NCBI GenBank assembly: GCA_947178255.1
Contig: CAMWXP010000008.1
Coordinates: forward strand, 1-45,843
Length of the DNA: 45,843 bases
Source: an uncultured Clostridia bacterium
Lineage (GTDB): Bacteria; Bacillota; Clostridia; Christensenellales; Pumilibacteraceae
Direction of reading: 5' to 3'
Part shown: in pieces, positions 1 to 45,843 of the stretch
Layout: every line of letters starts with the position of its first letter
Position numbering within the stretch: the stretch's first letter is position 1
Position numbers and translations under genes: made by a program
The notes under the pieces: generated by a model
What the model saw: only the letters and a program-made list of their open reading frames with translations
Database searches by the model: none
What the model was told of the DNA's origin: nothing

Positions 1-16
1 TTATTATATAGTACGC

Positions 17-48
17 AAAAAGCCCGACGCAAAACGCGTCGGGCTTTT
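17..48 (-). terminator. Rho-independent terminator after rpe-spoVM
   Basis: A 10-bp perfect GC-rich stem (21-30 with 36-45, AGCCCGACGC/GCGTCGGGCT) with a 5-base loop is flanked by A and T runs, so it could stop transcription from either side. On the minus strand it follows the spoVM stop by about 13 bases and closes the long run of minus-strand genes. Confidence 0.9.
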
Positions 49-60
49 ATATTTACTATT

Positions 61-135
61 TTACTTATTGCGCTTGAACAGCCGTATGAATTTACCCAAA
101 CATTTAGGTAACTTTATACATATGATTTTGGACAC
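61..135 (-). CDS. spoVM: SpoVM, amphipathic spore coat/cortex morphogenetic peptide
   Basis: A 24-residue open reading frame starts at GTG (133-135), five bases after a perfect GGAGGT (141-146). It reads MSKIICIKLPKCLG, then KFIRLFKRNK. B. subtilis SpoVM is 26 residues with the same core IKLPKFLG followed by a basic amphipathic helix; the conserved proline and following positive face are present. In that organism SpoVM senses the convex forespore membrane, anchors the SpoIVA coat basement layer and is also a substrate of FtsH. The gene sits just downstream of rpe, as in Bacillus (rpe-thiN-spoVM), followed by a strong terminator. A second GTG one codon upstream (136-138) is possible. The GCATAAT element at 170-176 resembles the -35 seen at spoIIIAA, but its partner is weak. 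Sequence and context agree well, so the call is fairly safe despite the tiny size. Confidence 0.87.
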   Translation of the reverse strand: MSKIICIKLPKCLGKFIRLFKRNK

Positions 136-201
136 CACACACCTCCACGATTTTAACCTTTCATACTTTATTATGCGTAAAGGTAAGTCAATGTTACAAT
201 T

Positions 202-855
202 TTAATCACAGCGGAGTTGTTTTACCGCAACTGCCCTATCCGCGGCGCCAAACACCGCATTACCCGCCACCAGCACGTCAGCACCGGCCTTGATGATACT
301 TTGAGCGTTAGCTGTATTTACGCCGCCGTCAATCTCCACAACCGCTTGCGGAGCGTATTCGTCCCGCAACGCCTTTGCCGTTGCTATCCGCTCCAACGAG
401 CCGTCTATAAACTTTTGTCCGCCGAACCCCGGGAACACGGTCATAACCAAAATCAAATCGAGCTTGCCGAGATACGGCTTAATCACATTTACGTCGGTGT
501 CCGGATTTATGGCCAGCCCGCATTTACAGCCGGCACTCTTAATAATATCCAGAGTGCCGTCTATATCCTCCTCTGCCTCGTAATGGAAAGATACAAGATC
601 GGCTCCCGATTCCACAAAATGCTTTACATACCGTTTAGGCTGCGCTATCATCAGATGCGCGTCAAAAAACAGCTTTGACAACGGACGGATATCCTTTATC
701 ATTTTAAACCCGAACGTAAGGTTTGGCACGAACATGCCGTCCATAACGTCCAAGTGGACCCAATCGGCGCCTATTGCGGACAAGTTTTTTACTTCGTCGC
801 CCATATCGGCAAAGTTGGCGCTGAGTATTGACGGTGCGATAATGGTTTTGCTCAT
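202..855 (-). CDS. rpe: Ribulose-phosphate 3-epimerase
   Basis: The 217-residue product interconverts ribulose-5-phosphate and xylulose-5-phosphate in the pentose phosphate pathway. The N-terminal IIAPSILSANF, the metal-site HLDVMDGMFVPNLTFG, the DAHLMI strand, TVFPGFGGQ and the late VEIDGGVN followed by GADVLVAGNAVF are the standard motifs of this TIM-barrel enzyme, at usual length. The start is taken as the ATG at 853-855 because a consensus promoter places +1 exactly there; an in-frame ATG two codons upstream directly abuts the -10 box and would not be transcribed. No Shine-Dalgarno sequence is present. spoVM follows 66 bases downstream. Confidence 0.95.
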   Translation of the reverse strand: MSKTIIAPSILSANFADMGDEVKNLSAIGADWVHLDVMDGMFVPNLTFGFKMIKDIRPLSKLFFDAHLMIAQPKRYVKHFVESGADLVSFHYEAEEDIDGTLDIIKSAGCKCGLAINPDTDVNVIKPYLGKLDLILVMTVFPGFGGQKFIDGSLERIATAKALRDEYAPQAVVEIDGGVNTANAQSIIKAGADVLVAGNAVFGAADRAVAVKQLRCD

Positions 856-861
856 ATACAT

Positions 862-890
862 ATTTTACCACACTATCACCTTTCCGTCAA
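862..890 (-). promoter_or_regulatory. Sigma-A promoter of rpe, predicted leaderless
   Basis: Minus-strand TTGACG (885-890), a 17-base spacer and TAAAAT (862-867) preceded by TGG (extended -10). Six bases separate the -10 box from the ATG at 855, so the predicted transcript begins at the start codon. Confidence 0.75.
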
Positions 891-906
891 TATATTGCGG
901 AAAATT

Positions 907-2073
907 TTACCACTCGGCTATAAAGTCGTCTAAAATATCTTTATAACCTTTCTTTTGGCATCCGTTTTGCGCTACGGCATTAAGCGTACGGTATTCCGTG
1001 CCGTTGATGAGCACGGTAACAGTGCCAACCTTTTGGCCTTGAGCAATAGGCGCACTAAGCGCATCTATATCTATACGCAAAGTCACTTCACTCTTTTCAC
1101 CGCACTTGGTAAACGCAGTACATTCATCTTCGGCAACAACGGTAATTTTATCGGTCTTGCCGCCGTCGACGCCGTACTCGCCAAGAACCTCGCCCTTTTG
1201 CAGTGCGCACACCGTTTTGTAATTGGCAAAACCGTAGTTAAGCATTTCCGAAACCTCTTTGTTACGTGTTTTGGAATTTTCCGCACCGATAGCCACGCAA
1301 ATAAGTCGAGTGTCGCCGCGCTTGGCGGTTACCGTTATGCACGAGCGCGCCTCGTCGGTATAGCCCGTCTTGCCACCGTCGCAACCGTCGTAAAAGCGAA
1401 TTAGCTTATTTGTATTGGTAAGACCGGTCACTCTGCCGCTTGGATGTTCAAAGTCGTACATCCATACCTTGGCATATTCGTAAAACTTGTCATGCGACAT
1501 AAGGCGTTTGAACATTACCGCAACGTCTGCGGCGCAGCTGTACTGCCCTTCGTGCGGCAAACCTGTGCAGTTGACAAACTTGGTATCTTTAAGTCCCATT
1601 TGCTCTGCACGCTCGTTCATAGCCGCGACAAAGGCATCTACGCTTCCGTACAGGTGTTCGGCAACCGCCACGCACGAATCGTTAGCCGAAGCTACTACAA
1701 TGCTTTTTAGCAATTCGTCCAAGCGATACTCGGCGTTAGCGTCCAAAAATGCTTGCGATCCGCCCATAGCCGCGGCGTTTTCCGACGCGGTCACAACGGT
1801 ATCTAGCGGTATTTCGCGCTTTTCTATTTCGTCAAACGCTACCCCAAGCGTCATGATTTTTACCATGCTCGCAATTTGAAGGTGCTGTTTTGTGTTCTTT
1901 TCCAAAACAACAGTGCCGGTGTTTGCATCAATTAGCATTGCCGCCTTACAAGTGGTAGCAAGATTTTGCGGCACGGTGTCGGCGTGCACTGCGTGCATTA
2001 CACCGAACAGCGGCGAAAATGCTATAATAGCCGTGAGTATTCCGGCTATACCCAATAAGATTTTTTTGTTCAT
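907..2073 (-). CDS. dacF: D-alanyl-D-alanine carboxypeptidase, DacF/PBP family (S11)
   Basis: A 388-residue exported penicillin-binding protein. It has a signal peptide (MNKKILLGIAGILTAII, ending around AVHA), and the three S11 active-site motifs: SMVK (nucleophile serine and lysine), SAN and KTG. A C-terminal beta-rich domain typical of PBP5-type carboxypeptidases follows. The enzyme trims the terminal D-Ala of muropeptides outside the membrane. The start is the ATG at 2071-2073 behind GGAGG; an in-frame ATG seven codons earlier lacks a ribosome site. Its place near spoIIM-like and spoIVB genes points to DacF, which in B. subtilis is forespore-specific and adjusts cortex cross-linking. A vegetative DacA role cannot be excluded. 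Confidence 0.88.
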   Translation of the reverse strand: MNKKILLGIAGILTAIIAFSPLFGVMHAVHADTVPQNLATTCKAAMLIDANTGTVVLEKNTKQHLQIASMVKIMTLGVAFDEIEKREIPLDTVVTASENAAAMGGSQAFLDANAEYRLDELLKSIVVASANDSCVAVAEHLYGSVDAFVAAMNERAEQMGLKDTKFVNCTGLPHEGQYSCAADVAVMFKRLMSHDKFYEYAKVWMYDFEHPSGRVTGLTNTNKLIRFYDGCDGGKTGYTDEARSCITVTAKRGDTRLICVAIGAENSKTRNKEVSEMLNYGFANYKTVCALQKGEVLGEYGVDGGKTDKITVVAEDECTAFTKCGEKSEVTLRIDIDALSAPIAQGQKVGTVTVLINGTEYRTLNAVAQNGCQKKGYKDILDDFIAEW

Positions 2074-2141
2074 ATTCCCTCCGAGAAAATTCATATGGAT
2101 AGTTTGGTTTATCTCGAAGAAAATAATTCAAAAATTATTTA

Positions 2142-2762
2142 CTATAATACCCCTATTAATGCCGAGCCGAAAAGAACAAGCGTAATCGCCTTAATAAGTG
2201 TTAAAACGGCAATCGCAAACAAGTACGACAGCAAGCCTTTGTAATACAGCTTAATATCCACAATGGACGGCGTGCATCGACGGTTTAGCGACGAAAAATA
2301 AAAGCATCTAAACGATATCATGCACATGATCGTAATTTCGATTATGCAAATCGGCACGAATGCCACAAACAGCATGGGCAATGCCGAAACCGAAAACACG
2401 ACTATTATTATACAAGTATTGGCGCCCAGCACGTATGCGCGGTATGCGCACGGCACAAGCGATATAAAGGTTAAAGCTCGGAAATAGAACATCGACGCAC
2501 CAAACACGCAGTATACGCACGACAGCATTACGTCGATAAAGAAAAACGCCACAATGCCGTTGTCGCCGCGCAAAAACTTGAATATCGGTGCTCCGTTTCG
2601 CAAAACGTATTCCGTTTTGTCGGACATGTTTGCGCCGACTGCAACGCCGACGACTACGAACAGCAGGCATAACAGCGAATACAGCAGTACACAAGATCTA
2701 TTGCGCCTGACCGTGTGCGAAAGTCTATAAAACCAATCGGAAATAACATACGTGCGCTTCAT
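2142..2762 (-). CDS. SpoIIM-like (DUF95) membrane protein
   Basis: A 206-residue polytopic membrane protein with about five hydrophobic segments (near residues 24-44, 70-90, 95-115, 118-150 and 180-205). Size, topology and a central segment of aromatic, proline and glycine residues (FISLVPCAYRAYVLGAN) resemble SpoIIM/DUF95, the membrane partner of SpoIID and SpoIIP in the peptidoglycan-degrading engulfment machine. No catalytic motif is visible. The neighbours spoIVB and dacF support a sporulation role; in several Clostridia spoIIM lies close to dacF. There is no Shine-Dalgarno sequence, and a sigma-E-like element ends six bases before the ATG. The family assignment is inference from shape and context; it could be an unrelated small membrane protein. 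Confidence 0.6.
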   Translation of the reverse strand: MKRTYVISDWFYRLSHTVRRNRSCVLLYSLLCLLFVVVGVAVGANMSDKTEYVLRNGAPIFKFLRGDNGIVAFFFIDVMLSCVYCVFGASMFYFRALTFISLVPCAYRAYVLGANTCIIIVVFSVSALPMLFVAFVPICIIEITIMCMISFRCFYFSSLNRRCTPSIVDIKLYYKGLLSYLFAIAVLTLIKAITLVLFGSALIGVL

Positions 2763-2768
2763 ATTTTA

Positions 2769-2797
2769 AATCTATGTCGCAACGTCCGACATTATTC
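2769..2797 (-). promoter_or_regulatory. Sigma-E-like promoter of spoIIM-like gene
   Basis: Minus-strand GAATAAT (2791-2797), a 14-base spacer and CATAGATT (2769-2776) match the mother-cell sigma-E pattern (KMATATT, about 14 bases, CATACAnT) with few mismatches. The ATG lies six bases after the -10 element. spoIIM is a sigma-E gene in B. subtilis. Confidence 0.5.
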
Positions 2798-2818
2798 GTC
2801 AAATATAAACAAATTTAT

Positions 2819-3802
2819 TTAATTTAAGAATTCGGCATATACGCCGTAGCCCTTGGTAAAGTCATTTAAAAATACGTGAGTAACCGCGCCGACAAGCTTG
2901 CCGTCCTGAATTATAGGCGAGCCGCTCATGCCGCGCACTACCCCTCCTGTCAAATCGAGTAAGCGTTTGTCGGTTATGCGAATAACCATGCCCTTTTCCT
3001 TGCGTGAGCTTTGGTGCGACGCCTTGATTATTTCTATATCGTAATACTGAGACTCGCCGTTTACCGAGGTTTTGATTTTTGCCGCGCCCGCATGCACGTC
3101 GCCGCGCTTGGCCAGCGGCACCTTTTCGCCCTTTGCGTAATCCGATTGAAACTGTCCAGCTATACCGAAGCTGTTGTTACAACACACCGAACCGTACACC
3201 TTGTCGGGCGAAATGGAAGCAAGCAATGCTCCTGCCTCGCCTTTTCCGCCTTTTTTAACGCCTACAACCTTGCAGGCATGGATATGCCCGCCGGCAAAAG
3301 GTATACTGTCTCCGTCGTACGATATTTCATGTCCGAGCGCGGTATAGCTACCGTCCTCACGCACAAACGTTACGGTACCAACGCCGTAAATTACGTCTTT
3401 TATTTTTATACCCAATCTCGGCTTTTGACTGAACGCTTCAATCATAGGCTTAACTTCGAGCGAAATATCTTGACCGTTGCGCGATAAATCTATCTTAACA
3501 GAATCGGCGGTGGTTATCATTTCCGATATGTCGTCAACATCGTCAACCACTTTTCCGTCGATTCTCTTTATTATATCGCCCTTTCTCAGTCCTTCCACAG
3601 CGGCAATTCCGTATTCGGTTTCAACACCCGTAACGCTTTCTATCAGTAATCCGTCGATGTCTATGGATATGCCTATCGGATAACCGCCGATATAAACGCT
3701 TTGTTCTGTTTCGGCATAAACATAGCCTTGCCCAATCGGCAAAATCGCAACACATAAAAACAGCGCACAAAAAGCGCACAAAATTCTACGTAACTTTTTC
3801 AT
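2819..3802 (-). CDS. spoIVB: SpoIVB peptidase, sporulation checkpoint serine protease (S55)
   Basis: A 327-residue protein with an N-terminal membrane anchor or signal (LCAFCALFLCVAILPIG), a PDZ domain (about 45-115, with GLRKGDIIKRIDGKVV) and a C-terminal S55 protease domain. The catalytic histidine lies in TALGHEIS and the serine in RGMSGSPI. In B. subtilis SpoIVB is secreted from the forespore into the intermembrane space and cleaves SpoIVFA, releasing pro-sigma-K processing. It is somewhat shorter than the 425-residue Bacillus protein, mainly in the N-terminal region, but the protease domain looks complete. It follows recN by about 57 bases as in Bacillus; spo0A, normally next, is not here. 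GTG (3803-3805) directly before the chosen ATG is an alternative start; no good ribosome site is seen. Confidence 0.92.
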   Translation of the reverse strand: MKKLRRILCAFCALFLCVAILPIGQGYVYAETEQSVYIGGYPIGISIDIDGLLIESVTGVETEYGIAAVEGLRKGDIIKRIDGKVVDDVDDISEMITTADSVKIDLSRNGQDISLEVKPMIEAFSQKPRLGIKIKDVIYGVGTVTFVREDGSYTALGHEISYDGDSIPFAGGHIHACKVVGVKKGGKGEAGALLASISPDKVYGSVCCNNSFGIAGQFQSDYAKGEKVPLAKRGDVHAGAAKIKTSVNGESQYYDIEIIKASHQSSRKEKGMVIRITDKRLLDLTGGVVRGMSGSPIIQDGKLVGAVTHVFLNDFTKGYGVYAEFLN

Positions 3803-3859
3803 CACGTATAGTTTTTGTCGCTTGTCGAATTATATACTTCTTAATCGAAAATTAACCGT

Positions 3860-5557
3860 CTAATCAAACGTGCCCGATTTAAACGTATCGCAAAAATCTT
3901 TCAGTTCTGTCGCGCTTTTGTCGGAAGACGACGACACTCCCTTTGTTCCCGAAAGCCGCGAAATTTCCCCTATCATGCCCGACCTGTCAAGCGGCGTAAC
4001 GCTCGTTTGCGTATCGCCGTTCTTTTCGGATTTTTCTATAAAATAGTGCCCGTCCGCCATTGCCGCTATTTGCGCAAGGTGTGTGACGCAAAGGACTTGG
4101 TGCCCGCGCGAAAGCTGCGCCAGTTTTTTGGCAACGCATAATCCTATTGCGCCGCTTATGCCGGTATCCACCTCGTCGAATATCATTGTACCTATGCTGC
4201 TAAGGTCGCCCGTTACAAGCTTGATTGCCAACATAAACCGCGACATTTCGCCGCCCGATATTATCTTTATAAGCGGCAAAAGCGGCTGACCGACGTTTGG
4301 ACTCAAATAAAACTGCAAGCTGTCAAACCCACTCGACGTTACGTGAGTAGCAAACTCATCGTAATTAGGCATTTCGGCAAACACTACCTCGAACGACGAT
4401 TTTGCCATACCTAAGTCGCCTAACTCGGAAACGATACGTTTTTGCAAGTCGACAGCACCTTTTCGGCGCATATCGGAAAGCAGCTTGCTGTTGTCGTACA
4501 GTGCCTTTTTGGCAACAGATTCTTTTTTGCACAGCTCGTTGTACAAATCGGCACCGCGCGACAAACGTTCCGCCTCGGCCTTAGCTTCCGTCAAAAACTT
4601 TTGCATCGACTCGTACGCGCCGTACTTGGATTTGAGCGCACGGATTTTGTCCAGTCGGGAGGAAACTTCGTCAAGCTCTTGTTCACTGCCGTCCATGCCG
4701 TTAAGCTCGTCCCGTACACATTCTGCAATGTCGTCAAGCTCTATCGAAACCGATTTAAGACGGCTTTCAAGCTCAGAAAACTTTTCACCGAACGAAGCTA
4801 TGCCCGACATTGCGCGCATGGCGCCGTCCATGTTTTCGGTAACGCTGCAATCGCCGTCGTCAAGTGCGGCGTAACATTCGGCAAGCGCGTTCTTTATGCG
4901 TTCCGCCGCCATAAGTACATGTCTGCGGTCGAGTAGTTGCTGTTCTTCGTCGGGTTTAACGTCGGCTTTGACTATCTCGTCTATTTGATAGTTGAGTACG
5001 TCAATACGCTGTGCGCGTGCCGTTTCGTCGCCCAATGATTCCATTTCTGTGCAAAGCTTTTTGTATTCGTCGTAAAGATGCTTTTGTCTTTCGAGCGGCT
5101 TGCCATCCGTTTTAAAAACAAAATAATCGAGTATCTTTTTTTGTTCGGATATTTTGAGCAACGACTGATATTCGTTTTGCCCGTAAATATCCACGTAGTT
5201 TTGCATAAGCTCGCGCAGCATTGCGGTAGTCATTTGCTTGCCGTTGACGCGAATATCGTTTTTGCCGTCCTTGGTGAACTTGCGAGTAACGATAAATATC
5301 CCGTCCTCGCAGTCTACGCCCATACTTTCGAGCGGCGTACTGTCGTTAAAGTCAAACACTCCTTCAACATACCCGCTGTCTTCGCCGAATTTAAGGAGCG
5401 ATTTATCGTACCGCCCACCTACAAGCAGCATAAGCGAATCTACTATTATGGATTTACCTGCGCCCGTTTCGCCGGAAAATACGTTAAGCTGGCTATTAAA
5501 CTCTATTTCCAAATGCTTTATCAGCGCAAGATTATGTATAGTTATCCTTTGTAACAT
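3860..5557 (-). CDS. recN: DNA repair protein RecN (SMC-like ATPase)
   Basis: A 565-residue protein of usual RecN length. It has Walker A FSGETGAGKSIIVDSL near the N-terminus, a long central coiled-coil region (about 150-370), the ABC signature ISGGEMSRFMLAIK and Walker B GTMIFDEVDTGISG. RecN is recruited early to DNA double-strand breaks and helps hold ends together for recombination. The ATG at 5555-5557 is chosen because GGAGG lies eight bases upstream; it overlaps the nadK stop codon (TGATG), so the two are translationally coupled. nadK-recN-spoIVB order matches Clostridia, but the argR gene usually found just before recN is missing. Confidence 0.96.
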   Translation of the reverse strand: MLQRITIHNLALIKHLEIEFNSQLNVFSGETGAGKSIIVDSLMLLVGGRYDKSLLKFGEDSGYVEGVFDFNDSTPLESMGVDCEDGIFIVTRKFTKDGKNDIRVNGKQMTTAMLRELMQNYVDIYGQNEYQSLLKISEQKKILDYFVFKTDGKPLERQKHLYDEYKKLCTEMESLGDETARAQRIDVLNYQIDEIVKADVKPDEEQQLLDRRHVLMAAERIKNALAECYAALDDGDCSVTENMDGAMRAMSGIASFGEKFSELESRLKSVSIELDDIAECVRDELNGMDGSEQELDEVSSRLDKIRALKSKYGAYESMQKFLTEAKAEAERLSRGADLYNELCKKESVAKKALYDNSKLLSDMRRKGAVDLQKRIVSELGDLGMAKSSFEVVFAEMPNYDEFATHVTSSGFDSLQFYLSPNVGQPLLPLIKIISGGEMSRFMLAIKLVTGDLSSIGTMIFDEVDTGISGAIGLCVAKKLAQLSRGHQVLCVTHLAQIAAMADGHYFIEKSEKNGDTQTSVTPLDRSGMIGEISRLSGTKGVSSSSDKSATELKDFCDTFKSGTFD

Positions 5558-6348
5558 CAGTCCTCCGTAGCCGACCAAGCGTTCAGCTTGTCAAGCAAGC
5601 GCGAATAAAAACTTTTTTTCCCGAACCTAACAAACAGTGCGCTCATATCCCAGCCCGTTATACTTACCGAATTGCCACTGTTTAGCTCACCTATACTCTC
5701 GCCGTCTACATATACGCCTGCGCCGGACAATCCCGTGTTTTTGAGCTCTATTTGTTCAAACGACCCAACGACTATCGGCCTGGTGCGAAGGGTGTGCGGA
5801 TTGATGGGAGTGAGCGCTATAACCGGCGTATTCGGGCCGATTACCGATCCTCCCGCCGACAGCGAGTACGCCGTAGAACCGGTAGGCGTGCAAGCTATAT
5901 AACCGTCGCAAGTGAACTTGTCTATAATTTCGCCGGCAACACGCACCTCCATAGAAATCATTCTTCCGCTGGTGGAGCGTACTACAATATCGTTAAGCGC
6001 GTAATAATGCGCGCCATCATGAGTTGCGTCAATCAAAGCGCGGCGTTCAAGTATGTAATCGCGCGCCTTCAATCTTTGAAGCGCGGCCGATATATCGCTC
6101 GGATCGGTTTCGGTCAAAAATCCGACCGTGCCCATGTTTATACCCAAAATAGGGATACCCGACTTGGCGCTGTCCTTAGCTATGCGCAAAATTGTGCCGT
6201 CGCCGCCTACCGATACTATAAAGTCGTACCGCTCGCCCGACGTATAATTTTCGGCGACAATGCCGTATTGTTCGGCAGCGGCAAATACGGCGTCACGCAC
6301 CGCGCCATTCAGGTCTTTTATTGGATTGGAATACACACCGATTTTCAT
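5557..6348 (-). CDS. nadK: NAD kinase
   Basis: A 263-residue enzyme making NADP from NAD and ATP. Characteristic motifs are VSVGGDGTILR (the GGDG phosphate site), GINMGTVGFLTE, the substrate-binding ALNDIVV and TPTGSTAYSLSAGGS. The start at ATG 6346-6348 has no Shine-Dalgarno sequence but sits exactly six bases after a consensus TATAAT, so the message is probably leaderless. The gene is followed without a gap by recN. The rRNA methyltransferase gene tlyA, common between dxs and nadK in Clostridia, is absent. Confidence 0.95.
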   Translation of the reverse strand: MKIGVYSNPIKDLNGAVRDAVFAAAEQYGIVAENYTSGERYDFIVSVGGDGTILRIAKDSAKSGIPILGINMGTVGFLTETDPSDISAALQRLKARDYILERRALIDATHDGAHYYALNDIVVRSTSGRMISMEVRVAGEIIDKFTCDGYIACTPTGSTAYSLSAGGSVIGPNTPVIALTPINPHTLRTRPIVVGSFEQIELKNTGLSGAGVYVDGESIGELNSGNSVSITGWDMSALFVRFGKKSFYSRLLDKLNAWSATED

Positions 6349-6354
6349 AAGTAC

Positions 6355-6383
6355 ATTATATCCTATTTCGGAGTTTTATTCAA
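6355..6383 (-). promoter_or_regulatory. Sigma-A promoter of nadK-recN, predicted leaderless
   Basis: Minus-strand TTGAAT (6378-6383), 17-base spacer, perfect TATAAT (6355-6360). The element overlaps the last codons of dxs. The nadK ATG begins six bases after TATAAT, at the expected +1. Confidence 0.78.
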
Positions 6384-8193
6384 GGCTTTTTATCACATTT
6401 AGCAGGTTTTCCCGCGACAATCCCGAATCAAACAGCGAGGACGATATATCACGGTTATCTATAAATTTATCGTCGTGCGCGATAGAAGCGAATTTACATA
6501 ACATTCCTTTGCTGTTGAGATACTGCAAAACGCTCATGCCGAACCCACCCGCACGGACATTATCTTCCATAGTGATTATTATATTACCGCGTTTGTTTAT
6601 GCCGTCAAGATATTCGGTATCGAACGGCTTAACAAAACGCGCGTTTACCACGTTTAGTTTTTTATCCTCAGCGGCGGCAAGCGCAATATCGAGCGCCCGT
6701 CCTCCCACACACAAAACATACGCGTGCGAATTCTTGTCGGTCGTAATATCCTCCCACTTACCGTAAACAATCGGCTTATGAGGTCTGTTTACAACGTACG
6801 ATTTGGGGTAACGTACGGCAAGCGGCGCGTCAAACGTCAACGAAAATTCAAGCATCGCTCTTAGCTCGTCGCCATCCGTCGGGCACATAACCGTCATATT
6901 TGGTATAGGCAATAAATAACTCAAATCAAACACGCCTTGGTGTGTAACGCCGTCCGCACCCACAACGCCGGCACGATCTATGCAAAACGTAACCGCATGC
7001 TTGCTTATACAAACGTCATGTACAATTTGGTCGAAACCGCGTTGCAAAAACGTTGAATACACAGCAAAGTACGGCTTGATACCGCCCGCCGCCAGTGCGG
7101 CGCAGTAAGTAACGGCATGCTCCTCGGCAATGCCGACGTCCTTAAACTTTGCAGGATGCGCAATAGAAAACTTTTCAAGTCCCGTACCTATCGCCATAGC
7201 CGCAGTAACCGCCATAACACGGTTATCCTTTTGAGCCGCATCCGTCAAAAACTCGCCAAGCACAGCCGAAAAATCGTTGCTCGACATAGCGCCGACCGAC
7301 GAAATACCGTGCGAATGTTCGGGATCGGTAACTGCGCTTTTCAGTCCATGACCTTTATCGGTTATTATGTGTACAAGTGCCGGACTTTTCTTTTTTCGCA
7401 CCTGCTCGAAAATATCGATCAGCTTGCCCACATTGTGACCGTCAAACGGGCCGTAATACGATATTCCCATCTCCTCGAACATCTTGTTAGACAGCACAAT
7501 GCGCTTTAACAGCTTTTTGCCCTTTTCCATCAAGTGCAAAATGCCGTCACCGAAAAGCGGGATAATGGACACCGCGCGCTTGATTTCGTTTTTCATGCCG
7601 ACGTACTTTTTGCTTACACGCAAGCGCGTCAGGTACTTACTCATAGCTCCGACGTTTTTGCTAATCGACATATTGTTGTCGTTAAGCACTATCGTCACAG
7701 GCAACTGCTCACTGCCTATCGCATTCAGCGCCTCGTATGCCATGCCACCTGTAAGCGCACCGTCGCCTATCACCGCGACAACACTCGAATTTTCGCCTGT
7801 TTGCTTTGCCGCTTCGGCAAACCCCAAAGCGACCGAAAGCGAAGTGGACGCATGCCCCGCCGTAAACGCGTCGTATTCGCTTTCTACAGGTTGCGGAAAG
7901 CCCGAAATACCTCCGTTTTGTCGCAAACCGTCAAACGCTTTGCCGCGCCCCGTAAGTATCTTATGCGTATACGACTGATGTCCGACGTCAAAAACTATTT
8001 TGTCCTTTGGACAATCGTATACGTAGTGTAGGGCTACCGTAAGCTCCACAGTGCCGAGATTGGACGACAAATGTCCGCCGTTCTTTTCCACGACGTTTAT
8101 TATCCGCTCCCTGATGCTTGCGCACAGTCCGTCAAGCTCGTTGATATTAAGCCGCTTTAACTCCGACGGCGTTGTGACTTTTTCGTAGTCCAA
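6376..8193 (-). CDS. dxs: 1-deoxy-D-xylulose-5-phosphate synthase
   Basis: A 605-residue thiamine-diphosphate enzyme that joins pyruvate and glyceraldehyde-3-phosphate, the first step of the MEP isoprenoid pathway. It has GHLSSNLGTVELTVALH, FDVGHQSYTHKILTG, the ThDP/Mg motif GDGALTGG with downstream NDNNMSIS, and the catalytic-glutamate region VGIAEEHAVTYCAALA, in the usual order and length. Translation probably starts at TTG (8191-8193), two bases after the ispA stop; no ribosome site is visible, so it likely depends on coupling to ispA. dxr, ispG, ispA and uppS elsewhere in the window belong to the same pathway. Confidence 0.96.
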   Translation of the reverse strand: MDYEKVTTPSELKRLNINELDGLCASIRERIINVVEKNGGHLSSNLGTVELTVALHYVYDCPKDKIVFDVGHQSYTHKILTGRGKAFDGLRQNGGISGFPQPVESEYDAFTAGHASTSLSVALGFAEAAKQTGENSSVVAVIGDGALTGGMAYEALNAIGSEQLPVTIVLNDNNMSISKNVGAMSKYLTRLRVSKKYVGMKNEIKRAVSIIPLFGDGILHLMEKGKKLLKRIVLSNKMFEEMGISYYGPFDGHNVGKLIDIFEQVRKKKSPALVHIITDKGHGLKSAVTDPEHSHGISSVGAMSSNDFSAVLGEFLTDAAQKDNRVMAVTAAMAIGTGLEKFSIAHPAKFKDVGIAEEHAVTYCAALAAGGIKPYFAVYSTFLQRGFDQIVHDVCISKHAVTFCIDRAGVVGADGVTHQGVFDLSYLLPIPNMTVMCPTDGDELRAMLEFSLTFDAPLAVRYPKSYVVNRPHKPIVYGKWEDITTDKNSHAYVLCVGGRALDIALAAAEDKKLNVVNARFVKPFDTEYLDGINKRGNIIITMEDNVRAGGFGMSVLQYLNSKGMLCKFASIAHDDKFIDNRDISSSLFDSGLSRENLLNVIKSLE

Positions 8194-8195
8194 TG

Positions 8196-9110
8196 TTAAA
8201 TGATTATAAACCTATTTAGTAGTTCGCGCAAAAACGCAGTGTCGCCGCGCAATGCTTCCAGCGTGTCCGCCGCGTCGTTAAGCATAGTGTTAAGCATTTT
8301 TTTGGCTTCATCCAAATCGACGTAGTTCATAATGCTTGTGCTGGTAATTCTGTCTCCGTTTATATATTCGGAAATATCGTCGTAAAGCTGAAAAGCTGCG
8401 CCGAACGCTTCGCCAAACCCGCTTGCCAATGTGTAGTTAAGCAAAAGCCTATCATCGGACATATCGGCTGCTGCGGTTTCGTCTGTCGATTGTCCCTCCA
8501 AAAATGCCTTACACTTTTTGTAATCGAGATTATTTCCGAGCGCAAAACCACCGATACACGCAAGCTTGATGAGCGCACCCGTTTTGTGCCTGTACATTTC
8601 CAGCAAATCTTCGACGTTATCTATTTTGCCGTACAAATCGCAATACTGGCCGTGAATAAGCCCACCGTCCCCGCACATATCCTTAAACATACAAAACGGC
8701 CCGACTTCCAGCGCCGGCGTGGGCATGCTCAAAATTCTATATGCCAAATCCATAAGCGCGTCACCCGCTAAAAGCGCCAAGCCCTCGCCGTACTTTTTGT
8801 GAACCGTAGGTTTGCCGCGACGGTAATCGTCGTTATCCATGCACGGCATATCGTCATGAATAAGCGAATATGCATGCAGTATTTCCAACCCGCAAGCAAA
8901 GCGCAAGGCGTAATAATCGGCAGGAGCAAACATATTATGCCATTCGAGCATAAGGATAGGCCTAAGTCGCTTTCCTCCCGGAAAAAGCGCATACTCCAGC
9001 ACTTCCTTAAAATCGGCGGAATAATTAAGCTCGCCTATTATTTTTTTCAGCTCGGCGTCTATTTGCTCTTTGTAGCCGTCCGAATATTTTTTGTACTCGT
9101 CAATTTTCAT
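8196..9110 (-). CDS. ispA: Polyprenyl (geranyl/farnesyl) diphosphate synthase
   Basis: A 304-residue all-alpha prenyltransferase that extends DMAPP with IPP, probably to farnesyl diphosphate. The first aspartate-rich motif is IHDDMPCMDND (DDxxxxD type), and the second is LYDDISEYING; GKRLRP binds IPP. The chosen ATG (9108-9110) overlaps the end of xseB by 11 bases; an upstream in-frame start four codons earlier is possible. A short acidic insertion before the second motif (around ESTDETAAADMSDD-like residues 215-230) is somewhat unusual. The product feeds uppS (33528-34229). Confidence 0.92.
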   Translation of the reverse strand: MKIDEYKKYSDGYKEQIDAELKKIIGELNYSADFKEVLEYALFPGGKRLRPILMLEWHNMFAPADYYALRFACGLEILHAYSLIHDDMPCMDNDDYRRGKPTVHKKYGEGLALLAGDALMDLAYRILSMPTPALEVGPFCMFKDMCGDGGLIHGQYCDLYGKIDNVEDLLEMYRHKTGALIKLACIGGFALGNNLDYKKCKAFLEGQSTDETAAADMSDDRLLLNYTLASGFGEAFGAAFQLYDDISEYINGDRITSTSIMNYVDLDEAKKMLNTMLNDAADTLEALRGDTAFLRELLNRFIII

Positions 9111-9357
9111 CGTTATCACCAAGAGACGGCATAATCACCAAATCAAGCTGCTTGTTAAGCTCGGTAATACGCGCATTTAACTGTGCCAAATCCTCGACGC
9201 ATTGCTTGGCGATTTTAAGCCCGCTCTCGTACAGGCTCATACTGTCTTCTAACGTTACGTCGGGATCGTTTTCCAGCCTTTGGACTATCTTTTGCAACTC
9301 GTCCAATTTATTTTCAAAATCGCCCGAAGCGAGTGTGTTTATATTTTCGTTTTTCAT
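9100..9357 (-). CDS. xseB: Exodeoxyribonuclease VII small subunit
   Basis: An 85-residue helical protein with the family core FENKLDELQKIVQRLE and LEDSMSLYESGLKIAKQC. It forms helical hairpins that bind the C-terminal segment of XseA. A good AGGAGG lies nine bases before the ATG. It is located directly after xseA and overlaps ispA, as in B. subtilis. Confidence 0.94.
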   Translation of the reverse strand: MKNENINTLASGDFENKLDELQKIVQRLENDPDVTLEDSMSLYESGLKIAKQCVEDLAQLNARITELNKQLDLVIMPSLGDNDEN

Positions 9358-9371
9358 AGTCGTATCCTCCT

Positions 9372-10616
9372 TTATTTCCGATCATTTTGCTTTATCGAAG
9401 TTATATGCGCCTTGGCCGTGCCGTCCGAAAAAATCAAATCTACATCGTCGTCGATACTAAGCCCCGCCGCACCCGAAATGCGCTTGCCTCTTTTTGCAAC
9501 CGCCGCGTAACCGACCCTGATAATTCTATGCGGATCGAGCGCAGAAAGCAGCGCCGTCAGCTTGTCGGTCTTGGCCCGACTTGCCGTATACCTTAACGCC
9601 AAAGCCGATTTCATACGCGCGGCACAATCGGATGTGCTATCAATAAACGCTTGCAGCCTCTTGCCTGCGCCGTGTCGCAAATCGGTTGCAGTGGAGCGCA
9701 ACAGTCCATACTGATTGCTTATCCGCTTTGTTGCTGCATAAGTGGTAGCTTTGCCTAATCTATTCAATCTCAGCACACTGCGCCGATATCTGCTTTCAAT
9801 ACTCGACTTGATTGCCGAAGTATATGCAACAATGTCGGTTATAATCCTGCTTGCGTGAGCGTTTACCACTTGCCCCGCTATGGACGGCGTGCCCGCTCGC
9901 GTACCCGCGCAATAGTCACATAGCGTGTAATCAACCTCATGCCCTACGGCGGAAATAATAGGTATGCGCGACGTCGCTACCGCAACGGCAAGCTGCTCGT
10001 CGTTGAATACGTCCAAATCCTCGTCGCTACCGCCGCCACGGCAAAGCACTATCGCGTCGGTGTTGTACGATTGCAGTTTGGCTATTGCGTCGCATATCCT
10101 CGCCGCCGCACCCTCGCCCTGCACCTTTACGGGATAAACCTCTATAACAACAAACGGATTTTCGTCGTGCACCACGCGAATAAAGTCGCGTATTGCAGCG
10201 CCGTCGGGACTTGTAACTGCAACCACGCGTACAATATATTTTGGCAGCTGCGGTCTATCTGTAAAATACCCTTTTTCGTACAACGATTGTTTAAGCTGCA
10301 ACAGCTTGGTGTTTTTGTCGCCTACACCCTTTAAAAAAAATTCCGAATAGGTAAATGTTACAGAATTGCGCTTGTCGTAAAAATTGACCGATCCACGCAG
10401 CGCTATAAACGCACCCTTCTCTATCTTGTCGCGCGACGAAAAATGCACGCAACGCACCGAGAACGCACCGTCCGACAAAACCAAAAAAGTATGTTTGTCC
10501 GAATAAGATACTTCCGCAACTTCGCCCGAAAGCGTTATGTCGTGCAAAAGCTCCTCGTCCTCAAACACACCCTTGATGTATCTGGAAAGCTGCGATACGG
10601 TCATTTGCCTATTCAT
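9372..10616 (-). CDS. xseA: Exodeoxyribonuclease VII large subunit
   Basis: A 414-residue catalytic subunit degrading single-stranded DNA from both ends. An N-terminal OB fold (about 5-100, TVSQLSRYIKGVFE and LSGEVAEVS) is followed by the nuclease domain with VTSPDGAAIRDF, ARICDAIA, IVLCRGGGSDEDLDVFND and SAVGHEVDYTLCDYCAGTRAGTPS, then a coiled-coil C-terminus. The ATG at 10614-10616 overlaps the folD stop by eight bases; upstream starts lie within folD and would add non-homologous residues. An ATG four codons downstream is also possible. Confidence 0.94.
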   Translation of the reverse strand: MNRQMTVSQLSRYIKGVFEDEELLHDITLSGEVAEVSYSDKHTFLVLSDGAFSVRCVHFSSRDKIEKGAFIALRGSVNFYDKRNSVTFTYSEFFLKGVGDKNTKLLQLKQSLYEKGYFTDRPQLPKYIVRVVAVTSPDGAAIRDFIRVVHDENPFVVIEVYPVKVQGEGAAARICDAIAKLQSYNTDAIVLCRGGGSDEDLDVFNDEQLAVAVATSRIPIISAVGHEVDYTLCDYCAGTRAGTPSIAGQVVNAHASRIITDIVAYTSAIKSSIESRYRRSVLRLNRLGKATTYAATKRISNQYGLLRSTATDLRHGAGKRLQAFIDSTSDCAARMKSALALRYTASRAKTDKLTALLSALDPHRIIRVGYAAVAKRGKRISGAAGLSIDDDVDLIFSDGTAKAHITSIKQNDRK

Positions 10617-11454
10617 GCACGGCACCGTCCACGGTATTACAAAGCAGCATAGCAACCGTCATAGGTCCCACGCCGCCGGGTACGGGCGTAATATAACCCG
10701 CAACTTCTTTTACTCCGTCAAAGTCAACGTCGCCGCACAGTCCGTTTTCGTCGCGATTCATGCCGACGTCTATAACGATAGCGCCGGGCTTGACCATATC
10801 CGCCGTAATAAATTTGCTCTTACCTATTGCCACGACAAGTATATCGGCTGATAGCGTTATTTCCTTTAAGTTTACGGTACGGCTGTGACAAACTGTAACC
10901 GTGGCGTCGTTAGCAAGAAGCAGCGCCGCAACCGGTTTACCTACTATATTGGAGCGCCCCACTACGATCGCATGCTTGCCCTGTATAGGCACACCGGTAG
11001 ATTTGATAAGTTCTATTATTCCGCGCGGCGTACAAGCCACAGTGCCGTCCTTTTCACCTAAAAACAGCTTGCCGGCGTTGACGGCGTGAAATCCGTCCGC
11101 GTCCTTTTTCGGATCTATTTCGGCAAGCACGGCACGCTCGTCAATATGCTTAGGTAGCGGAAGCTGCACTAAAATTCCATCCACTTGCGCGTCGGCATTC
11201 AGTGTATGAATAAGTTCGACAAGCTGCTCGTTTTTTATATTCTCGTCAAGCTCATAGCTGAGAGAGCGTATATTACACTCGTTACACGCCTTTATTTTGT
11301 TGCGCACGTACACTGCGGAAGCGGGATTAAAACCTACACGAATAACGGCAAGACCGACCTTGCGCCCGTAACGGTTTTCAAACTCGTTGGCGCGAATCAG
11401 TACTTGGCTTCTTATTTTTGCGGCAAGCGCTTTGCCGTCTATGATTTCAGCCAT
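10609..11454 (-). CDS. folD: Bifunctional methylene-THF dehydrogenase / methenyl-THF cyclohydrolase
   Basis: A 281-residue NADP-dependent enzyme interconverting one-carbon folates. The catalytic region YVRNKIKACNECNI contains the YxxxK motif; VDGILVQLPLPKHID, DADGFHAVNAG, CTPRGIIELI, the nucleotide-binding GRSNIVGKPVAALL and the C-terminal TPVPGGVGPMTVAMLL are all present. Overlaps nusB by eight bases at its start and xseA at its end, consistent with one operon. Confidence 0.96.
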   Translation of the reverse strand: MAEIIDGKALAAKIRSQVLIRANEFENRYGRKVGLAVIRVGFNPASAVYVRNKIKACNECNIRSLSYELDENIKNEQLVELIHTLNADAQVDGILVQLPLPKHIDERAVLAEIDPKKDADGFHAVNAGKLFLGEKDGTVACTPRGIIELIKSTGVPIQGKHAIVVGRSNIVGKPVAALLLANDATVTVCHSRTVNLKEITLSADILVVAIGKSKFITADMVKPGAIVIDVGMNRDENGLCGDVDFDGVKEVAGYITPVPGGVGPMTVAMLLCNTVDGAVHE

Positions 11455-11848
11455 TAGCCACCTCTTTTATAACCGAAGCAAGTATGCCGTTTATAAAAGC
11501 GTGGCTCTTTACGTCCGAATATGTTTTGGCAATTTCCACAACCTCGTTGGCGACTACCGCCGGAGGAGTGTCGGTATATTTGATTTCGTAGCATGAAAGC
11601 AATAAAAGTGCAAGATCGGTTTTGTAAATCCTGTCGTACTCGTAGCCCTTGGCGTACTTGACTATTGTAGCTTTCAGGTCGTCCAAATGCTCGGCAATAC
11701 CTGTTGTCATGCCGTTTATATAATTGATAGAATCGCAATCGGTATCGCCGTCCAACAGCTCGTCACGAGTTTCGTTGTTGTATTGTCCGGTCATAACCAT
11801 TTCGTAAGTAAGTTTAAACGCGATCTCACGCGCGGCGCGTCGTTTCAT
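11447..11848 (-). CDS. nusB: Transcription antitermination factor NusB
   Basis: A 133-residue all-alpha protein with the typical start RRAAREIAFKLTYEM and C-terminal VANEVVEIAKTYSDVKSHAFINGILASV. NusB acts with NusE/S10 on rRNA boxA antitermination. It lies between asp23 and folD, the same order as in B. subtilis. Confidence 0.93.
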   Translation of the reverse strand: MKRRAAREIAFKLTYEMVMTGQYNNETRDELLDGDTDCDSINYINGMTTGIAEHLDDLKATIVKYAKGYEYDRIYKTDLALLLLSCYEIKYTDTPPAVVANEVVEIAKTYSDVKSHAFINGILASVIKEVANG

Positions 11849-11859
11849 TCAATGTACTC

Positions 11860-12171
11860 CTAATGCTTCAAAAATTTAACGGAAATAATGTTGATATTGA
11901 TTACGCCCATCTTGTAATCTGTCATTGTTTCCACCGAACGCTTAATGTTATCCTGAACGCGGTACGCGATATCCGAACAGCTTACTTCGCTGTTCACCTC
12001 CAAGTACACGTCGGCGTCGATAGTGTCGCCGTAAATATAACAGCGCACACCCCTGCCGCAAACCGATTCGACCCCGCTTATCTCTTGCGCAGCCAAACGT
12101 ATAATCGACCGCAAAACGTTATGTCCGTACGTTATGCCGTTCGATAATGAATTGTTTCGCTTTGCGCTCAT
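11860..12171 (-). CDS. Asp23/Gls24 family envelope protein (YqhY-like)
   Basis: A 103-residue protein of the alkaline-shock Asp23 family, shorter than usual (about 120-135). The family pattern is visible in the VLRSIIRLAAQEISGVESV helix and strand, the VYLEVNSEVSCSDIAYRVQDNIKRSVETM segment (positions 55-85) and the closing VNININ-like strand GVININIISV. In B. subtilis YqhY lies between accBC and nusB and influences acetyl-CoA carboxylase; accB and accC are absent here, so the gene has lost that neighbour. A GAGG six bases before the ATG supports the start. Confidence 0.85.
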   Translation of the reverse strand: MSAKRNNSLSNGITYGHNVLRSIIRLAAQEISGVESVCGRGVRCYIYGDTIDADVYLEVNSEVSCSDIAYRVQDNIKRSVETMTDYKMGVININIISVKFLKH

Positions 12172-12225
12172 TTACAACCTCGACAAATTTACTGACGGCA
12201 GATAGGTAAAATCCACCGTATAAAT

Positions 12226-12254
12226 AGTATAGCATATTGCCATTTAAAACACAA
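12226..12254 (-). promoter_or_regulatory. Sigma-A promoter of the asp23-nusB-folD-xse-ispA-dxs operon
   Basis: Minus-strand TTGTGT (12249-12254), 17-base spacer, TATACT (12226-12231) preceded by TGC (extended -10). About 48 bases of leader precede the asp23 ATG. It lies just after the spoIIIAH terminator. Confidence 0.75.
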
Positions 12255-12278
12255 GTGCTTATAAATAATTTAGAAACA

Positions 12279-12308
12279 AAAAAACGGACGAAATTACGCC
12301 CGTTTTTT
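12279..12308 (-). terminator. Terminator of the spoIIIA operon
   Basis: Stem AAAAAACGG (12279-12287) with CCGTTTTTT (12300-12308), extended inward by CG/CG after one mismatch, ending in a T run on the minus strand. It lies 19 bases after the spoIIIAH stop and separates sporulation genes from the nusB operon. Confidence 0.85.
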
Positions 12309-12326
12309 GCTGTTTTTGTTAGCGAT

Positions 12327-12806
12327 TTATAGGTCGATAGATTTTACGCGCACCTCGCCGACAGTCTTGCCCGTTTCGGTGCAGACCATATCGAGGAGCT
12401 GTGCCGATTCCTGCTCGGTAAGCGCGTCGGACTTGACTATAACGCTGATTTTTTCCTTGCCTACCGTCACGATACAATCGTCAAAGCCAAGCGATTTGAT
12501 AAGCGTTTCGAGGCGCTGCTCGGTGTCTACGCCCGCAACGAGCGCGGCAAGCTCGGTTTCGGCGCTGGCCTTTGCTTCCGCCGAAGTGGCTTCGCTGTTG
12601 ATTATCGTATTGTAATACGACACTGTTTCCTCGCGAGCAGACGTTCTGTCAGCGCGCGACGCGGCAAAGTAATCGCTGTAAGTGAGGTTGCCCTCGGCAT
12701 TAGCGGGGTTGGACGCCGGACGGTTCAAAAAGTAGTTGAGACAGCCCGTCAATACCAAAAGTGCGACCATGCTTGCAAGCACGATAATTTTTTTCTTTTT
12801 ACTCAT
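12327..12806 (-). CDS. spoIIIAH: SpoIIIAH, mother-cell channel component
   Basis: A 159-residue single-pass protein: basic N-terminus, membrane segment IIVLASMVALLVLTGCLNYFL, then an external domain. The C-terminal part (LIKSLGFDDCIVTVGKEKISVIVK and SAQLLDMVCTETG) is the YscJ/FliF-like ring-building fold that binds forespore SpoIIQ. It is shorter than the 218-residue B. subtilis protein, lacking much of the linker. It is the last gene of the operon, nine bases after spoIIIAG, with its own ribosome site and a terminator behind it. Confidence 0.9.
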   Translation of the reverse strand: MSKKKKIIVLASMVALLVLTGCLNYFLNRPASNPANAEGNLTYSDYFAASRADRTSAREETVSYYNTIINSEATSAEAKASAETELAALVAGVDTEQRLETLIKSLGFDDCIVTVGKEKISVIVKSDALTEQESAQLLDMVCTETGKTVGEVRVKSIDL

Positions 12807-12815
12807 AAAAGCCTC

Positions 12816-13256
12816 CTATTTGGATTTTGGATATACCATGATTTTTTCTATGGACAGATCCAGCAGCGTTGATACGGCGTAGATAACGTCCAACTTGACT
12901 TTTGTATTGTTGCCGCCGTCGCACACAATCAGTGCGCCGACCGCCTTTGGATTTTCGGTTGCTCCGCCGCCGAATGTTGTTTGAACACTGCTTCTATCCC
13001 AGTTAATCACAACCGACGCCGAGCCTACTCCCGATATTTGCGACACTATTTTTTCCACCTGCGCGCGCATATTGGTGCAGTAGTCGGTGCTTGCCGTATC
13101 GCCGTCAATCAAAGACGTTGTAGTCGCATTGTCCGAACACGACGCGCAAGAAAAGTAAACCAACAACACTGTGAACATTACCGCCACGCAAGCGATTATT
13201 TGCAAATGCTTTACGTTTTTCAGCTTATTCAGCCATTCCGATATTTTATTACCCAT
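12816..13256 (-). CDS. spoIIIAG: SpoIIIAG, ring-forming channel component
   Basis: A 146-residue protein with one membrane segment (about 20-37, IIACVAVMFTVLLVYFSC) and an external ring-building domain. MRAQVEKIVSQISGVGSASVVINW and PKAVGALIVCDGG followed by VIYAVSTLLDLSIEKIMV are diagnostic of the SpoIIIAG family. In B. subtilis AG forms a large ring in the intermembrane space between mother cell and forespore. It is shorter than the Bacillus protein (229 residues). Overlaps spoIIIAF by eight bases. Three cysteines around the membrane exit (CASC) are unusual but of unknown meaning. Confidence 0.92.
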   Translation of the reverse strand: MGNKISEWLNKLKNVKHLQIIACVAVMFTVLLVYFSCASCSDNATTTSLIDGDTASTDYCTNMRAQVEKIVSQISGVGSASVVINWDRSSVQTTFGGGATENPKAVGALIVCDGGNNTKVKLDVIYAVSTLLDLSIEKIMVYPKSK

Positions 13257-13716
13257 ACGCCATAACCGCCTCCTTTTCTATACCGAAGTATTCGGCAAGC
13301 AATTTTTTAATTTCACTGTTATTTATATGCTGGCCGTTTTGCATAATGCTTGAATCGGAAATTTTTGCAGTAACTGATTTTACTTTGTATCCGTCCATTT
13401 GCACAAACACCTCTACCCCGTCGTAACCGTTCTGTTTTAGATACTGCTTAGCGGCACGGGCTACATATTCCCCGCGCTTATCATCCGAGTACTTAATATA
13501 CTCGGTATCTATCTTTACGGTGTCAGCGGTAAAATCGAAATCGAATCCGTTTTTGATTAGATTGGGTAACGGCGTGACTATAACCAGTACCGCTAACGTT
13601 GCCATTACAGAGCGTATAACGCCGCGTGTTTTACCCTGCGGCAACAGCATTTCCGCAACCGTACAAATAACCGCCAACCCCAATAACGTAAGTCCCCAAG
13701 CCGCAAAAGAACTCAT
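13249..13716 (-). CDS. spoIIIAF: SpoIIIAF, membrane component of the sporulation channel
   Basis: A 155-residue protein with two N-terminal membrane segments (WGLTLLGLAVICTVAEMLLP and VIRSVMATLAVLVIVTPL) and a soluble C-terminal domain with a helix-strand pattern. The motif MLLPQGKTRGVIRSV is the family landmark. The ATG at 13714-13716 overlaps the spoIIIAE stop (ATGA); a longer upstream reading frame would lie inside spoIIIAE and is not supported. Confidence 0.9.
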   Translation of the reverse strand: MSSFAAWGLTLLGLAVICTVAEMLLPQGKTRGVIRSVMATLAVLVIVTPLPNLIKNGFDFDFTADTVKIDTEYIKYSDDKRGEYVARAAKQYLKQNGYDGVEVFVQMDGYKVKSVTAKISDSSIMQNGQHINNSEIKKLLAEYFGIEKEAVMAYG

Positions 13717-14915
13717 AACGCCATATTCCCCGTACAAATAGTCATCGAGAGGAAAAGTATATACAAAAAAGTCATAGCACACACGACCGCGTTCATAGCC
13801 GACGACGACTTTGAAATCGTGGTTAGTATGCCGCTGAACTTTTCCCCGCCAAGCGGCTCTGCTATCGCCGCAGTAAGTTTTAGCGTGAGCGTGAACACGG
13901 CAAGCTTGGATATTACGGGCACGGCAAACAGTACTATCAGCACGATTGCACTGGAACCCAACGCGTTCTTTATAAGCACGTTACCCGCCATTACAAAATC
14001 GAAGCCCTGCGACAAATATCCGCCTATTATCGGCACGTACTTCGACACGGCAAACTTGGCGGCACGCACCGATATCCCGTCGCTTACCGAAGCGGTTATG
14101 CCAGAAACGCCTATAATGGTAACGAACAAAAAGAACGCAGTACCCAAAAACCACTTGCATGCCGAGCGGAAAAATTCGGCGGTCTTATCCAATTTTACCG
14201 CACCAAAAACCGAGCCTATTATATCGAATACCATAGCCATTAACAGCGCGGGAAAAGCCAAATATGTAACGACGTTGGTCATACCGCTGCCCAGCACGGC
14301 AATAGACGGCGCGTACACGCTTGCCGACGAGGTTGCGCCCGCCGCCGTCATAAGCGTAATCAACACGGGCGCGACGGCATTTATTTGCGTTTTGAGCGAA
14401 ACTACAAACTTGACGGCATACGCCATTACGGAAGCAAAATAGCCCACGACAAGAGTAACCGCAAGCGTGCCGGTAGCAAAGTACACGACCTTACCCACCG
14501 ATTCGGACGCCGCACGCGCCTTTACCGAATTTACTATATTGTATGCCAGCACGATAGCCAAACAGCCTATCAGCATTGGCATAAATTCAAAGATATCGGC
14601 GCCAAGCAGTGCCAGTGCATACGTTATAACGCTTTTAAAATCGTTTTTAAATTCTCCGTTAGCTACCGCCCGTATGCGCTCTGTAATATCGCCGAAACCG
14701 AAAACCGCTATGCCGTCCGACGAAAGCGTGTCGAGTATGCCTTGAATATCGTTAAGGTTGAGCTTGCCGAGTAAGTCGTCCACGCTGTCACTACCGTCCG
14801 TTTTTGCGGTAGCGTTTGACACGGCGGCACTGTCATCCTCCTTGGAATCTTCGCCCACGCCGCACAAACAAAACAGCGACGCTACTATTATTATCGCAAG
14901 CAAAATCTTTTTCAT
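13713..14915 (-). CDS. spoIIIAE: SpoIIIAE, polytopic channel protein
   Basis: A 400-residue protein with a cleavable signal (MKKILLAIIIVASLFCLCG) and six to eight membrane segments. The central VNSVKARAASESVGKVVYFATGTL-type region and SASVYAPSIAVLGSGMTNVVTYLAFP-type region are typical of SpoIIIAE, a permease-like protein essential for forespore gene expression after engulfment. It overlaps both spoIIIAD (ATGA) and spoIIIAF (ATGA). Length agrees with the family. Confidence 0.94.
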   Translation of the reverse strand: MKKILLAIIIVASLFCLCGVGEDSKEDDSAAVSNATAKTDGSDSVDDLLGKLNLNDIQGILDTLSSDGIAVFGFGDITERIRAVANGEFKNDFKSVITYALALLGADIFEFMPMLIGCLAIVLAYNIVNSVKARAASESVGKVVYFATGTLAVTLVVGYFASVMAYAVKFVVSLKTQINAVAPVLITLMTAAGATSSASVYAPSIAVLGSGMTNVVTYLAFPALLMAMVFDIIGSVFGAVKLDKTAEFFRSACKWFLGTAFFLFVTIIGVSGITASVSDGISVRAAKFAVSKYVPIIGGYLSQGFDFVMAGNVLIKNALGSSAIVLIVLFAVPVISKLAVFTLTLKLTAAIAEPLGGEKFSGILTTISKSSSAMNAVVCAMTFLYILFLSMTICTGNMAL

Positions 14916-15298
14916 GCAAGCAATCCCGCTATAAAGTTGAAAAGCTGTACCACTATGGGCAACGACATTGCCACTATAATAAGCTTACCTGCAAGCGTGA
15001 CCTTGTCCGACAGCGACGAAAGTCCCATGTCGTCCATAATAGACGACGAGAACTCCGTCACATACCCTATCGCTATCACCTTAAACAACAACGTTACCAC
15101 AGACGCGGCAAGCCCAGCTTTTTTCGCCACCGACGATATAACCGAAAATACGTCCGAAAAGTAATTGATTACCGAAAGCACCACCACCAAACCGCCGACA
15201 AGCGCGACTATGGGCGCAAGCTCGCTTTTAGCTTCGCGCAACACCAGTACGCAAAACGCCGTTATCAATGCAATAGCCGCTATCCTGAAAATTTCCAT
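14912..15298 (-). CDS. spoIIIAD: SpoIIIAD
   Basis: A 128-residue membrane protein with four hydrophobic helices; MEIFRIAAIALITAFCVLVLR and the ALVGGLVVVLSVI stretch match SpoIIIAD. Together with SpoIIIAC it resembles small export-apparatus membrane proteins. Its start overlaps the spoIIIAC stop by one base (TGATG). Confidence 0.93.
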   Translation of the reverse strand: MEIFRIAAIALITAFCVLVLREAKSELAPIVALVGGLVVVLSVINYFSDVFSVISSVAKKAGLAASVVTLLFKVIAIGYVTEFSSSIMDDMGLSSLSDKVTLAGKLIIVAMSLPIVVQLFNFIAGLLA

Positions 15299-15495
15299 CA
15301 GTACATTCCGAAAACGGTTTTTAACGTATCGAATAATTGCCCTATCATGTTTATAACCATGATAAGCACGGTAACAAGCCCGGCAAGCGTGACAAGCATG
15401 GCTATTTCATCCTTGTCGGACTTTTTAAGCACCTGGTTTATTATTGCGGTTATCAGTCCGACCGCCGCTATTTTGAAAATAATATTTATGTCCAT
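15298..15495 (-). CDS. spoIIIAC: SpoIIIAC
   Basis: A 65-residue protein with two membrane helices: INIIFKIAAVGLITAIIN and MLVTLAGLVTVLIMVINM, with a short polar loop LKKSDKDE between them, the standard SpoIIIAC layout. The ATG at 15493-15495 follows AGGAG at a good distance; longer readings into spoIIIAB are not supported. Confidence 0.93.
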   Translation of the reverse strand: MDINIIFKIAAVGLITAIINQVLKKSDKDEIAMLVTLAGLVTVLIMVINMIGQLFDTLKTVFGMY

Positions 15496-15502
15496 ATAGC
15501 TC

Positions 15503-15988
15503 CTATAACACCAACACTCCGACGCCCAGTCCAATCAAAAATCCAAGCTTTACGGCAACCGCGCCCATACTCTTGTACTTTTGTTCGGCATCGGCACGAA
15601 GCTTTTCAAACCGCAGCGACAGCGCGTCCAGCCGCGCGTTTTGCGAGCTTTCGTCCGACCCGCCTATCGCCTCGAACAAATCGGTTATGCCGTCATACGT
15701 AGACTGCGGCAAAAATCCGCGGCTGATTGCGTGCCCCTCGGACTGCCCGCCTACAAAGCCGATATATTCCTTTATGTTTTTTTGCAGCTGAGTACTGCCT
15801 ACCTTTAAGCCGCTAAGCACAACTGAAACGGCGTCTTTTTTGTAGGACAGGTTTTGTTTGAGCGCACTTATCATGCCGCACACGCCGTCCAAATACGAAT
15901 AATTCTTTTTGTACGACAACAATATCATATACCCGCAAAACGTGCCTGCCGCAACACACAAAAACAATATAAACAGTTTTACGCTCAT
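15503..15988 (-). CDS. spoIIIAB: SpoIIIAB
   Basis: A 161-residue protein with an N-terminal and a C-terminal membrane helix around a helical domain. MISALKQNLSYKKDAVSVVL in the middle and the closing VKLGFLIGLGVGVLVL are characteristic. It is distantly related to type II secretion GspF-like membrane proteins, the suggested partner of the ATPase SpoIIIAA. Its ATG overlaps the spoIIIAA stop (ATGA). Confidence 0.92.
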   Translation of the reverse strand: MSVKLFILFLCVAAGTFCGYMILLSYKKNYSYLDGVCGMISALKQNLSYKKDAVSVVLSGLKVGSTQLQKNIKEYIGFVGGQSEGHAISRGFLPQSTYDGITDLFEAIGGSDESSQNARLDALSLRFEKLRADAEQKYKSMGAVAVKLGFLIGLGVGVLVL

Positions 15989-16878
15989 TGCACACCCTCG
16001 TACACCGTTACTGTGCGTAACGGCGGGCCGGACAGCACAACATAGCTGTCAAATACACCATGCGCCACGATATCCGAATATTCATGCTTTGATTTAAGCT
16101 CGTCGATATCCCGCGCATGTGCTGTGGCAATAACCGCAATACCACAAGTGGAAGCGCGGCGCACGTACGGCAAATCGGCGGCAAAAAGCTCGTCGGTCAT
16201 AATAATTTCGGGACTCATATTGGCTATACCCATTTCAAACACCTTGGGCTTGTCCACACCGCTTATAACGTCGGTACAGCACCCGACGTCCAGCGACGGC
16301 ACACCGCCCGACACAGACGCGATTTCGTACTTTTCGTCGCACAACAAAACTGTCCTGCCGCCGTCCGACAACAGCCTACACAGATCGCGCAGTATAGTAG
16401 TTTTGCCCGCGGCAGGCGGCGAAAGTATCAGCGTGTTGTTTATCTGCCCGTTACTTGTTAACTTTTGCGCAAGCACGCCAGCGCAACCCTTAACCTCATG
16501 CGGCAATCGGATATTGACCGAATAAAAATCCTTGACGGCGGTAAGCACACCGCTCTGCATTACGCCCGCGCCGCACACGCCCACCCTTATGCCGCCCGCC
16601 ACCGATATGTACCCGCGTTTTAGCGTGTCCGTAACTGTAAACAGCGAATGTGAGCAAGCACGCATTACTATTTGTTCGGCACTACCGACGCTGGCTATAA
16701 ACGCGGCTGCTCTATCCTTGGTAAGACCGGATTCACACAGAAAATAGTACACGCCGTCATAGCAAACCCTGACCGGTGCGCCGCCTATTATGCGCAATTC
16801 ACTCAGTCTTTGAATGCTCAACCGCTTTGCTATAACTGCGGCGTACTTATCTGGAATAAGCCTGTACAATGCTTCCAT
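15985..16878 (-). CDS. spoIIIAA: SpoIIIAA, ATPase of the sporulation channel
   Basis: A 297-residue secretion-type ATPase. Walker A is SPPAAGKTTILRDLCRLL, Walker B-like residues are in SPEIIMTDEL, and LSELRIIGGAPVRV plus GYISVAGGIRVGVCG are the N-terminal landmarks of the family. It powers the mother-cell side of the SpoIIIA-SpoIIQ channel that sustains the engulfed forespore. First gene of an unbroken eight-gene set ending at 12327. No Shine-Dalgarno sequence precedes the ATG; a sigma-E-like element ends nine bases upstream. Confidence 0.95.
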   Translation of the reverse strand: MEALYRLIPDKYAAVIAKRLSIQRLSELRIIGGAPVRVCYDGVYYFLCESGLTKDRAAAFIASVGSAEQIVMRACSHSLFTVTDTLKRGYISVAGGIRVGVCGAGVMQSGVLTAVKDFYSVNIRLPHEVKGCAGVLAQKLTSNGQINNTLILSPPAAGKTTILRDLCRLLSDGGRTVLLCDEKYEIASVSGGVPSLDVGCCTDVISGVDKPKVFEMGIANMSPEIIMTDELFAADLPYVRRASTCGIAVIATAHARDIDELKSKHEYSDIVAHGVFDSYVVLSGPPLRTVTVYEGVQ

Positions 16879-16887
16879 ACCGTTATA

Positions 16888-16916
16888 TATTTATGGGACA
16901 AGCGCCGCTATTATGC
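16888..16916 (-). promoter_or_regulatory. Sigma-E-like promoter of the spoIIIA operon
   Basis: Minus-strand GCATAAT (16910-16916), 14-base spacer, CATAAATA (16888-16895). Spacing and both elements resemble the sigma-E pattern and the element before the spoIIM-like gene. It lies between the efp terminator and spoIIIAA; spoIIIA is sigma-E controlled in B. subtilis. Confidence 0.5.
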
Positions 16917-16935
16917 CGATAGCGTTTTGTAGCAT

Positions 16936-16967
16936 AAAAAAACCCGCGGCATTTTACCTCGGGTTTT
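16936..16967 (-). terminator. Terminator after efp
   Basis: Stem AAAACCCG (16939-16946) with CGGGTTTT (16960-16967) around a 13-base loop, ending in a T-rich run on the minus strand, 26 bases after the efp stop. It insulates spoIIIAA from efp transcription. Confidence 0.8.
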
Positions 16968-16992
16968 ATAGTCATAAACTTTAACTTATTAA

Positions 16993-17553
16993 TTATTTTA
17001 CGCGTTCCATGTATGTTCCCGTGCGGGTGTCTACGCGGATTTTGTCGCCGATATTTACGAACAGCGGCACGCCGATAACAAAGCCTGTTTCCAGCGTTGC
17101 GGGCTTGTTGCCGGGCTTGCTTGTGTCGCCCTGAATTCCGCCCTCGGTGTCGGCAATAACAAGCTCGACAAAATTGGGCGGTTCAACCGCGAACGGCGAG
17201 CCCTTGTAAGACGAAATAGTAACCGTCATCTCTTCCTTGATAAAGCGAAGCGCGTCCTCGCACAAATCGTGGTTGAGCGGAAGCGTGTCGTACGTTTCGG
17301 TGTCCATAAAGTAGTAAAGGTCGCCATCGGTGTACGAATACTGATACTCGCGCCTGTCAATATGCGCTTCCTCGTACTTATCCGAGGGGTTGAACGTGTT
17401 TTCAAGAACCTGTCCCGTGATTACGTTTTTGATTTTGGTGCGAACAAACGCCGAACCCTTGCCCGGTTTTACGTGCTGAAATTCGACGACGGTATAAACC
17501 TTGCCCTCCATCTCGAATGTTGTGCCTTTGCGGAAATCTCCTGCCGATACCAT
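16993..17553 (-). CDS. efp: Elongation factor P
   Basis: A 186-residue three-domain protein that rescues ribosomes stalled at polyproline. The N-terminal domain carries the tip lysine in [14 protein letters not shown], a loop like the Bacillus one (lysine modified by 5-aminopentanol there). [15 protein letters not shown], the [10 protein letters not shown] segment and the C-terminal [19 protein letters not shown] follow. A GAGGAGG ribosome site precedes the ATG. pepP-efp-spoIIIAA order is the B. subtilis arrangement. Confidence 0.97.
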
Positions 17554-17611
17554 AAAAATCCTCCTCGGAATAATTTTTTATTAGTTTTTGCTTAAAGCAA
17601 TTTTTGACTGA

Positions 17612-18664
17612 TTAGAAACTTAGTTTTTTCTCGTAAGTAGTCAAATTGACAACGCCGTCTTCCTTGACTACAAGCATATCCTCTATGCGCACGCCGCCCA
17701 AACCGGCAATGTAAATACCCGGTTCGGCAGTGATTATCATATTGGGCTGCAAAATTGTTTGGCCGTTAGCGCCCACGCGCGGCTCCTCGTGGATATCCAC
17801 GCCTACGCCGTGACCGAATGAATGTCCGAAGTTTTCGCCGTAGCCGTTGGACGTGATGTATTCCCTTGCAAGCGCGTCCGCGTCGTTGCATGTCATACCC
17901 GCTTTAATGTTCTTTATTGCGTACTCCTGCGCTTCCTTTACTATGCCGTAAATCTCGACAAGCTTGCTGTCGGGATTACCCAAGCAGAACGTACGGGTCA
18001 TGTCCGAGCAATAGCCCCGATATTTGGCGCCCATATCGACCAAAATAAGCTCGGTTTTTTCCAGCTTTTTGTCTGACGGATGGTGGTGCGGCTGTGCGGT
18101 GTTGGCGCCGAACGCGACAATAGTTTCAAATGAATACTTGTCCGCGCCCGCCATAATCATTTCGTAATTGATTTCCGCCATAAGCTCACGCTCGGTTATG
18201 CCTGCCTTGGCACGGGATATGGCGCGTTTGAGCGCCGTTTCCGCAATTTGCTGTGCCGTTTTGATAATGGAAATTTCTTCTTCCGTCTTGACGGCGCGCT
18301 TGGCAGCGATAATATCTTCCGCCGGTTTGAGCTTAAATCCGGTAAGCGCCGACTTAAAGTTGTTAAATTCGTCTATGTACATCTTTTCGCCGTAGCCCAC
18401 CGTCTTTGCGTTTATGGACGAAAGGACTTCGGCTATTTTAGCGTAAAATCCGGAATAAGTGGTTATAACGATTTCGAAGTCGGTAACCTTTTCCCGCGCT
18501 TCCGATTCGTAGCGGAAATCGGTTATGAATACGTTGCGGGCGGGCGACAGAATGACCGCGCCGAACGAGGTTTCCATTTTTGTAAAGTAGTAACGGTTGG
18601 ATTCGTCCGTAACTACAAACGCGTCGATTTTAGGATTATTTTCAAACAAGTCGGATGTATTCAT
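17612..18664 (-). CDS. M24 family aminopeptidase (Xaa-Pro peptidase type)
   Basis: A 350-residue cytoplasmic metallopeptidase with a creatinase-like N-terminal domain (1-120) and a pita-bread catalytic domain. The metal ligands are in LVDMGAKYRGYCSDMTRTF (two aspartates), FGHSFGHGVGVDIHE (histidine), ITAEPGIYI and GVRIEDMLVV (glutamates). It resembles B. subtilis YqhT/PepQ, which also stands before efp. The start is placed at ATG 18662-18664, since the promoter at 18691-18719 would start transcription just downstream of the earlier ATG (18686-18688). Confidence 0.9.
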   Translation of the reverse strand: MNTSDLFENNPKIDAFVVTDESNRYYFTKMETSFGAVILSPARNVFITDFRYESEAREKVTDFEIVITTYSGFYAKIAEVLSSINAKTVGYGEKMYIDEFNNFKSALTGFKLKPAEDIIAAKRAVKTEEEISIIKTAQQIAETALKRAISRAKAGITERELMAEINYEMIMAGADKYSFETIVAFGANTAQPHHHPSDKKLEKTELILVDMGAKYRGYCSDMTRTFCLGNPDSKLVEIYGIVKEAQEYAIKNIKAGMTCNDADALAREYITSNGYGENFGHSFGHGVGVDIHEEPRVGANGQTILQPNMIITAEPGIYIAGLGGVRIEDMLVVKEDGVVNLTTYEKKLSF

Positions 18665-18690
18665 ACTACCTATCTTAACTCCCTTCATCC

Positions 18691-18719
18691 ATTATACCAC
18701 ATGTTGTGCCGTTTGTTAA
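18691..18719 (-). promoter_or_regulatory. Sigma-A promoter of pepP-efp
   Basis: Minus-strand TTAACA (18714-18719), 17-base spacer, perfect TATAAT (18691-18696) preceded by TGG. It overlaps the stop codon of the upstream endonuclease-IV-like gene and leaves about 20 bases of leader before the ATG at 18664. Confidence 0.8.
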
Positions 18720-19558
18720 GCGTTTTTGTGCAAATTTTTCATTATAAGTGCGTCGTCCGACATTGTGCCGTTTGATTCGCACACAATGTACGGCGACATT
18801 TTGTATTCGTCAAACAGCTCGGCAAGCGGTGCATAATCCGGCCCGTACTTGGTGTCTTCAAACGTCAAGTGCTTTATCTCGCCCTTGTCGCCGTACATTA
18901 TCTTGGAAAAATGCACGTGCATTTGCGACGCCTTGTCAAAGCCGAGCTTGTCGATTGTGTAGTCCAAGATACGCCTGTAATCGTCCTTTGTTTTAAGCCC
19001 GCCGCGCATATACGAATTGATATGCCCAAAGTCAAAGCACGGATAGAACATATCGTCTATAAGACAAAACTCGACAATCTCCTCCACCGTACCTATCTGG
19101 TTGAGCTTGCCCATTGTTTCTGCGCACAGCTTAAACGGTAAAGCTATTTCATGGCACTTTTCCGCAAGCAACGCGAGGTTACGCGCCGTAGCAGCAACAG
19201 CCTCGCTCCTCGTCGCCTTTCCGCACGCGGCAGGATGAAAAACCACGCGCTCCCCGCCAAGCTTGTTGCAAGCGTTAATAGACTGAATAATATAGCCTAT
19301 GGACTTTTGTATCATCTCGGGATCAGGGTTTGCAAAATTGGTGTAGTACGGCGCGTGCACGCTTATTGCAATGTCGTACTTGCCTAACTCTGTTTTTATC
19401 TTGCCCGCAGTTTCGTCCGACATGGACACGCCACGTCCGAAAGAATATTCGAACGCATTAAGGCCTAGCTCGTGTAAAAACTCGCCTTCCTGATATGTGT
19501 GCTTTCTGCCCGACGCGTAAAACGAATCGCTATTGCCCGAAGGCCCTATCCTGATCAT
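18716..19558 (-). CDS. Endonuclease IV-like TIM-barrel protein (AP endonuclease 2 family)
   Basis: A 280-residue protein of the AP-endonuclease/xylose-isomerase barrel fold. Likely metal ligands appear in order: SVHAPYYTN (H), VVFHPA (H), KLCAETMGK (E), FDFGHINS (D, H), MHVHFSKI (H, H) and IVCESNG (E), the set used by the three-zinc endonuclease IV. The role would be cutting at abasic sites in DNA. It begins at ATG 19556-19558, overlapping the ribF stop (ATGA), behind GGAG. Sequence divergence from E. coli Nfo leaves open another activity of the same fold. Confidence 0.8.
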   Translation of the reverse strand: MIRIGPSGNSDSFYASGRKHTYQEGEFLHELGLNAFEYSFGRGVSMSDETAGKIKTELGKYDIAISVHAPYYTNFANPDPEMIQKSIGYIIQSINACNKLGGERVVFHPAACGKATRSEAVAATARNLALLAEKCHEIALPFKLCAETMGKLNQIGTVEEIVEFCLIDDMFYPCFDFGHINSYMRGGLKTKDDYRRILDYTIDKLGFDKASQMHVHFSKIMYGDKGEIKHLTFEDTKYGPDYAPLAELFDEYKMSPYIVCESNGTMSDDALIMKNLHKNA

Positions 19559-20430
19559 TTGTACCACTCCATATCTTTATGGACTTGTTTGGAAAGCTGC
19601 GCGGGCGTTTCGAACTTCTTAACGCCGCGCAAGTGCTTGTGAAAGTAAATTTTGACGTCCTTGTCGTAAATATTATCATTAAAGTCGGCAAGCATTGTTT
19701 CCACGGCAAGCTTGGACAGCCCGAACGTAGGACGTGCGCCCACATTGGTAGCGCCGTAATACTTAACGCCGTCAATCTCGCATACAGTGCCGTACACTCC
19801 CGCTTTGGGCAACATTTTACTTGCGGGGTACTTTATATTGGCTGTGGGGATATCAAACATCCTGCCCGCGCCCCTACCATGAACGACCTTGCCGCTAAGC
19901 GTAAAAGGCTCGCCCAACATAGCGTTGGCTTGTTCTATCTTGCCGGACGCCAAAAGCGACTTAACCTTGGTTGTGGATACGCGCGTGCCGTCCAACTCGT
20001 ATTGCGGCATCACTATGCAGTCCACGCCGTGCGCTGCGCTGTATTCCTTGAGAAACGCCGCGTCGCCCTTTGCGCCCGCGCCGAACAAATAATCATATCC
20101 GCACACAACCGCCTTAACGTTGTGGCGTGCAAAAAGACCATGCAAAAATTCTTCCGCCGTGTGATTTTTCAGCCGTGTGTCAAACCGCATAGGCAAAACA
20201 TAATCGCACATGTCCTTTAACAAATCGCAACGCTCTACGTATGTATAAACCTGCTTATCATCCGAGTTGAACAGCTTGTATGCGTTGTTGCTAAACGTAG
20301 CCACGCACGAGGCTATATTATGCTCCTTTGCGTATGCACGAGTTGCTTCGATCAAGCTTCTGTGCCCCAAATGCACGCTGTCGAAGTAACCGAGCGCAAT
20401 GCACACTTCTTCCGAACCGAGTTCTTTCAT
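19555..20430 (-). CDS. ribF: Bifunctional riboflavin kinase / FAD synthetase
   Basis: A 291-residue enzyme converting riboflavin to FMN and FAD. The FAD synthetase half has LGYFDSVHLGHRSLI (nucleotidyl transferase HxGH), GYDYLFGAGAKGD and VSTTKVKSLLASG; the kinase half has GKVVHGRGAGRMFDIPTANI, KAGVYGTV and the C-terminal FHKHLRGVKKF. In common family members the first motif reads GNFDGVHLGH, so the Tyr and Ser here are minor changes. Follows truB as in B. subtilis; rpsO and pnp, the usual next genes, are replaced by the endonuclease-like gene. Confidence 0.95.
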   Translation of the reverse strand: MKELGSEEVCIALGYFDSVHLGHRSLIEATRAYAKEHNIASCVATFSNNAYKLFNSDDKQVYTYVERCDLLKDMCDYVLPMRFDTRLKNHTAEEFLHGLFARHNVKAVVCGYDYLFGAGAKGDAAFLKEYSAAHGVDCIVMPQYELDGTRVSTTKVKSLLASGKIEQANAMLGEPFTLSGKVVHGRGAGRMFDIPTANIKYPASKMLPKAGVYGTVCEIDGVKYYGATNVGARPTFGLSKLAVETMLADFNDNIYDKDVKIYFHKHLRGVKKFETPAQLSKQVHKDMEWYK

Positions 20431-20439
20431 AATCCCTCC

Positions 20440-21291
20440 TTAGTTGTCCTCACGTAGATAAGTCTTGATTTTGAGTATACCGTCCACGGCATTGCCTATG
20501 CCGAAAAACTGTCCGTTACAGTATATTAAGCTGTCGCAATTTACGTCGCATTTTAATTTCCTGCCGTGTACCATATCGTCGTACAGAGTATCGTCAACGT
20601 TGTACACAGGAATATCCAAAACGTTTTGAGGCGGAATTAACGCCTTTTCTTTTATGCTTTCCAACTCGTCGAGTTTAACGCTGTCTTTTACGTCGAAGCA
20701 GCCCGACTTTGTGCGTTGCAAGTACGTAAGCGTTGCAAGCGACCCGCACATTTTGCCTACGTCGCGGCATATGGCGCGAATATACGTACCTGCCGAGCAA
20801 GTTATCGAAAACACCATCTCGTCCATTCTCGGTTGGCATATAAGCTCAATGTCGTATATGCTGACGCGCACAGGCTGCAACTCGACGCTTTTGCCGTCGC
20901 GCGCCAATGCGTATGCGCGCTTGCCGTCCACATGCTTTGCGCTGTATATCGGCGGAATTTGGTCAATCTCGCCCACCAGCGACTGCATGGCATGTAGCAC
21001 TGCGTCCACCGACGGAATATCCGACGTCGTTTCCGTAACCTCGCCCAGCGCGTCCAGCGTATCGGTAGTGTAGCCGAATTTAAATTTGGCTATATACGTC
21101 TTTTTTCGTCCGGAAATGTAATCGAAAAGCCGCGCGGACTTGCCAACGCCTATTACCAGCACGCCCTCCGCCATCGGATCGAGCGTACCCATATGCCCCA
21201 CCGTCTTTTCGCCGAGTATGCGTTTTACCCGCGCAACGGCTTGTGCCGACGACATTCCCGTCGGCTTGTAAAGATTAATCAGTCCGTTCAC
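20440..21291 (-). CDS. truB: tRNA pseudouridine-55 synthase
   Basis: A 283-residue enzyme modifying U55 of tRNA. It starts NGLINLYKPTGMSSAQAV, has the catalytic aspartate in HMGTLDPMAEGVLVIG, then KTYIAKFKFGYTTDTLD, IPPIYSAKHVDGKRAYALAR and CSAGTYIRAICRDVG. A short PUA-like C-terminal part follows. GTG is the start codon (21289-21291), overlapping the nrnA 3' end by 17 bases. Confidence 0.96.
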   Translation of the reverse strand: MNGLINLYKPTGMSSAQAVARVKRILGEKTVGHMGTLDPMAEGVLVIGVGKSARLFDYISGRKKTYIAKFKFGYTTDTLDALGEVTETTSDIPSVDAVLHAMQSLVGEIDQIPPIYSAKHVDGKRAYALARDGKSVELQPVRVSIYDIELICQPRMDEMVFSITCSAGTYIRAICRDVGKMCGSLATLTYLQRTKSGCFDVKDSVKLDELESIKEKALIPPQNVLDIPVYNVDDTLYDDMVHGRKLKCDVNCDSLIYCNGQFFGIGNAVDGILKIKTYLREDN

Positions 21292-22246
21292 TATTCAATG
21301 CCGCTGTGGCCGCACCGACCACCTTTTCCATAACGTCGTAACGGTTGCCCGTAATCATACAGCCGGCCGCAAGCTTGTGACCGCCGCCGCCAAACCGCGC
21401 AGCTGCAGCCGAAACGTCCGCCGACACCGACCTAAAAGATATGCGGAAAACCGACCCGGGTTGCTCGCACATCGATATAGCTATCTTTACGCCGGAAATT
21501 GCCGACGCATTATCTATAAGCCCCTCGGTGTCCTCCGAAGTGCAACCGCAGTCCTGCAAATCCTTTAACGATATGTTCATCAGCGCGATCTTGCCCGATT
21601 CGTAAAGTACAATCCCGCCGATTGCGCGAGATGTAAGCTTCATTTTGCTAAATGCATTATTGCAATACAAATCGTGATTGAGCGTAGCAATACCTATGCC
21701 GTACTCGCACAGCGCCGCAGCCGTACGAAAAACCTCGGCAGTAGTGTTGCTGTGCATAAAATGTCCCGTATCGGTGGAAAGTCCAACGTACAGCATCGAC
21801 GCGCAGGCATTGTCCAAAAGCCCGTCGATGTCCTTGAACAAATCGAAAAGTATCTGACACGTGCTGGACGCGTCGGGCAACACATGATTTATTTTACCGT
21901 ACTCGGTGTTGGTTATGTGGTGGTCTATGTTTATGCTGTTTTTTGCGCTCGTAAGAAACGCTTTATATTCGCCTAAACGACTTTCCGTTGCACAGTCCAC
22001 AGCTATAAAAAGGTCGTACTTTTTGTAGCGCGGTGCACAAAAATACTCATATTCGGGCAAGAACGCATATGCGGTCGGTTTGTCACCGTCGCATACCGCG
22101 TCGGCCGACTTTCCAAGCTTTTCGCAAATATGCCGCATAAAGAGCGCCGCGCCCACGCAGTCGCCGTCCGGTCTGATATGCCCGACAATCAATATAGTTT
22201 GGGCGGCGTTAATAGCTTTAAGTATTTCACTAGTCGTTGTTGTCAT
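21275..22246 (-). CDS. nrnA: Bifunctional oligoribonuclease / PAP phosphatase (DHH family)
   Basis: A 323-residue DHH-DHHA1 phosphoesterase. Metal-binding motifs are GHIRPDGDCVGAAL, AVDCATESRLG and the DHH box NIDHHITN; the C-terminal substrate-binding box is FGGGGHKLAAGCMI. NrnA degrades 2-5 nt RNAs and dephosphorylates 3'-phosphoadenosine-5'-phosphate. Its position between rbfA and truB is common in Clostridia. It overlaps rbfA by 17 bases. Confidence 0.93.
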   Translation of the reverse strand: MTTTTSEILKAINAAQTILIVGHIRPDGDCVGAALFMRHICEKLGKSADAVCDGDKPTAYAFLPEYEYFCAPRYKKYDLFIAVDCATESRLGEYKAFLTSAKNSINIDHHITNTEYGKINHVLPDASSTCQILFDLFKDIDGLLDNACASMLYVGLSTDTGHFMHSNTTAEVFRTAAALCEYGIGIATLNHDLYCNNAFSKMKLTSRAIGGIVLYESGKIALMNISLKDLQDCGCTSEDTEGLIDNASAISGVKIAISMCEQPGSVFRISFRSVSADVSAAAARFGGGGHKLAAGCMITGNRYDVMEKVVGAATAALNSERTD

Positions 22247-22589
22247 TGTGAATTTCCTTAATAACTTGTTCTATACGCTCGTAGTAGCCCTGTGTTTTGT
22301 CCAGCACAAACTTTAACTGCGGAACGCCGCGCATTTCGCTGTTTTCCTCGGCAAGCACGTGTCTGATATATCCGGCACACCCGTTTAACGCCTTTATGAC
22401 TGACTCGTCGTTGCCGTCCACAGTAACAAACACGGTGGCGTTGCGGAGATCGCGCGACATTTCCACGTCGACAACTGTGACACCGTGTACGCGCGGGTCA
22501 GACAAGGAATCGACAATGACCGACACGTCGCGCCGTATCATACTCGCAACGCGTTCCGTTCTATGGCTTGTTCCGTTGTTGCCCCTCAC
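22230..22589 (-). CDS. rbfA: Ribosome-binding factor A
   Basis: A 119-residue KH-fold protein for 30S maturation and 16S rRNA 5'-end processing. RTERVASMIRRDVSVIVDSL, DPRVHGVTVVDVEMSRDLRNATVFV and the VRHVLAEENSEMRGVPQLKFVLD-type region match the family. The start is GTG (22587-22589) with AAGGAG eight bases upstream, overlapping the infB stop. Confidence 0.95.
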   Translation of the reverse strand: MRGNNGTSHRTERVASMIRRDVSVIVDSLSDPRVHGVTVVDVEMSRDLRNATVFVTVDGNDESVIKALNGCAGYIRHVLAEENSEMRGVPQLKFVLDKTQGYYERIEQVIKEIHNDNND

Positions 22590-25159
22590 TTAGTCTCCTT
22601 TTCCACTACGTAGCATTCGATGATATCGTCTTCCAAGTATTCGGTGCAATCGGCGATTGCGATACCGCATTCGAGTCCGATTGTAACTTCCTTGGCGTCG
22701 TCCTTAAACCGCTTTAAGCCTACGATATTGCCGTCGTGAATGAGCTTGCCGCCGCGGTACAATCTAGCCTTGCCGTTACGCACAATCTTACCGGACTGAA
22801 CGTAGCTACCGCCGACCAAACCGACGCCCGACACCTTGAACATAGCGCGAACAATTGCTTTACCGGTGACGCGCTCGACAAACTTAGGCGCAAGCATATC
22901 TTCGATTTTGGACTGAATATAATCCATTGCTTCGTAAATTATGCTGAACAGCTTAATTTCTATTCCCGCGCGCTCGGCCGCCGTCTTGGCGTCGTTATCA
23001 GGCTTGACGTTGAAGCCGATAATGCTCGCGTGTGAAACCTCAGCCATCATAATGTCGGACTGGTTGATAGCGCCCACGCCCGCCTTTACAACGGTGACTG
23101 TAACCTCGTCGTTGGAAAGATTGGTAAGTGCTTCTTTGAGCGCCTCGCTCGAACCCTGAACGTCAGCCTTGATGACAAGTTTAAGCTCCTTGGACGTCTT
23201 GCTTTCCAAATCGCCGAACACGTCGAGATTGGCTTGCGGCACGTCGGCAAGCATCTCGTTTTTAAGCTTGACCGAACGTTCCTCAATAACTTGACGCGCC
23301 ATCTTTTCGTTTTCGACAACGGCTATCGGGTCGCCCGCCGACGGAACCTTTTCCAAACCGTAAACAGCCACAGGCATGGACGGGCCTGCCGATTTAATAG
23401 TCTTGCCCTTGTCGTCAATCAACGAGCGCACTCTTCCGTAGGTCGTACCCGACACAACGTAATCGCCCACTTTGAGCGTTCCGTTTTGAATGATGACTGT
23501 TGCAACGGCGCCTCTGCCCTTGTCAAGCCGCGCTTCTATAACGTAACCGCGCGCACTGCGCTTGGGGTTGGCGCGAAGCTCCAACACTTCGGCCTGTAAA
23601 ATAATGTTTTCAAGAAGCTTATCGATACCCTTATTTTGCTTGGCTGAAATAGGTATCATAGGCACCTGGCCGCCCCACTCCTCGCAAACAAGGTCTTTTT
23701 CGGCAAGCTGTTCCTTTATCTTTTCGATATTCGCACCCGGCTTATCGATTTTGTTGATAGCAACGACGATGGGTACGTCCGCTTCCTTGGCATGCTTAAT
23801 TGCTTCCACCGTTTGCGGCATTACACCGTCGTCCGCAGCGACAATAAGCACCGCGATATCGGTGACTTTGGCGCCACGCCGACGCATTTCGGTAAACGCC
23901 TCGTGTCCGGGAGTATCAAGGAATGTGATTTTTTCGCCGTTAAGGTCGACCGAATATGCACCGATATGCTGTGTTATACCGCCGGCCTCGCCGCTTACAA
24001 CGGATGTCTTGCGAATAGCGTCGAGTAGCGACGTTTTGCCGTGGTCGACGTGACCCATAACCGTGATAATGGGCGGGCGCTTGACCAAATCCGCCTCGGC
24101 GTCAGGCTCGGAATGCAATTCCAAAAGCTCCTCTTCCTTAGTCTTTTCAAGCTTCAATTCGATACTGACACCCAATGCGTCGGCTACGAGCTGCATGGTA
24201 GCAAAGTCGACAACACTATTGATATTTGTCATTATGCCAAGTTCCATGAGCTGCTTGATAATTTCCTGCGCGGTCTTGCCTATCTTTTCGGACAAAATCT
24301 TGACCGTAAGATTTTCGGTGGTAATGACCGCTTTTTCTATCTTGATGGGCGCAAAAGGCACAACCTTGTTGACCTTTTTATTTTTCAGCTTGCGCGTACC
24401 CATGCGCTCCTCGTCCATATTCTCTTGAATATAGCCTTTGCGAATGAGCGTACGCTTGTTCATTTGCCGCTTGTCTTCGGGCTTGACAGTAGTCTTTTTG
24501 CCGGCAACTTCGCGCTTGTTGCGCTGCGCTGCGGGCGGCTCGAACTTGATGACCGACGACGGACGCGGCGCATTATTGCCTGACGGACGGGGCGCCGTTG
24601 TATGCGGTGCGCCGTTACGGTCGCGCTGCGGTACGGAAGGACGCGCACCCGTCTTGTCTGTACGGGGCGTTCTTTCGGGCGCGGGGCGCGGCGTGTGCTT
24701 TATAACTCCGCGGATATAACTGGGTATAGCCGTGCGAGTGCCGCTTGTCGGTGCTTCCGACTGTTGCTCGGACGGAACAGCGCTCGAATTACTTGCCGAA
24801 GCGCTTTGCTGCGGCGTATTGTTTTCACTCGAAACGTTAGCGGGCGCACTTTCTACCGCCTCGCTTTGCTGCACGGGTTCGGGCGTTTTATTTTCCGACT
24901 CGGATACGGCGCGTTCGGCCTCGCGCTCGGCGGAAAGCCTGCGCTCCTCCGCTTCCTGCTCTTGCCTTGTACGCTCGGCAGTAAGCTCGGACAATTTGGC
25001 ACGCTCGCCGGCAAACAGCTTTTCCACACGCCGTTTGGTATCCATAATGCGCTTAATGCAGTCTTGCAGCTCGCTCGATTCCACAAGCGCAAATAGACGC
25101 TTAGCGTTCTTAGCTACGTCCTCGTTGTTATTTACATTGTTAGTGGTGGCATTGTCCAT
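22586..25159 (-). CDS. infB: Translation initiation factor IF-2
   Basis: An 857-residue GTPase that places initiator tRNA on the ribosome. Residues about 1-60 form an acidic-basic helical segment, about 65-270 a low-complexity Ser/Pro/Thr/Arg-rich linker. The IF2_N motif (TVKILSEKIGKTAQEIIKQL) is followed by the G domain with G1 GHVDHGKTSL, G3 DTPGHEAF and G4 NKID, then the C-terminal barrels. The ATG at 25157-25159 is eight bases after GGAGG. An ATG two codons upstream overlaps the ylxQ stop (TAATG) but lies too close to the ribosome site. Confidence 0.97.
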   Translation of the reverse strand: MDNATTNNVNNNEDVAKNAKRLFALVESSELQDCIKRIMDTKRRVEKLFAGERAKLSELTAERTRQEQEAEERRLSAEREAERAVSESENKTPEPVQQSEAVESAPANVSSENNTPQQSASASNSSAVPSEQQSEAPTSGTRTAIPSYIRGVIKHTPRPAPERTPRTDKTGARPSVPQRDRNGAPHTTAPRPSGNNAPRPSSVIKFEPPAAQRNKREVAGKKTTVKPEDKRQMNKRTLIRKGYIQENMDEERMGTRKLKNKKVNKVVPFAPIKIEKAVITTENLTVKILSEKIGKTAQEIIKQLMELGIMTNINSVVDFATMQLVADALGVSIELKLEKTKEEELLELHSEPDAEADLVKRPPIITVMGHVDHGKTSLLDAIRKTSVVSGEAGGITQHIGAYSVDLNGEKITFLDTPGHEAFTEMRRRGAKVTDIAVLIVAADDGVMPQTVEAIKHAKEADVPIVVAINKIDKPGANIEKIKEQLAEKDLVCEEWGGQVPMIPISAKQNKGIDKLLENIILQAEVLELRANPKRSARGYVIEARLDKGRGAVATVIIQNGTLKVGDYVVSGTTYGRVRSLIDDKGKTIKSAGPSMPVAVYGLEKVPSAGDPIAVVENEKMARQVIEERSVKLKNEMLADVPQANLDVFGDLESKTSKELKLVIKADVQGSSEALKEALTNLSNDEVTVTVVKAGVGAINQSDIMMAEVSHASIIGFNVKPDNDAKTAAERAGIEIKLFSIIYEAMDYIQSKIEDMLAPKFVERVTGKAIVRAMFKVSGVGLVGGSYVQSGKIVRNGKARLYRGGKLIHDGNIVGLKRFKDDAKEVTIGLECGIAIADCTEYLEDDIIECYVVEKETK

Positions 25160-25164
25160 AAGCA

Positions 25165-25494
25165 TTACCTCCGTTTACCGTACTTGATTGTGTATTGCGT
25201 AGAGCCGCCTTCTATATATTCCGCAACCGCTTTTGCCATATTGCCGTCGACGAGCCCGAGCGCTTTTACATTGTTGCCTACCGTCAGTTCAAGTCCGACC
25301 GCGTAGACTATTGGAATTTCGTTTATGTCGGCAAGCCGCTCTATGTTGCGAACAAGATTGTCCGACGCAGTGTCGCTTACCGCCAAAAGCTTAACGTTCT
25401 TTGCATGTTTAAGGCTGTCCAAGCCGTAAACTATTTTGCCCGAACGACGGGCAAAGCCTATCATTGTAACAAATTTGTCGTTTTTATTTTCCAT
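25165..25494 (-). CDS. ylxQ: L7Ae-family RNA-binding protein (YlxQ)
   Basis: A 109-residue protein of the L7Ae/YbxF fold that binds kink-turn RNA. The core is FVTMIGFARRSGKIVYGLDSL, then KLLAVSDTASDNLVRNIERL and the ALGLVDGNMAKAV helix. The ATG at 25492-25494 follows GGAAG and overlaps ylxR by 11 bases. The last sense codons (CGG AGG) also form the ribosome site of infB. Confidence 0.9.
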   Translation of the reverse strand: MENKNDKFVTMIGFARRSGKIVYGLDSLKHAKNVKLLAVSDTASDNLVRNIERLADINEIPIVYAVGLELTVGNNVKALGLVDGNMAKAVAEYIEGGSTQYTIKYGKRR

Positions 25495-25750
25495 CGTCTT
25501 CCATTGCGGCTGCAAGAGCATCGTATACCGAATTATCCAACTGCTGCTTGAATGTGCGGTTGAATACCCGCTTTTTTACAGCCGTCGCCATACAGTCGCC
25601 GTTTTTACACACATACGCGCCTCTGCCGGCTTCCTTGCCGGTTCGGTCTATAACCACCGCACCGTCGGGGCGCCTTACCACGCGCAGTAATTCCGATTTG
25701 TCTTTGCACTCCCTACATACTATACAGGAGCGCATAGGAACGTGTTTCAT
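25484..25750 (-). CDS. ylxR: YlxR/RnpM family RNA-binding protein
   Basis: An 88-residue protein with the family signature MRSCIVCRECKDKSELLRVVR and GRGAYVCKNGDC. The fold binds RNA; B. subtilis RnpM (YlxR) was reported to modulate RNase P. It starts one base after the nusA stop, in the standard nusA-ylxR-ylxQ-infB order. Confidence 0.93.
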   Translation of the reverse strand: MKHVPMRSCIVCRECKDKSELLRVVRRPDGAVVIDRTGKEAGRGAYVCKNGDCMATAVKKRVFNRTFKQQLDNSVYDALAAAMEDDGK

Positions 25751-26899
25751 TTAGTCCAGTTCTCCGAGATCCTCGTCGAATACGTCGTAATTATCGCTGC
25801 CCATTTGCTCAGCGCGTTCCTTAGCCTGTTTGACCTCTTTTTCCATTTTCGAATACGGCTTGATATCGATCTTCCAGCCGGTAAGCTTAGCGGCAAGCCG
25901 AGCGTTTACACCCTCTCTGCCGATAGCAAGACTGAGCTGATCGTCCATAACGACTACGCACGCAACACGCTCGTCCTCTTTGGCCTCGACCATGACGACC
26001 TTTGCGGGCAAAAGCGCACGCGCTATATATTCCAGCGGATCCTCGTGCCAAGGGATAATGTCTATCTTTTCCCCGCCCACTTCGGATATTATGCTGTTTA
26101 CACGCGAGCCGCGGTTACCGACACATGCACCGACAGCGTCAACACCCGAATCGGTTGCGTATACGGCCATCTTTGTGCGCAAGCCCGCTTCGCGGACAAT
26201 ACCCTTGATTACGACCACGCCGCTCGATATTTCAGGAACTTCAAGCTCGAACAGCTTGCGTACGAACCCGGGCGCCGTGCGCGTAACAAGCACTTGCGGT
26301 CCGCGTGTGCCGTTCTTTATGCCGCGTACAAAAACCTTGATTTTGTCGCCGACCTTGAACTTATCGCCGGGCAATTGATCTTTGGGATACAAAACGGCTT
26401 CCATTTTTTGTATTTCCACACAAACGTTTTTGCCGTCGACGCGGTGAACAACGCAAGTAACAAGCTGTTCCTCTTTTTCCGCAAGCTCGGTATACGCCTT
26501 TTCGCTTTCCACCGAACGCAGCTTTTGCGTTACGATTTGCTTGGCCATTTGCGCCACTATGCGTCCGAATTCGTTGGCGTCCACGGGCCCGAGGATTTCG
26601 TCGCCAACCTTGTACTTTTTGTCGATGAGTCGCGCGTCTTCGAGACTGATTTCCGTCTCGCGCTCCTCCACGACCTCTACTACCTTTTGGCAAGTGAAAA
26701 TGCCGAAGGTTTTAAGCTCGGGCGTCATAACTATCTTTATGGCTTTGGGTACGCCGTACTGCTTTTTGTACGCGCTGGTAAGAGCGTCTTGAAGCGCGTC
26801 TATAAACACTTCCTTTTTGATGCCGCGCTCTAATTCCAAATCGGTAAGAGCGTCGTAAAAGTCCGCTTGAAGCGTAAGTGTCGTATTCTTTTTTGCCAT
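25751..26899 (-). CDS. nusA: Transcription termination/antitermination factor NusA
   Basis: A 382-residue protein: N-terminal RNA-polymerase-binding domain (to about 125), S1 domain (about 135-200, VTCVVHRVDGKNVCVEI and GDKIKVFVRGI) and two KH domains (VGACVGNRGSRVNSIISEVGGEKIDII-type region and MDDQLSLAIGREGVNARLAAKLTGWKIDI-type region). It ends with an acidic tail and lacks the C-terminal repeats of the E. coli protein, as usual in Firmicutes. The ATG follows GGAG by about nine bases. Confidence 0.97.
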   Translation of the reverse strand: MAKKNTTLTLQADFYDALTDLELERGIKKEVFIDALQDALTSAYKKQYGVPKAIKIVMTPELKTFGIFTCQKVVEVVEERETEISLEDARLIDKKYKVGDEILGPVDANEFGRIVAQMAKQIVTQKLRSVESEKAYTELAEKEEQLVTCVVHRVDGKNVCVEIQKMEAVLYPKDQLPGDKFKVGDKIKVFVRGIKNGTRGPQVLVTRTAPGFVRKLFELEVPEISSGVVVIKGIVREAGLRTKMAVYATDSGVDAVGACVGNRGSRVNSIISEVGGEKIDIIPWHEDPLEYIARALLPAKVVMVEAKEDERVACVVVMDDQLSLAIGREGVNARLAAKLTGWKIDIKPYSKMEKEVKQAKERAEQMGSDNYDVFDEDLGELD

Positions 26900-26930
26900 T
26901 TTTCTTCTCCCGAAAATTTTTATATATTAG

Positions 26931-27395
26931 TTAAAACTCAATGTAAGGCCTTACTAATGCCACCAGCGAGTTTTCTATAACCAGTTGATTGCCGTCCACT
27001 TCTATTGTAATCGCTTCGTCCGAACGGCTGACGAGCGTTCCCTCGTACTGCTTTACCTTTGTGCCCTTGATGGGTGCAAACAGCTTGACTTCCACCTTTT
27101 CGCCGTAATTGCGCTCAAAGTCGCGTTGGGTCTTGAACGGCCTGTCCAGCCCCGGTGACGATACGTCCAGGTGGTACGGCCTGCCGTTTGTCGGATCGAG
27201 CGCGTCAAGCGGTCCGTCGAGCGCGTTGGATACCGTTTCGCAATCGTCAAGGCTTACGCCGTGTTCGCTTGCTATAAATACCGTAAGGTGCATATCGCCG
27301 TACTGCGACTTGTACTCCACGTCCACAAGCTCATAGCCCAATTTTTCGAGCACGTCTTGTACTACGGGTATTGCCTTTTCTATAACGCTGTTTAT
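26931..27395 (-). CDS. rimP: Ribosome maturation factor RimP, apparent ATA start
   Basis: A 154-residue protein for 30S assembly. VLEKLGYELVDVEYKSQYG, DDCETVSNALDGPLDALD and YHLDVSSPGLDRPFKTQRDF are family landmarks. A perfect GGAGGT (27401-27406) sits five bases before ATA (27393-27395), giving an N-terminus that begins where RimP normally begins (NSVIEKAIPVV). No ATG, GTG or TTG lies at a sensible distance; the only alternative, TTG at 27444-27446, has no spaced ribosome site, lies in a hairpin and would add 17 residues that look non-homologous. CTG upstream is also possible. Confidence 0.9.
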   Translation of the reverse strand: MNSVIEKAIPVVQDVLEKLGYELVDVEYKSQYGDMHLTVFIASEHGVSLDDCETVSNALDGPLDALDPTNGRPYHLDVSSPGLDRPFKTQRDFERNYGEKVEVKLFAPIKGTKVKQYEGTLVSRSDEAITIEVDGNQLVIENSLVALVRPYIEF

Positions 27396-27427
27396 GGTAA
27401 ACCTCCGAAAGTACCTACACAGTAATT

Positions 27428-27451
27428 GAGAGCTGGCAAAAACCAACTCTC
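27428..27451 (-). promoter_or_regulatory. Hairpin in the rimP-nusA-infB leader
   Basis: On the minus strand GAGAGTTGG (27443-27451) pairs fully, with one G-U, with CCAGCTCTC (27428-27436) around a six-base loop, about 20 bases after the predicted +1 and 21 bases before the rimP ribosome site. A weaker outer pairing of GTAC (27466-27469 and 27411-27414) would bring the ribosome site next to the stem. A control function is inference. Confidence 0.5.
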
Positions 27452-27476
27452 ATGCTAAACTTATAGTACCTTTAAT

Positions 27477-27505
27477 AATATAACACTTATGCGCCCTTTT
27501 TGCAA
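27477..27505 (-). promoter_or_regulatory. Sigma-A promoter of the rimP-nusA-infB operon
   Basis: Minus-strand TTGCAA (27500-27505), 17-base spacer, TATATT (27477-27482) preceded by TGT. Predicted +1 near 27470 leaves about 75 bases of leader to rimP. Confidence 0.8.
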
Positions 27506-27537
27506 GCGTTTTAACTGTTTTTACCGAAAAATCTTTC

Positions 27538-27575
27538 CTACTTCTTTTTGGAAAGAAGTAGCAAGAAAATCTTGC
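27538..27575 (-). terminator. Two tandem hairpins after the PolC-like gene, possible terminator
   Basis: A perfect 10-bp hairpin (CTACTTCTTT 27538-27547 with AAAGAAGTAG 27552-27561, 4-base loop) stands beside GCAAG/CTTGC (27561-27565 and 27571-27575). On the minus strand the first is followed by GAAAGATTTTT, so the T run is a few bases late. It lies between the PolC-like stop and the rimP promoter. The surrounding 240 bases hold no gene. Confidence 0.5.
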
Positions 27576-27638
27576 TTTATAGTGTTGCCTTAAAATAAAT
27601 GTACTTTATATTAAAACGCTTGACATTTCAAAAAATCT

Positions 27639-29123
27639 TTATGATTTTGCGAGTAGCTTTTTCATTGCGATAAACGCTTTGGCGGTTGCCGCGGCGTCGG
27701 ACAGTGCGCGGTGCGCGTTGTCGTTGCTTAATCCCAGGCTCGCCAACACGTTGTCGAGCGACAGTCTTGCAATGCCCGGTATAGCGGCAGGCGCGATACC
27801 CATTGTATCGAACGTACGGCGATTACCAAACGCCCACCCGCTGCGGTTGCCGCCGCGCAATAAGAAGGGAAAATCAAAACCAATGTTGTGCCCAATCAGC
27901 GAGCAGCCGTAAGTAAACTTGTAAAAGTCGGGCAAAATATCCTCGAACAGCGGCTGACCTTTTACCATTTCGTTGGTTATGCCCGTCTTTTCCACCACCT
28001 CGGGCGGAATTTCTCTGCGCGGGTCTATGAGCGTGGAAAAGCTTTCTTTCAGTTTGCCGTCGCTTATCTTGACAGCGCCAAGCTCGGTCGGCCTGTCATA
28101 AATAACAGATAATCCCGTCGTTTCGAAGTCGAACACGACAAAGTCGCCTTTAAGCGACGGCGGTACGTCCATGCTGCCGTCGAACATACTCGATTGAACA
28201 AGCACCTCGTAATTTTGCGGAACGATAAGTCCGTAAGATTTCGGCTCGGCTTTTAGCGGCGGCGGGGTCAAACCCTCCGCCGTGCAAAGAGATATTTCCT
28301 TGACCGTCATTGAAGCTTCGTTGCGCATCCCGTCGTATTCTACATTGCCTAATACGCAAACAAGTTTATTTATCAATTCGTATGCAGTAGCAATGCTCTT
28401 GCCCATTCCGTTAGGAAAGAATTTGCACTGCAACGATAAATCGCCGTCATAAATCAAAAACCGATCGTACGCCCTGCCGCCCTTACTGGTAAACTCGGTT
28501 TGCATAGCCAAAATTCCGCACACGGCCACATTATATTCATTCGTTGTGATTGCCGATATGGCGCGGGCTTTGTCGGGCTTAAAGTCGCCTATATACGGCT
28601 GCACTGAAGTAATTATATATTCCTTTTTGGTGCCCTGCGCCAACGCTTGCGCCGAACCTCCCGACTCGTAATCCACTACTTCCACGTCAACCGTTACGTC
28701 CTCGACGTAGTTGTTTTGCAAAAACTCTTTAAGCCGAGGCAAATAATCGTTTTTTGCAAGCTCATGCATAGCACTGTGCATTTTTAGCTTTACTTTTACG
28801 TTCGGCTCGGTCTCTGCGGTTATTCCGTGCGACATAGACGAAACGTAATTGAACTTTTCGGTAAACCTAACCACAGCAATCCTAAGCGCCGCCGCCGTTA
28901 AAGCGTCGTCCTTAATTTTGAGTTTAACGGGCGTATGAAAACCGCAAGCTTCTTTAACAATATCGGTGAGCTCTCGCAAATTATCGTCTACAAATGCCCT
29001 ATCCGATTTTTTGCATACAACGGTAACCTCGGCGTTATTGCCGTTAAATGTTACACAAGGAAAGCGCAAAATGCCGTACTTGCCGTTTGATTTTTCGTTA
29101 ATACTTTTGTATATTTCGTTCAT
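27639..29123 (-). CDS. PolC-derived protein: N-terminal, OB and DEDDh exonuclease domains only
   Basis: A 494-residue protein at the locus where full PolC (about 1,400 residues) normally stands, between ispG and rimP. Residues 1-170 resemble the PolC N-terminal domain, 188-280 the OB domain (ITTNEYNVAVCGIL, RFLIYDGDLSLQCKFF), and 327-490 the proofreading exonuclease with FDFETTG (D332, E334), GHNIGFD (D417) and HRALSD (H471, D476): a complete DEDDh set. Missing are the PHP domain in which the exonuclease is normally embedded and the whole polymerase part. EVLVQSSMF (306-314) aligns with the PHP opening ELHLHTPMS of PolC, with both metal-binding histidines lost. Only 243 bases, with a promoter, separate it from rimP, so no polymerase remnant follows. 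Likely a free proofreading or repair exonuclease; partner unknown. Its ATG lies six bases after ispG. Confidence 0.88.
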   Translation of the reverse strand: MNEIYKSINEKSNGKYGILRFPCVTFNGNNAEVTVVCKKSDRAFVDDNLRELTDIVKEACGFHTPVKLKIKDDALTAAALRIAVVRFTEKFNYVSSMSHGITAETEPNVKVKLKMHSAMHELAKNDYLPRLKEFLQNNYVEDVTVDVEVVDYESGGSAQALAQGTKKEYIITSVQPYIGDFKPDKARAISAITTNEYNVAVCGILAMQTEFTSKGGRAYDRFLIYDGDLSLQCKFFPNGMGKSIATAYELINKLVCVLGNVEYDGMRNEASMTVKEISLCTAEGLTPPPLKAEPKSYGLIVPQNYEVLVQSSMFDGSMDVPPSLKGDFVVFDFETTGLSVIYDRPTELGAVKISDGKLKESFSTLIDPRREIPPEVVEKTGITNEMVKGQPLFEDILPDFYKFTYGCSLIGHNIGFDFPFLLRGGNRSGWAFGNRRTFDTMGIAPAAIPGIARLSLDNVLASLGLSNDNAHRALSDAAATAKAFIAMKKLLAKS

Positions 29124-29129
29124 AACGTT

Positions 29130-30170
29130 TTATCCATTTATTTTTTCGTTAATAAGTCCGAGCAGTGTGGAAACAATCTCGTCGGTATTGATAGTACTTA
29201 CCACCTTGCCTTTTACAAACAGCGCGGCTTTGCCGTTACCGCCGCCCGCCACACCGAAGTCGGCGTCAGCAGCTTCGCCCGGTCCGTTTACCACACAGCC
29301 CATAACGGCTACTTTGACAGGCTTATGTATATGTTCGGTTTCGGCTTTCAGCCTGTCAACTATCGCCTTTAAATCGTACTTACAGCGTGAGCAAGTGGGA
29401 CACGATATTATTTCGCAATAGTTTTTGTCGGCACCCACCTCTTGCAACACCGTTTTTGCGGCGAGCACCTCGTTTATCGAATCGCCCGACAACGACACGC
29501 GCACAGTGTCGCCTATACCGTCCAGCAGCAACGAGCCTATGCCGATTGCCGAGCGCACAACACCGCGCTCGCCCGTACCGCTTTCGGTAACGCCCAAGTG
29601 CAACGGATAGTCCACCTGCGCGGCAAGCTTGCGGTACGCTTCGACCATGGTTTTTACGTTAGACGATTTAACCGATATCACTATATCGTCAAATCCGTAC
29701 TTTTCCAAAATGCGCACATGCTTTAACGCGCTTTCGACCAGCGCGGCGCTTTTTTCCATGCCCAAAAGTTCTTTTTCGAGCGAACCGGTATTTACGCCTA
29801 TGCGAATAGGCACGCCGTGCATTTTACACGCGTCGACAACATGTTTAACCTTGTTTTCGTCACCTATATTACCGGGGTTGAACCTGATTTTATCAAACCC
29901 GATTTCACAGCACTTTACCGCTATTCGGTAATCGAACTGAATGTCCGCGACAAGCGGCATATCGAACTTACCGATAAGCGGCTTGCACGCCTCGACCTCC
30001 GCGTCGCTCGACACCGCAAGTCGCGCTATATCGCAGCCCGCGTTTTGAAGCCGCGTAAGCTGATCAGCCGTTGCACGCGTATCCAGCGTGTCGGTATTGG
30101 TCATCGACTGTACGGCTATGGGTGCGCCCCCGCCGATCACTATATTTTTTATTTTAACCGTTTTACTCAC
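29130..30170 (-). CDS. ispG: 4-hydroxy-3-methylbut-2-enyl-diphosphate synthase
   Basis: A 346-residue [4Fe-4S] enzyme of the MEP pathway. TIM barrel: GGGAPIAVQSMTNTDT, RFNPGNIGD, RIGVNTGSLEK, PLHLGVTESG. The cluster cysteines lie in ISCPTCSRCKYD and GCVVNGPGEA. Length is usual. GTG is the probable start (30168-30170), nine bases after the rseP stop with no clear ribosome site, so translation may be coupled. The cluster would be supplied by the nifS system at 39042-40148. Confidence 0.96.
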   Translation of the reverse strand: MSKTVKIKNIVIGGGAPIAVQSMTNTDTLDTRATADQLTRLQNAGCDIARLAVSSDAEVEACKPLIGKFDMPLVADIQFDYRIAVKCCEIGFDKIRFNPGNIGDENKVKHVVDACKMHGVPIRIGVNTGSLEKELLGMEKSAALVESALKHVRILEKYGFDDIVISVKSSNVKTMVEAYRKLAAQVDYPLHLGVTESGTGERGVVRSAIGIGSLLLDGIGDTVRVSLSGDSINEVLAAKTVLQEVGADKNYCEIISCPTCSRCKYDLKAIVDRLKAETEHIHKPVKVAVMGCVVNGPGEAADADFGVAGGGNGKAALFVKGKVVSTINTDEIVSTLLGLINEKING

Positions 30171-30179
30171 TGATATATT

Positions 30180-31412
30180 TTACAACGCGAAAGACAAAAT
30201 GTCAACAATCAAAACGAACAACAGCAGCGTAACAAGCCCGACGGCGTTAATTATGCCCTGAATCTTGCGCTTGATAGGTTTTTTCCTTATCCACTCTATT
30301 ATCGTGAACACAATTTGTGCCCCGTCCAATGCGGGAATCGGCAAAAGATTGAACATAGCAAGATTGCTGGCTAACAGCGGCAAAAGAATCAGTATATTGC
30401 GCCAATCGGCTCTCGTAACGTCCGCCATTAGTTTGACAGATCCGACAGGGCCTGTAACTTGCGTAATAGGAACCTGCCCTGTTATCAGTTGTCCGAATGA
30501 GCCGAGTATCGACCATGACAGCTTAAATGTATACGGCACACAATAGGTAAACGCATGTGCAGCATTGGCATTGATAAATTCGGTTTGAGACGTATAGCCG
30601 AAACCGACGTATTCGGTTACATTTCCGTCCTTATCGGCGGTAGCGATTTTTTTGCGCTGTACATCCACGGTCATTATCTTGCCGTTGCGGTCGATTTTGA
30701 ATTTGACCGTATCGCCCTCTTTAACGTTTTGCACCAGCTCATTGTAGTTGGTCATAACTGTAATGTCATGCCCGTCAACCGCCAAGATAATATCGCCTTT
30801 TTGCAGCGCGTTATACGGATTGCCTTGCGCGTCGGTATAAACTTCGGCTATTTGCGGCGCGGGACAACCCACCGCCCAAATGTATATAAGCGCGAAAATA
30901 ATGGCCGACACAAAGTTAAACACCACACCGCCAAGCAATACGATTATGCGCTTCCACGGCTTTTGCTGATAAAACGTTTTTGCTACGTTGCCGTTTTTAT
31001 CCAATCGAACAGGCGCCGAATCTTGCGCAACAGCGACCGCTTTATCTTCCTCTATTTTACTGCGCATAACGTAAGACAGCAAATCATCGTCATTCGCACT
31101 ATTATTGCTTTCTTGTTGCGTGTTTTCTTCTTGCTGTGCGGTTTTATTAATAACCTCGTCATTTTTCGGTTGTTCATCATCGTCTATGGTCTCATCGCCG
31201 TAAAACGCACAATATCCGCCGAGCGGCAACAAGCGCAGCGAAAACCGCTCGCCGTTTCGGCGCACGCGACTTATCAGCTTTGGACCAAACCCCACCGAAA
31301 ATTCCTCCACCGTAAAGCCGAGTATTTTTGCGGCGGTGTAATGCCCAAGCTCGTGAATGAGCACCATTACAAGCAAAACTATTATGGATAAAAGTATAAA
31401 CCCTAAATACAA
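30180..31412 (-). CDS. rseP: RIP metalloprotease RseP (RasP), with acidic insertion
   Basis: A 410-residue membrane zinc protease. HELGHY near residue 20 is the HExxH site, LLPLGGYCAFYGDE follows, a PDZ domain (about 185-260, NALQKGDIILAVDGHDI) sits in the middle and NLLPIPALDG carries the third zinc ligand. Three to four membrane segments. Between CAFYGDE and KPWKRIIVLLGG lies an insertion of roughly 75 residues rich in Asp, Glu, Asn and Gln (about 74-150), longer than the short loop usual here. In Bacillus RasP cleaves anti-sigma factors and signal peptide remnants. TTG start (31410-31412) behind AGAGGA, directly after dxr. Confidence 0.93.
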   Translation of the reverse strand: MYLGFILLSIIVLLVMVLIHELGHYTAAKILGFTVEEFSVGFGPKLISRVRRNGERFSLRLLPLGGYCAFYGDETIDDDEQPKNDEVINKTAQQEENTQQESNNSANDDDLLSYVMRSKIEEDKAVAVAQDSAPVRLDKNGNVAKTFYQQKPWKRIIVLLGGVVFNFVSAIIFALIYIWAVGCPAPQIAEVYTDAQGNPYNALQKGDIILAVDGHDITVMTNYNELVQNVKEGDTVKFKIDRNGKIMTVDVQRKKIATADKDGNVTEYVGFGYTSQTEFINANAAHAFTYCVPYTFKLSWSILGSFGQLITGQVPITQVTGPVGSVKLMADVTRADWRNILILLPLLASNLAMFNLLPIPALDGAQIVFTIIEWIRKKPIKRKIQGIINAVGLVTLLLFVLIVDILSFAL

Positions 31413-31413
31413 A

Positions 31414-32535
31414 TTATTGTCCTCTGTACTTCAAATATATTTTTTCGTACACCCGATTATGCGTTTCAAACACGTCGTCCGCCGTTTTCAATTCACAATG
31501 CGGCTCACTATTCAACGCGTCTTCTACAATATTAACGATGTCGGTAAACGATACTTTGCGCTGTAAAAACAATGCCACCGCAGCTTCGTTGGCGGCGTTT
31601 AGTACCGCAGCACTGTTCCCACCCGAAATAATAGCCTGCTTTGCAAGCCGTGGCGCGGGAAACTTGTTTTCGTCTGGCGGTAAAAACCGTAATTCAAGCG
31701 GCAACGACAGCGGCGTAAAATTCCTGTCGGCATGTTCGGGATAGCTAAGCGCATACTGGATAGGCAAACGCATATCGGGAAAGCCCGCCTGTGCCTTGAT
31801 AGATCCGTCGCGGAACTCCACCATGGAATGCACTATGCTTTCGGGATGGATAACGTAATCTATATTTGTAGTATTAAACAACCAGCGCGCTTCTATAATC
31901 TCTAAACCCTTATTCATCATTGTAGCGCTGTCTACCGATATCTTTTTGCCCATACTCCAATTGGGGTGCTTTACCGCTTGCTCGGGCGTAACGCCGCTAA
32001 GCTGCGACTGCGGCGTAAAGTAAAACGGCCCGCCGCTTGCTGTGAGTATTATGCGCTTGAAATCCTTTTCGCCCTGCAAGCACTGCCACACTGCGGAGTG
32101 CTCGGAGTCTACGGGATAAAGCTTGCCGCCACGCTTTAACTGTTCGGTAACTATGCTACCGCCTGCCACAAGCGATTCCTTGTTGGCAAGCGCGACCGTC
32201 TTGCCATTTTCCAGCGCGTACAGCACGGCTTTGAGCCCTATCATGCCTACGACCGCTATAACAACCGTATCGGCGTCGTCGATAACAGACGTGAGCGCGT
32301 CGTCACCCTGAAACACGTTAGCGTTTGCCAAAAGCGATTTAAGTTCAGCATACTTTTCACTGTCGTATATGCCGACATTTTTGCACGAAAATTCGCGCGA
32401 CAAGCTGACAAGCTCGGTCACGCGACTTCCGCAGGATAATCCCGTTATTCTATATTTATCGGGGTTGCTGCGGACAATATCGAGCGTTTGCCGCCCTATC
32501 GAACCCGTGCAACCGAGTACCGCTATATTTTTCAT
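31414..32535 (-). CDS. dxr: 1-deoxy-D-xylulose-5-phosphate reductoisomerase
   Basis: A 373-residue NADPH enzyme making MEP from DXP. The nucleotide fold starts with VLGCTGSIGRQTLDIV; LANKESLVAGG, PVDSEHSAVWQCL, TASGGPF and NWSMGKKISVDSATMMNKGLE (as separate conserved blocks) form the active site. The ATG at 32533-32535 overlaps the cdsA stop (ATGA); the longer reading frame upstream lies in cdsA and is not part of the family. Confidence 0.96.
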   Translation of the reverse strand: MKNIAVLGCTGSIGRQTLDIVRSNPDKYRITGLSCGSRVTELVSLSREFSCKNVGIYDSEKYAELKSLLANANVFQGDDALTSVIDDADTVVIAVVGMIGLKAVLYALENGKTVALANKESLVAGGSIVTEQLKRGGKLYPVDSEHSAVWQCLQGEKDFKRIILTASGGPFYFTPQSQLSGVTPEQAVKHPNWSMGKKISVDSATMMNKGLEIIEARWLFNTTNIDYVIHPESIVHSMVEFRDGSIKAQAGFPDMRLPIQYALSYPEHADRNFTPLSLPLELRFLPPDENKFPAPRLAKQAIISGGNSAAVLNAANEAAVALFLQRKVSFTDIVNIVEDALNSEPHCELKTADDVFETHNRVYEKIYLKYRGQ

Positions 32536-33458
32536 AAGAACAATATCGCGACGGCAAAGTACATATAAAAGAACACGCCGCAAAGCATAAATCCGTCTAC
32601 TCGGTCGAGTATGCCGCCATGTCCCGGGAGCAAATTGGAATAGTCCTTAATGCCGGAACGGCGCTTTACAAACGACGCAATCAAGTCGCCTATTTGGTCG
32701 AATACCGAGCCGAAAAGTCCGAGAATTACAAAGTTGATTATCGTGGTAGACCAATTTTCGGTAAGCATTGCAAGCCCGAAAATATTAACGTTATACTGTT
32801 TGGCAAGGAACGTGAGTAATGCGACAAGTCCTGCGCCCACAAGACCGCCGAACAAACCGCCTATAGCGCCGCTTATCGTCTTGTTGGGACTGATTGACGG
32901 GCACAGCTTTTTGCCCTTGATTGCACTGCCTATTTGGTACGCAAACACGTCTGTAAGCGCAGGCACCAAAAACATAAGCGCAATGCCAGCGTTACGGAAC
33001 GGCAACGACGATATAACGCTGATTCCCACTTCCGCACTCATAAAGTAATTTATACCAACTGCAAACATGAGTATCGAGTTGGGGTAAAGCATTACGAAAA
33101 TGGTAGATATGGCGTTGCCCTTTACGTACGTTTTGGAAAACGCAACGGTAAGGACAGTCGCCAAAATCATTACGGCAAGCGTGACGAAGTACCCCATCAT
33201 GCCCGACGCGTTAGTCCTGAAAAAGTATTGAGAAAACCAAAATCCCGCAAACCCTACAATAACCGCAATAAGATCGATTATAAATATGGGTTCGCTCGTA
33301 AAATTGGATACAGCCTTGCACATTTCGTACGTTGCGCAAACGGCAATCGCAAACATAAACACGTCAAAAAATATAGGATGTACGTACATTGACAACAAGA
33401 ATACCGCAATGTACACAATCGCTATAAACGTGCCGGTAATCACTCGGTCTTTTTTCAT
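32532..33458 (-). CDS. cdsA: Phosphatidate cytidylyltransferase
   Basis: A 308-residue polytopic enzyme making CDP-diacylglycerol for phospholipid synthesis. About eight membrane helices are seen, and the C-terminal signature SFVKRRSGIKDYSNLLPGHG followed by GILDRVDG contains the catalytic aspartates and lysine. The ribosome site GGAGGT is about ten bases before the ATG. The uppS-cdsA-dxr-rseP order is the B. subtilis order. Confidence 0.95.
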   Translation of the reverse strand: MKKDRVITGTFIAIVYIAVFLLSMYVHPIFFDVFMFAIAVCATYEMCKAVSNFTSEPIFIIDLIAVIVGFAGFWFSQYFFRTNASGMMGYFVTLAVMILATVLTVAFSKTYVKGNAISTIFVMLYPNSILMFAVGINYFMSAEVGISVISSLPFRNAGIALMFLVPALTDVFAYQIGSAIKGKKLCPSISPNKTISGAIGGLFGGLVGAGLVALLTFLAKQYNVNIFGLAMLTENWSTTIINFVILGLFGSVFDQIGDLIASFVKRRSGIKDYSNLLPGHGGILDRVDGFMLCGVFFYMYFAVAILFL

Positions 33459-33489
33459 AGTTATTACCGTACCTCCATAAATTAATTAT

Positions 33490-33515
33490 GAATTCGGAAT
33501 TCGGAATTCGGAATT
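33490..33515. repeat. Short tandem repeat (GAATTCG)x3.7 between uppS and cdsA
   Basis: Three full copies of the 7-mer GAATTCG plus GAATT run head to tail in the 69-base uppS-cdsA gap. Each unit contains an EcoRI-type palindrome GAATTC. No gene or terminator is seen in the gap besides the cdsA ribosome site. Confidence 0.95.
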
Positions 33516-33527
33516 AAAGATGAATTA

Positions 33528-34229
33528 TTATCGACCTATTCTTCTCGTTCTATGCGAGTATTGCTCGAACATAGACTTCAGTTCGTCGGTGTCAAAATCG
33601 GGCCAAAGCGTGTCGGTAAAAAACAGCTCGCTGTATGCGGCTTGATAGAGCAAAAAGTTGCTTAGCCGCTTTTCCCCGCCCGTGCGTATAATCATATCGG
33701 GATCGGGCAAGCCCGCAGTGTACAGATTACGCTCGATAGACTCTTGCGTAACGTCTCCGCTTTGCGCGGCCAGTGCGCATGCCCGCACTATTTCTGCCCT
33801 ACCGCTGTAATTCATAGCCATGTTAACAAGCGGCGCGTCGGGATTTGTATTTTGTCTTTCCACATCGTCCATCATGTCACGAACGTCCTGCGGAAAGTAC
33901 GACCTGTCGCCCGAATAGCACACGCGCGCACCGATTTCTATCAGCTTGTCCGCCATAGGCTTACCACGCTCGCGTATCAAATCGATAAGCGCGGCAACCT
34001 CGTCCTCGCTACGTCTTGCGTTTTCAGTGGAAAACACGTACAGCGTGACTATTTTTACGCCGCAGTCAAAGGCACAGTTCACAATAGGCACAACGTTTTT
34101 CGCGCCGGCGCGGTGTCCCGCAGCACTCGGCAACAAACGCTTGCGCGCCCATCTGCGGTTGCCGTCCATAATTATGCCGACATGAGTCGGTGCGGATAAA
34201 ATGGTCGGTTCTTTCTTGTTAGATTTCAA
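33528..34229 (-). CDS. uppS: Isoprenyl transferase (undecaprenyl diphosphate synthase)
   Basis: A 233-residue cis-prenyltransferase building the C55 carrier for cell-wall synthesis. HVGIIMDGNRRWARKR holds the catalytic aspartate; LYVFSTENARR, MAMNYSGRAEIVRA and RTGGEKRLSNFLLYQAAYSE with DTLWPDF complete the signature. TTG (34227-34229) appears to be the start, overlapping the frr stop by 11 bases. Confidence 0.95.
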   Translation of the reverse strand: MKSNKKEPTILSAPTHVGIIMDGNRRWARKRLLPSAAGHRAGAKNVVPIVNCAFDCGVKIVTLYVFSTENARRSEDEVAALIDLIRERGKPMADKLIEIGARVCYSGDRSYFPQDVRDMMDDVERQNTNPDAPLVNMAMNYSGRAEIVRACALAAQSGDVTQESIERNLYTAGLPDPDMIIRTGGEKRLSNFLLYQAAYSELFFTDTLWPDFDTDELKSMFEQYSHRTRRIGR

Positions 34230-34782
34230 GTAAGTCGGCTTCCTTGTCTTTTATAAGCTTGTCAACCTTTTCCACAGCGCCGTCAAGCTTCTTTTGGATA
34301 ACCTTTTCAAACTCGGCAATGTCGTCCTCCGACACTTCCTTTTTGAGCTTTTTGCCGACGTCCATTGCGTCACGGCGCTCGTTGCGAAGGGCAACCTTAC
34401 TTTCCTCGCCGACCTTGCGCACCTGTTTGATCAAATCCTTGCGACGCTCCTCGGTAAGCTGCGGGAAGGACAAGCGAATAACCTTGCCGTCGTCTACGGG
34501 GTTAAGACCGAGGTCGGCGGCGATAATAGACTTTTTCGCTTCTTTAAGCGCGGACACGTCGTAAAGCGACACGGTAAGCGTGCGCGCGTCCGTAACCTGA
34601 ATGTTTGCCATTTGATTGAGCGGCGTCATCATGCCGTAGTAATCAACCATAACTCTGCTGAGCACGACGGGGTTTGCACGACCTGCGCGCATAGAGTTAA
34701 GCTCCGATTTAAGGTGATCAAGCACCTTGTTAAACTTATCGTCGATTTTGTTTGAGGTTTCAATTAACAATTCGTTTTGCAT
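34219..34782 (-). CDS. frr: Ribosome recycling factor
   Basis: A 187-residue factor that splits post-termination ribosomes with EF-G. LRAGRANP-type core is seen as LNSMRAGRANPVVLSRVMVDYYG; LSFPQLTEERRKDLIKQVRK is the other hallmark. AAGGAGA lies about seven bases before the ATG at 34780-34782; earlier in-frame codons lie in the pyrH-frr gap and in pyrH. Confidence 0.96.
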   Translation of the reverse strand: MQNELLIETSNKIDDKFNKVLDHLKSELNSMRAGRANPVVLSRVMVDYYGMMTPLNQMANIQVTDARTLTVSLYDVSALKEAKKSIIAADLGLNPVDDGKVIRLSFPQLTEERRKDLIKQVRKVGEESKVALRNERRDAMDVGKKLKKEVSEDDIAEFEKVIQKKLDGAVEKVDKLIKDKEADLLEI

Positions 34783-34799
34783 AATGTATCTCCTTGTTA

Positions 34800-35498
34800 T
34801 TATTTGTGTATTACAGTGCCGATTTTCTCGCCAGACACGGCGCGAATAATGCTGTTTTCTTCCGACAAGCCAAACGCGACAATCGGAATATTGTTTTCCA
34901 TACACATAGTGACGGAAGTAAAGTCCATTACGGCTATGTTCTTGTTGATAACGTCCATATACGAAAGCTCGCTGTACTTTTTGGCATTGGCGTTCTTTTT
35001 TGGATCGCAGTCGTAAACGCCGTCCACGTTCTTGGCCATAAGCATAACGTCCGCCTTTATCTCAGCCGCTCTCAGCGCTGCGCCCGAATCGGTTGTAAAG
35101 TACGGATTGCCGGTACCGCAAGCGAATATAACTATGCGCCCGCACTCGAAATGCCTAAGCGCCTTACGGAGTATAAACGGTTCGGCAACCGACGGAATGG
35201 AAATAGCCGTCTGCACACGGGTCGGCACACCCTTTTTTTCAATAGCGTCTTGAAGTGCGAGTGCGTTCATTATTGTCGCAAGCATACCCATGTGGTCGGC
35301 TGTAACCTTGTCCATGGCAACACCTTGACGCCCGCGCCAAAAATTGCCGCCGCCTACGACGATTGCCACCTGTACGCCGCTCTTGTTCAGTTGTACAAGC
35401 TGGTCGACAACCCTGTCCACGGTTGCGGGGTCTATGCCCGTGCCGCTAACGCCCGCAAGCGCTTCGCCGCTCAGCTTTAACAATACTCTTTTATACAT
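34800..35498 (-). CDS. pyrH: UMP kinase
   Basis: A 232-residue hexameric amino-acid-kinase-fold enzyme phosphorylating [16 protein letters not shown] binds phosphate; [29 protein letters not shown] and [20 protein letters not shown] are typical. AAGGAG precedes the ATG. It follows a terminator-like hairpin after tsf, so its expression may depend on readthrough. Confidence 0.96.
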
Positions 35499-35542
35499 GT
35501 AAGCTCCTTAAATTGAAAGAAGTTGGGCTGTACTTAACTTTA

Positions 35543-35582
35543 TTTCAAAAAATCGGCTTACCGAAATTAACGATAAGCCGAT
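35543..35582 (-). terminator. Terminator or attenuator between tsf and pyrH
   Basis: A nine-bp stem ATCGGCTTA (35552-35560) with TAAGCCGAT (35574-35582) is followed on the minus strand by TTTTTT. It lies 15 bases after the tsf stop, and no strong promoter is visible before pyrH. Confidence 0.82.
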
Positions 35583-35596
35583 CGAAAAACCATTAT

Positions 35597-36532
35597 TTAT
35601 TTTCCCGACAGTTTTGCGACTTCCTCGGCAAGATTGTCAGTGCGCTTTTCTATGCCCTCGCCCATAACGAACTTGGTAAACCGCACGATGTCGAGCTTGG
35701 TTCCCGTCTTTTTGGCAGTGGAAGCAACAAGCTGTTCAATCGTAATCGACGGGTCCTTAGCAAACGCTTGATACAAAAGGCAATTTTCCTCGAAGAACTT
35801 GCCAAGCTTGTTCTCGGCAATCTTAGCCAAAACCTGTTCGGGCTTTTTGCTGTTCTTTTCGTCGTTCAAAAGCTGCTGCTTAATGATTTCGCGCTCGTGG
35901 TCGACAGCCTCTTGCGGCACGTCGGTCTTGCGAACGTACGGAGGCTGGAACGCCGCTATGTGCATAGCTACGTCGTGCGCCATCGCTACAATTTCCGCAG
36001 TGTTGGCGTCAGTCAAGCCTTCGACGGATACTTCAACAAGCGTACCCATCTTGCCGCCCATGTGAATATAGGCTTCCTCGATGCCGTTTGCGTTCTTTTG
36101 AACGGCAACGCGGCGCAACGAAATCTTTTCGCCAGTCTTGGACGTAGCGGCGGTGATAAGCTCCTCCACCGTGCCGTCGGCAGTCTTTACCGCTTTAAGC
36201 TCGTCCACGTCGGCCTTTTCGCTTTCAACGGCGGCTTTGGCTACCGCTTCGCACAGCGCAACGAACACGTCGCTCTTGGCAACAAAGTCCGATTCGCAGT
36301 TTACTTCCACCAAGGCGCCCGTGTGCTTATCGGCGGAAATGCAAGACCATGCAGCGCCCTCGGCGGCTATTCTGCCCGCCTTTTTGGCAACGATGGACAT
36401 ACCCTGTTCGCGAAGATATTCGCATGCCTTATCGATATCGCCGTCGGTGGCAACAAGCGCCTTTTTGCACGCCATAAGACCGACGCCGGTAATTTCACGC
36501 AATTTTGCAACGTCACTTGCAGTAATTCCCAT
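35597..36532 (-). CDS. tsf: Elongation factor Ts
   Basis: A 311-residue nucleotide exchange factor for EF-Tu. The UBA-like N-terminus has VAKLREITGVGLMACKKAL and the TDF-type motif is VEVNCESDFVAK. IAAFQPPYV and the later coiled-coil with EQVLAKIAENKLGKFFEE-type residues follow. AGGAG lies upstream of the ATG. It is downstream of rpsB in the usual order. Confidence 0.96.
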   Translation of the reverse strand: MGITASDVAKLREITGVGLMACKKALVATDGDIDKACEYLREQGMSIVAKKAGRIAAEGAAWSCISADKHTGALVEVNCESDFVAKSDVFVALCEAVAKAAVESEKADVDELKAVKTADGTVEELITAATSKTGEKISLRRVAVQKNANGIEEAYIHMGGKMGTLVEVSVEGLTDANTAEIVAMAHDVAMHIAAFQPPYVRKTDVPQEAVDHEREIIKQQLLNDEKNSKKPEQVLAKIAENKLGKFFEENCLLYQAFAKDPSITIEQLVASTAKKTGTKLDIVRFTKFVMGEGIEKRTDNLAEEVAKLSGK

Positions 36533-36629
36533 AATATTACTCCTAATTATTTATTTATGTTTTATCGAAACTTAAAACGGTTTACGTTGTAAGTTATATT
36601 TGTTTTATAAACAAGGCAAAGCCCGCCGA

Positions 36630-37469
36630 TTATTCGGCGTCGCCCTCGGCAGGATTGTTTACAAGGCTGTCAAGCTGCTCTTGGGTTGCGGGTTCTTCCA
36701 CAACTTCCACGTTGGCTTTGTTGGCAGCTTCAGCCGCAGCTTGCATTTCAGCCTCGACAGCACGGCGTGCCGCCAAGCCTTCCTCGCCCTCGCGCGCCTC
36801 GATAACGGCGTCGGCCATTGCGCCAGCAATAAGCTTGATTGCGCGGATAGCGTCGTCGTTGCCGGGGATAACGTAATCGACCTCGTCGGGATCGCAGTTG
36901 GTATCGACGATAGCGACGATGGGAATATGAAGCTTACGCGCTTCGGCTACTGCGTTGTGTTCCTTTTTGGGGTCGACAACGAACAGCGCGCCGGGAAGCG
37001 AACGCATATCTTTGATGCCGCCGAGGTTGTCCTCAAGCTTGTCGCGCTCGGCTTTGAGTTTAAGCACTTCCTTTTTGGGAAGAAGCGCGAACTCGTTCAT
37101 CTTTTCCATAAGATTAAGCTTGTTAAGCCGCTCTATACGGGATTTGATTGTAGAAAAATTGGTAAGCGTGCCGCCAAGCCAGCGCGATTTTACGTAGTAC
37201 ATTCCGCACTTTTGCGCTTCCTGCATAATCGCCTCTTGAGCCTGCTTTTTGGTGCCTACGAAAAGAATGGACTTGCCTTCCAACGCTACGTCCTTAATGA
37301 ACGCATACGCCTTGTCGATCATTTCCACCGTCTTTTCAAGGTTGATGATATATATGTCGTTGCGCGACACATATATATACTTTTTCATTTTGGGATTCCA
37401 CTTGCGCGTGGGATGTCCAAAGTGAACGCCCGCTTCCAAAAGCTGTTTCATCGTGATAATGTTTGCCAT
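36630..37469 (-). CDS. rpsB: 30S ribosomal protein S2
   Basis: A 279-residue S2 protein. [61 protein letters not shown] and [18 protein letters not shown] are standard. A C-terminal extension of about 45 residues rich in Ala and Glu goes beyond the core. The ATG at 37467-37469 follows GGAGA; an in-frame ATG six codons upstream is less likely. Confidence 0.97.
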
Positions 37470-37487
37470 GATTTCTCCGTTTCCCAC

Positions 37488-37541
37488 CTCGGTTTACACA
37501 CTGCCCTCAAAAATTTGACAGCGCACAGAAAAACAACCGAG
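37488..37541 (-). promoter_or_regulatory. Structured 5' leader of rpsB
   Basis: On the minus strand CTCGGTT (37535-37541) near the predicted +1 can pair with AACCGAG (37488-37494), about 20 bases before the rpsB start, enclosing some 40 bases. Many bacteria use such leaders for S2 autocontrol; here that is inference from position and pairing. Confidence 0.5.
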
Positions 37542-37556
37542 TGAGTAGTTAACATA

Positions 37557-37585
37557 ATTATAACACAAGGTAAAATATTACGCAA
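37557..37585 (-). promoter_or_regulatory. Sigma-A promoter of rpsB-tsf
   Basis: Minus-strand TTGCGT (37580-37585), 17-base spacer, perfect TATAAT (37557-37562) preceded by TGT. About 80 bases of leader follow. Confidence 0.85.
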
Positions 37586-37647
37586 ACGTTTTAATACCAT
37601 TTCGCGCTAAAAGATGCGTAATTTTTACTTTACAATCAAAGACAATA

Positions 37648-38052
37648 TTACTCGTCTTTGTGCTTGTGAACTCCGCAGCAACCGCCCTCGCAGCAATCGT
37701 CGTCACAGTCGTCGTGGTCGTGATTGCAATCGTCGCAGTCACAGCAATCACAGCCGTCGCCGAATTCGGCTTCCGCTTTGAGGTACTCGTTGAATACCGC
37801 TTCCAAAACAGCCTCGTCGGTTACGGGCTCAAACTCGTCCGTTTCCTCGTCCTTTTGCACTACCTTAAAGATGATAGCCTCGTCCTCGCCCAAGCCTTCC
37901 ATAGGCTCGACGGGTTGCAAAAGCGCGTAAAAATCGCCTTGATATTCCACAACCGCTACTTCGTTGAAGTCTACGGGGTTGTTCTTGTCGTCGTAAAGCG
38001 TGATTACTTCTTCGTCGATAAGCTCAACGTTTTCTTCTTGATTTTCTGCCAT
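37648..38052 (-). CDS. DUF1292 family protein with Cys/Asp/His-rich C-terminal tail
   Basis: A 134-residue acidic protein. Residues 1-97 match the DUF1292/YrzB family (ITLYDDKNNPVDFNEVAVVE, YALLQPVEP, DEAIIFKV, DEAVLEAVFNEYLK). All ten cysteines fall in residues 101-126, in CC and CxC pairs (CDCCDCDDC, then CDDDCC and GGCC), mixed with about ten Asp and four His. Such a tail suggests metal binding or storage. It stands 21 bases after ruvX, the pairing known from B. subtilis (yrrK-yrzB). AGGAG precedes the ATG. A weak hairpin (37637-37660) overlaps its stop codon. Function of the family is unknown. Confidence 0.85.
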   Translation of the reverse strand: MAENQEENVELIDEEVITLYDDKNNPVDFNEVAVVEYQGDFYALLQPVEPMEGLGEDEAIIFKVVQKDEETDEFEPVTDEAVLEAVFNEYLKAEAEFGDGCDCCDCDDCNHDHDDCDDDCCEGGCCGVHKHKDE

Positions 38053-38073
38053 GATATTACTCTCCTAATGGAT

Positions 38074-38499
38074 TTATTTATTATTGTCTATGTAGCCCTG
38101 CAAAATAACCTTTGCCGACATACTGTCGACTAATTTTGCGCGGTCGGCGGCCTTTTTTACACCCGCCTCTATAAGCAGCTCGTCGGCTTCCACCGTGGTC
38201 AGTCGCTCGTCGAATAGCTCTACGGGCAAACCCGTCACCTTGCCAAGGTTGCGAGCGAATGCTCGAGCTCTGCCCGACTGTACTGATTCCGTGCCGTCAA
38301 GGTTAAGCGGAAGTCCCACGACTATGCGCCCTACCTCATGGTCTTTTGCTACGCCGGCTACGTGGTCTATGGTATTGCGCATCGATTTGGTGTGATATAC
38401 GGGCAACGGCGTAGCCAGAATGTGCAAGCTGTCGCATACCGCAAGTCCCACGCGTTTCAAACCGAAATCGACGCCCAAAATTTTATCTCCGCTTTCCAC
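38074..38499 (-). CDS. ruvX: Putative pre-16S rRNA nuclease / Holliday junction resolvase YqgF
   Basis: A 141-residue RNase-H-fold protein. ILGVDFGLKRVGLAV carries the first catalytic aspartate, GRIVVGLPLNLDG the central strand and FDERLTTVEADELL the DER motif; AKLVDSMSAKVILQGYI closes the fold with the last aspartate. YqgF proteins process the 5' end of 16S rRNA. The GTG at 38497-38499 is chosen since it stands exactly six bases after TATAAT; an upstream ATG overlaps the promoter. A TTG seven codons later with GGAG upstream (residues GVDFG) would truncate the first strand. Confidence 0.92.
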   Translation of the reverse strand: MESGDKILGVDFGLKRVGLAVCDSLHILATPLPVYHTKSMRNTIDHVAGVAKDHEVGRIVVGLPLNLDGTESVQSGRARAFARNLGKVTGLPVELFDERLTTVEADELLIEAGVKKAADRAKLVDSMSAKVILQGYIDNNK

Positions 38500-38505
38500 C
38501 GATAC

Positions 38506-38514
38506 ATTATAACA
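38506..38514 (-). promoter_or_regulatory. Extended -10 promoter of ruvX, predicted leaderless
   Basis: TGT-TATAAT on the minus strand (TATAAT at 38506-38511). The -35 region is weak (CTGTAA, 18-base spacing), as often with a TGN extended -10. The GTG start of ruvX begins six bases downstream, at the predicted +1. Confidence 0.68.
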
Positions 38515-38592
38515 CATAACAAAGATTTTTTACAGCATTTTTACAAAATTTTTCCAAAAATATTTTAATAATGCATTTACGTTACAAATATC

Positions 38593-38832
38593 TTACTGCT
38601 TTTTACTATTATAAATTTTCTCTATAATTGCCGCTATACCGATAACAACAGCAATATACCCTATTGTTATTGCAATTGCATAATACCATGTTAAGAATTT
38701 TGCAGATACGATAAAACCCACAATCACAGATGCGACTTCTAAAAAACCAATTAATGCTTCCCACCATGAATATATTGTAGGGGGACTGAAGCAATCAATA
38801 AATGCACATAAACAACGTAATAGAAATTTCAT
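38593..38832 (-). CDS. Small membrane protein of unknown function
   Basis: A 79-residue protein with an N-terminal Cys-containing amphipathic stretch (LLRCLCAFIDCF) and two hydrophobic segments (about 25-44, ALIGFLEVASVIVGFIVSA, and 50-70, AIAITIGYIAVVIGIAAII), ending KKQ. No family recognised. Coding region is clearly more AT-rich than the neighbours. GGATGG lies four bases before the ATG, but the promoter at 38842-38870 would begin transcription only about three bases upstream of the ATG. It stands alone, divergent from the plus-strand gene at 38920. Confidence 0.6.
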   Translation of the reverse strand: MKFLLRCLCAFIDCFSPPTIYSWWEALIGFLEVASVIVGFIVSAKFLTWYYAIAITIGYIAVVIGIAAIIEKIYNSKKQ

Positions 38833-38841
38833 ATTGCCATC

Positions 38842-38870
38842 CTTATACTGAACATAAGCAGCGCCGTCAA
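38842..38870 (-). promoter_or_regulatory. Sigma-A-like promoter of the small membrane protein
   Basis: Minus-strand TTGACG (38865-38870), 17-base spacer, TATAAG (38842-38847). The ATG lies nine bases after the -10 box, giving a 5' leader of only a few bases. Confidence 0.6.
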
Positions 38871-38919
38871 GTATGAATATTCCTCCGACATAAAAACCAT
38901 ACTACTTTGGGAGGTTGTT

Positions 38920-39045
38920 ATGAGAGGTCTTTTATTCGGATTTACACTCGGCGCGATAGCGGGCGCGGTTGCGCTCAAAAAAATGGAAAACTCCAAAATG
39001 CCCGTAAAAGCGCTTAAAGCAGCGCAGAAAAAATTAGAGGATTAA
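38920..39045 (+). CDS. 41-residue membrane-anchored peptide
   Basis: The only well supported plus-strand gene. GGGAGG lies six bases before the ATG. The product starts MRGLLFGFTLGAIAGAVALK, a glycine/alanine-rich membrane helix, then a basic tail KKMENSKMPVKALKAAQ. The layout recalls short YtxH-like or glycine-zipper membrane peptides common in Clostridia; no function can be assigned. Its stop overlaps the nifS stop by three to four bases in convergent orientation. GAATATT (38875-38881) and CATACTAC (38898-38905), 16 bases apart, weakly resemble a sigma-E promoter. Confidence 0.75.
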   Translation: MRGLLFGFTLGAIAGAVALKKMENSKMPVKALKAAQKKLED

Positions 39046-40148
39046 AAACGCTTGACGACGGCGTTTACTGTTTGCGCGGCGCGGCGGGCTTGTTCTATCG
39101 TGGTATTGCGCCCAAACGAAAAGCGCACCGAGCTACCCGCATGCTCTATTCCCATTGCAAGCAGCGTTTGCGGCGGAGTTGCCGAGCCTGCCGAGCAAGC
39201 CGAGCCGACCGAGCAGCACACGCCCTCGACGGACAATGCCGTAGTAAGCCTGCCGCCGTCGATATAGCCGTTTTTACCGCGGAACACAATAGAAACAATT
39301 TCGTCCGTTTTGTTACCGCATTCAATTATTTTACCGCAGTCGAGAGCTTTTATAAACTCCGACGATACTTGCGTTACGTGCGCGTTGTACTGCGTGCGTA
39401 GCGCTTTTGCTTTTTGTATCGCTTCGCCCATAGCGACGATTGCCGGAACGTTGTGCGTACCTGCGCGCAAGCCGCCCTCTTGATTGCCGCCCACCGTCAA
39501 AGGATTTAACTTAACTTCCCGCTTTACGTACAAAAATCCCACGCCCTTGGGCGCGTAAAACTTATGACCTGACACGGCAAGCATATCCACGCCCCAGTCC
39601 TTAACATCTATATCGAGCGAATTTACAGCCTGAACGGCATCGGTAAAGAACAAAACGCCTTTACTGTGTGCCACCGCAGCAAGCTCCTTTATAGGCTGAA
39701 TACTGCCTACTATGTTGTTTACAGCCATTACGCACACAAGCGAGGTATGCTCGTCAATAGCTTCCGTCAGCGCTTCGGGCGTAACTATGCCCTCGCCGTT
39801 TACCTTGATATAGCGTACACCAATGCCGTCGCTATTCAGCTTTTGCGCACACGCTAGCGTGGCGTCGTGTTCTATGTTGGATACGGCAAGTCCTCCGCTT
39901 ATTCCACACAATGCGAGGTTGATACTTTCCGTACCGCCCGAAGTAAAATATATTTCGTCGGGATTGGCGTTTATCGCTTCGGCGCACTGACGCCTTGCTT
40001 TTTCCACAGCCGCATTCGCCTTTTGTCCGAGAAAGTGCGCAGACGCGGGATTATAAAATATATCCGTATAATACGGCTTTGCCGCATTGAATACTCCCTC
40101 GTCCGTAGGAGTTGTCGCGGCGTAGTCTAAATAAATGGCTTCATTCAT
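39042..40148 (-). CDS. Cysteine desulfurase (NifS/IscS family)
   Basis: A 368-residue PLP enzyme delivering sulfur for Fe-S clusters or tRNA thiolation. IYLDYAATTPTDEGV opens the fold, the PLP lysine lies in SGHKFYAPKGVGFLYV and the persulfide cysteine in GSACSAGSATP on the mobile loop. Its ATG overlaps the iscR stop (ATGA). No iscU or mnmA follows, as the next gene is convergent, so the target acceptor is elsewhere. Confidence 0.95.
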   Translation of the reverse strand: MNEAIYLDYAATTPTDEGVFNAAKPYYTDIFYNPASAHFLGQKANAAVEKARRQCAEAINANPDEIYFTSGGTESINLALCGISGGLAVSNIEHDATLACAQKLNSDGIGVRYIKVNGEGIVTPEALTEAIDEHTSLVCVMAVNNIVGSIQPIKELAAVAHSKGVLFFTDAVQAVNSLDIDVKDWGVDMLAVSGHKFYAPKGVGFLYVKREVKLNPLTVGGNQEGGLRAGTHNVPAIVAMGEAIQKAKALRTQYNAHVTQVSSEFIKALDCGKIIECGNKTDEIVSIVFRGKNGYIDGGRLTTALSVEGVCCSVGSACSAGSATPPQTLLAMGIEHAGSSVRFSFGRNTTIEQARRAAQTVNAVVKRF

Positions 40149-40564
40149 TGCGCACCGCCCGCTCCGCAGTTATTGCGGTATTCGTCTATCATCTCCGCAA
40201 GCGTTACGCTGTCCAACACCTTGTTGATTCCGTCGGTAAGCTTGTTTAATACATTGCGATTGGGACAATACATATCGTTACAATTACCGCACACGCAAGC
40301 AGGCGCGTCAAAGCCGTCATCGAGCGCGTTAAGCATATCGCCGATTGTTATATCATTTGGGTCGCGCGCTAAGACGTAGCCACCCGCCTTACCCCTGTAC
40401 GCCGTAACAATTTCACCGCGTTTGAGCATTGCCAAAAGCTGTTCGAGATACTTTATCCCGACGTCCGTTTGTTTAACAAGCTGTGACGCGCTTAACGGCG
40501 CTTTGGATAGCGCTAGCATAAAGCACAGTCTCATTCCGTACGTGGCTCTTGTAGATAATCGCAT
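40145..40564 (-). CDS. Rrf2-family transcriptional regulator (IscR-like)
   Basis: A 139-residue winged-helix protein starting RLSTRATYGMRLCFMLA. The DNA-reading helix and wing are in GIKYLEQLLAMLKRGEIVTA and RGKAGGYVLARDP. A cysteine group PACVCGNCNDMYCP (about 90-103) could hold a [2Fe-2S] cluster as in IscR, although with more cysteines and other spacing. The ATG at 40562-40564 has AGGAG upstream. It precedes the desulfurase gene, and a palindrome lies over its own promoter, so it probably controls itself and nifS according to Fe-S supply. Confidence 0.92.
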   Translation of the reverse strand: MRLSTRATYGMRLCFMLALSKAPLSASQLVKQTDVGIKYLEQLLAMLKRGEIVTAYRGKAGGYVLARDPNDITIGDMLNALDDGFDAPACVCGNCNDMYCPNRNVLNKLTDGINKVLDSVTLAEMIDEYRNNCGAGGAQ

Positions 40565-40582
40565 AGTTATTCTCCTGCTAAA

Positions 40583-40612
40583 AGCATAACAAAAAGGAAC
40601 TAACTTTGTCAA
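40583..40612 (-). promoter_or_regulatory. Promoter of iscR-nifS
   Basis: Perfect TTGACA (40607-40612), 18-base spacer and TATGCT (40583-40588) preceded by TGT on the minus strand. The -35 box lies in the centre of the operator palindrome. Confidence 0.75.
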
Positions 40613-40621
40613 GTTAATTCC
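40596..40621. promoter_or_regulatory. Rrf2/IscR operator palindrome
   Basis: An 11-bp inverted repeat with one mismatch, GGAACTAACTT (40596-40606) and AAGTTAATTCC (40611-40621), around a 4-base spacer. It covers the -35 box, so binding would block RNA polymerase. Assignment to the adjacent Rrf2 regulator is inference from position. Confidence 0.72.
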
Positions 40622-40660
40622 CGATAATGTAATAGGATTTTAAATTTATAGTAGTATTAA

Positions 40661-41344
40661 TCAAATGCCGATAATCTTTGTAATCGCGTGGTTTGCAAGC
40701 ATTGCGCCCATAACAAGCGGCGGCGCAGCTATCGACGACGGCGTGCCGTGCTTGACGAACGGCGGCGAAAGAGCACACGCAACGTCCAGCGACTGCACAC
40801 CCGCCTTTTTAAGCTCATGCCTAAGCTTGCGAGCAAACGGGTCGTCCTTGGTCTTATATATATCGGTAACGGTAAAATCACAGCTTATACGGTTACCAGC
40901 GCCAAGTGCGGAAACGATTTTTATATTGCGCTTTATACACTCGACAATAAGTAATACCTTATTAGGCAAATCGTCGATTGCATCTATACAGTAGTCGTAA
41001 CCGCCGTCCAATATTTCCGCTATATTGTCACTGTTTACAAAGTGAGAAATTGCTTTTGTGTTTACGGCGGGATTTATAGCGACTGCCCGTTGCGCCGCGA
41101 CAACCGCCTTATTTTTGCCCAAATCGCTTGCACTACTCAAAATTTGGCGGTTAAGGTTGCTCGGCTCGAAGTCGTCGCCGTCAACAAACGTAAGGTTGCC
41201 TATACCGCTACGAATCAGAACTTCCGCAGCACCGCCGCCTACGCCGCCTACACCCACAACAAGCACTTTTGCTTTTTGCAGCCTATCAAGCCCGTCCTCG
41301 CCTATGAGCGCAGCCGTTCTTACAAACGCTTCACCAACCGCCAT
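40661..41344 (-). CDS. tcdA: tRNA threonylcarbamoyladenosine dehydratase (TcdA), ThiF/E1-like
   Basis: A 227-residue E1-like enzyme. The ATP-binding core is VVGVGGVGGGAAEVLIRSGI and DGDDFEPSNLNRQ; DYCIDAIDDLPNKVLLI and the C-terminal LSPPFVKHGTPSS match TcdA (YgdL), which cyclises t6A37 of tRNA. No C-terminal sulfur-carrier domain is present, which argues against MoeB/ThiF. Starts three bases after the hisS stop. Confidence 0.88.
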   Translation of the reverse strand: MAVGEAFVRTAALIGEDGLDRLQKAKVLVVGVGGVGGGAAEVLIRSGIGNLTFVDGDDFEPSNLNRQILSSASDLGKNKAVVAAQRAVAINPAVNTKAISHFVNSDNIAEILDGGYDYCIDAIDDLPNKVLLIVECIKRNIKIVSALGAGNRISCDFTVTDIYKTKDDPFARKLRHELKKAGVQSLDVACALSPPFVKHGTPSSIAAPPLVMGAMLANHAITKIIGI

Positions 41345-41347
41345 ACT

Positions 41348-42580
41348 TTACAAATCTTTAATAGCCGATAGGTCTTTGGCATTGACGCTTATAACTTCGC
41401 CGCTATTCATATTTTTAAGCGAATACACGCCGCTACTAAGCTCGCTCTCGCCTATCGTCATAACGTAAACAAAGCCCTGACGGTCGGCATGCTTAAACTG
41501 CGCTTTAAGGCTTTTGCCCATAAGGTCGCACTCCGCAGTAACGCCCATATCGCGCAAAGTCTTGACGATTTTCAAGCATGTGTTGCGAGCTTCGTCCGAT
41601 TGCGCCGCGACAAACACCTTGGGTTGCGGATTGTCAAACTTAACTCCGTGCGCTTCCGCCGCAGCTATAAGCCGCTCTATACCGCAGCCGAACCCAACGC
41701 ACGGCGTGGGCTTACCGCCCAACTGTTCGCAAAGTCCGTCATACCTGCCGCCGCCGAGCACCGCCATGTCGCCGTCGCACAGCTCGAACACCGTGCGCGT
41801 ATAGTAATCCAGTCCGCGCACAAGATTTTTGTCCTCGACGTATTTTATGCCGATATCGTCAAGCCCTTTAAGCACGGCCGCGTGGTGCGCCTTGCAATCG
41901 TCGCAAAGATAGTCGGATATACGCGGAGCGTTCTTGTAAATTTCTTGACAAGACGGCACCTTGCAGTCGAGCGTGCGAAGCGGGTTTACCTCGGCACGGC
42001 GCTTGCAATCGCCGCAAATGCTATCGTGTACACCGCTCAAAAATTCGCGTAACGCCGCGTTATACTGCGCACGGCATTTGTTACAGCCTATGCTGTTTAT
42101 CTTTAACAGCAAGTCGTTAAATCCGATCTCGCGCAAAAAGTCGTGCGCAAGCCCCAAAAGCTCCACCTCGAAGCACGGCAAAGCGCTACCGAAAAACTCC
42201 GCGCCAAACTGATGATGCTCGCGGTATCTACCCGCCTGCGGCTGCTCGTAGCGGTACACGCCCTCTATGTAAAACAGCTTTTGCGGCAGCGTTTCTATGA
42301 CGTTGTTTTCCAGCACGGCGCGGACGACACCCGCAGTGCCTTCGGGGCGCAACGCCATTTTTCGCCCGCCCTTGTCGTCAAAGATATACATTTCCTTGTT
42401 GACAATGTCGGTGCTGTCGCCGATAGAACGCAAAAACAGTTCCGCGTGCTCGAATACCGGCGTGCGAATTTGCTTTGCGTTATATAATGCGGCTATCTTT
42501 TTTGCCGCTTTTTCCACCGCCTGCCATTTGTACGACTCGGACGGCAGCATATCTTTTGTGCCTTTGGGTGCGTTAATCAT
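41348..42580 (-). CDS. hisS: Histidyl-tRNA synthetase
   Basis: A 410-residue class II synthetase. Motif 1 region APKGTKDMLP, motif 2 YRYEQPQAGRYREHHQFGAE, histidine-specific GLDYYTRTVFE and motif 3 GFGCGIERL are complete, followed by the anticodon-binding domain. An insertion with four Cys pairs (CNKC, CGDC, CQ, CDDC; about 165-235) could bind zinc, as in other Clostridia. No ribosome site precedes the ATG. Confidence 0.96.
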   Translation of the reverse strand: MINAPKGTKDMLPSESYKWQAVEKAAKKIAALYNAKQIRTPVFEHAELFLRSIGDSTDIVNKEMYIFDDKGGRKMALRPEGTAGVVRAVLENNVIETLPQKLFYIEGVYRYEQPQAGRYREHHQFGAEFFGSALPCFEVELLGLAHDFLREIGFNDLLLKINSIGCNKCRAQYNAALREFLSGVHDSICGDCKRRAEVNPLRTLDCKVPSCQEIYKNAPRISDYLCDDCKAHHAAVLKGLDDIGIKYVEDKNLVRGLDYYTRTVFELCDGDMAVLGGGRYDGLCEQLGGKPTPCVGFGCGIERLIAAAEAHGVKFDNPQPKVFVAAQSDEARNTCLKIVKTLRDMGVTAECDLMGKSLKAQFKHADRQGFVYVMTIGESELSSGVYSLKNMNSGEVISVNAKDLSAIKDL

Positions 42581-42610
42581 AATTCAAACTCAAAATCAAA
42601 GAATGTATTT

Positions 42611-43930
42611 TTAGAGAATATACTTTTTAAGGTCGTGTTCGGAAATCTCTTTGGCAAGATGTTCCGCCACGTATGCTTTGTCCACGTTTACGTCTATTAC
42701 GGGATTGTTGCCGTCGGCGTTGAAGCTGATATCTTCCAATAAGCTTTCCATAACGGTATGAAGCCTACGCGCGCCTATATCCTCGCCCGTTTCGTTTTCC
42801 AACACCGCTATGCGGCTCATTTCCTCGATGGCTTCTTTCGTGAACGTGAGATTAATGTTTTCCACCGACAGCATTGCCGCGTACTGGCGCGTGACCGCGT
42901 TTTCAGGCTCGGTGAATATGCGCACAAAGTCCTCGAACGAAAGCGAGTCCAAGTCCACGCGTATGGGGAATCTGCCTTGAAGCTCGGGAATAAGATCGGT
43001 AACCGACGAAATTTGGAAGGCGCCCGACGCGATAAACAAAATGTAGTCCGTCTTGATTGCGCCGTACTTTGTCATTACCGTGCAGCCCTCTACTATGGGC
43101 AAAATATCGCGCTGAACGCCCTCGCGCGACACGTCCATACCGCCGCCCGAGCCTTGACGGTGCGCTATCTTGTCTATCTCGTCGATAAAGATAATGCCGT
43201 CCTCTTGCGCACGGCGTACGCCCTCCGCCTTTATGGCGTCCATGTCGAGCAAACGCTCGCTTTCCTCTTCCATAAACAGCGATACAGCTTCCTCAGCCGA
43301 TACTCTGCGCTTCTTTTTGCGTTGCGGAATAAGACTGCCTAGACTACCCAGCATTTCGCCGAGGTTTAGGTCTATCGCCACACCCGGCATCGATTCCATT
43401 TGCGGCATACGCTCGGCAAGCTCGATTTCCACAACCGTGTTTTTAAGCCGACCGTCGTGCAGTTCTTCCAGCACTTGCGACTTGATAACGCTTTCAGGCA
43501 TTTCACTGCTCTTTTTGCGTGCCTTTACTATTATGTCGGCTACCTTTTGCTCGGCAAACTCGCGCGCCTTGTTTTCCACGACAGCCATTTGCTCTTGCTT
43601 TACAAGATGCACCGCCGTTTCCGCGAGGTCGCGTATCATCGATTCGACATCGCGCCCGACATAACCGACCTCGGTGTACTTGGTCGCTTCCACCTTGATA
43701 AACGGCGCGCGCATAATCTTGGCAAGGCGGCGTGCAATCTCCGTTTTACCTACGCCCGTGGGGCCTTTCATAATTATATTTTTGGGCGTTATTTCCTCTC
43801 TTACCGATTCGGGAAGCTTGCTTCTGCGGTAACGGTTGCGCAACGCGATTGCTACGGCGCGCTTTGCTTTTGTTTGACCGATGATATATCTATCCAGCTC
43901 GGCGACGATTTGCTTGGGTGTAAGCTCCAT
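42611..43930 (-). CDS. hslU: ATP-dependent protease ATPase subunit HslU
   Basis: A 439-residue AAA+ unfoldase partner of HslV. TPKQIVAELDRYIIGQ opens the family, Walker A is GPTGVGKTEIARRLA, Walker B IIFIDEIDKIA, then QRDILPIVEG and GARRLHTVMESLLE. The I domain is between. The ATG at 43928-43930 overlaps the hslV stop (TAATG) behind GGAGG; a longer frame upstream is inside hslV. Confidence 0.96.
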   Translation of the reverse strand: MELTPKQIVAELDRYIIGQTKAKRAVAIALRNRYRRSKLPESVREEITPKNIIMKGPTGVGKTEIARRLAKIMRAPFIKVEATKYTEVGYVGRDVESMIRDLAETAVHLVKQEQMAVVENKAREFAEQKVADIIVKARKKSSEMPESVIKSQVLEELHDGRLKNTVVEIELAERMPQMESMPGVAIDLNLGEMLGSLGSLIPQRKKKRRVSAEEAVSLFMEEESERLLDMDAIKAEGVRRAQEDGIIFIDEIDKIAHRQGSGGGMDVSREGVQRDILPIVEGCTVMTKYGAIKTDYILFIASGAFQISSVTDLIPELQGRFPIRVDLDSLSFEDFVRIFTEPENAVTRQYAAMLSVENINLTFTKEAIEEMSRIAVLENETGEDIGARRLHTVMESLLEDISFNADGNNPVIDVNVDKAYVAEHLAKEISEHDLKKYIL

Positions 43931-44463
43931 TACGCCACCTCCACAATGATATTGGAATTGGTAAACACGCAAATATCGGACGCGATAAGCATCGCTTCCT
44001 TAGCGATTTGCTCGGCGTCCATATCGGTATTAGCAAGCAAGGCTCTGCCCGCTGCCAAAGCGTAGCTACCGCCCGAGCCTATGGCGCAAACGCCGTGTTC
44101 GGGTTCTATGACGTCGCCGCTGCCCGACACGATATACATTTCGTTTTTGTCGGCAACTATCATAAGCGCTTCCAGCTGGCGCAACGCCCTGTCGCCACGC
44201 CACAGCATTGCAAGCTCGACGGCGGCGCGCATAAGGTTGCCCGAATACTTGTTGAGCATTTCCTCAAACCGTTCGCTAAGCGTGAATGCGTCGGCGACCG
44301 AACCCGCAAAACCCAAAATTACGTTGCCGTTGTATACACGGCGCACCTTTTTGGCATTGCCCTTCATTATTACTTGATTGTTTTGCGTGACCTGACCGTC
44401 GCCGGCTATTACGGTTTTGCCGTCCTTGCGCACGCCTATAATGGTCGTTCCTTCGAGTTTCAT
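43930..44463 (-). CDS. hslV: ATP-dependent protease peptidase subunit HslV
   Basis: A 177-residue proteasome-like threonine peptidase. [20 protein letters not shown] contains the catalytic N-terminal threonine, exposed after processing of a five-residue leader; [12 protein letters not shown] and [14 protein letters not shown] are conserved. AAGGAG precedes the ATG. The usual xerC neighbour between trmFO and hslV is absent. Confidence 0.96.
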
Positions 44464-44500
44464 ATTAGAATCTCCTTCACATTAATTCTATTACAGTTTA

Positions 44501-44529
44501 ATTTTATCACAATCGCGAAAGATTTACAA
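44501..44529 (-). promoter_or_regulatory. Sigma-A promoter of hslVU-hisS
   Basis: Minus-strand TTGTAA (44524-44529), 17-base spacer, TAAAAT (44501-44506) preceded by TGA (extended -10). A leader of about 30 bases with AAGGAG follows. Confidence 0.75.
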
Positions 44530-44543
44530 TTAAATTCGCGCCG

Positions 44544-45833
44544 TTAAAAGTCTATATTTTTCACCCACTCGCGCATACAAGCATTGCTTCTGTCATAATA
44601 CGCTTGTTTTCGCTCCGCTTTTTTAACACCGTCTATCATCGGCAAAATTCCGAAGTTCGCGTTCATCGGTTGGAAGTCGGCATTGGGAGTTGTTATGTAC
44701 TTCATAAGCGCGCCCAATACGGTATTTTCGGGCGGTACTACCGTAGCTTTGTCACACAGTAGTCTGTGCGCGTTGATTGCAGCCAGCAATCCCGTAGCTA
44801 TGCTTTCCACATACCCTTCCACGCCGCACAGCTGCCCCGCTACAAATACGTTTTGTGCCGCTTTAAGCCGCAAGTCGATATTGAGCGCGCGCGGCGCGTT
44901 TACAAACGTGTTGCGGTGCATAACGCCGTACCGCACTATTTCTATATTTTTCAGTGCGGGCACAAGCGAAAACACTCGCTTTTGCTCGCCGAATTTCAGA
45001 TTTGTTTGGAATCCAACAAGATTGAACAGCGTGCCTTCCGCATTTTCGCGCCTAAGCTGCAACACCGCATACGGCTTGCCTGCGTCGCGGAAACCGACAG
45101 GACGGAGCGGACCGAACCGCAATGCGTCCTCGCCCCTTGCCGCCATGACCTCTACCGGCATACAGCCCTCGAACACGCCGCCCACCTTGTCCACCGCGCG
45201 TTCGGCGGTGATGAGTGCATTGTAAAATTGCAGGTATTCGTCCTTGGTCATAGGACAGTTAAGATAATCGGCGTCGCCTTTGCCGTACCGTGCGCCGAAA
45301 AACGCGCGGGAATAATCCACGCACTCGGCGGTAATTATGGGCGCCGCGGCGTCGAAAAAGTGTAACGATTGCTCGCCCGTTATTGCGCGCAGCGACTCCG
45401 CCAGTCCGTCGTGACAAACAGGACCTGCACAAACTATGGTAAGCTCGTCTGTATTTATTTCGGTGACGATTTTGTCTATTACCGTGATATTGGGCTGACT
45501 GCGTACAGCCTTAGTGACCAGTTCGGAAAAACCGTCGCGGTCTACTGCAAGCGCACTGCCGGCAGGCACGCTCACCTTGCGCGCGATATCCAGCAGACTG
45601 CAACCCAAAATATCCAGCTCGTTTTTGAGCGTTCCGCTCGCCGTGGTCGGCACCGTGCTTTTAAGTGAGTTGGAGCAAACTATTTCGGCAAACTCCGTTT
45701 TGGAGTGCGCGGGCGAAAACCACAGCGGTTTGGCTTCGTAAAGATTGACCTTTACACCGCGCGCCGCAAGATATAACGCCGCTTCCGAGCCCGCAAGCCC
45801 CGCACCGATGATGTTTACAGTGTTATTAGCCAT
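44544..45833 (-). CDS. trmFO: tRNA m5U54 methyltransferase, folate/FAD-dependent
   Basis: A 429-residue flavoprotein. IIGAGLAGSEAALYLAARG binds FAD, EIVCSNSLKS and GSALAVDRDGF follow, and LAESLRAITG, YLNCPMTKDEY, CMPVEVMAARG and FVAGQLCGVEGYVESIATG are typical of TrmFO, which methylates U54 in the T-loop using methylene-THF. FolD (10609-11454) supplies that folate. The gene is complete; only ten bases remain before the window edge. Confidence 0.96.
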   Translation of the reverse strand: MANNTVNIIGAGLAGSEAALYLAARGVKVNLYEAKPLWFSPAHSKTEFAEIVCSNSLKSTVPTTASGTLKNELDILGCSLLDIARKVSVPAGSALAVDRDGFSELVTKAVRSQPNITVIDKIVTEINTDELTIVCAGPVCHDGLAESLRAITGEQSLHFFDAAAPIITAECVDYSRAFFGARYGKGDADYLNCPMTKDEYLQFYNALITAERAVDKVGGVFEGCMPVEVMAARGEDALRFGPLRPVGFRDAGKPYAVLQLRRENAEGTLFNLVGFQTNLKFGEQKRVFSLVPALKNIEIVRYGVMHRNTFVNAPRALNIDLRLKAAQNVFVAGQLCGVEGYVESIATGLLAAINAHRLLCDKATVVPPENTVLGALMKYITTPNADFQPMNANFGILPMIDGVKKAERKQAYYDRSNACMREWVKNIDF

Positions 45834-45843
45834 TATCTACGTT

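Follow-up and report, generated by a model that had tools for sequence, protein, structure and literature searches.

The window analyzed here is a stretch of 45,843 nucleotides from an uncultured Clostridia bacterium of the GTDB order Christensenellales. Its minus strand carries, in the order uppS, cdsA, ispC, rseP, ispG, short-polC gene, rimP, nusA, ylxR, ylxQ, and infB (names read off the translations), the usual clostridial neighborhood of polC. The gene in the place of polC is an open reading frame of 494 codons (Table 1), and the plus strand in that frame contains many stops. A sequence-only reading of this DNA had put a 494-residue protein between ispG and rimP, at the polC slot; the frame and its neighbors bear this out, with the minus strand now added. 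A comparable neighborhood surrounds full-length polC in relatives, and the short form occupies the same position between ispG and rimP. The ispG gene adjoins the short form in most relatives looked at and is possibly co-transcribed with it.

Table 1. Features of the short-polC locus in the window.
Feature	Positions	Strand	Basis or remark
Polymerase-less PolC gene	27639..29123	-	494 aa + stop; dN/dS ~0.09
PolC-type N-terminal domain (NTD), residues 1-165	28629..29123	-	two alpha/beta subdomains in model; hhalign
OB domain in PolC position, residues 166-285	28269..28628	-	profile matches; within fold match to E. faecium PolC 9qpc
Linker with PxxYxxVxP replacing first half of PHP, residues 286-326	28146..28268	-	conservation in 106 distinct relatives
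QSSMF, residues 310-314, predicted sliding-clamp binding motif (QxxLF type)	28182..28196	-	conserved pattern vs shuffled linkers
DEDDh 3'-5' exonuclease, residues 327-494	27642..28145	-	catalytic D332 E334 D417 H471 D476; Pfam, profile, and fold matches
ispG	29130..30170	-	6 bases upstream of short-polC gene
rimP	26931..27395	-	apparent ATA start
Spacer short-polC gene/rimP	27396..27638	-	243 bases; promoter-like TTGCAA-17-TATATT at 27505-27477

The spacer 3' of the gene has the length given in the sequence-only reading. The promoter placed there is less secure, promoter-like matches over 2.5 kb being at chance level (5 vs 3.0 +/- 1.9 in shuffles), as are terminator-like matches (5 vs 3.9 +/- 2.3). 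The probable start of rimP is an ATA at 27395-27393 (-), behind a GGAGG site; it is the same in a 98%-identical relative (L013), and three other loci (L014-L016) have GTG in its place. Just upstream of rimP lies an inverted repeat, GAGAGTTGG...CCAGCTCTC (window 27428-27451, -), with no Rfam match at the gathering score; the whole window likewise contains no Rfam family at that score.

Domain architecture and relation to PolC

Pfam recognizes in the protein the exonuclease alone (RNase_T, residues 329-484, E 8.8e-33). D332, E334, D417, H471, and D476 are all present, so that the exonuclease is complete, as the sequence-only reading had it. Equally in line with that reading, neither a PHP nor a polymerase domain was found in the 494 residues by Pfam, and genome searches with PF07733 and PF02811 miss the protein. 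The PolC model TIGR01405 gives 132.6 bits against a cut-off of 1043, the NCBIfam PolC models matching best over the exonuclease part. Over the same part TIGR00573 exceeds its cut-off (80.4 vs 71.5 bits), and the proteobacterial dnaQ equivalog TIGR01406 stays below its own (77.5 vs 222.7 bits). In profile searches the exonuclease matches PolC chains 2p1j (E 9.6e-54) and 9qpc (E 1.2e-52) best, with chains of DinG and DnaQ ranking lower. The OB region matches PolC 3f2b (E 5e-4), and its own profile recovers 40 of 52 full PolCs at E<1e-3, besides weaker matches to 10 of 41 DnaE rows.

The NTD of PolC is not resolved in 9qpc, according to passages of PMC12592400, and was therefore examined by profile. 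Compared by hhalign with an alignment of 11 full PolCs (13 of the 52 fitted a strict PHP-opening pattern, and 11 of these were long enough), NTD and OB together match with a probability of 99.4% (E 1.6e-21) and the NTD alone matches the PolC NTD with 96.2% (E 2e-9). Only this profile-profile comparison detected the NTD, a plain HMM search with the NTD alone giving no significant match among the full PolCs. The PolC-like N-terminal domain proposed earlier is upheld on these grounds.

An AlphaFold2 model from 33 sequences (mean pLDDT 88.4, pTM 0.64) begins with two alpha/beta subdomains, followed by an OB barrel; a linker largely devoid of regular secondary structure then leads to the exonuclease. 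In the NTD pLDDT is 77-93 up to residue 150 and <50 at residues 153-165; in the linker confidence is low (58) only at residues 311-320. The best Foldseek match is E. faecium PolC 9qpc (E 8.3e-17). In VIA-align, residues 173-494 of the model pair with 217-593 of 9qpc, covering OB and exonuclease (Z 22.2, 265 aligned, rmsd 23.1, the high rmsd reflecting a different placement of the two domains); S. aureus DinG aligns with Z 23.9 over the exonuclease alone. Residues 1-245 were hardly covered by the structure search, so no fold is claimed for the NTD. Alignment to PolC combined with structure prediction, suggested with the sequence-only reading, gives a fold match to 9qpc for OB and exonuclease and a profile match for NTD and OB.

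Distribution of the short form and C-family polymerases of the clade

The window genome (1.9 Mb, 96.24% complete, 110 contigs) contains a single protein matched by PF07733, a DnaE of 1192 aa on contig 45. TIGR01405 finds nothing over the PolC cut-off in it, returning exonuclease-like pieces and the contig 45 DnaE only. A second full-length PolC, which would have contradicted the sequence-only reading, was thus not found in this genome. The split PolC polymerase which that reading supposed to be coded elsewhere is rejected, the search for PolC palm/fingers and DnaE genes having yielded one DnaE as the only C-family match. The PHP site of this DnaE is perfect, and HHDHEHCDH is present in 40 of 41 aligned DnaE rows, the remaining row being without that region; the idea that DnaE has lost its PHP, leaving the short PolC as its sole proofreader, was rejected on this count.

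Among the own genome and its relatives, 59 of 61 have a match to the short form, the two misses being 78% and 67% complete. Within the genus it is present in 19 of 20 genomes (own included), in one of them (G003) split over two frames. For the order, 198 genomes of at least 90% completeness (own included) were sampled and their families sorted as short or full by match patterns and loci, giving 128 genomes in 15 short families and 70 genomes in 12 full families. The short group has one PF07733 match per genome in 115 cases, two in 11 and none in 2; the full group has three in 63, four in 3, two in 3, and one in 1. A full PolC is inferred to give two such matches, and 66 of the 70 full-group genomes have the pattern of DnaE plus full PolC. 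The 11 short-clade genomes with two matches gave no PolC over the cut-off with TIGR01405; the second match is a DnaE-like frame of 1072 aa in G224 and of 802 aa in G105, and the nine others likewise have a second PF07733 match. One genome (G070) of family f11, which otherwise has the full-PolC pattern, shows one C-family match and no PolC over the cut-off, either a separate loss of PolC or an assembly gap.

A short frame is listed in 107 of the 128 short-group genomes (495-759 codons, 102 of these at 490-560). The 21 others belong to families f17 (8 genomes) and f20 (13). Twelve of them (8 of f17, 4 of f20) were viewed at ispG, and all twelve have an adjoining frame of 461-517 codons as fetched, several of these frames ending at the stretch edge. 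Together with G055 the short form is seen in 120 of 128 genomes (107 + 12 + 1), with 8 f20 genomes outside the count, and its position at the locus is verified for those genomes whose stretch was fetched.

In a class-wide sample of 293 genomes, 237 have a match, and 16 genomes are listed as own or same order. Outside the order no short form occurs among the matches listed, these being either exonuclease parts of long frames or small DnaQ-like ones. The different replisome architecture for Firmicutes suggested by the sequence-only reading therefore shrinks to one clade within the window's order, among the matches listed in this sample. Because the PolC frames outside the order are full-length (among the matches listed), we regard the short form as the derived state.

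Of the best 80 loci in a scan of named contigs, not assigned to order, 34 have a short frame, 38 a full one, and 8 a partial one; one of the 34 (L160) ends at a contig edge and is left out of later counts. The named short-form records are all MAGs and include Candidatus Gallimonas caecicola (L124) and Candidatus Coproplasma avicola (L127). Many of the record titles, not all, point to animal guts.

In sister families the same slot holds a full PolC, of 1331-1479 aa in 13 stretches and of 1239 and 959 aa in two cut by contig ends. In 19 of 20 short-family stretches the short form is accompanied by one or more of the expected neighbors; the twentieth (L075, family f17) is another exonuclease, the f17 short form being visible at the ispG locus. 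The expected neighbors accompany 13 of 15 full-family stretches, the exceptions being L099 and L105. The latter (G048, family f13) is a full-length PolC frame in which the exonuclease residues are lost, with SRSTE instead of DEDHD.

In a DnaE tree of 41 rows one branch separates 28 short-clade from 13 full-PolC rows (100/100), and in an exonuclease tree made by a quick method 24 short forms group together (SH-aLRT 91). As far as sequence trees can tell, both fit a single truncation. In six comparisons within the genus dN/dS is 0.085-0.092 for the whole gene and 0.05-0.08 for the exonuclease, the lowest of the computable parts, OB not being computable in three of the six. Profiles and loci together support the central claim of the sequence-only reading, namely that PolC survives at its own locus as a stand-alone protein of NTD, OB, and exonuclease.

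Linker motif and catalytic residues

Between OB and exonuclease, full PolCs have KRVELHLHTxMS and the first half of PHP; the short forms have there a linker with PxxYxxVxP followed by Q-x-x-[LIM]-F. The counts refer to 106 distinct proteins, obtained from 171 scanned loci of which 124 have the short form (L075, L151, L160, and L163 excluded by hand). Y297 is kept in 102 of the 106, and P302, the second P of PxxYxxVxP, in 105. Consensus clamp motifs read QL[S/D]LF or QxxLF, and E. coli QADMF likewise has M at position four (passages of PMC12309361). The strict pattern Q..[LIM][FYL] is found in 74 of 90 exonuclease-intact and 2 of 16 exonuclease-dead proteins (3.7% in shuffled linkers), a looser clamp pattern in 80/90 and 5/16, and Q at the aligned motif position in 80/90 and 12/16, a comparison of intact with dead proteins that rests on about three independent lineages. 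Six of the 16 intact proteins missing the strict motif have the looser form. Since Q is kept in 12 of the 16 dead proteins, motif and catalysis appear only loosely coupled.

Motif counts and model agree in placing a QxxLF-type motif in an unstructured segment, as in a sliding-clamp client. Full PolCs have the same pattern in their last 60 residues (41/48, a few being other matches), so that, judging by these motifs, the linker seems to have regained the clamp contact that disappeared together with the polymerase. The sequence-only reading took EVLVQSSMF for a worn PHP opening. This is rejected as unsupported: the linker profile matches nothing in 52 full PolCs, and the stretch is a Q-x-x-[LIM]-F conserved across the 106 relatives, its conserved positions being those of the clamp motif. 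The motif may nevertheless have arisen inside a PHP remnant.

The DEDHD residues are intact in 90 of the 106 distinct proteins and lost in 16, several of which are cut before the last motif, all having at least one earlier catalytic residue lost. The statement of the sequence-only reading that all catalytic residues stay is thus true of the window protein and the 90, and fails for the 16, where the protein is kept. The losses (L071, L072, L073, L074, L229-L240) occur in all 8 f17 genomes, in one genus of family f1 (G026, G146), and in f20 in the 6 genomes, out of 8, whose residues were read. Also of f20 are G184, which is intact (L089), and G174, with a strong full-length match only. Representatives of the catalytic-loss lineages fall at three separate places on the DnaE tree.

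Proposed role in the replisome

PolC of B. subtilis and E. faecium (9qpc) shares with the short form the locus, the NTD-OB order, and the exonuclease family with its residues; the short form differs in having neither PHP, polymerase core, nor C-terminal QLSLF-type motif, and in carrying a clamp-type motif in the OB-exonuclease linker. The epsilon subunit (DnaQ) of E. coli Pol III is similarly a separate DEDDh proofreader beside a DnaE, with its clamp motif after the exonuclease, whereas the short form is PolC-derived with NTD and OB in front of the exonuclease. The noncanonical mycobacterial DnaQ is unlike short PolC in origin and architecture. It is likewise a DEDDh proofreader beside the active PHP proofreader of DnaE1 (passages of PMC12926913), and epsilon too binds the clamp, weakly (PMC12309361, in part). 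Noncanonical X-family polymerases without polymerase activity also represent a family member kept for its exonuclease (PMC12926913, in part), but in another polymerase family and with a PHP domain, not DEDDh, as the exonuclease. PolCs without exonuclease, noted for Clostridia and Negativicutes in passages of PMC3919608, are a modular loss in mirror image, the exonuclease being lost and the polymerase kept.

A functional precedent comes from B. subtilis, where DnaE is proofread in trans by the exonuclease of PolC within a complex of template, DnaE, and PolC (PMC5627055, in part). That work used an exonuclease-proficient, polymerase-deficient PolC, to which the short form is a natural counterpart. 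B. subtilis DnaE has no proofreading of its own (same passages), in contrast to the DnaE of the clade with its intact PHP site.

On sequence evidence, an NTD-OB-linker-exonuclease protein occupies the polC slot in a genome whose one C-family polymerase found is a DnaE with intact PHP, is under purifying selection, and carries a clamp-type linker motif. We infer from this NTD docking, OB contact, clamp binding, and trimming of DnaE errors, and consider it fairly probable that the protein, derived from PolC and docked on the clamp, proofreads DnaE in trans as a separate subunit, the PHP-polymerase body having been lost once in the clade ancestor. According to this proposal the body of PolC would have disappeared in the ancestor of a large Clostridia clade, with the remainder surviving as a replisome subunit. 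Its N-terminal domain would dock on the clamp loader, a step drawn by analogy from the interaction proposed for the PolC NTD (PMC3919608, in part); the OB domain would touch the single-stranded template; QSSMF would take one cleft of the sliding clamp, DnaE being able to take the other via QMSFF; and the DEDDh exonuclease would trim those 3' ends that DnaE leaves mispaired. The C-terminal clamp motif, lost with the polymerase, would have its substitute in the linker. The result would be trans proofreading of DnaE as PolC performs it in B. subtilis, minus the polymerase; in its working the protein would resemble epsilon, with descent from PolC.

Because the DnaE PHP site is intact too, the short PolC would be the second of two proofreaders, and with this site intact in 40/41 rows a further proofreader is not strictly needed. 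The 16 proteins kept without their catalytic residues indicate that selection is not on proofreading alone and that the scaffold probably matters too. The selection for a separate proofreading subunit inferred in the sequence-only reading holds as far as strong purifying selection is concerned, and does not hold as the sole cause. Catalytic losses and the intact PHP of DnaE, both read from sequence, together suggest that short PolC is probably a second proofreader plus scaffold.

The protein could alternatively be mainly a structural replisome adaptor, its NTD-OB-linker part linking clamp loader, template, and clamp with the exonuclease as an optional passenger. The dead proteins are still encoded by unbroken frames of about 500 codons (42-64% identity within lineages in seven pairs, 26% in one pair), and the near-invariance of Y and second P in PxxYxxVxP points the same way. 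This role is rather unlikely, however, given that every catalytic residue is kept in 90/106, that within the genus no computable part has a lower dN/dS than the exonuclease, and that the dead proteins are mostly without the strict clamp motif. A DEDDh nuclease of repair or RNA processing, no longer in the replisome, is improbable: such domains act in many pathways, the matches include DinG and RNase T, and the DinG exonuclease aligns as well as that of PolC, but the conserved clamp-type motif, the retained PolC NTD and OB, and the polC locus all speak against it. A decaying PolC relic, or an assembly deletion with full PolC elsewhere (named in the sequence-only reading as refuting it), can hardly be the explanation in spite of the MAG origin of the named records and a window genome in 110 contigs, because the short form recurs in 19/20 genomes of the genus and in 15 families, no PolC exceeds the cut-off in the window genome or the 11 clade genomes with two PF07733 matches, and dN/dS is about 0.09.

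Replicase sets are given by Timinskas et al. as DnaE1 alone, PolC+DnaE1, and PolC+DnaE3, with a single DnaE1 in some Clostridia (PMC3919608, in part), and passages of a 2026 survey give the same three (PMC12926913). DnaE1-only Clostridia are therefore already in print (PMC3919608); the retained half-PolC is the part for which no description was found, a PolC without polymerase being absent from the abstract openings and passages of the literature searched. Beyond the proofreading subunit itself, the chances seem evenly balanced that the clade has a fourth kind of replicase set among bacteria, in which DnaE1 is accompanied by a polymerase-less PolC that connects clamp loader, template, and clamp, proofreads DnaE in most lineages, and is purely structural where catalytic residues are lost. 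If true, this would add to the three sets of the surveys and show which parts of PolC are worth keeping without the polymerase. It would also make testable the question of Timinskas et al., in the passages cited, of how work is divided between PolC and DnaE1 in Clostridia. PolC polymerase inhibitors such as ibezapolstat would find no target in the clade, a point of relevance to which commensals these drugs spare.

Two minor observations concern other proteins of the window genome. At about residue 502 of its DnaE (L106), nine alignment columns are occupied in 60% or more of the short-clade DnaE rows and in no more than 15% of the full-PolC ones; these columns could indicate where a partner docks, or simply reflect ancestry. 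On contig 49 (L107:917-1510) lies another DEDDh exonuclease frame, of 198 aa (FPSDYTVVDIETNGL), which outscores the short PolC against the PolC model. Of the 20 genomes of the genus, 16 have frames of 187-241 aa with a similar match, and some other Clostridia, among the matches listed, have frames of 192-195 aa.
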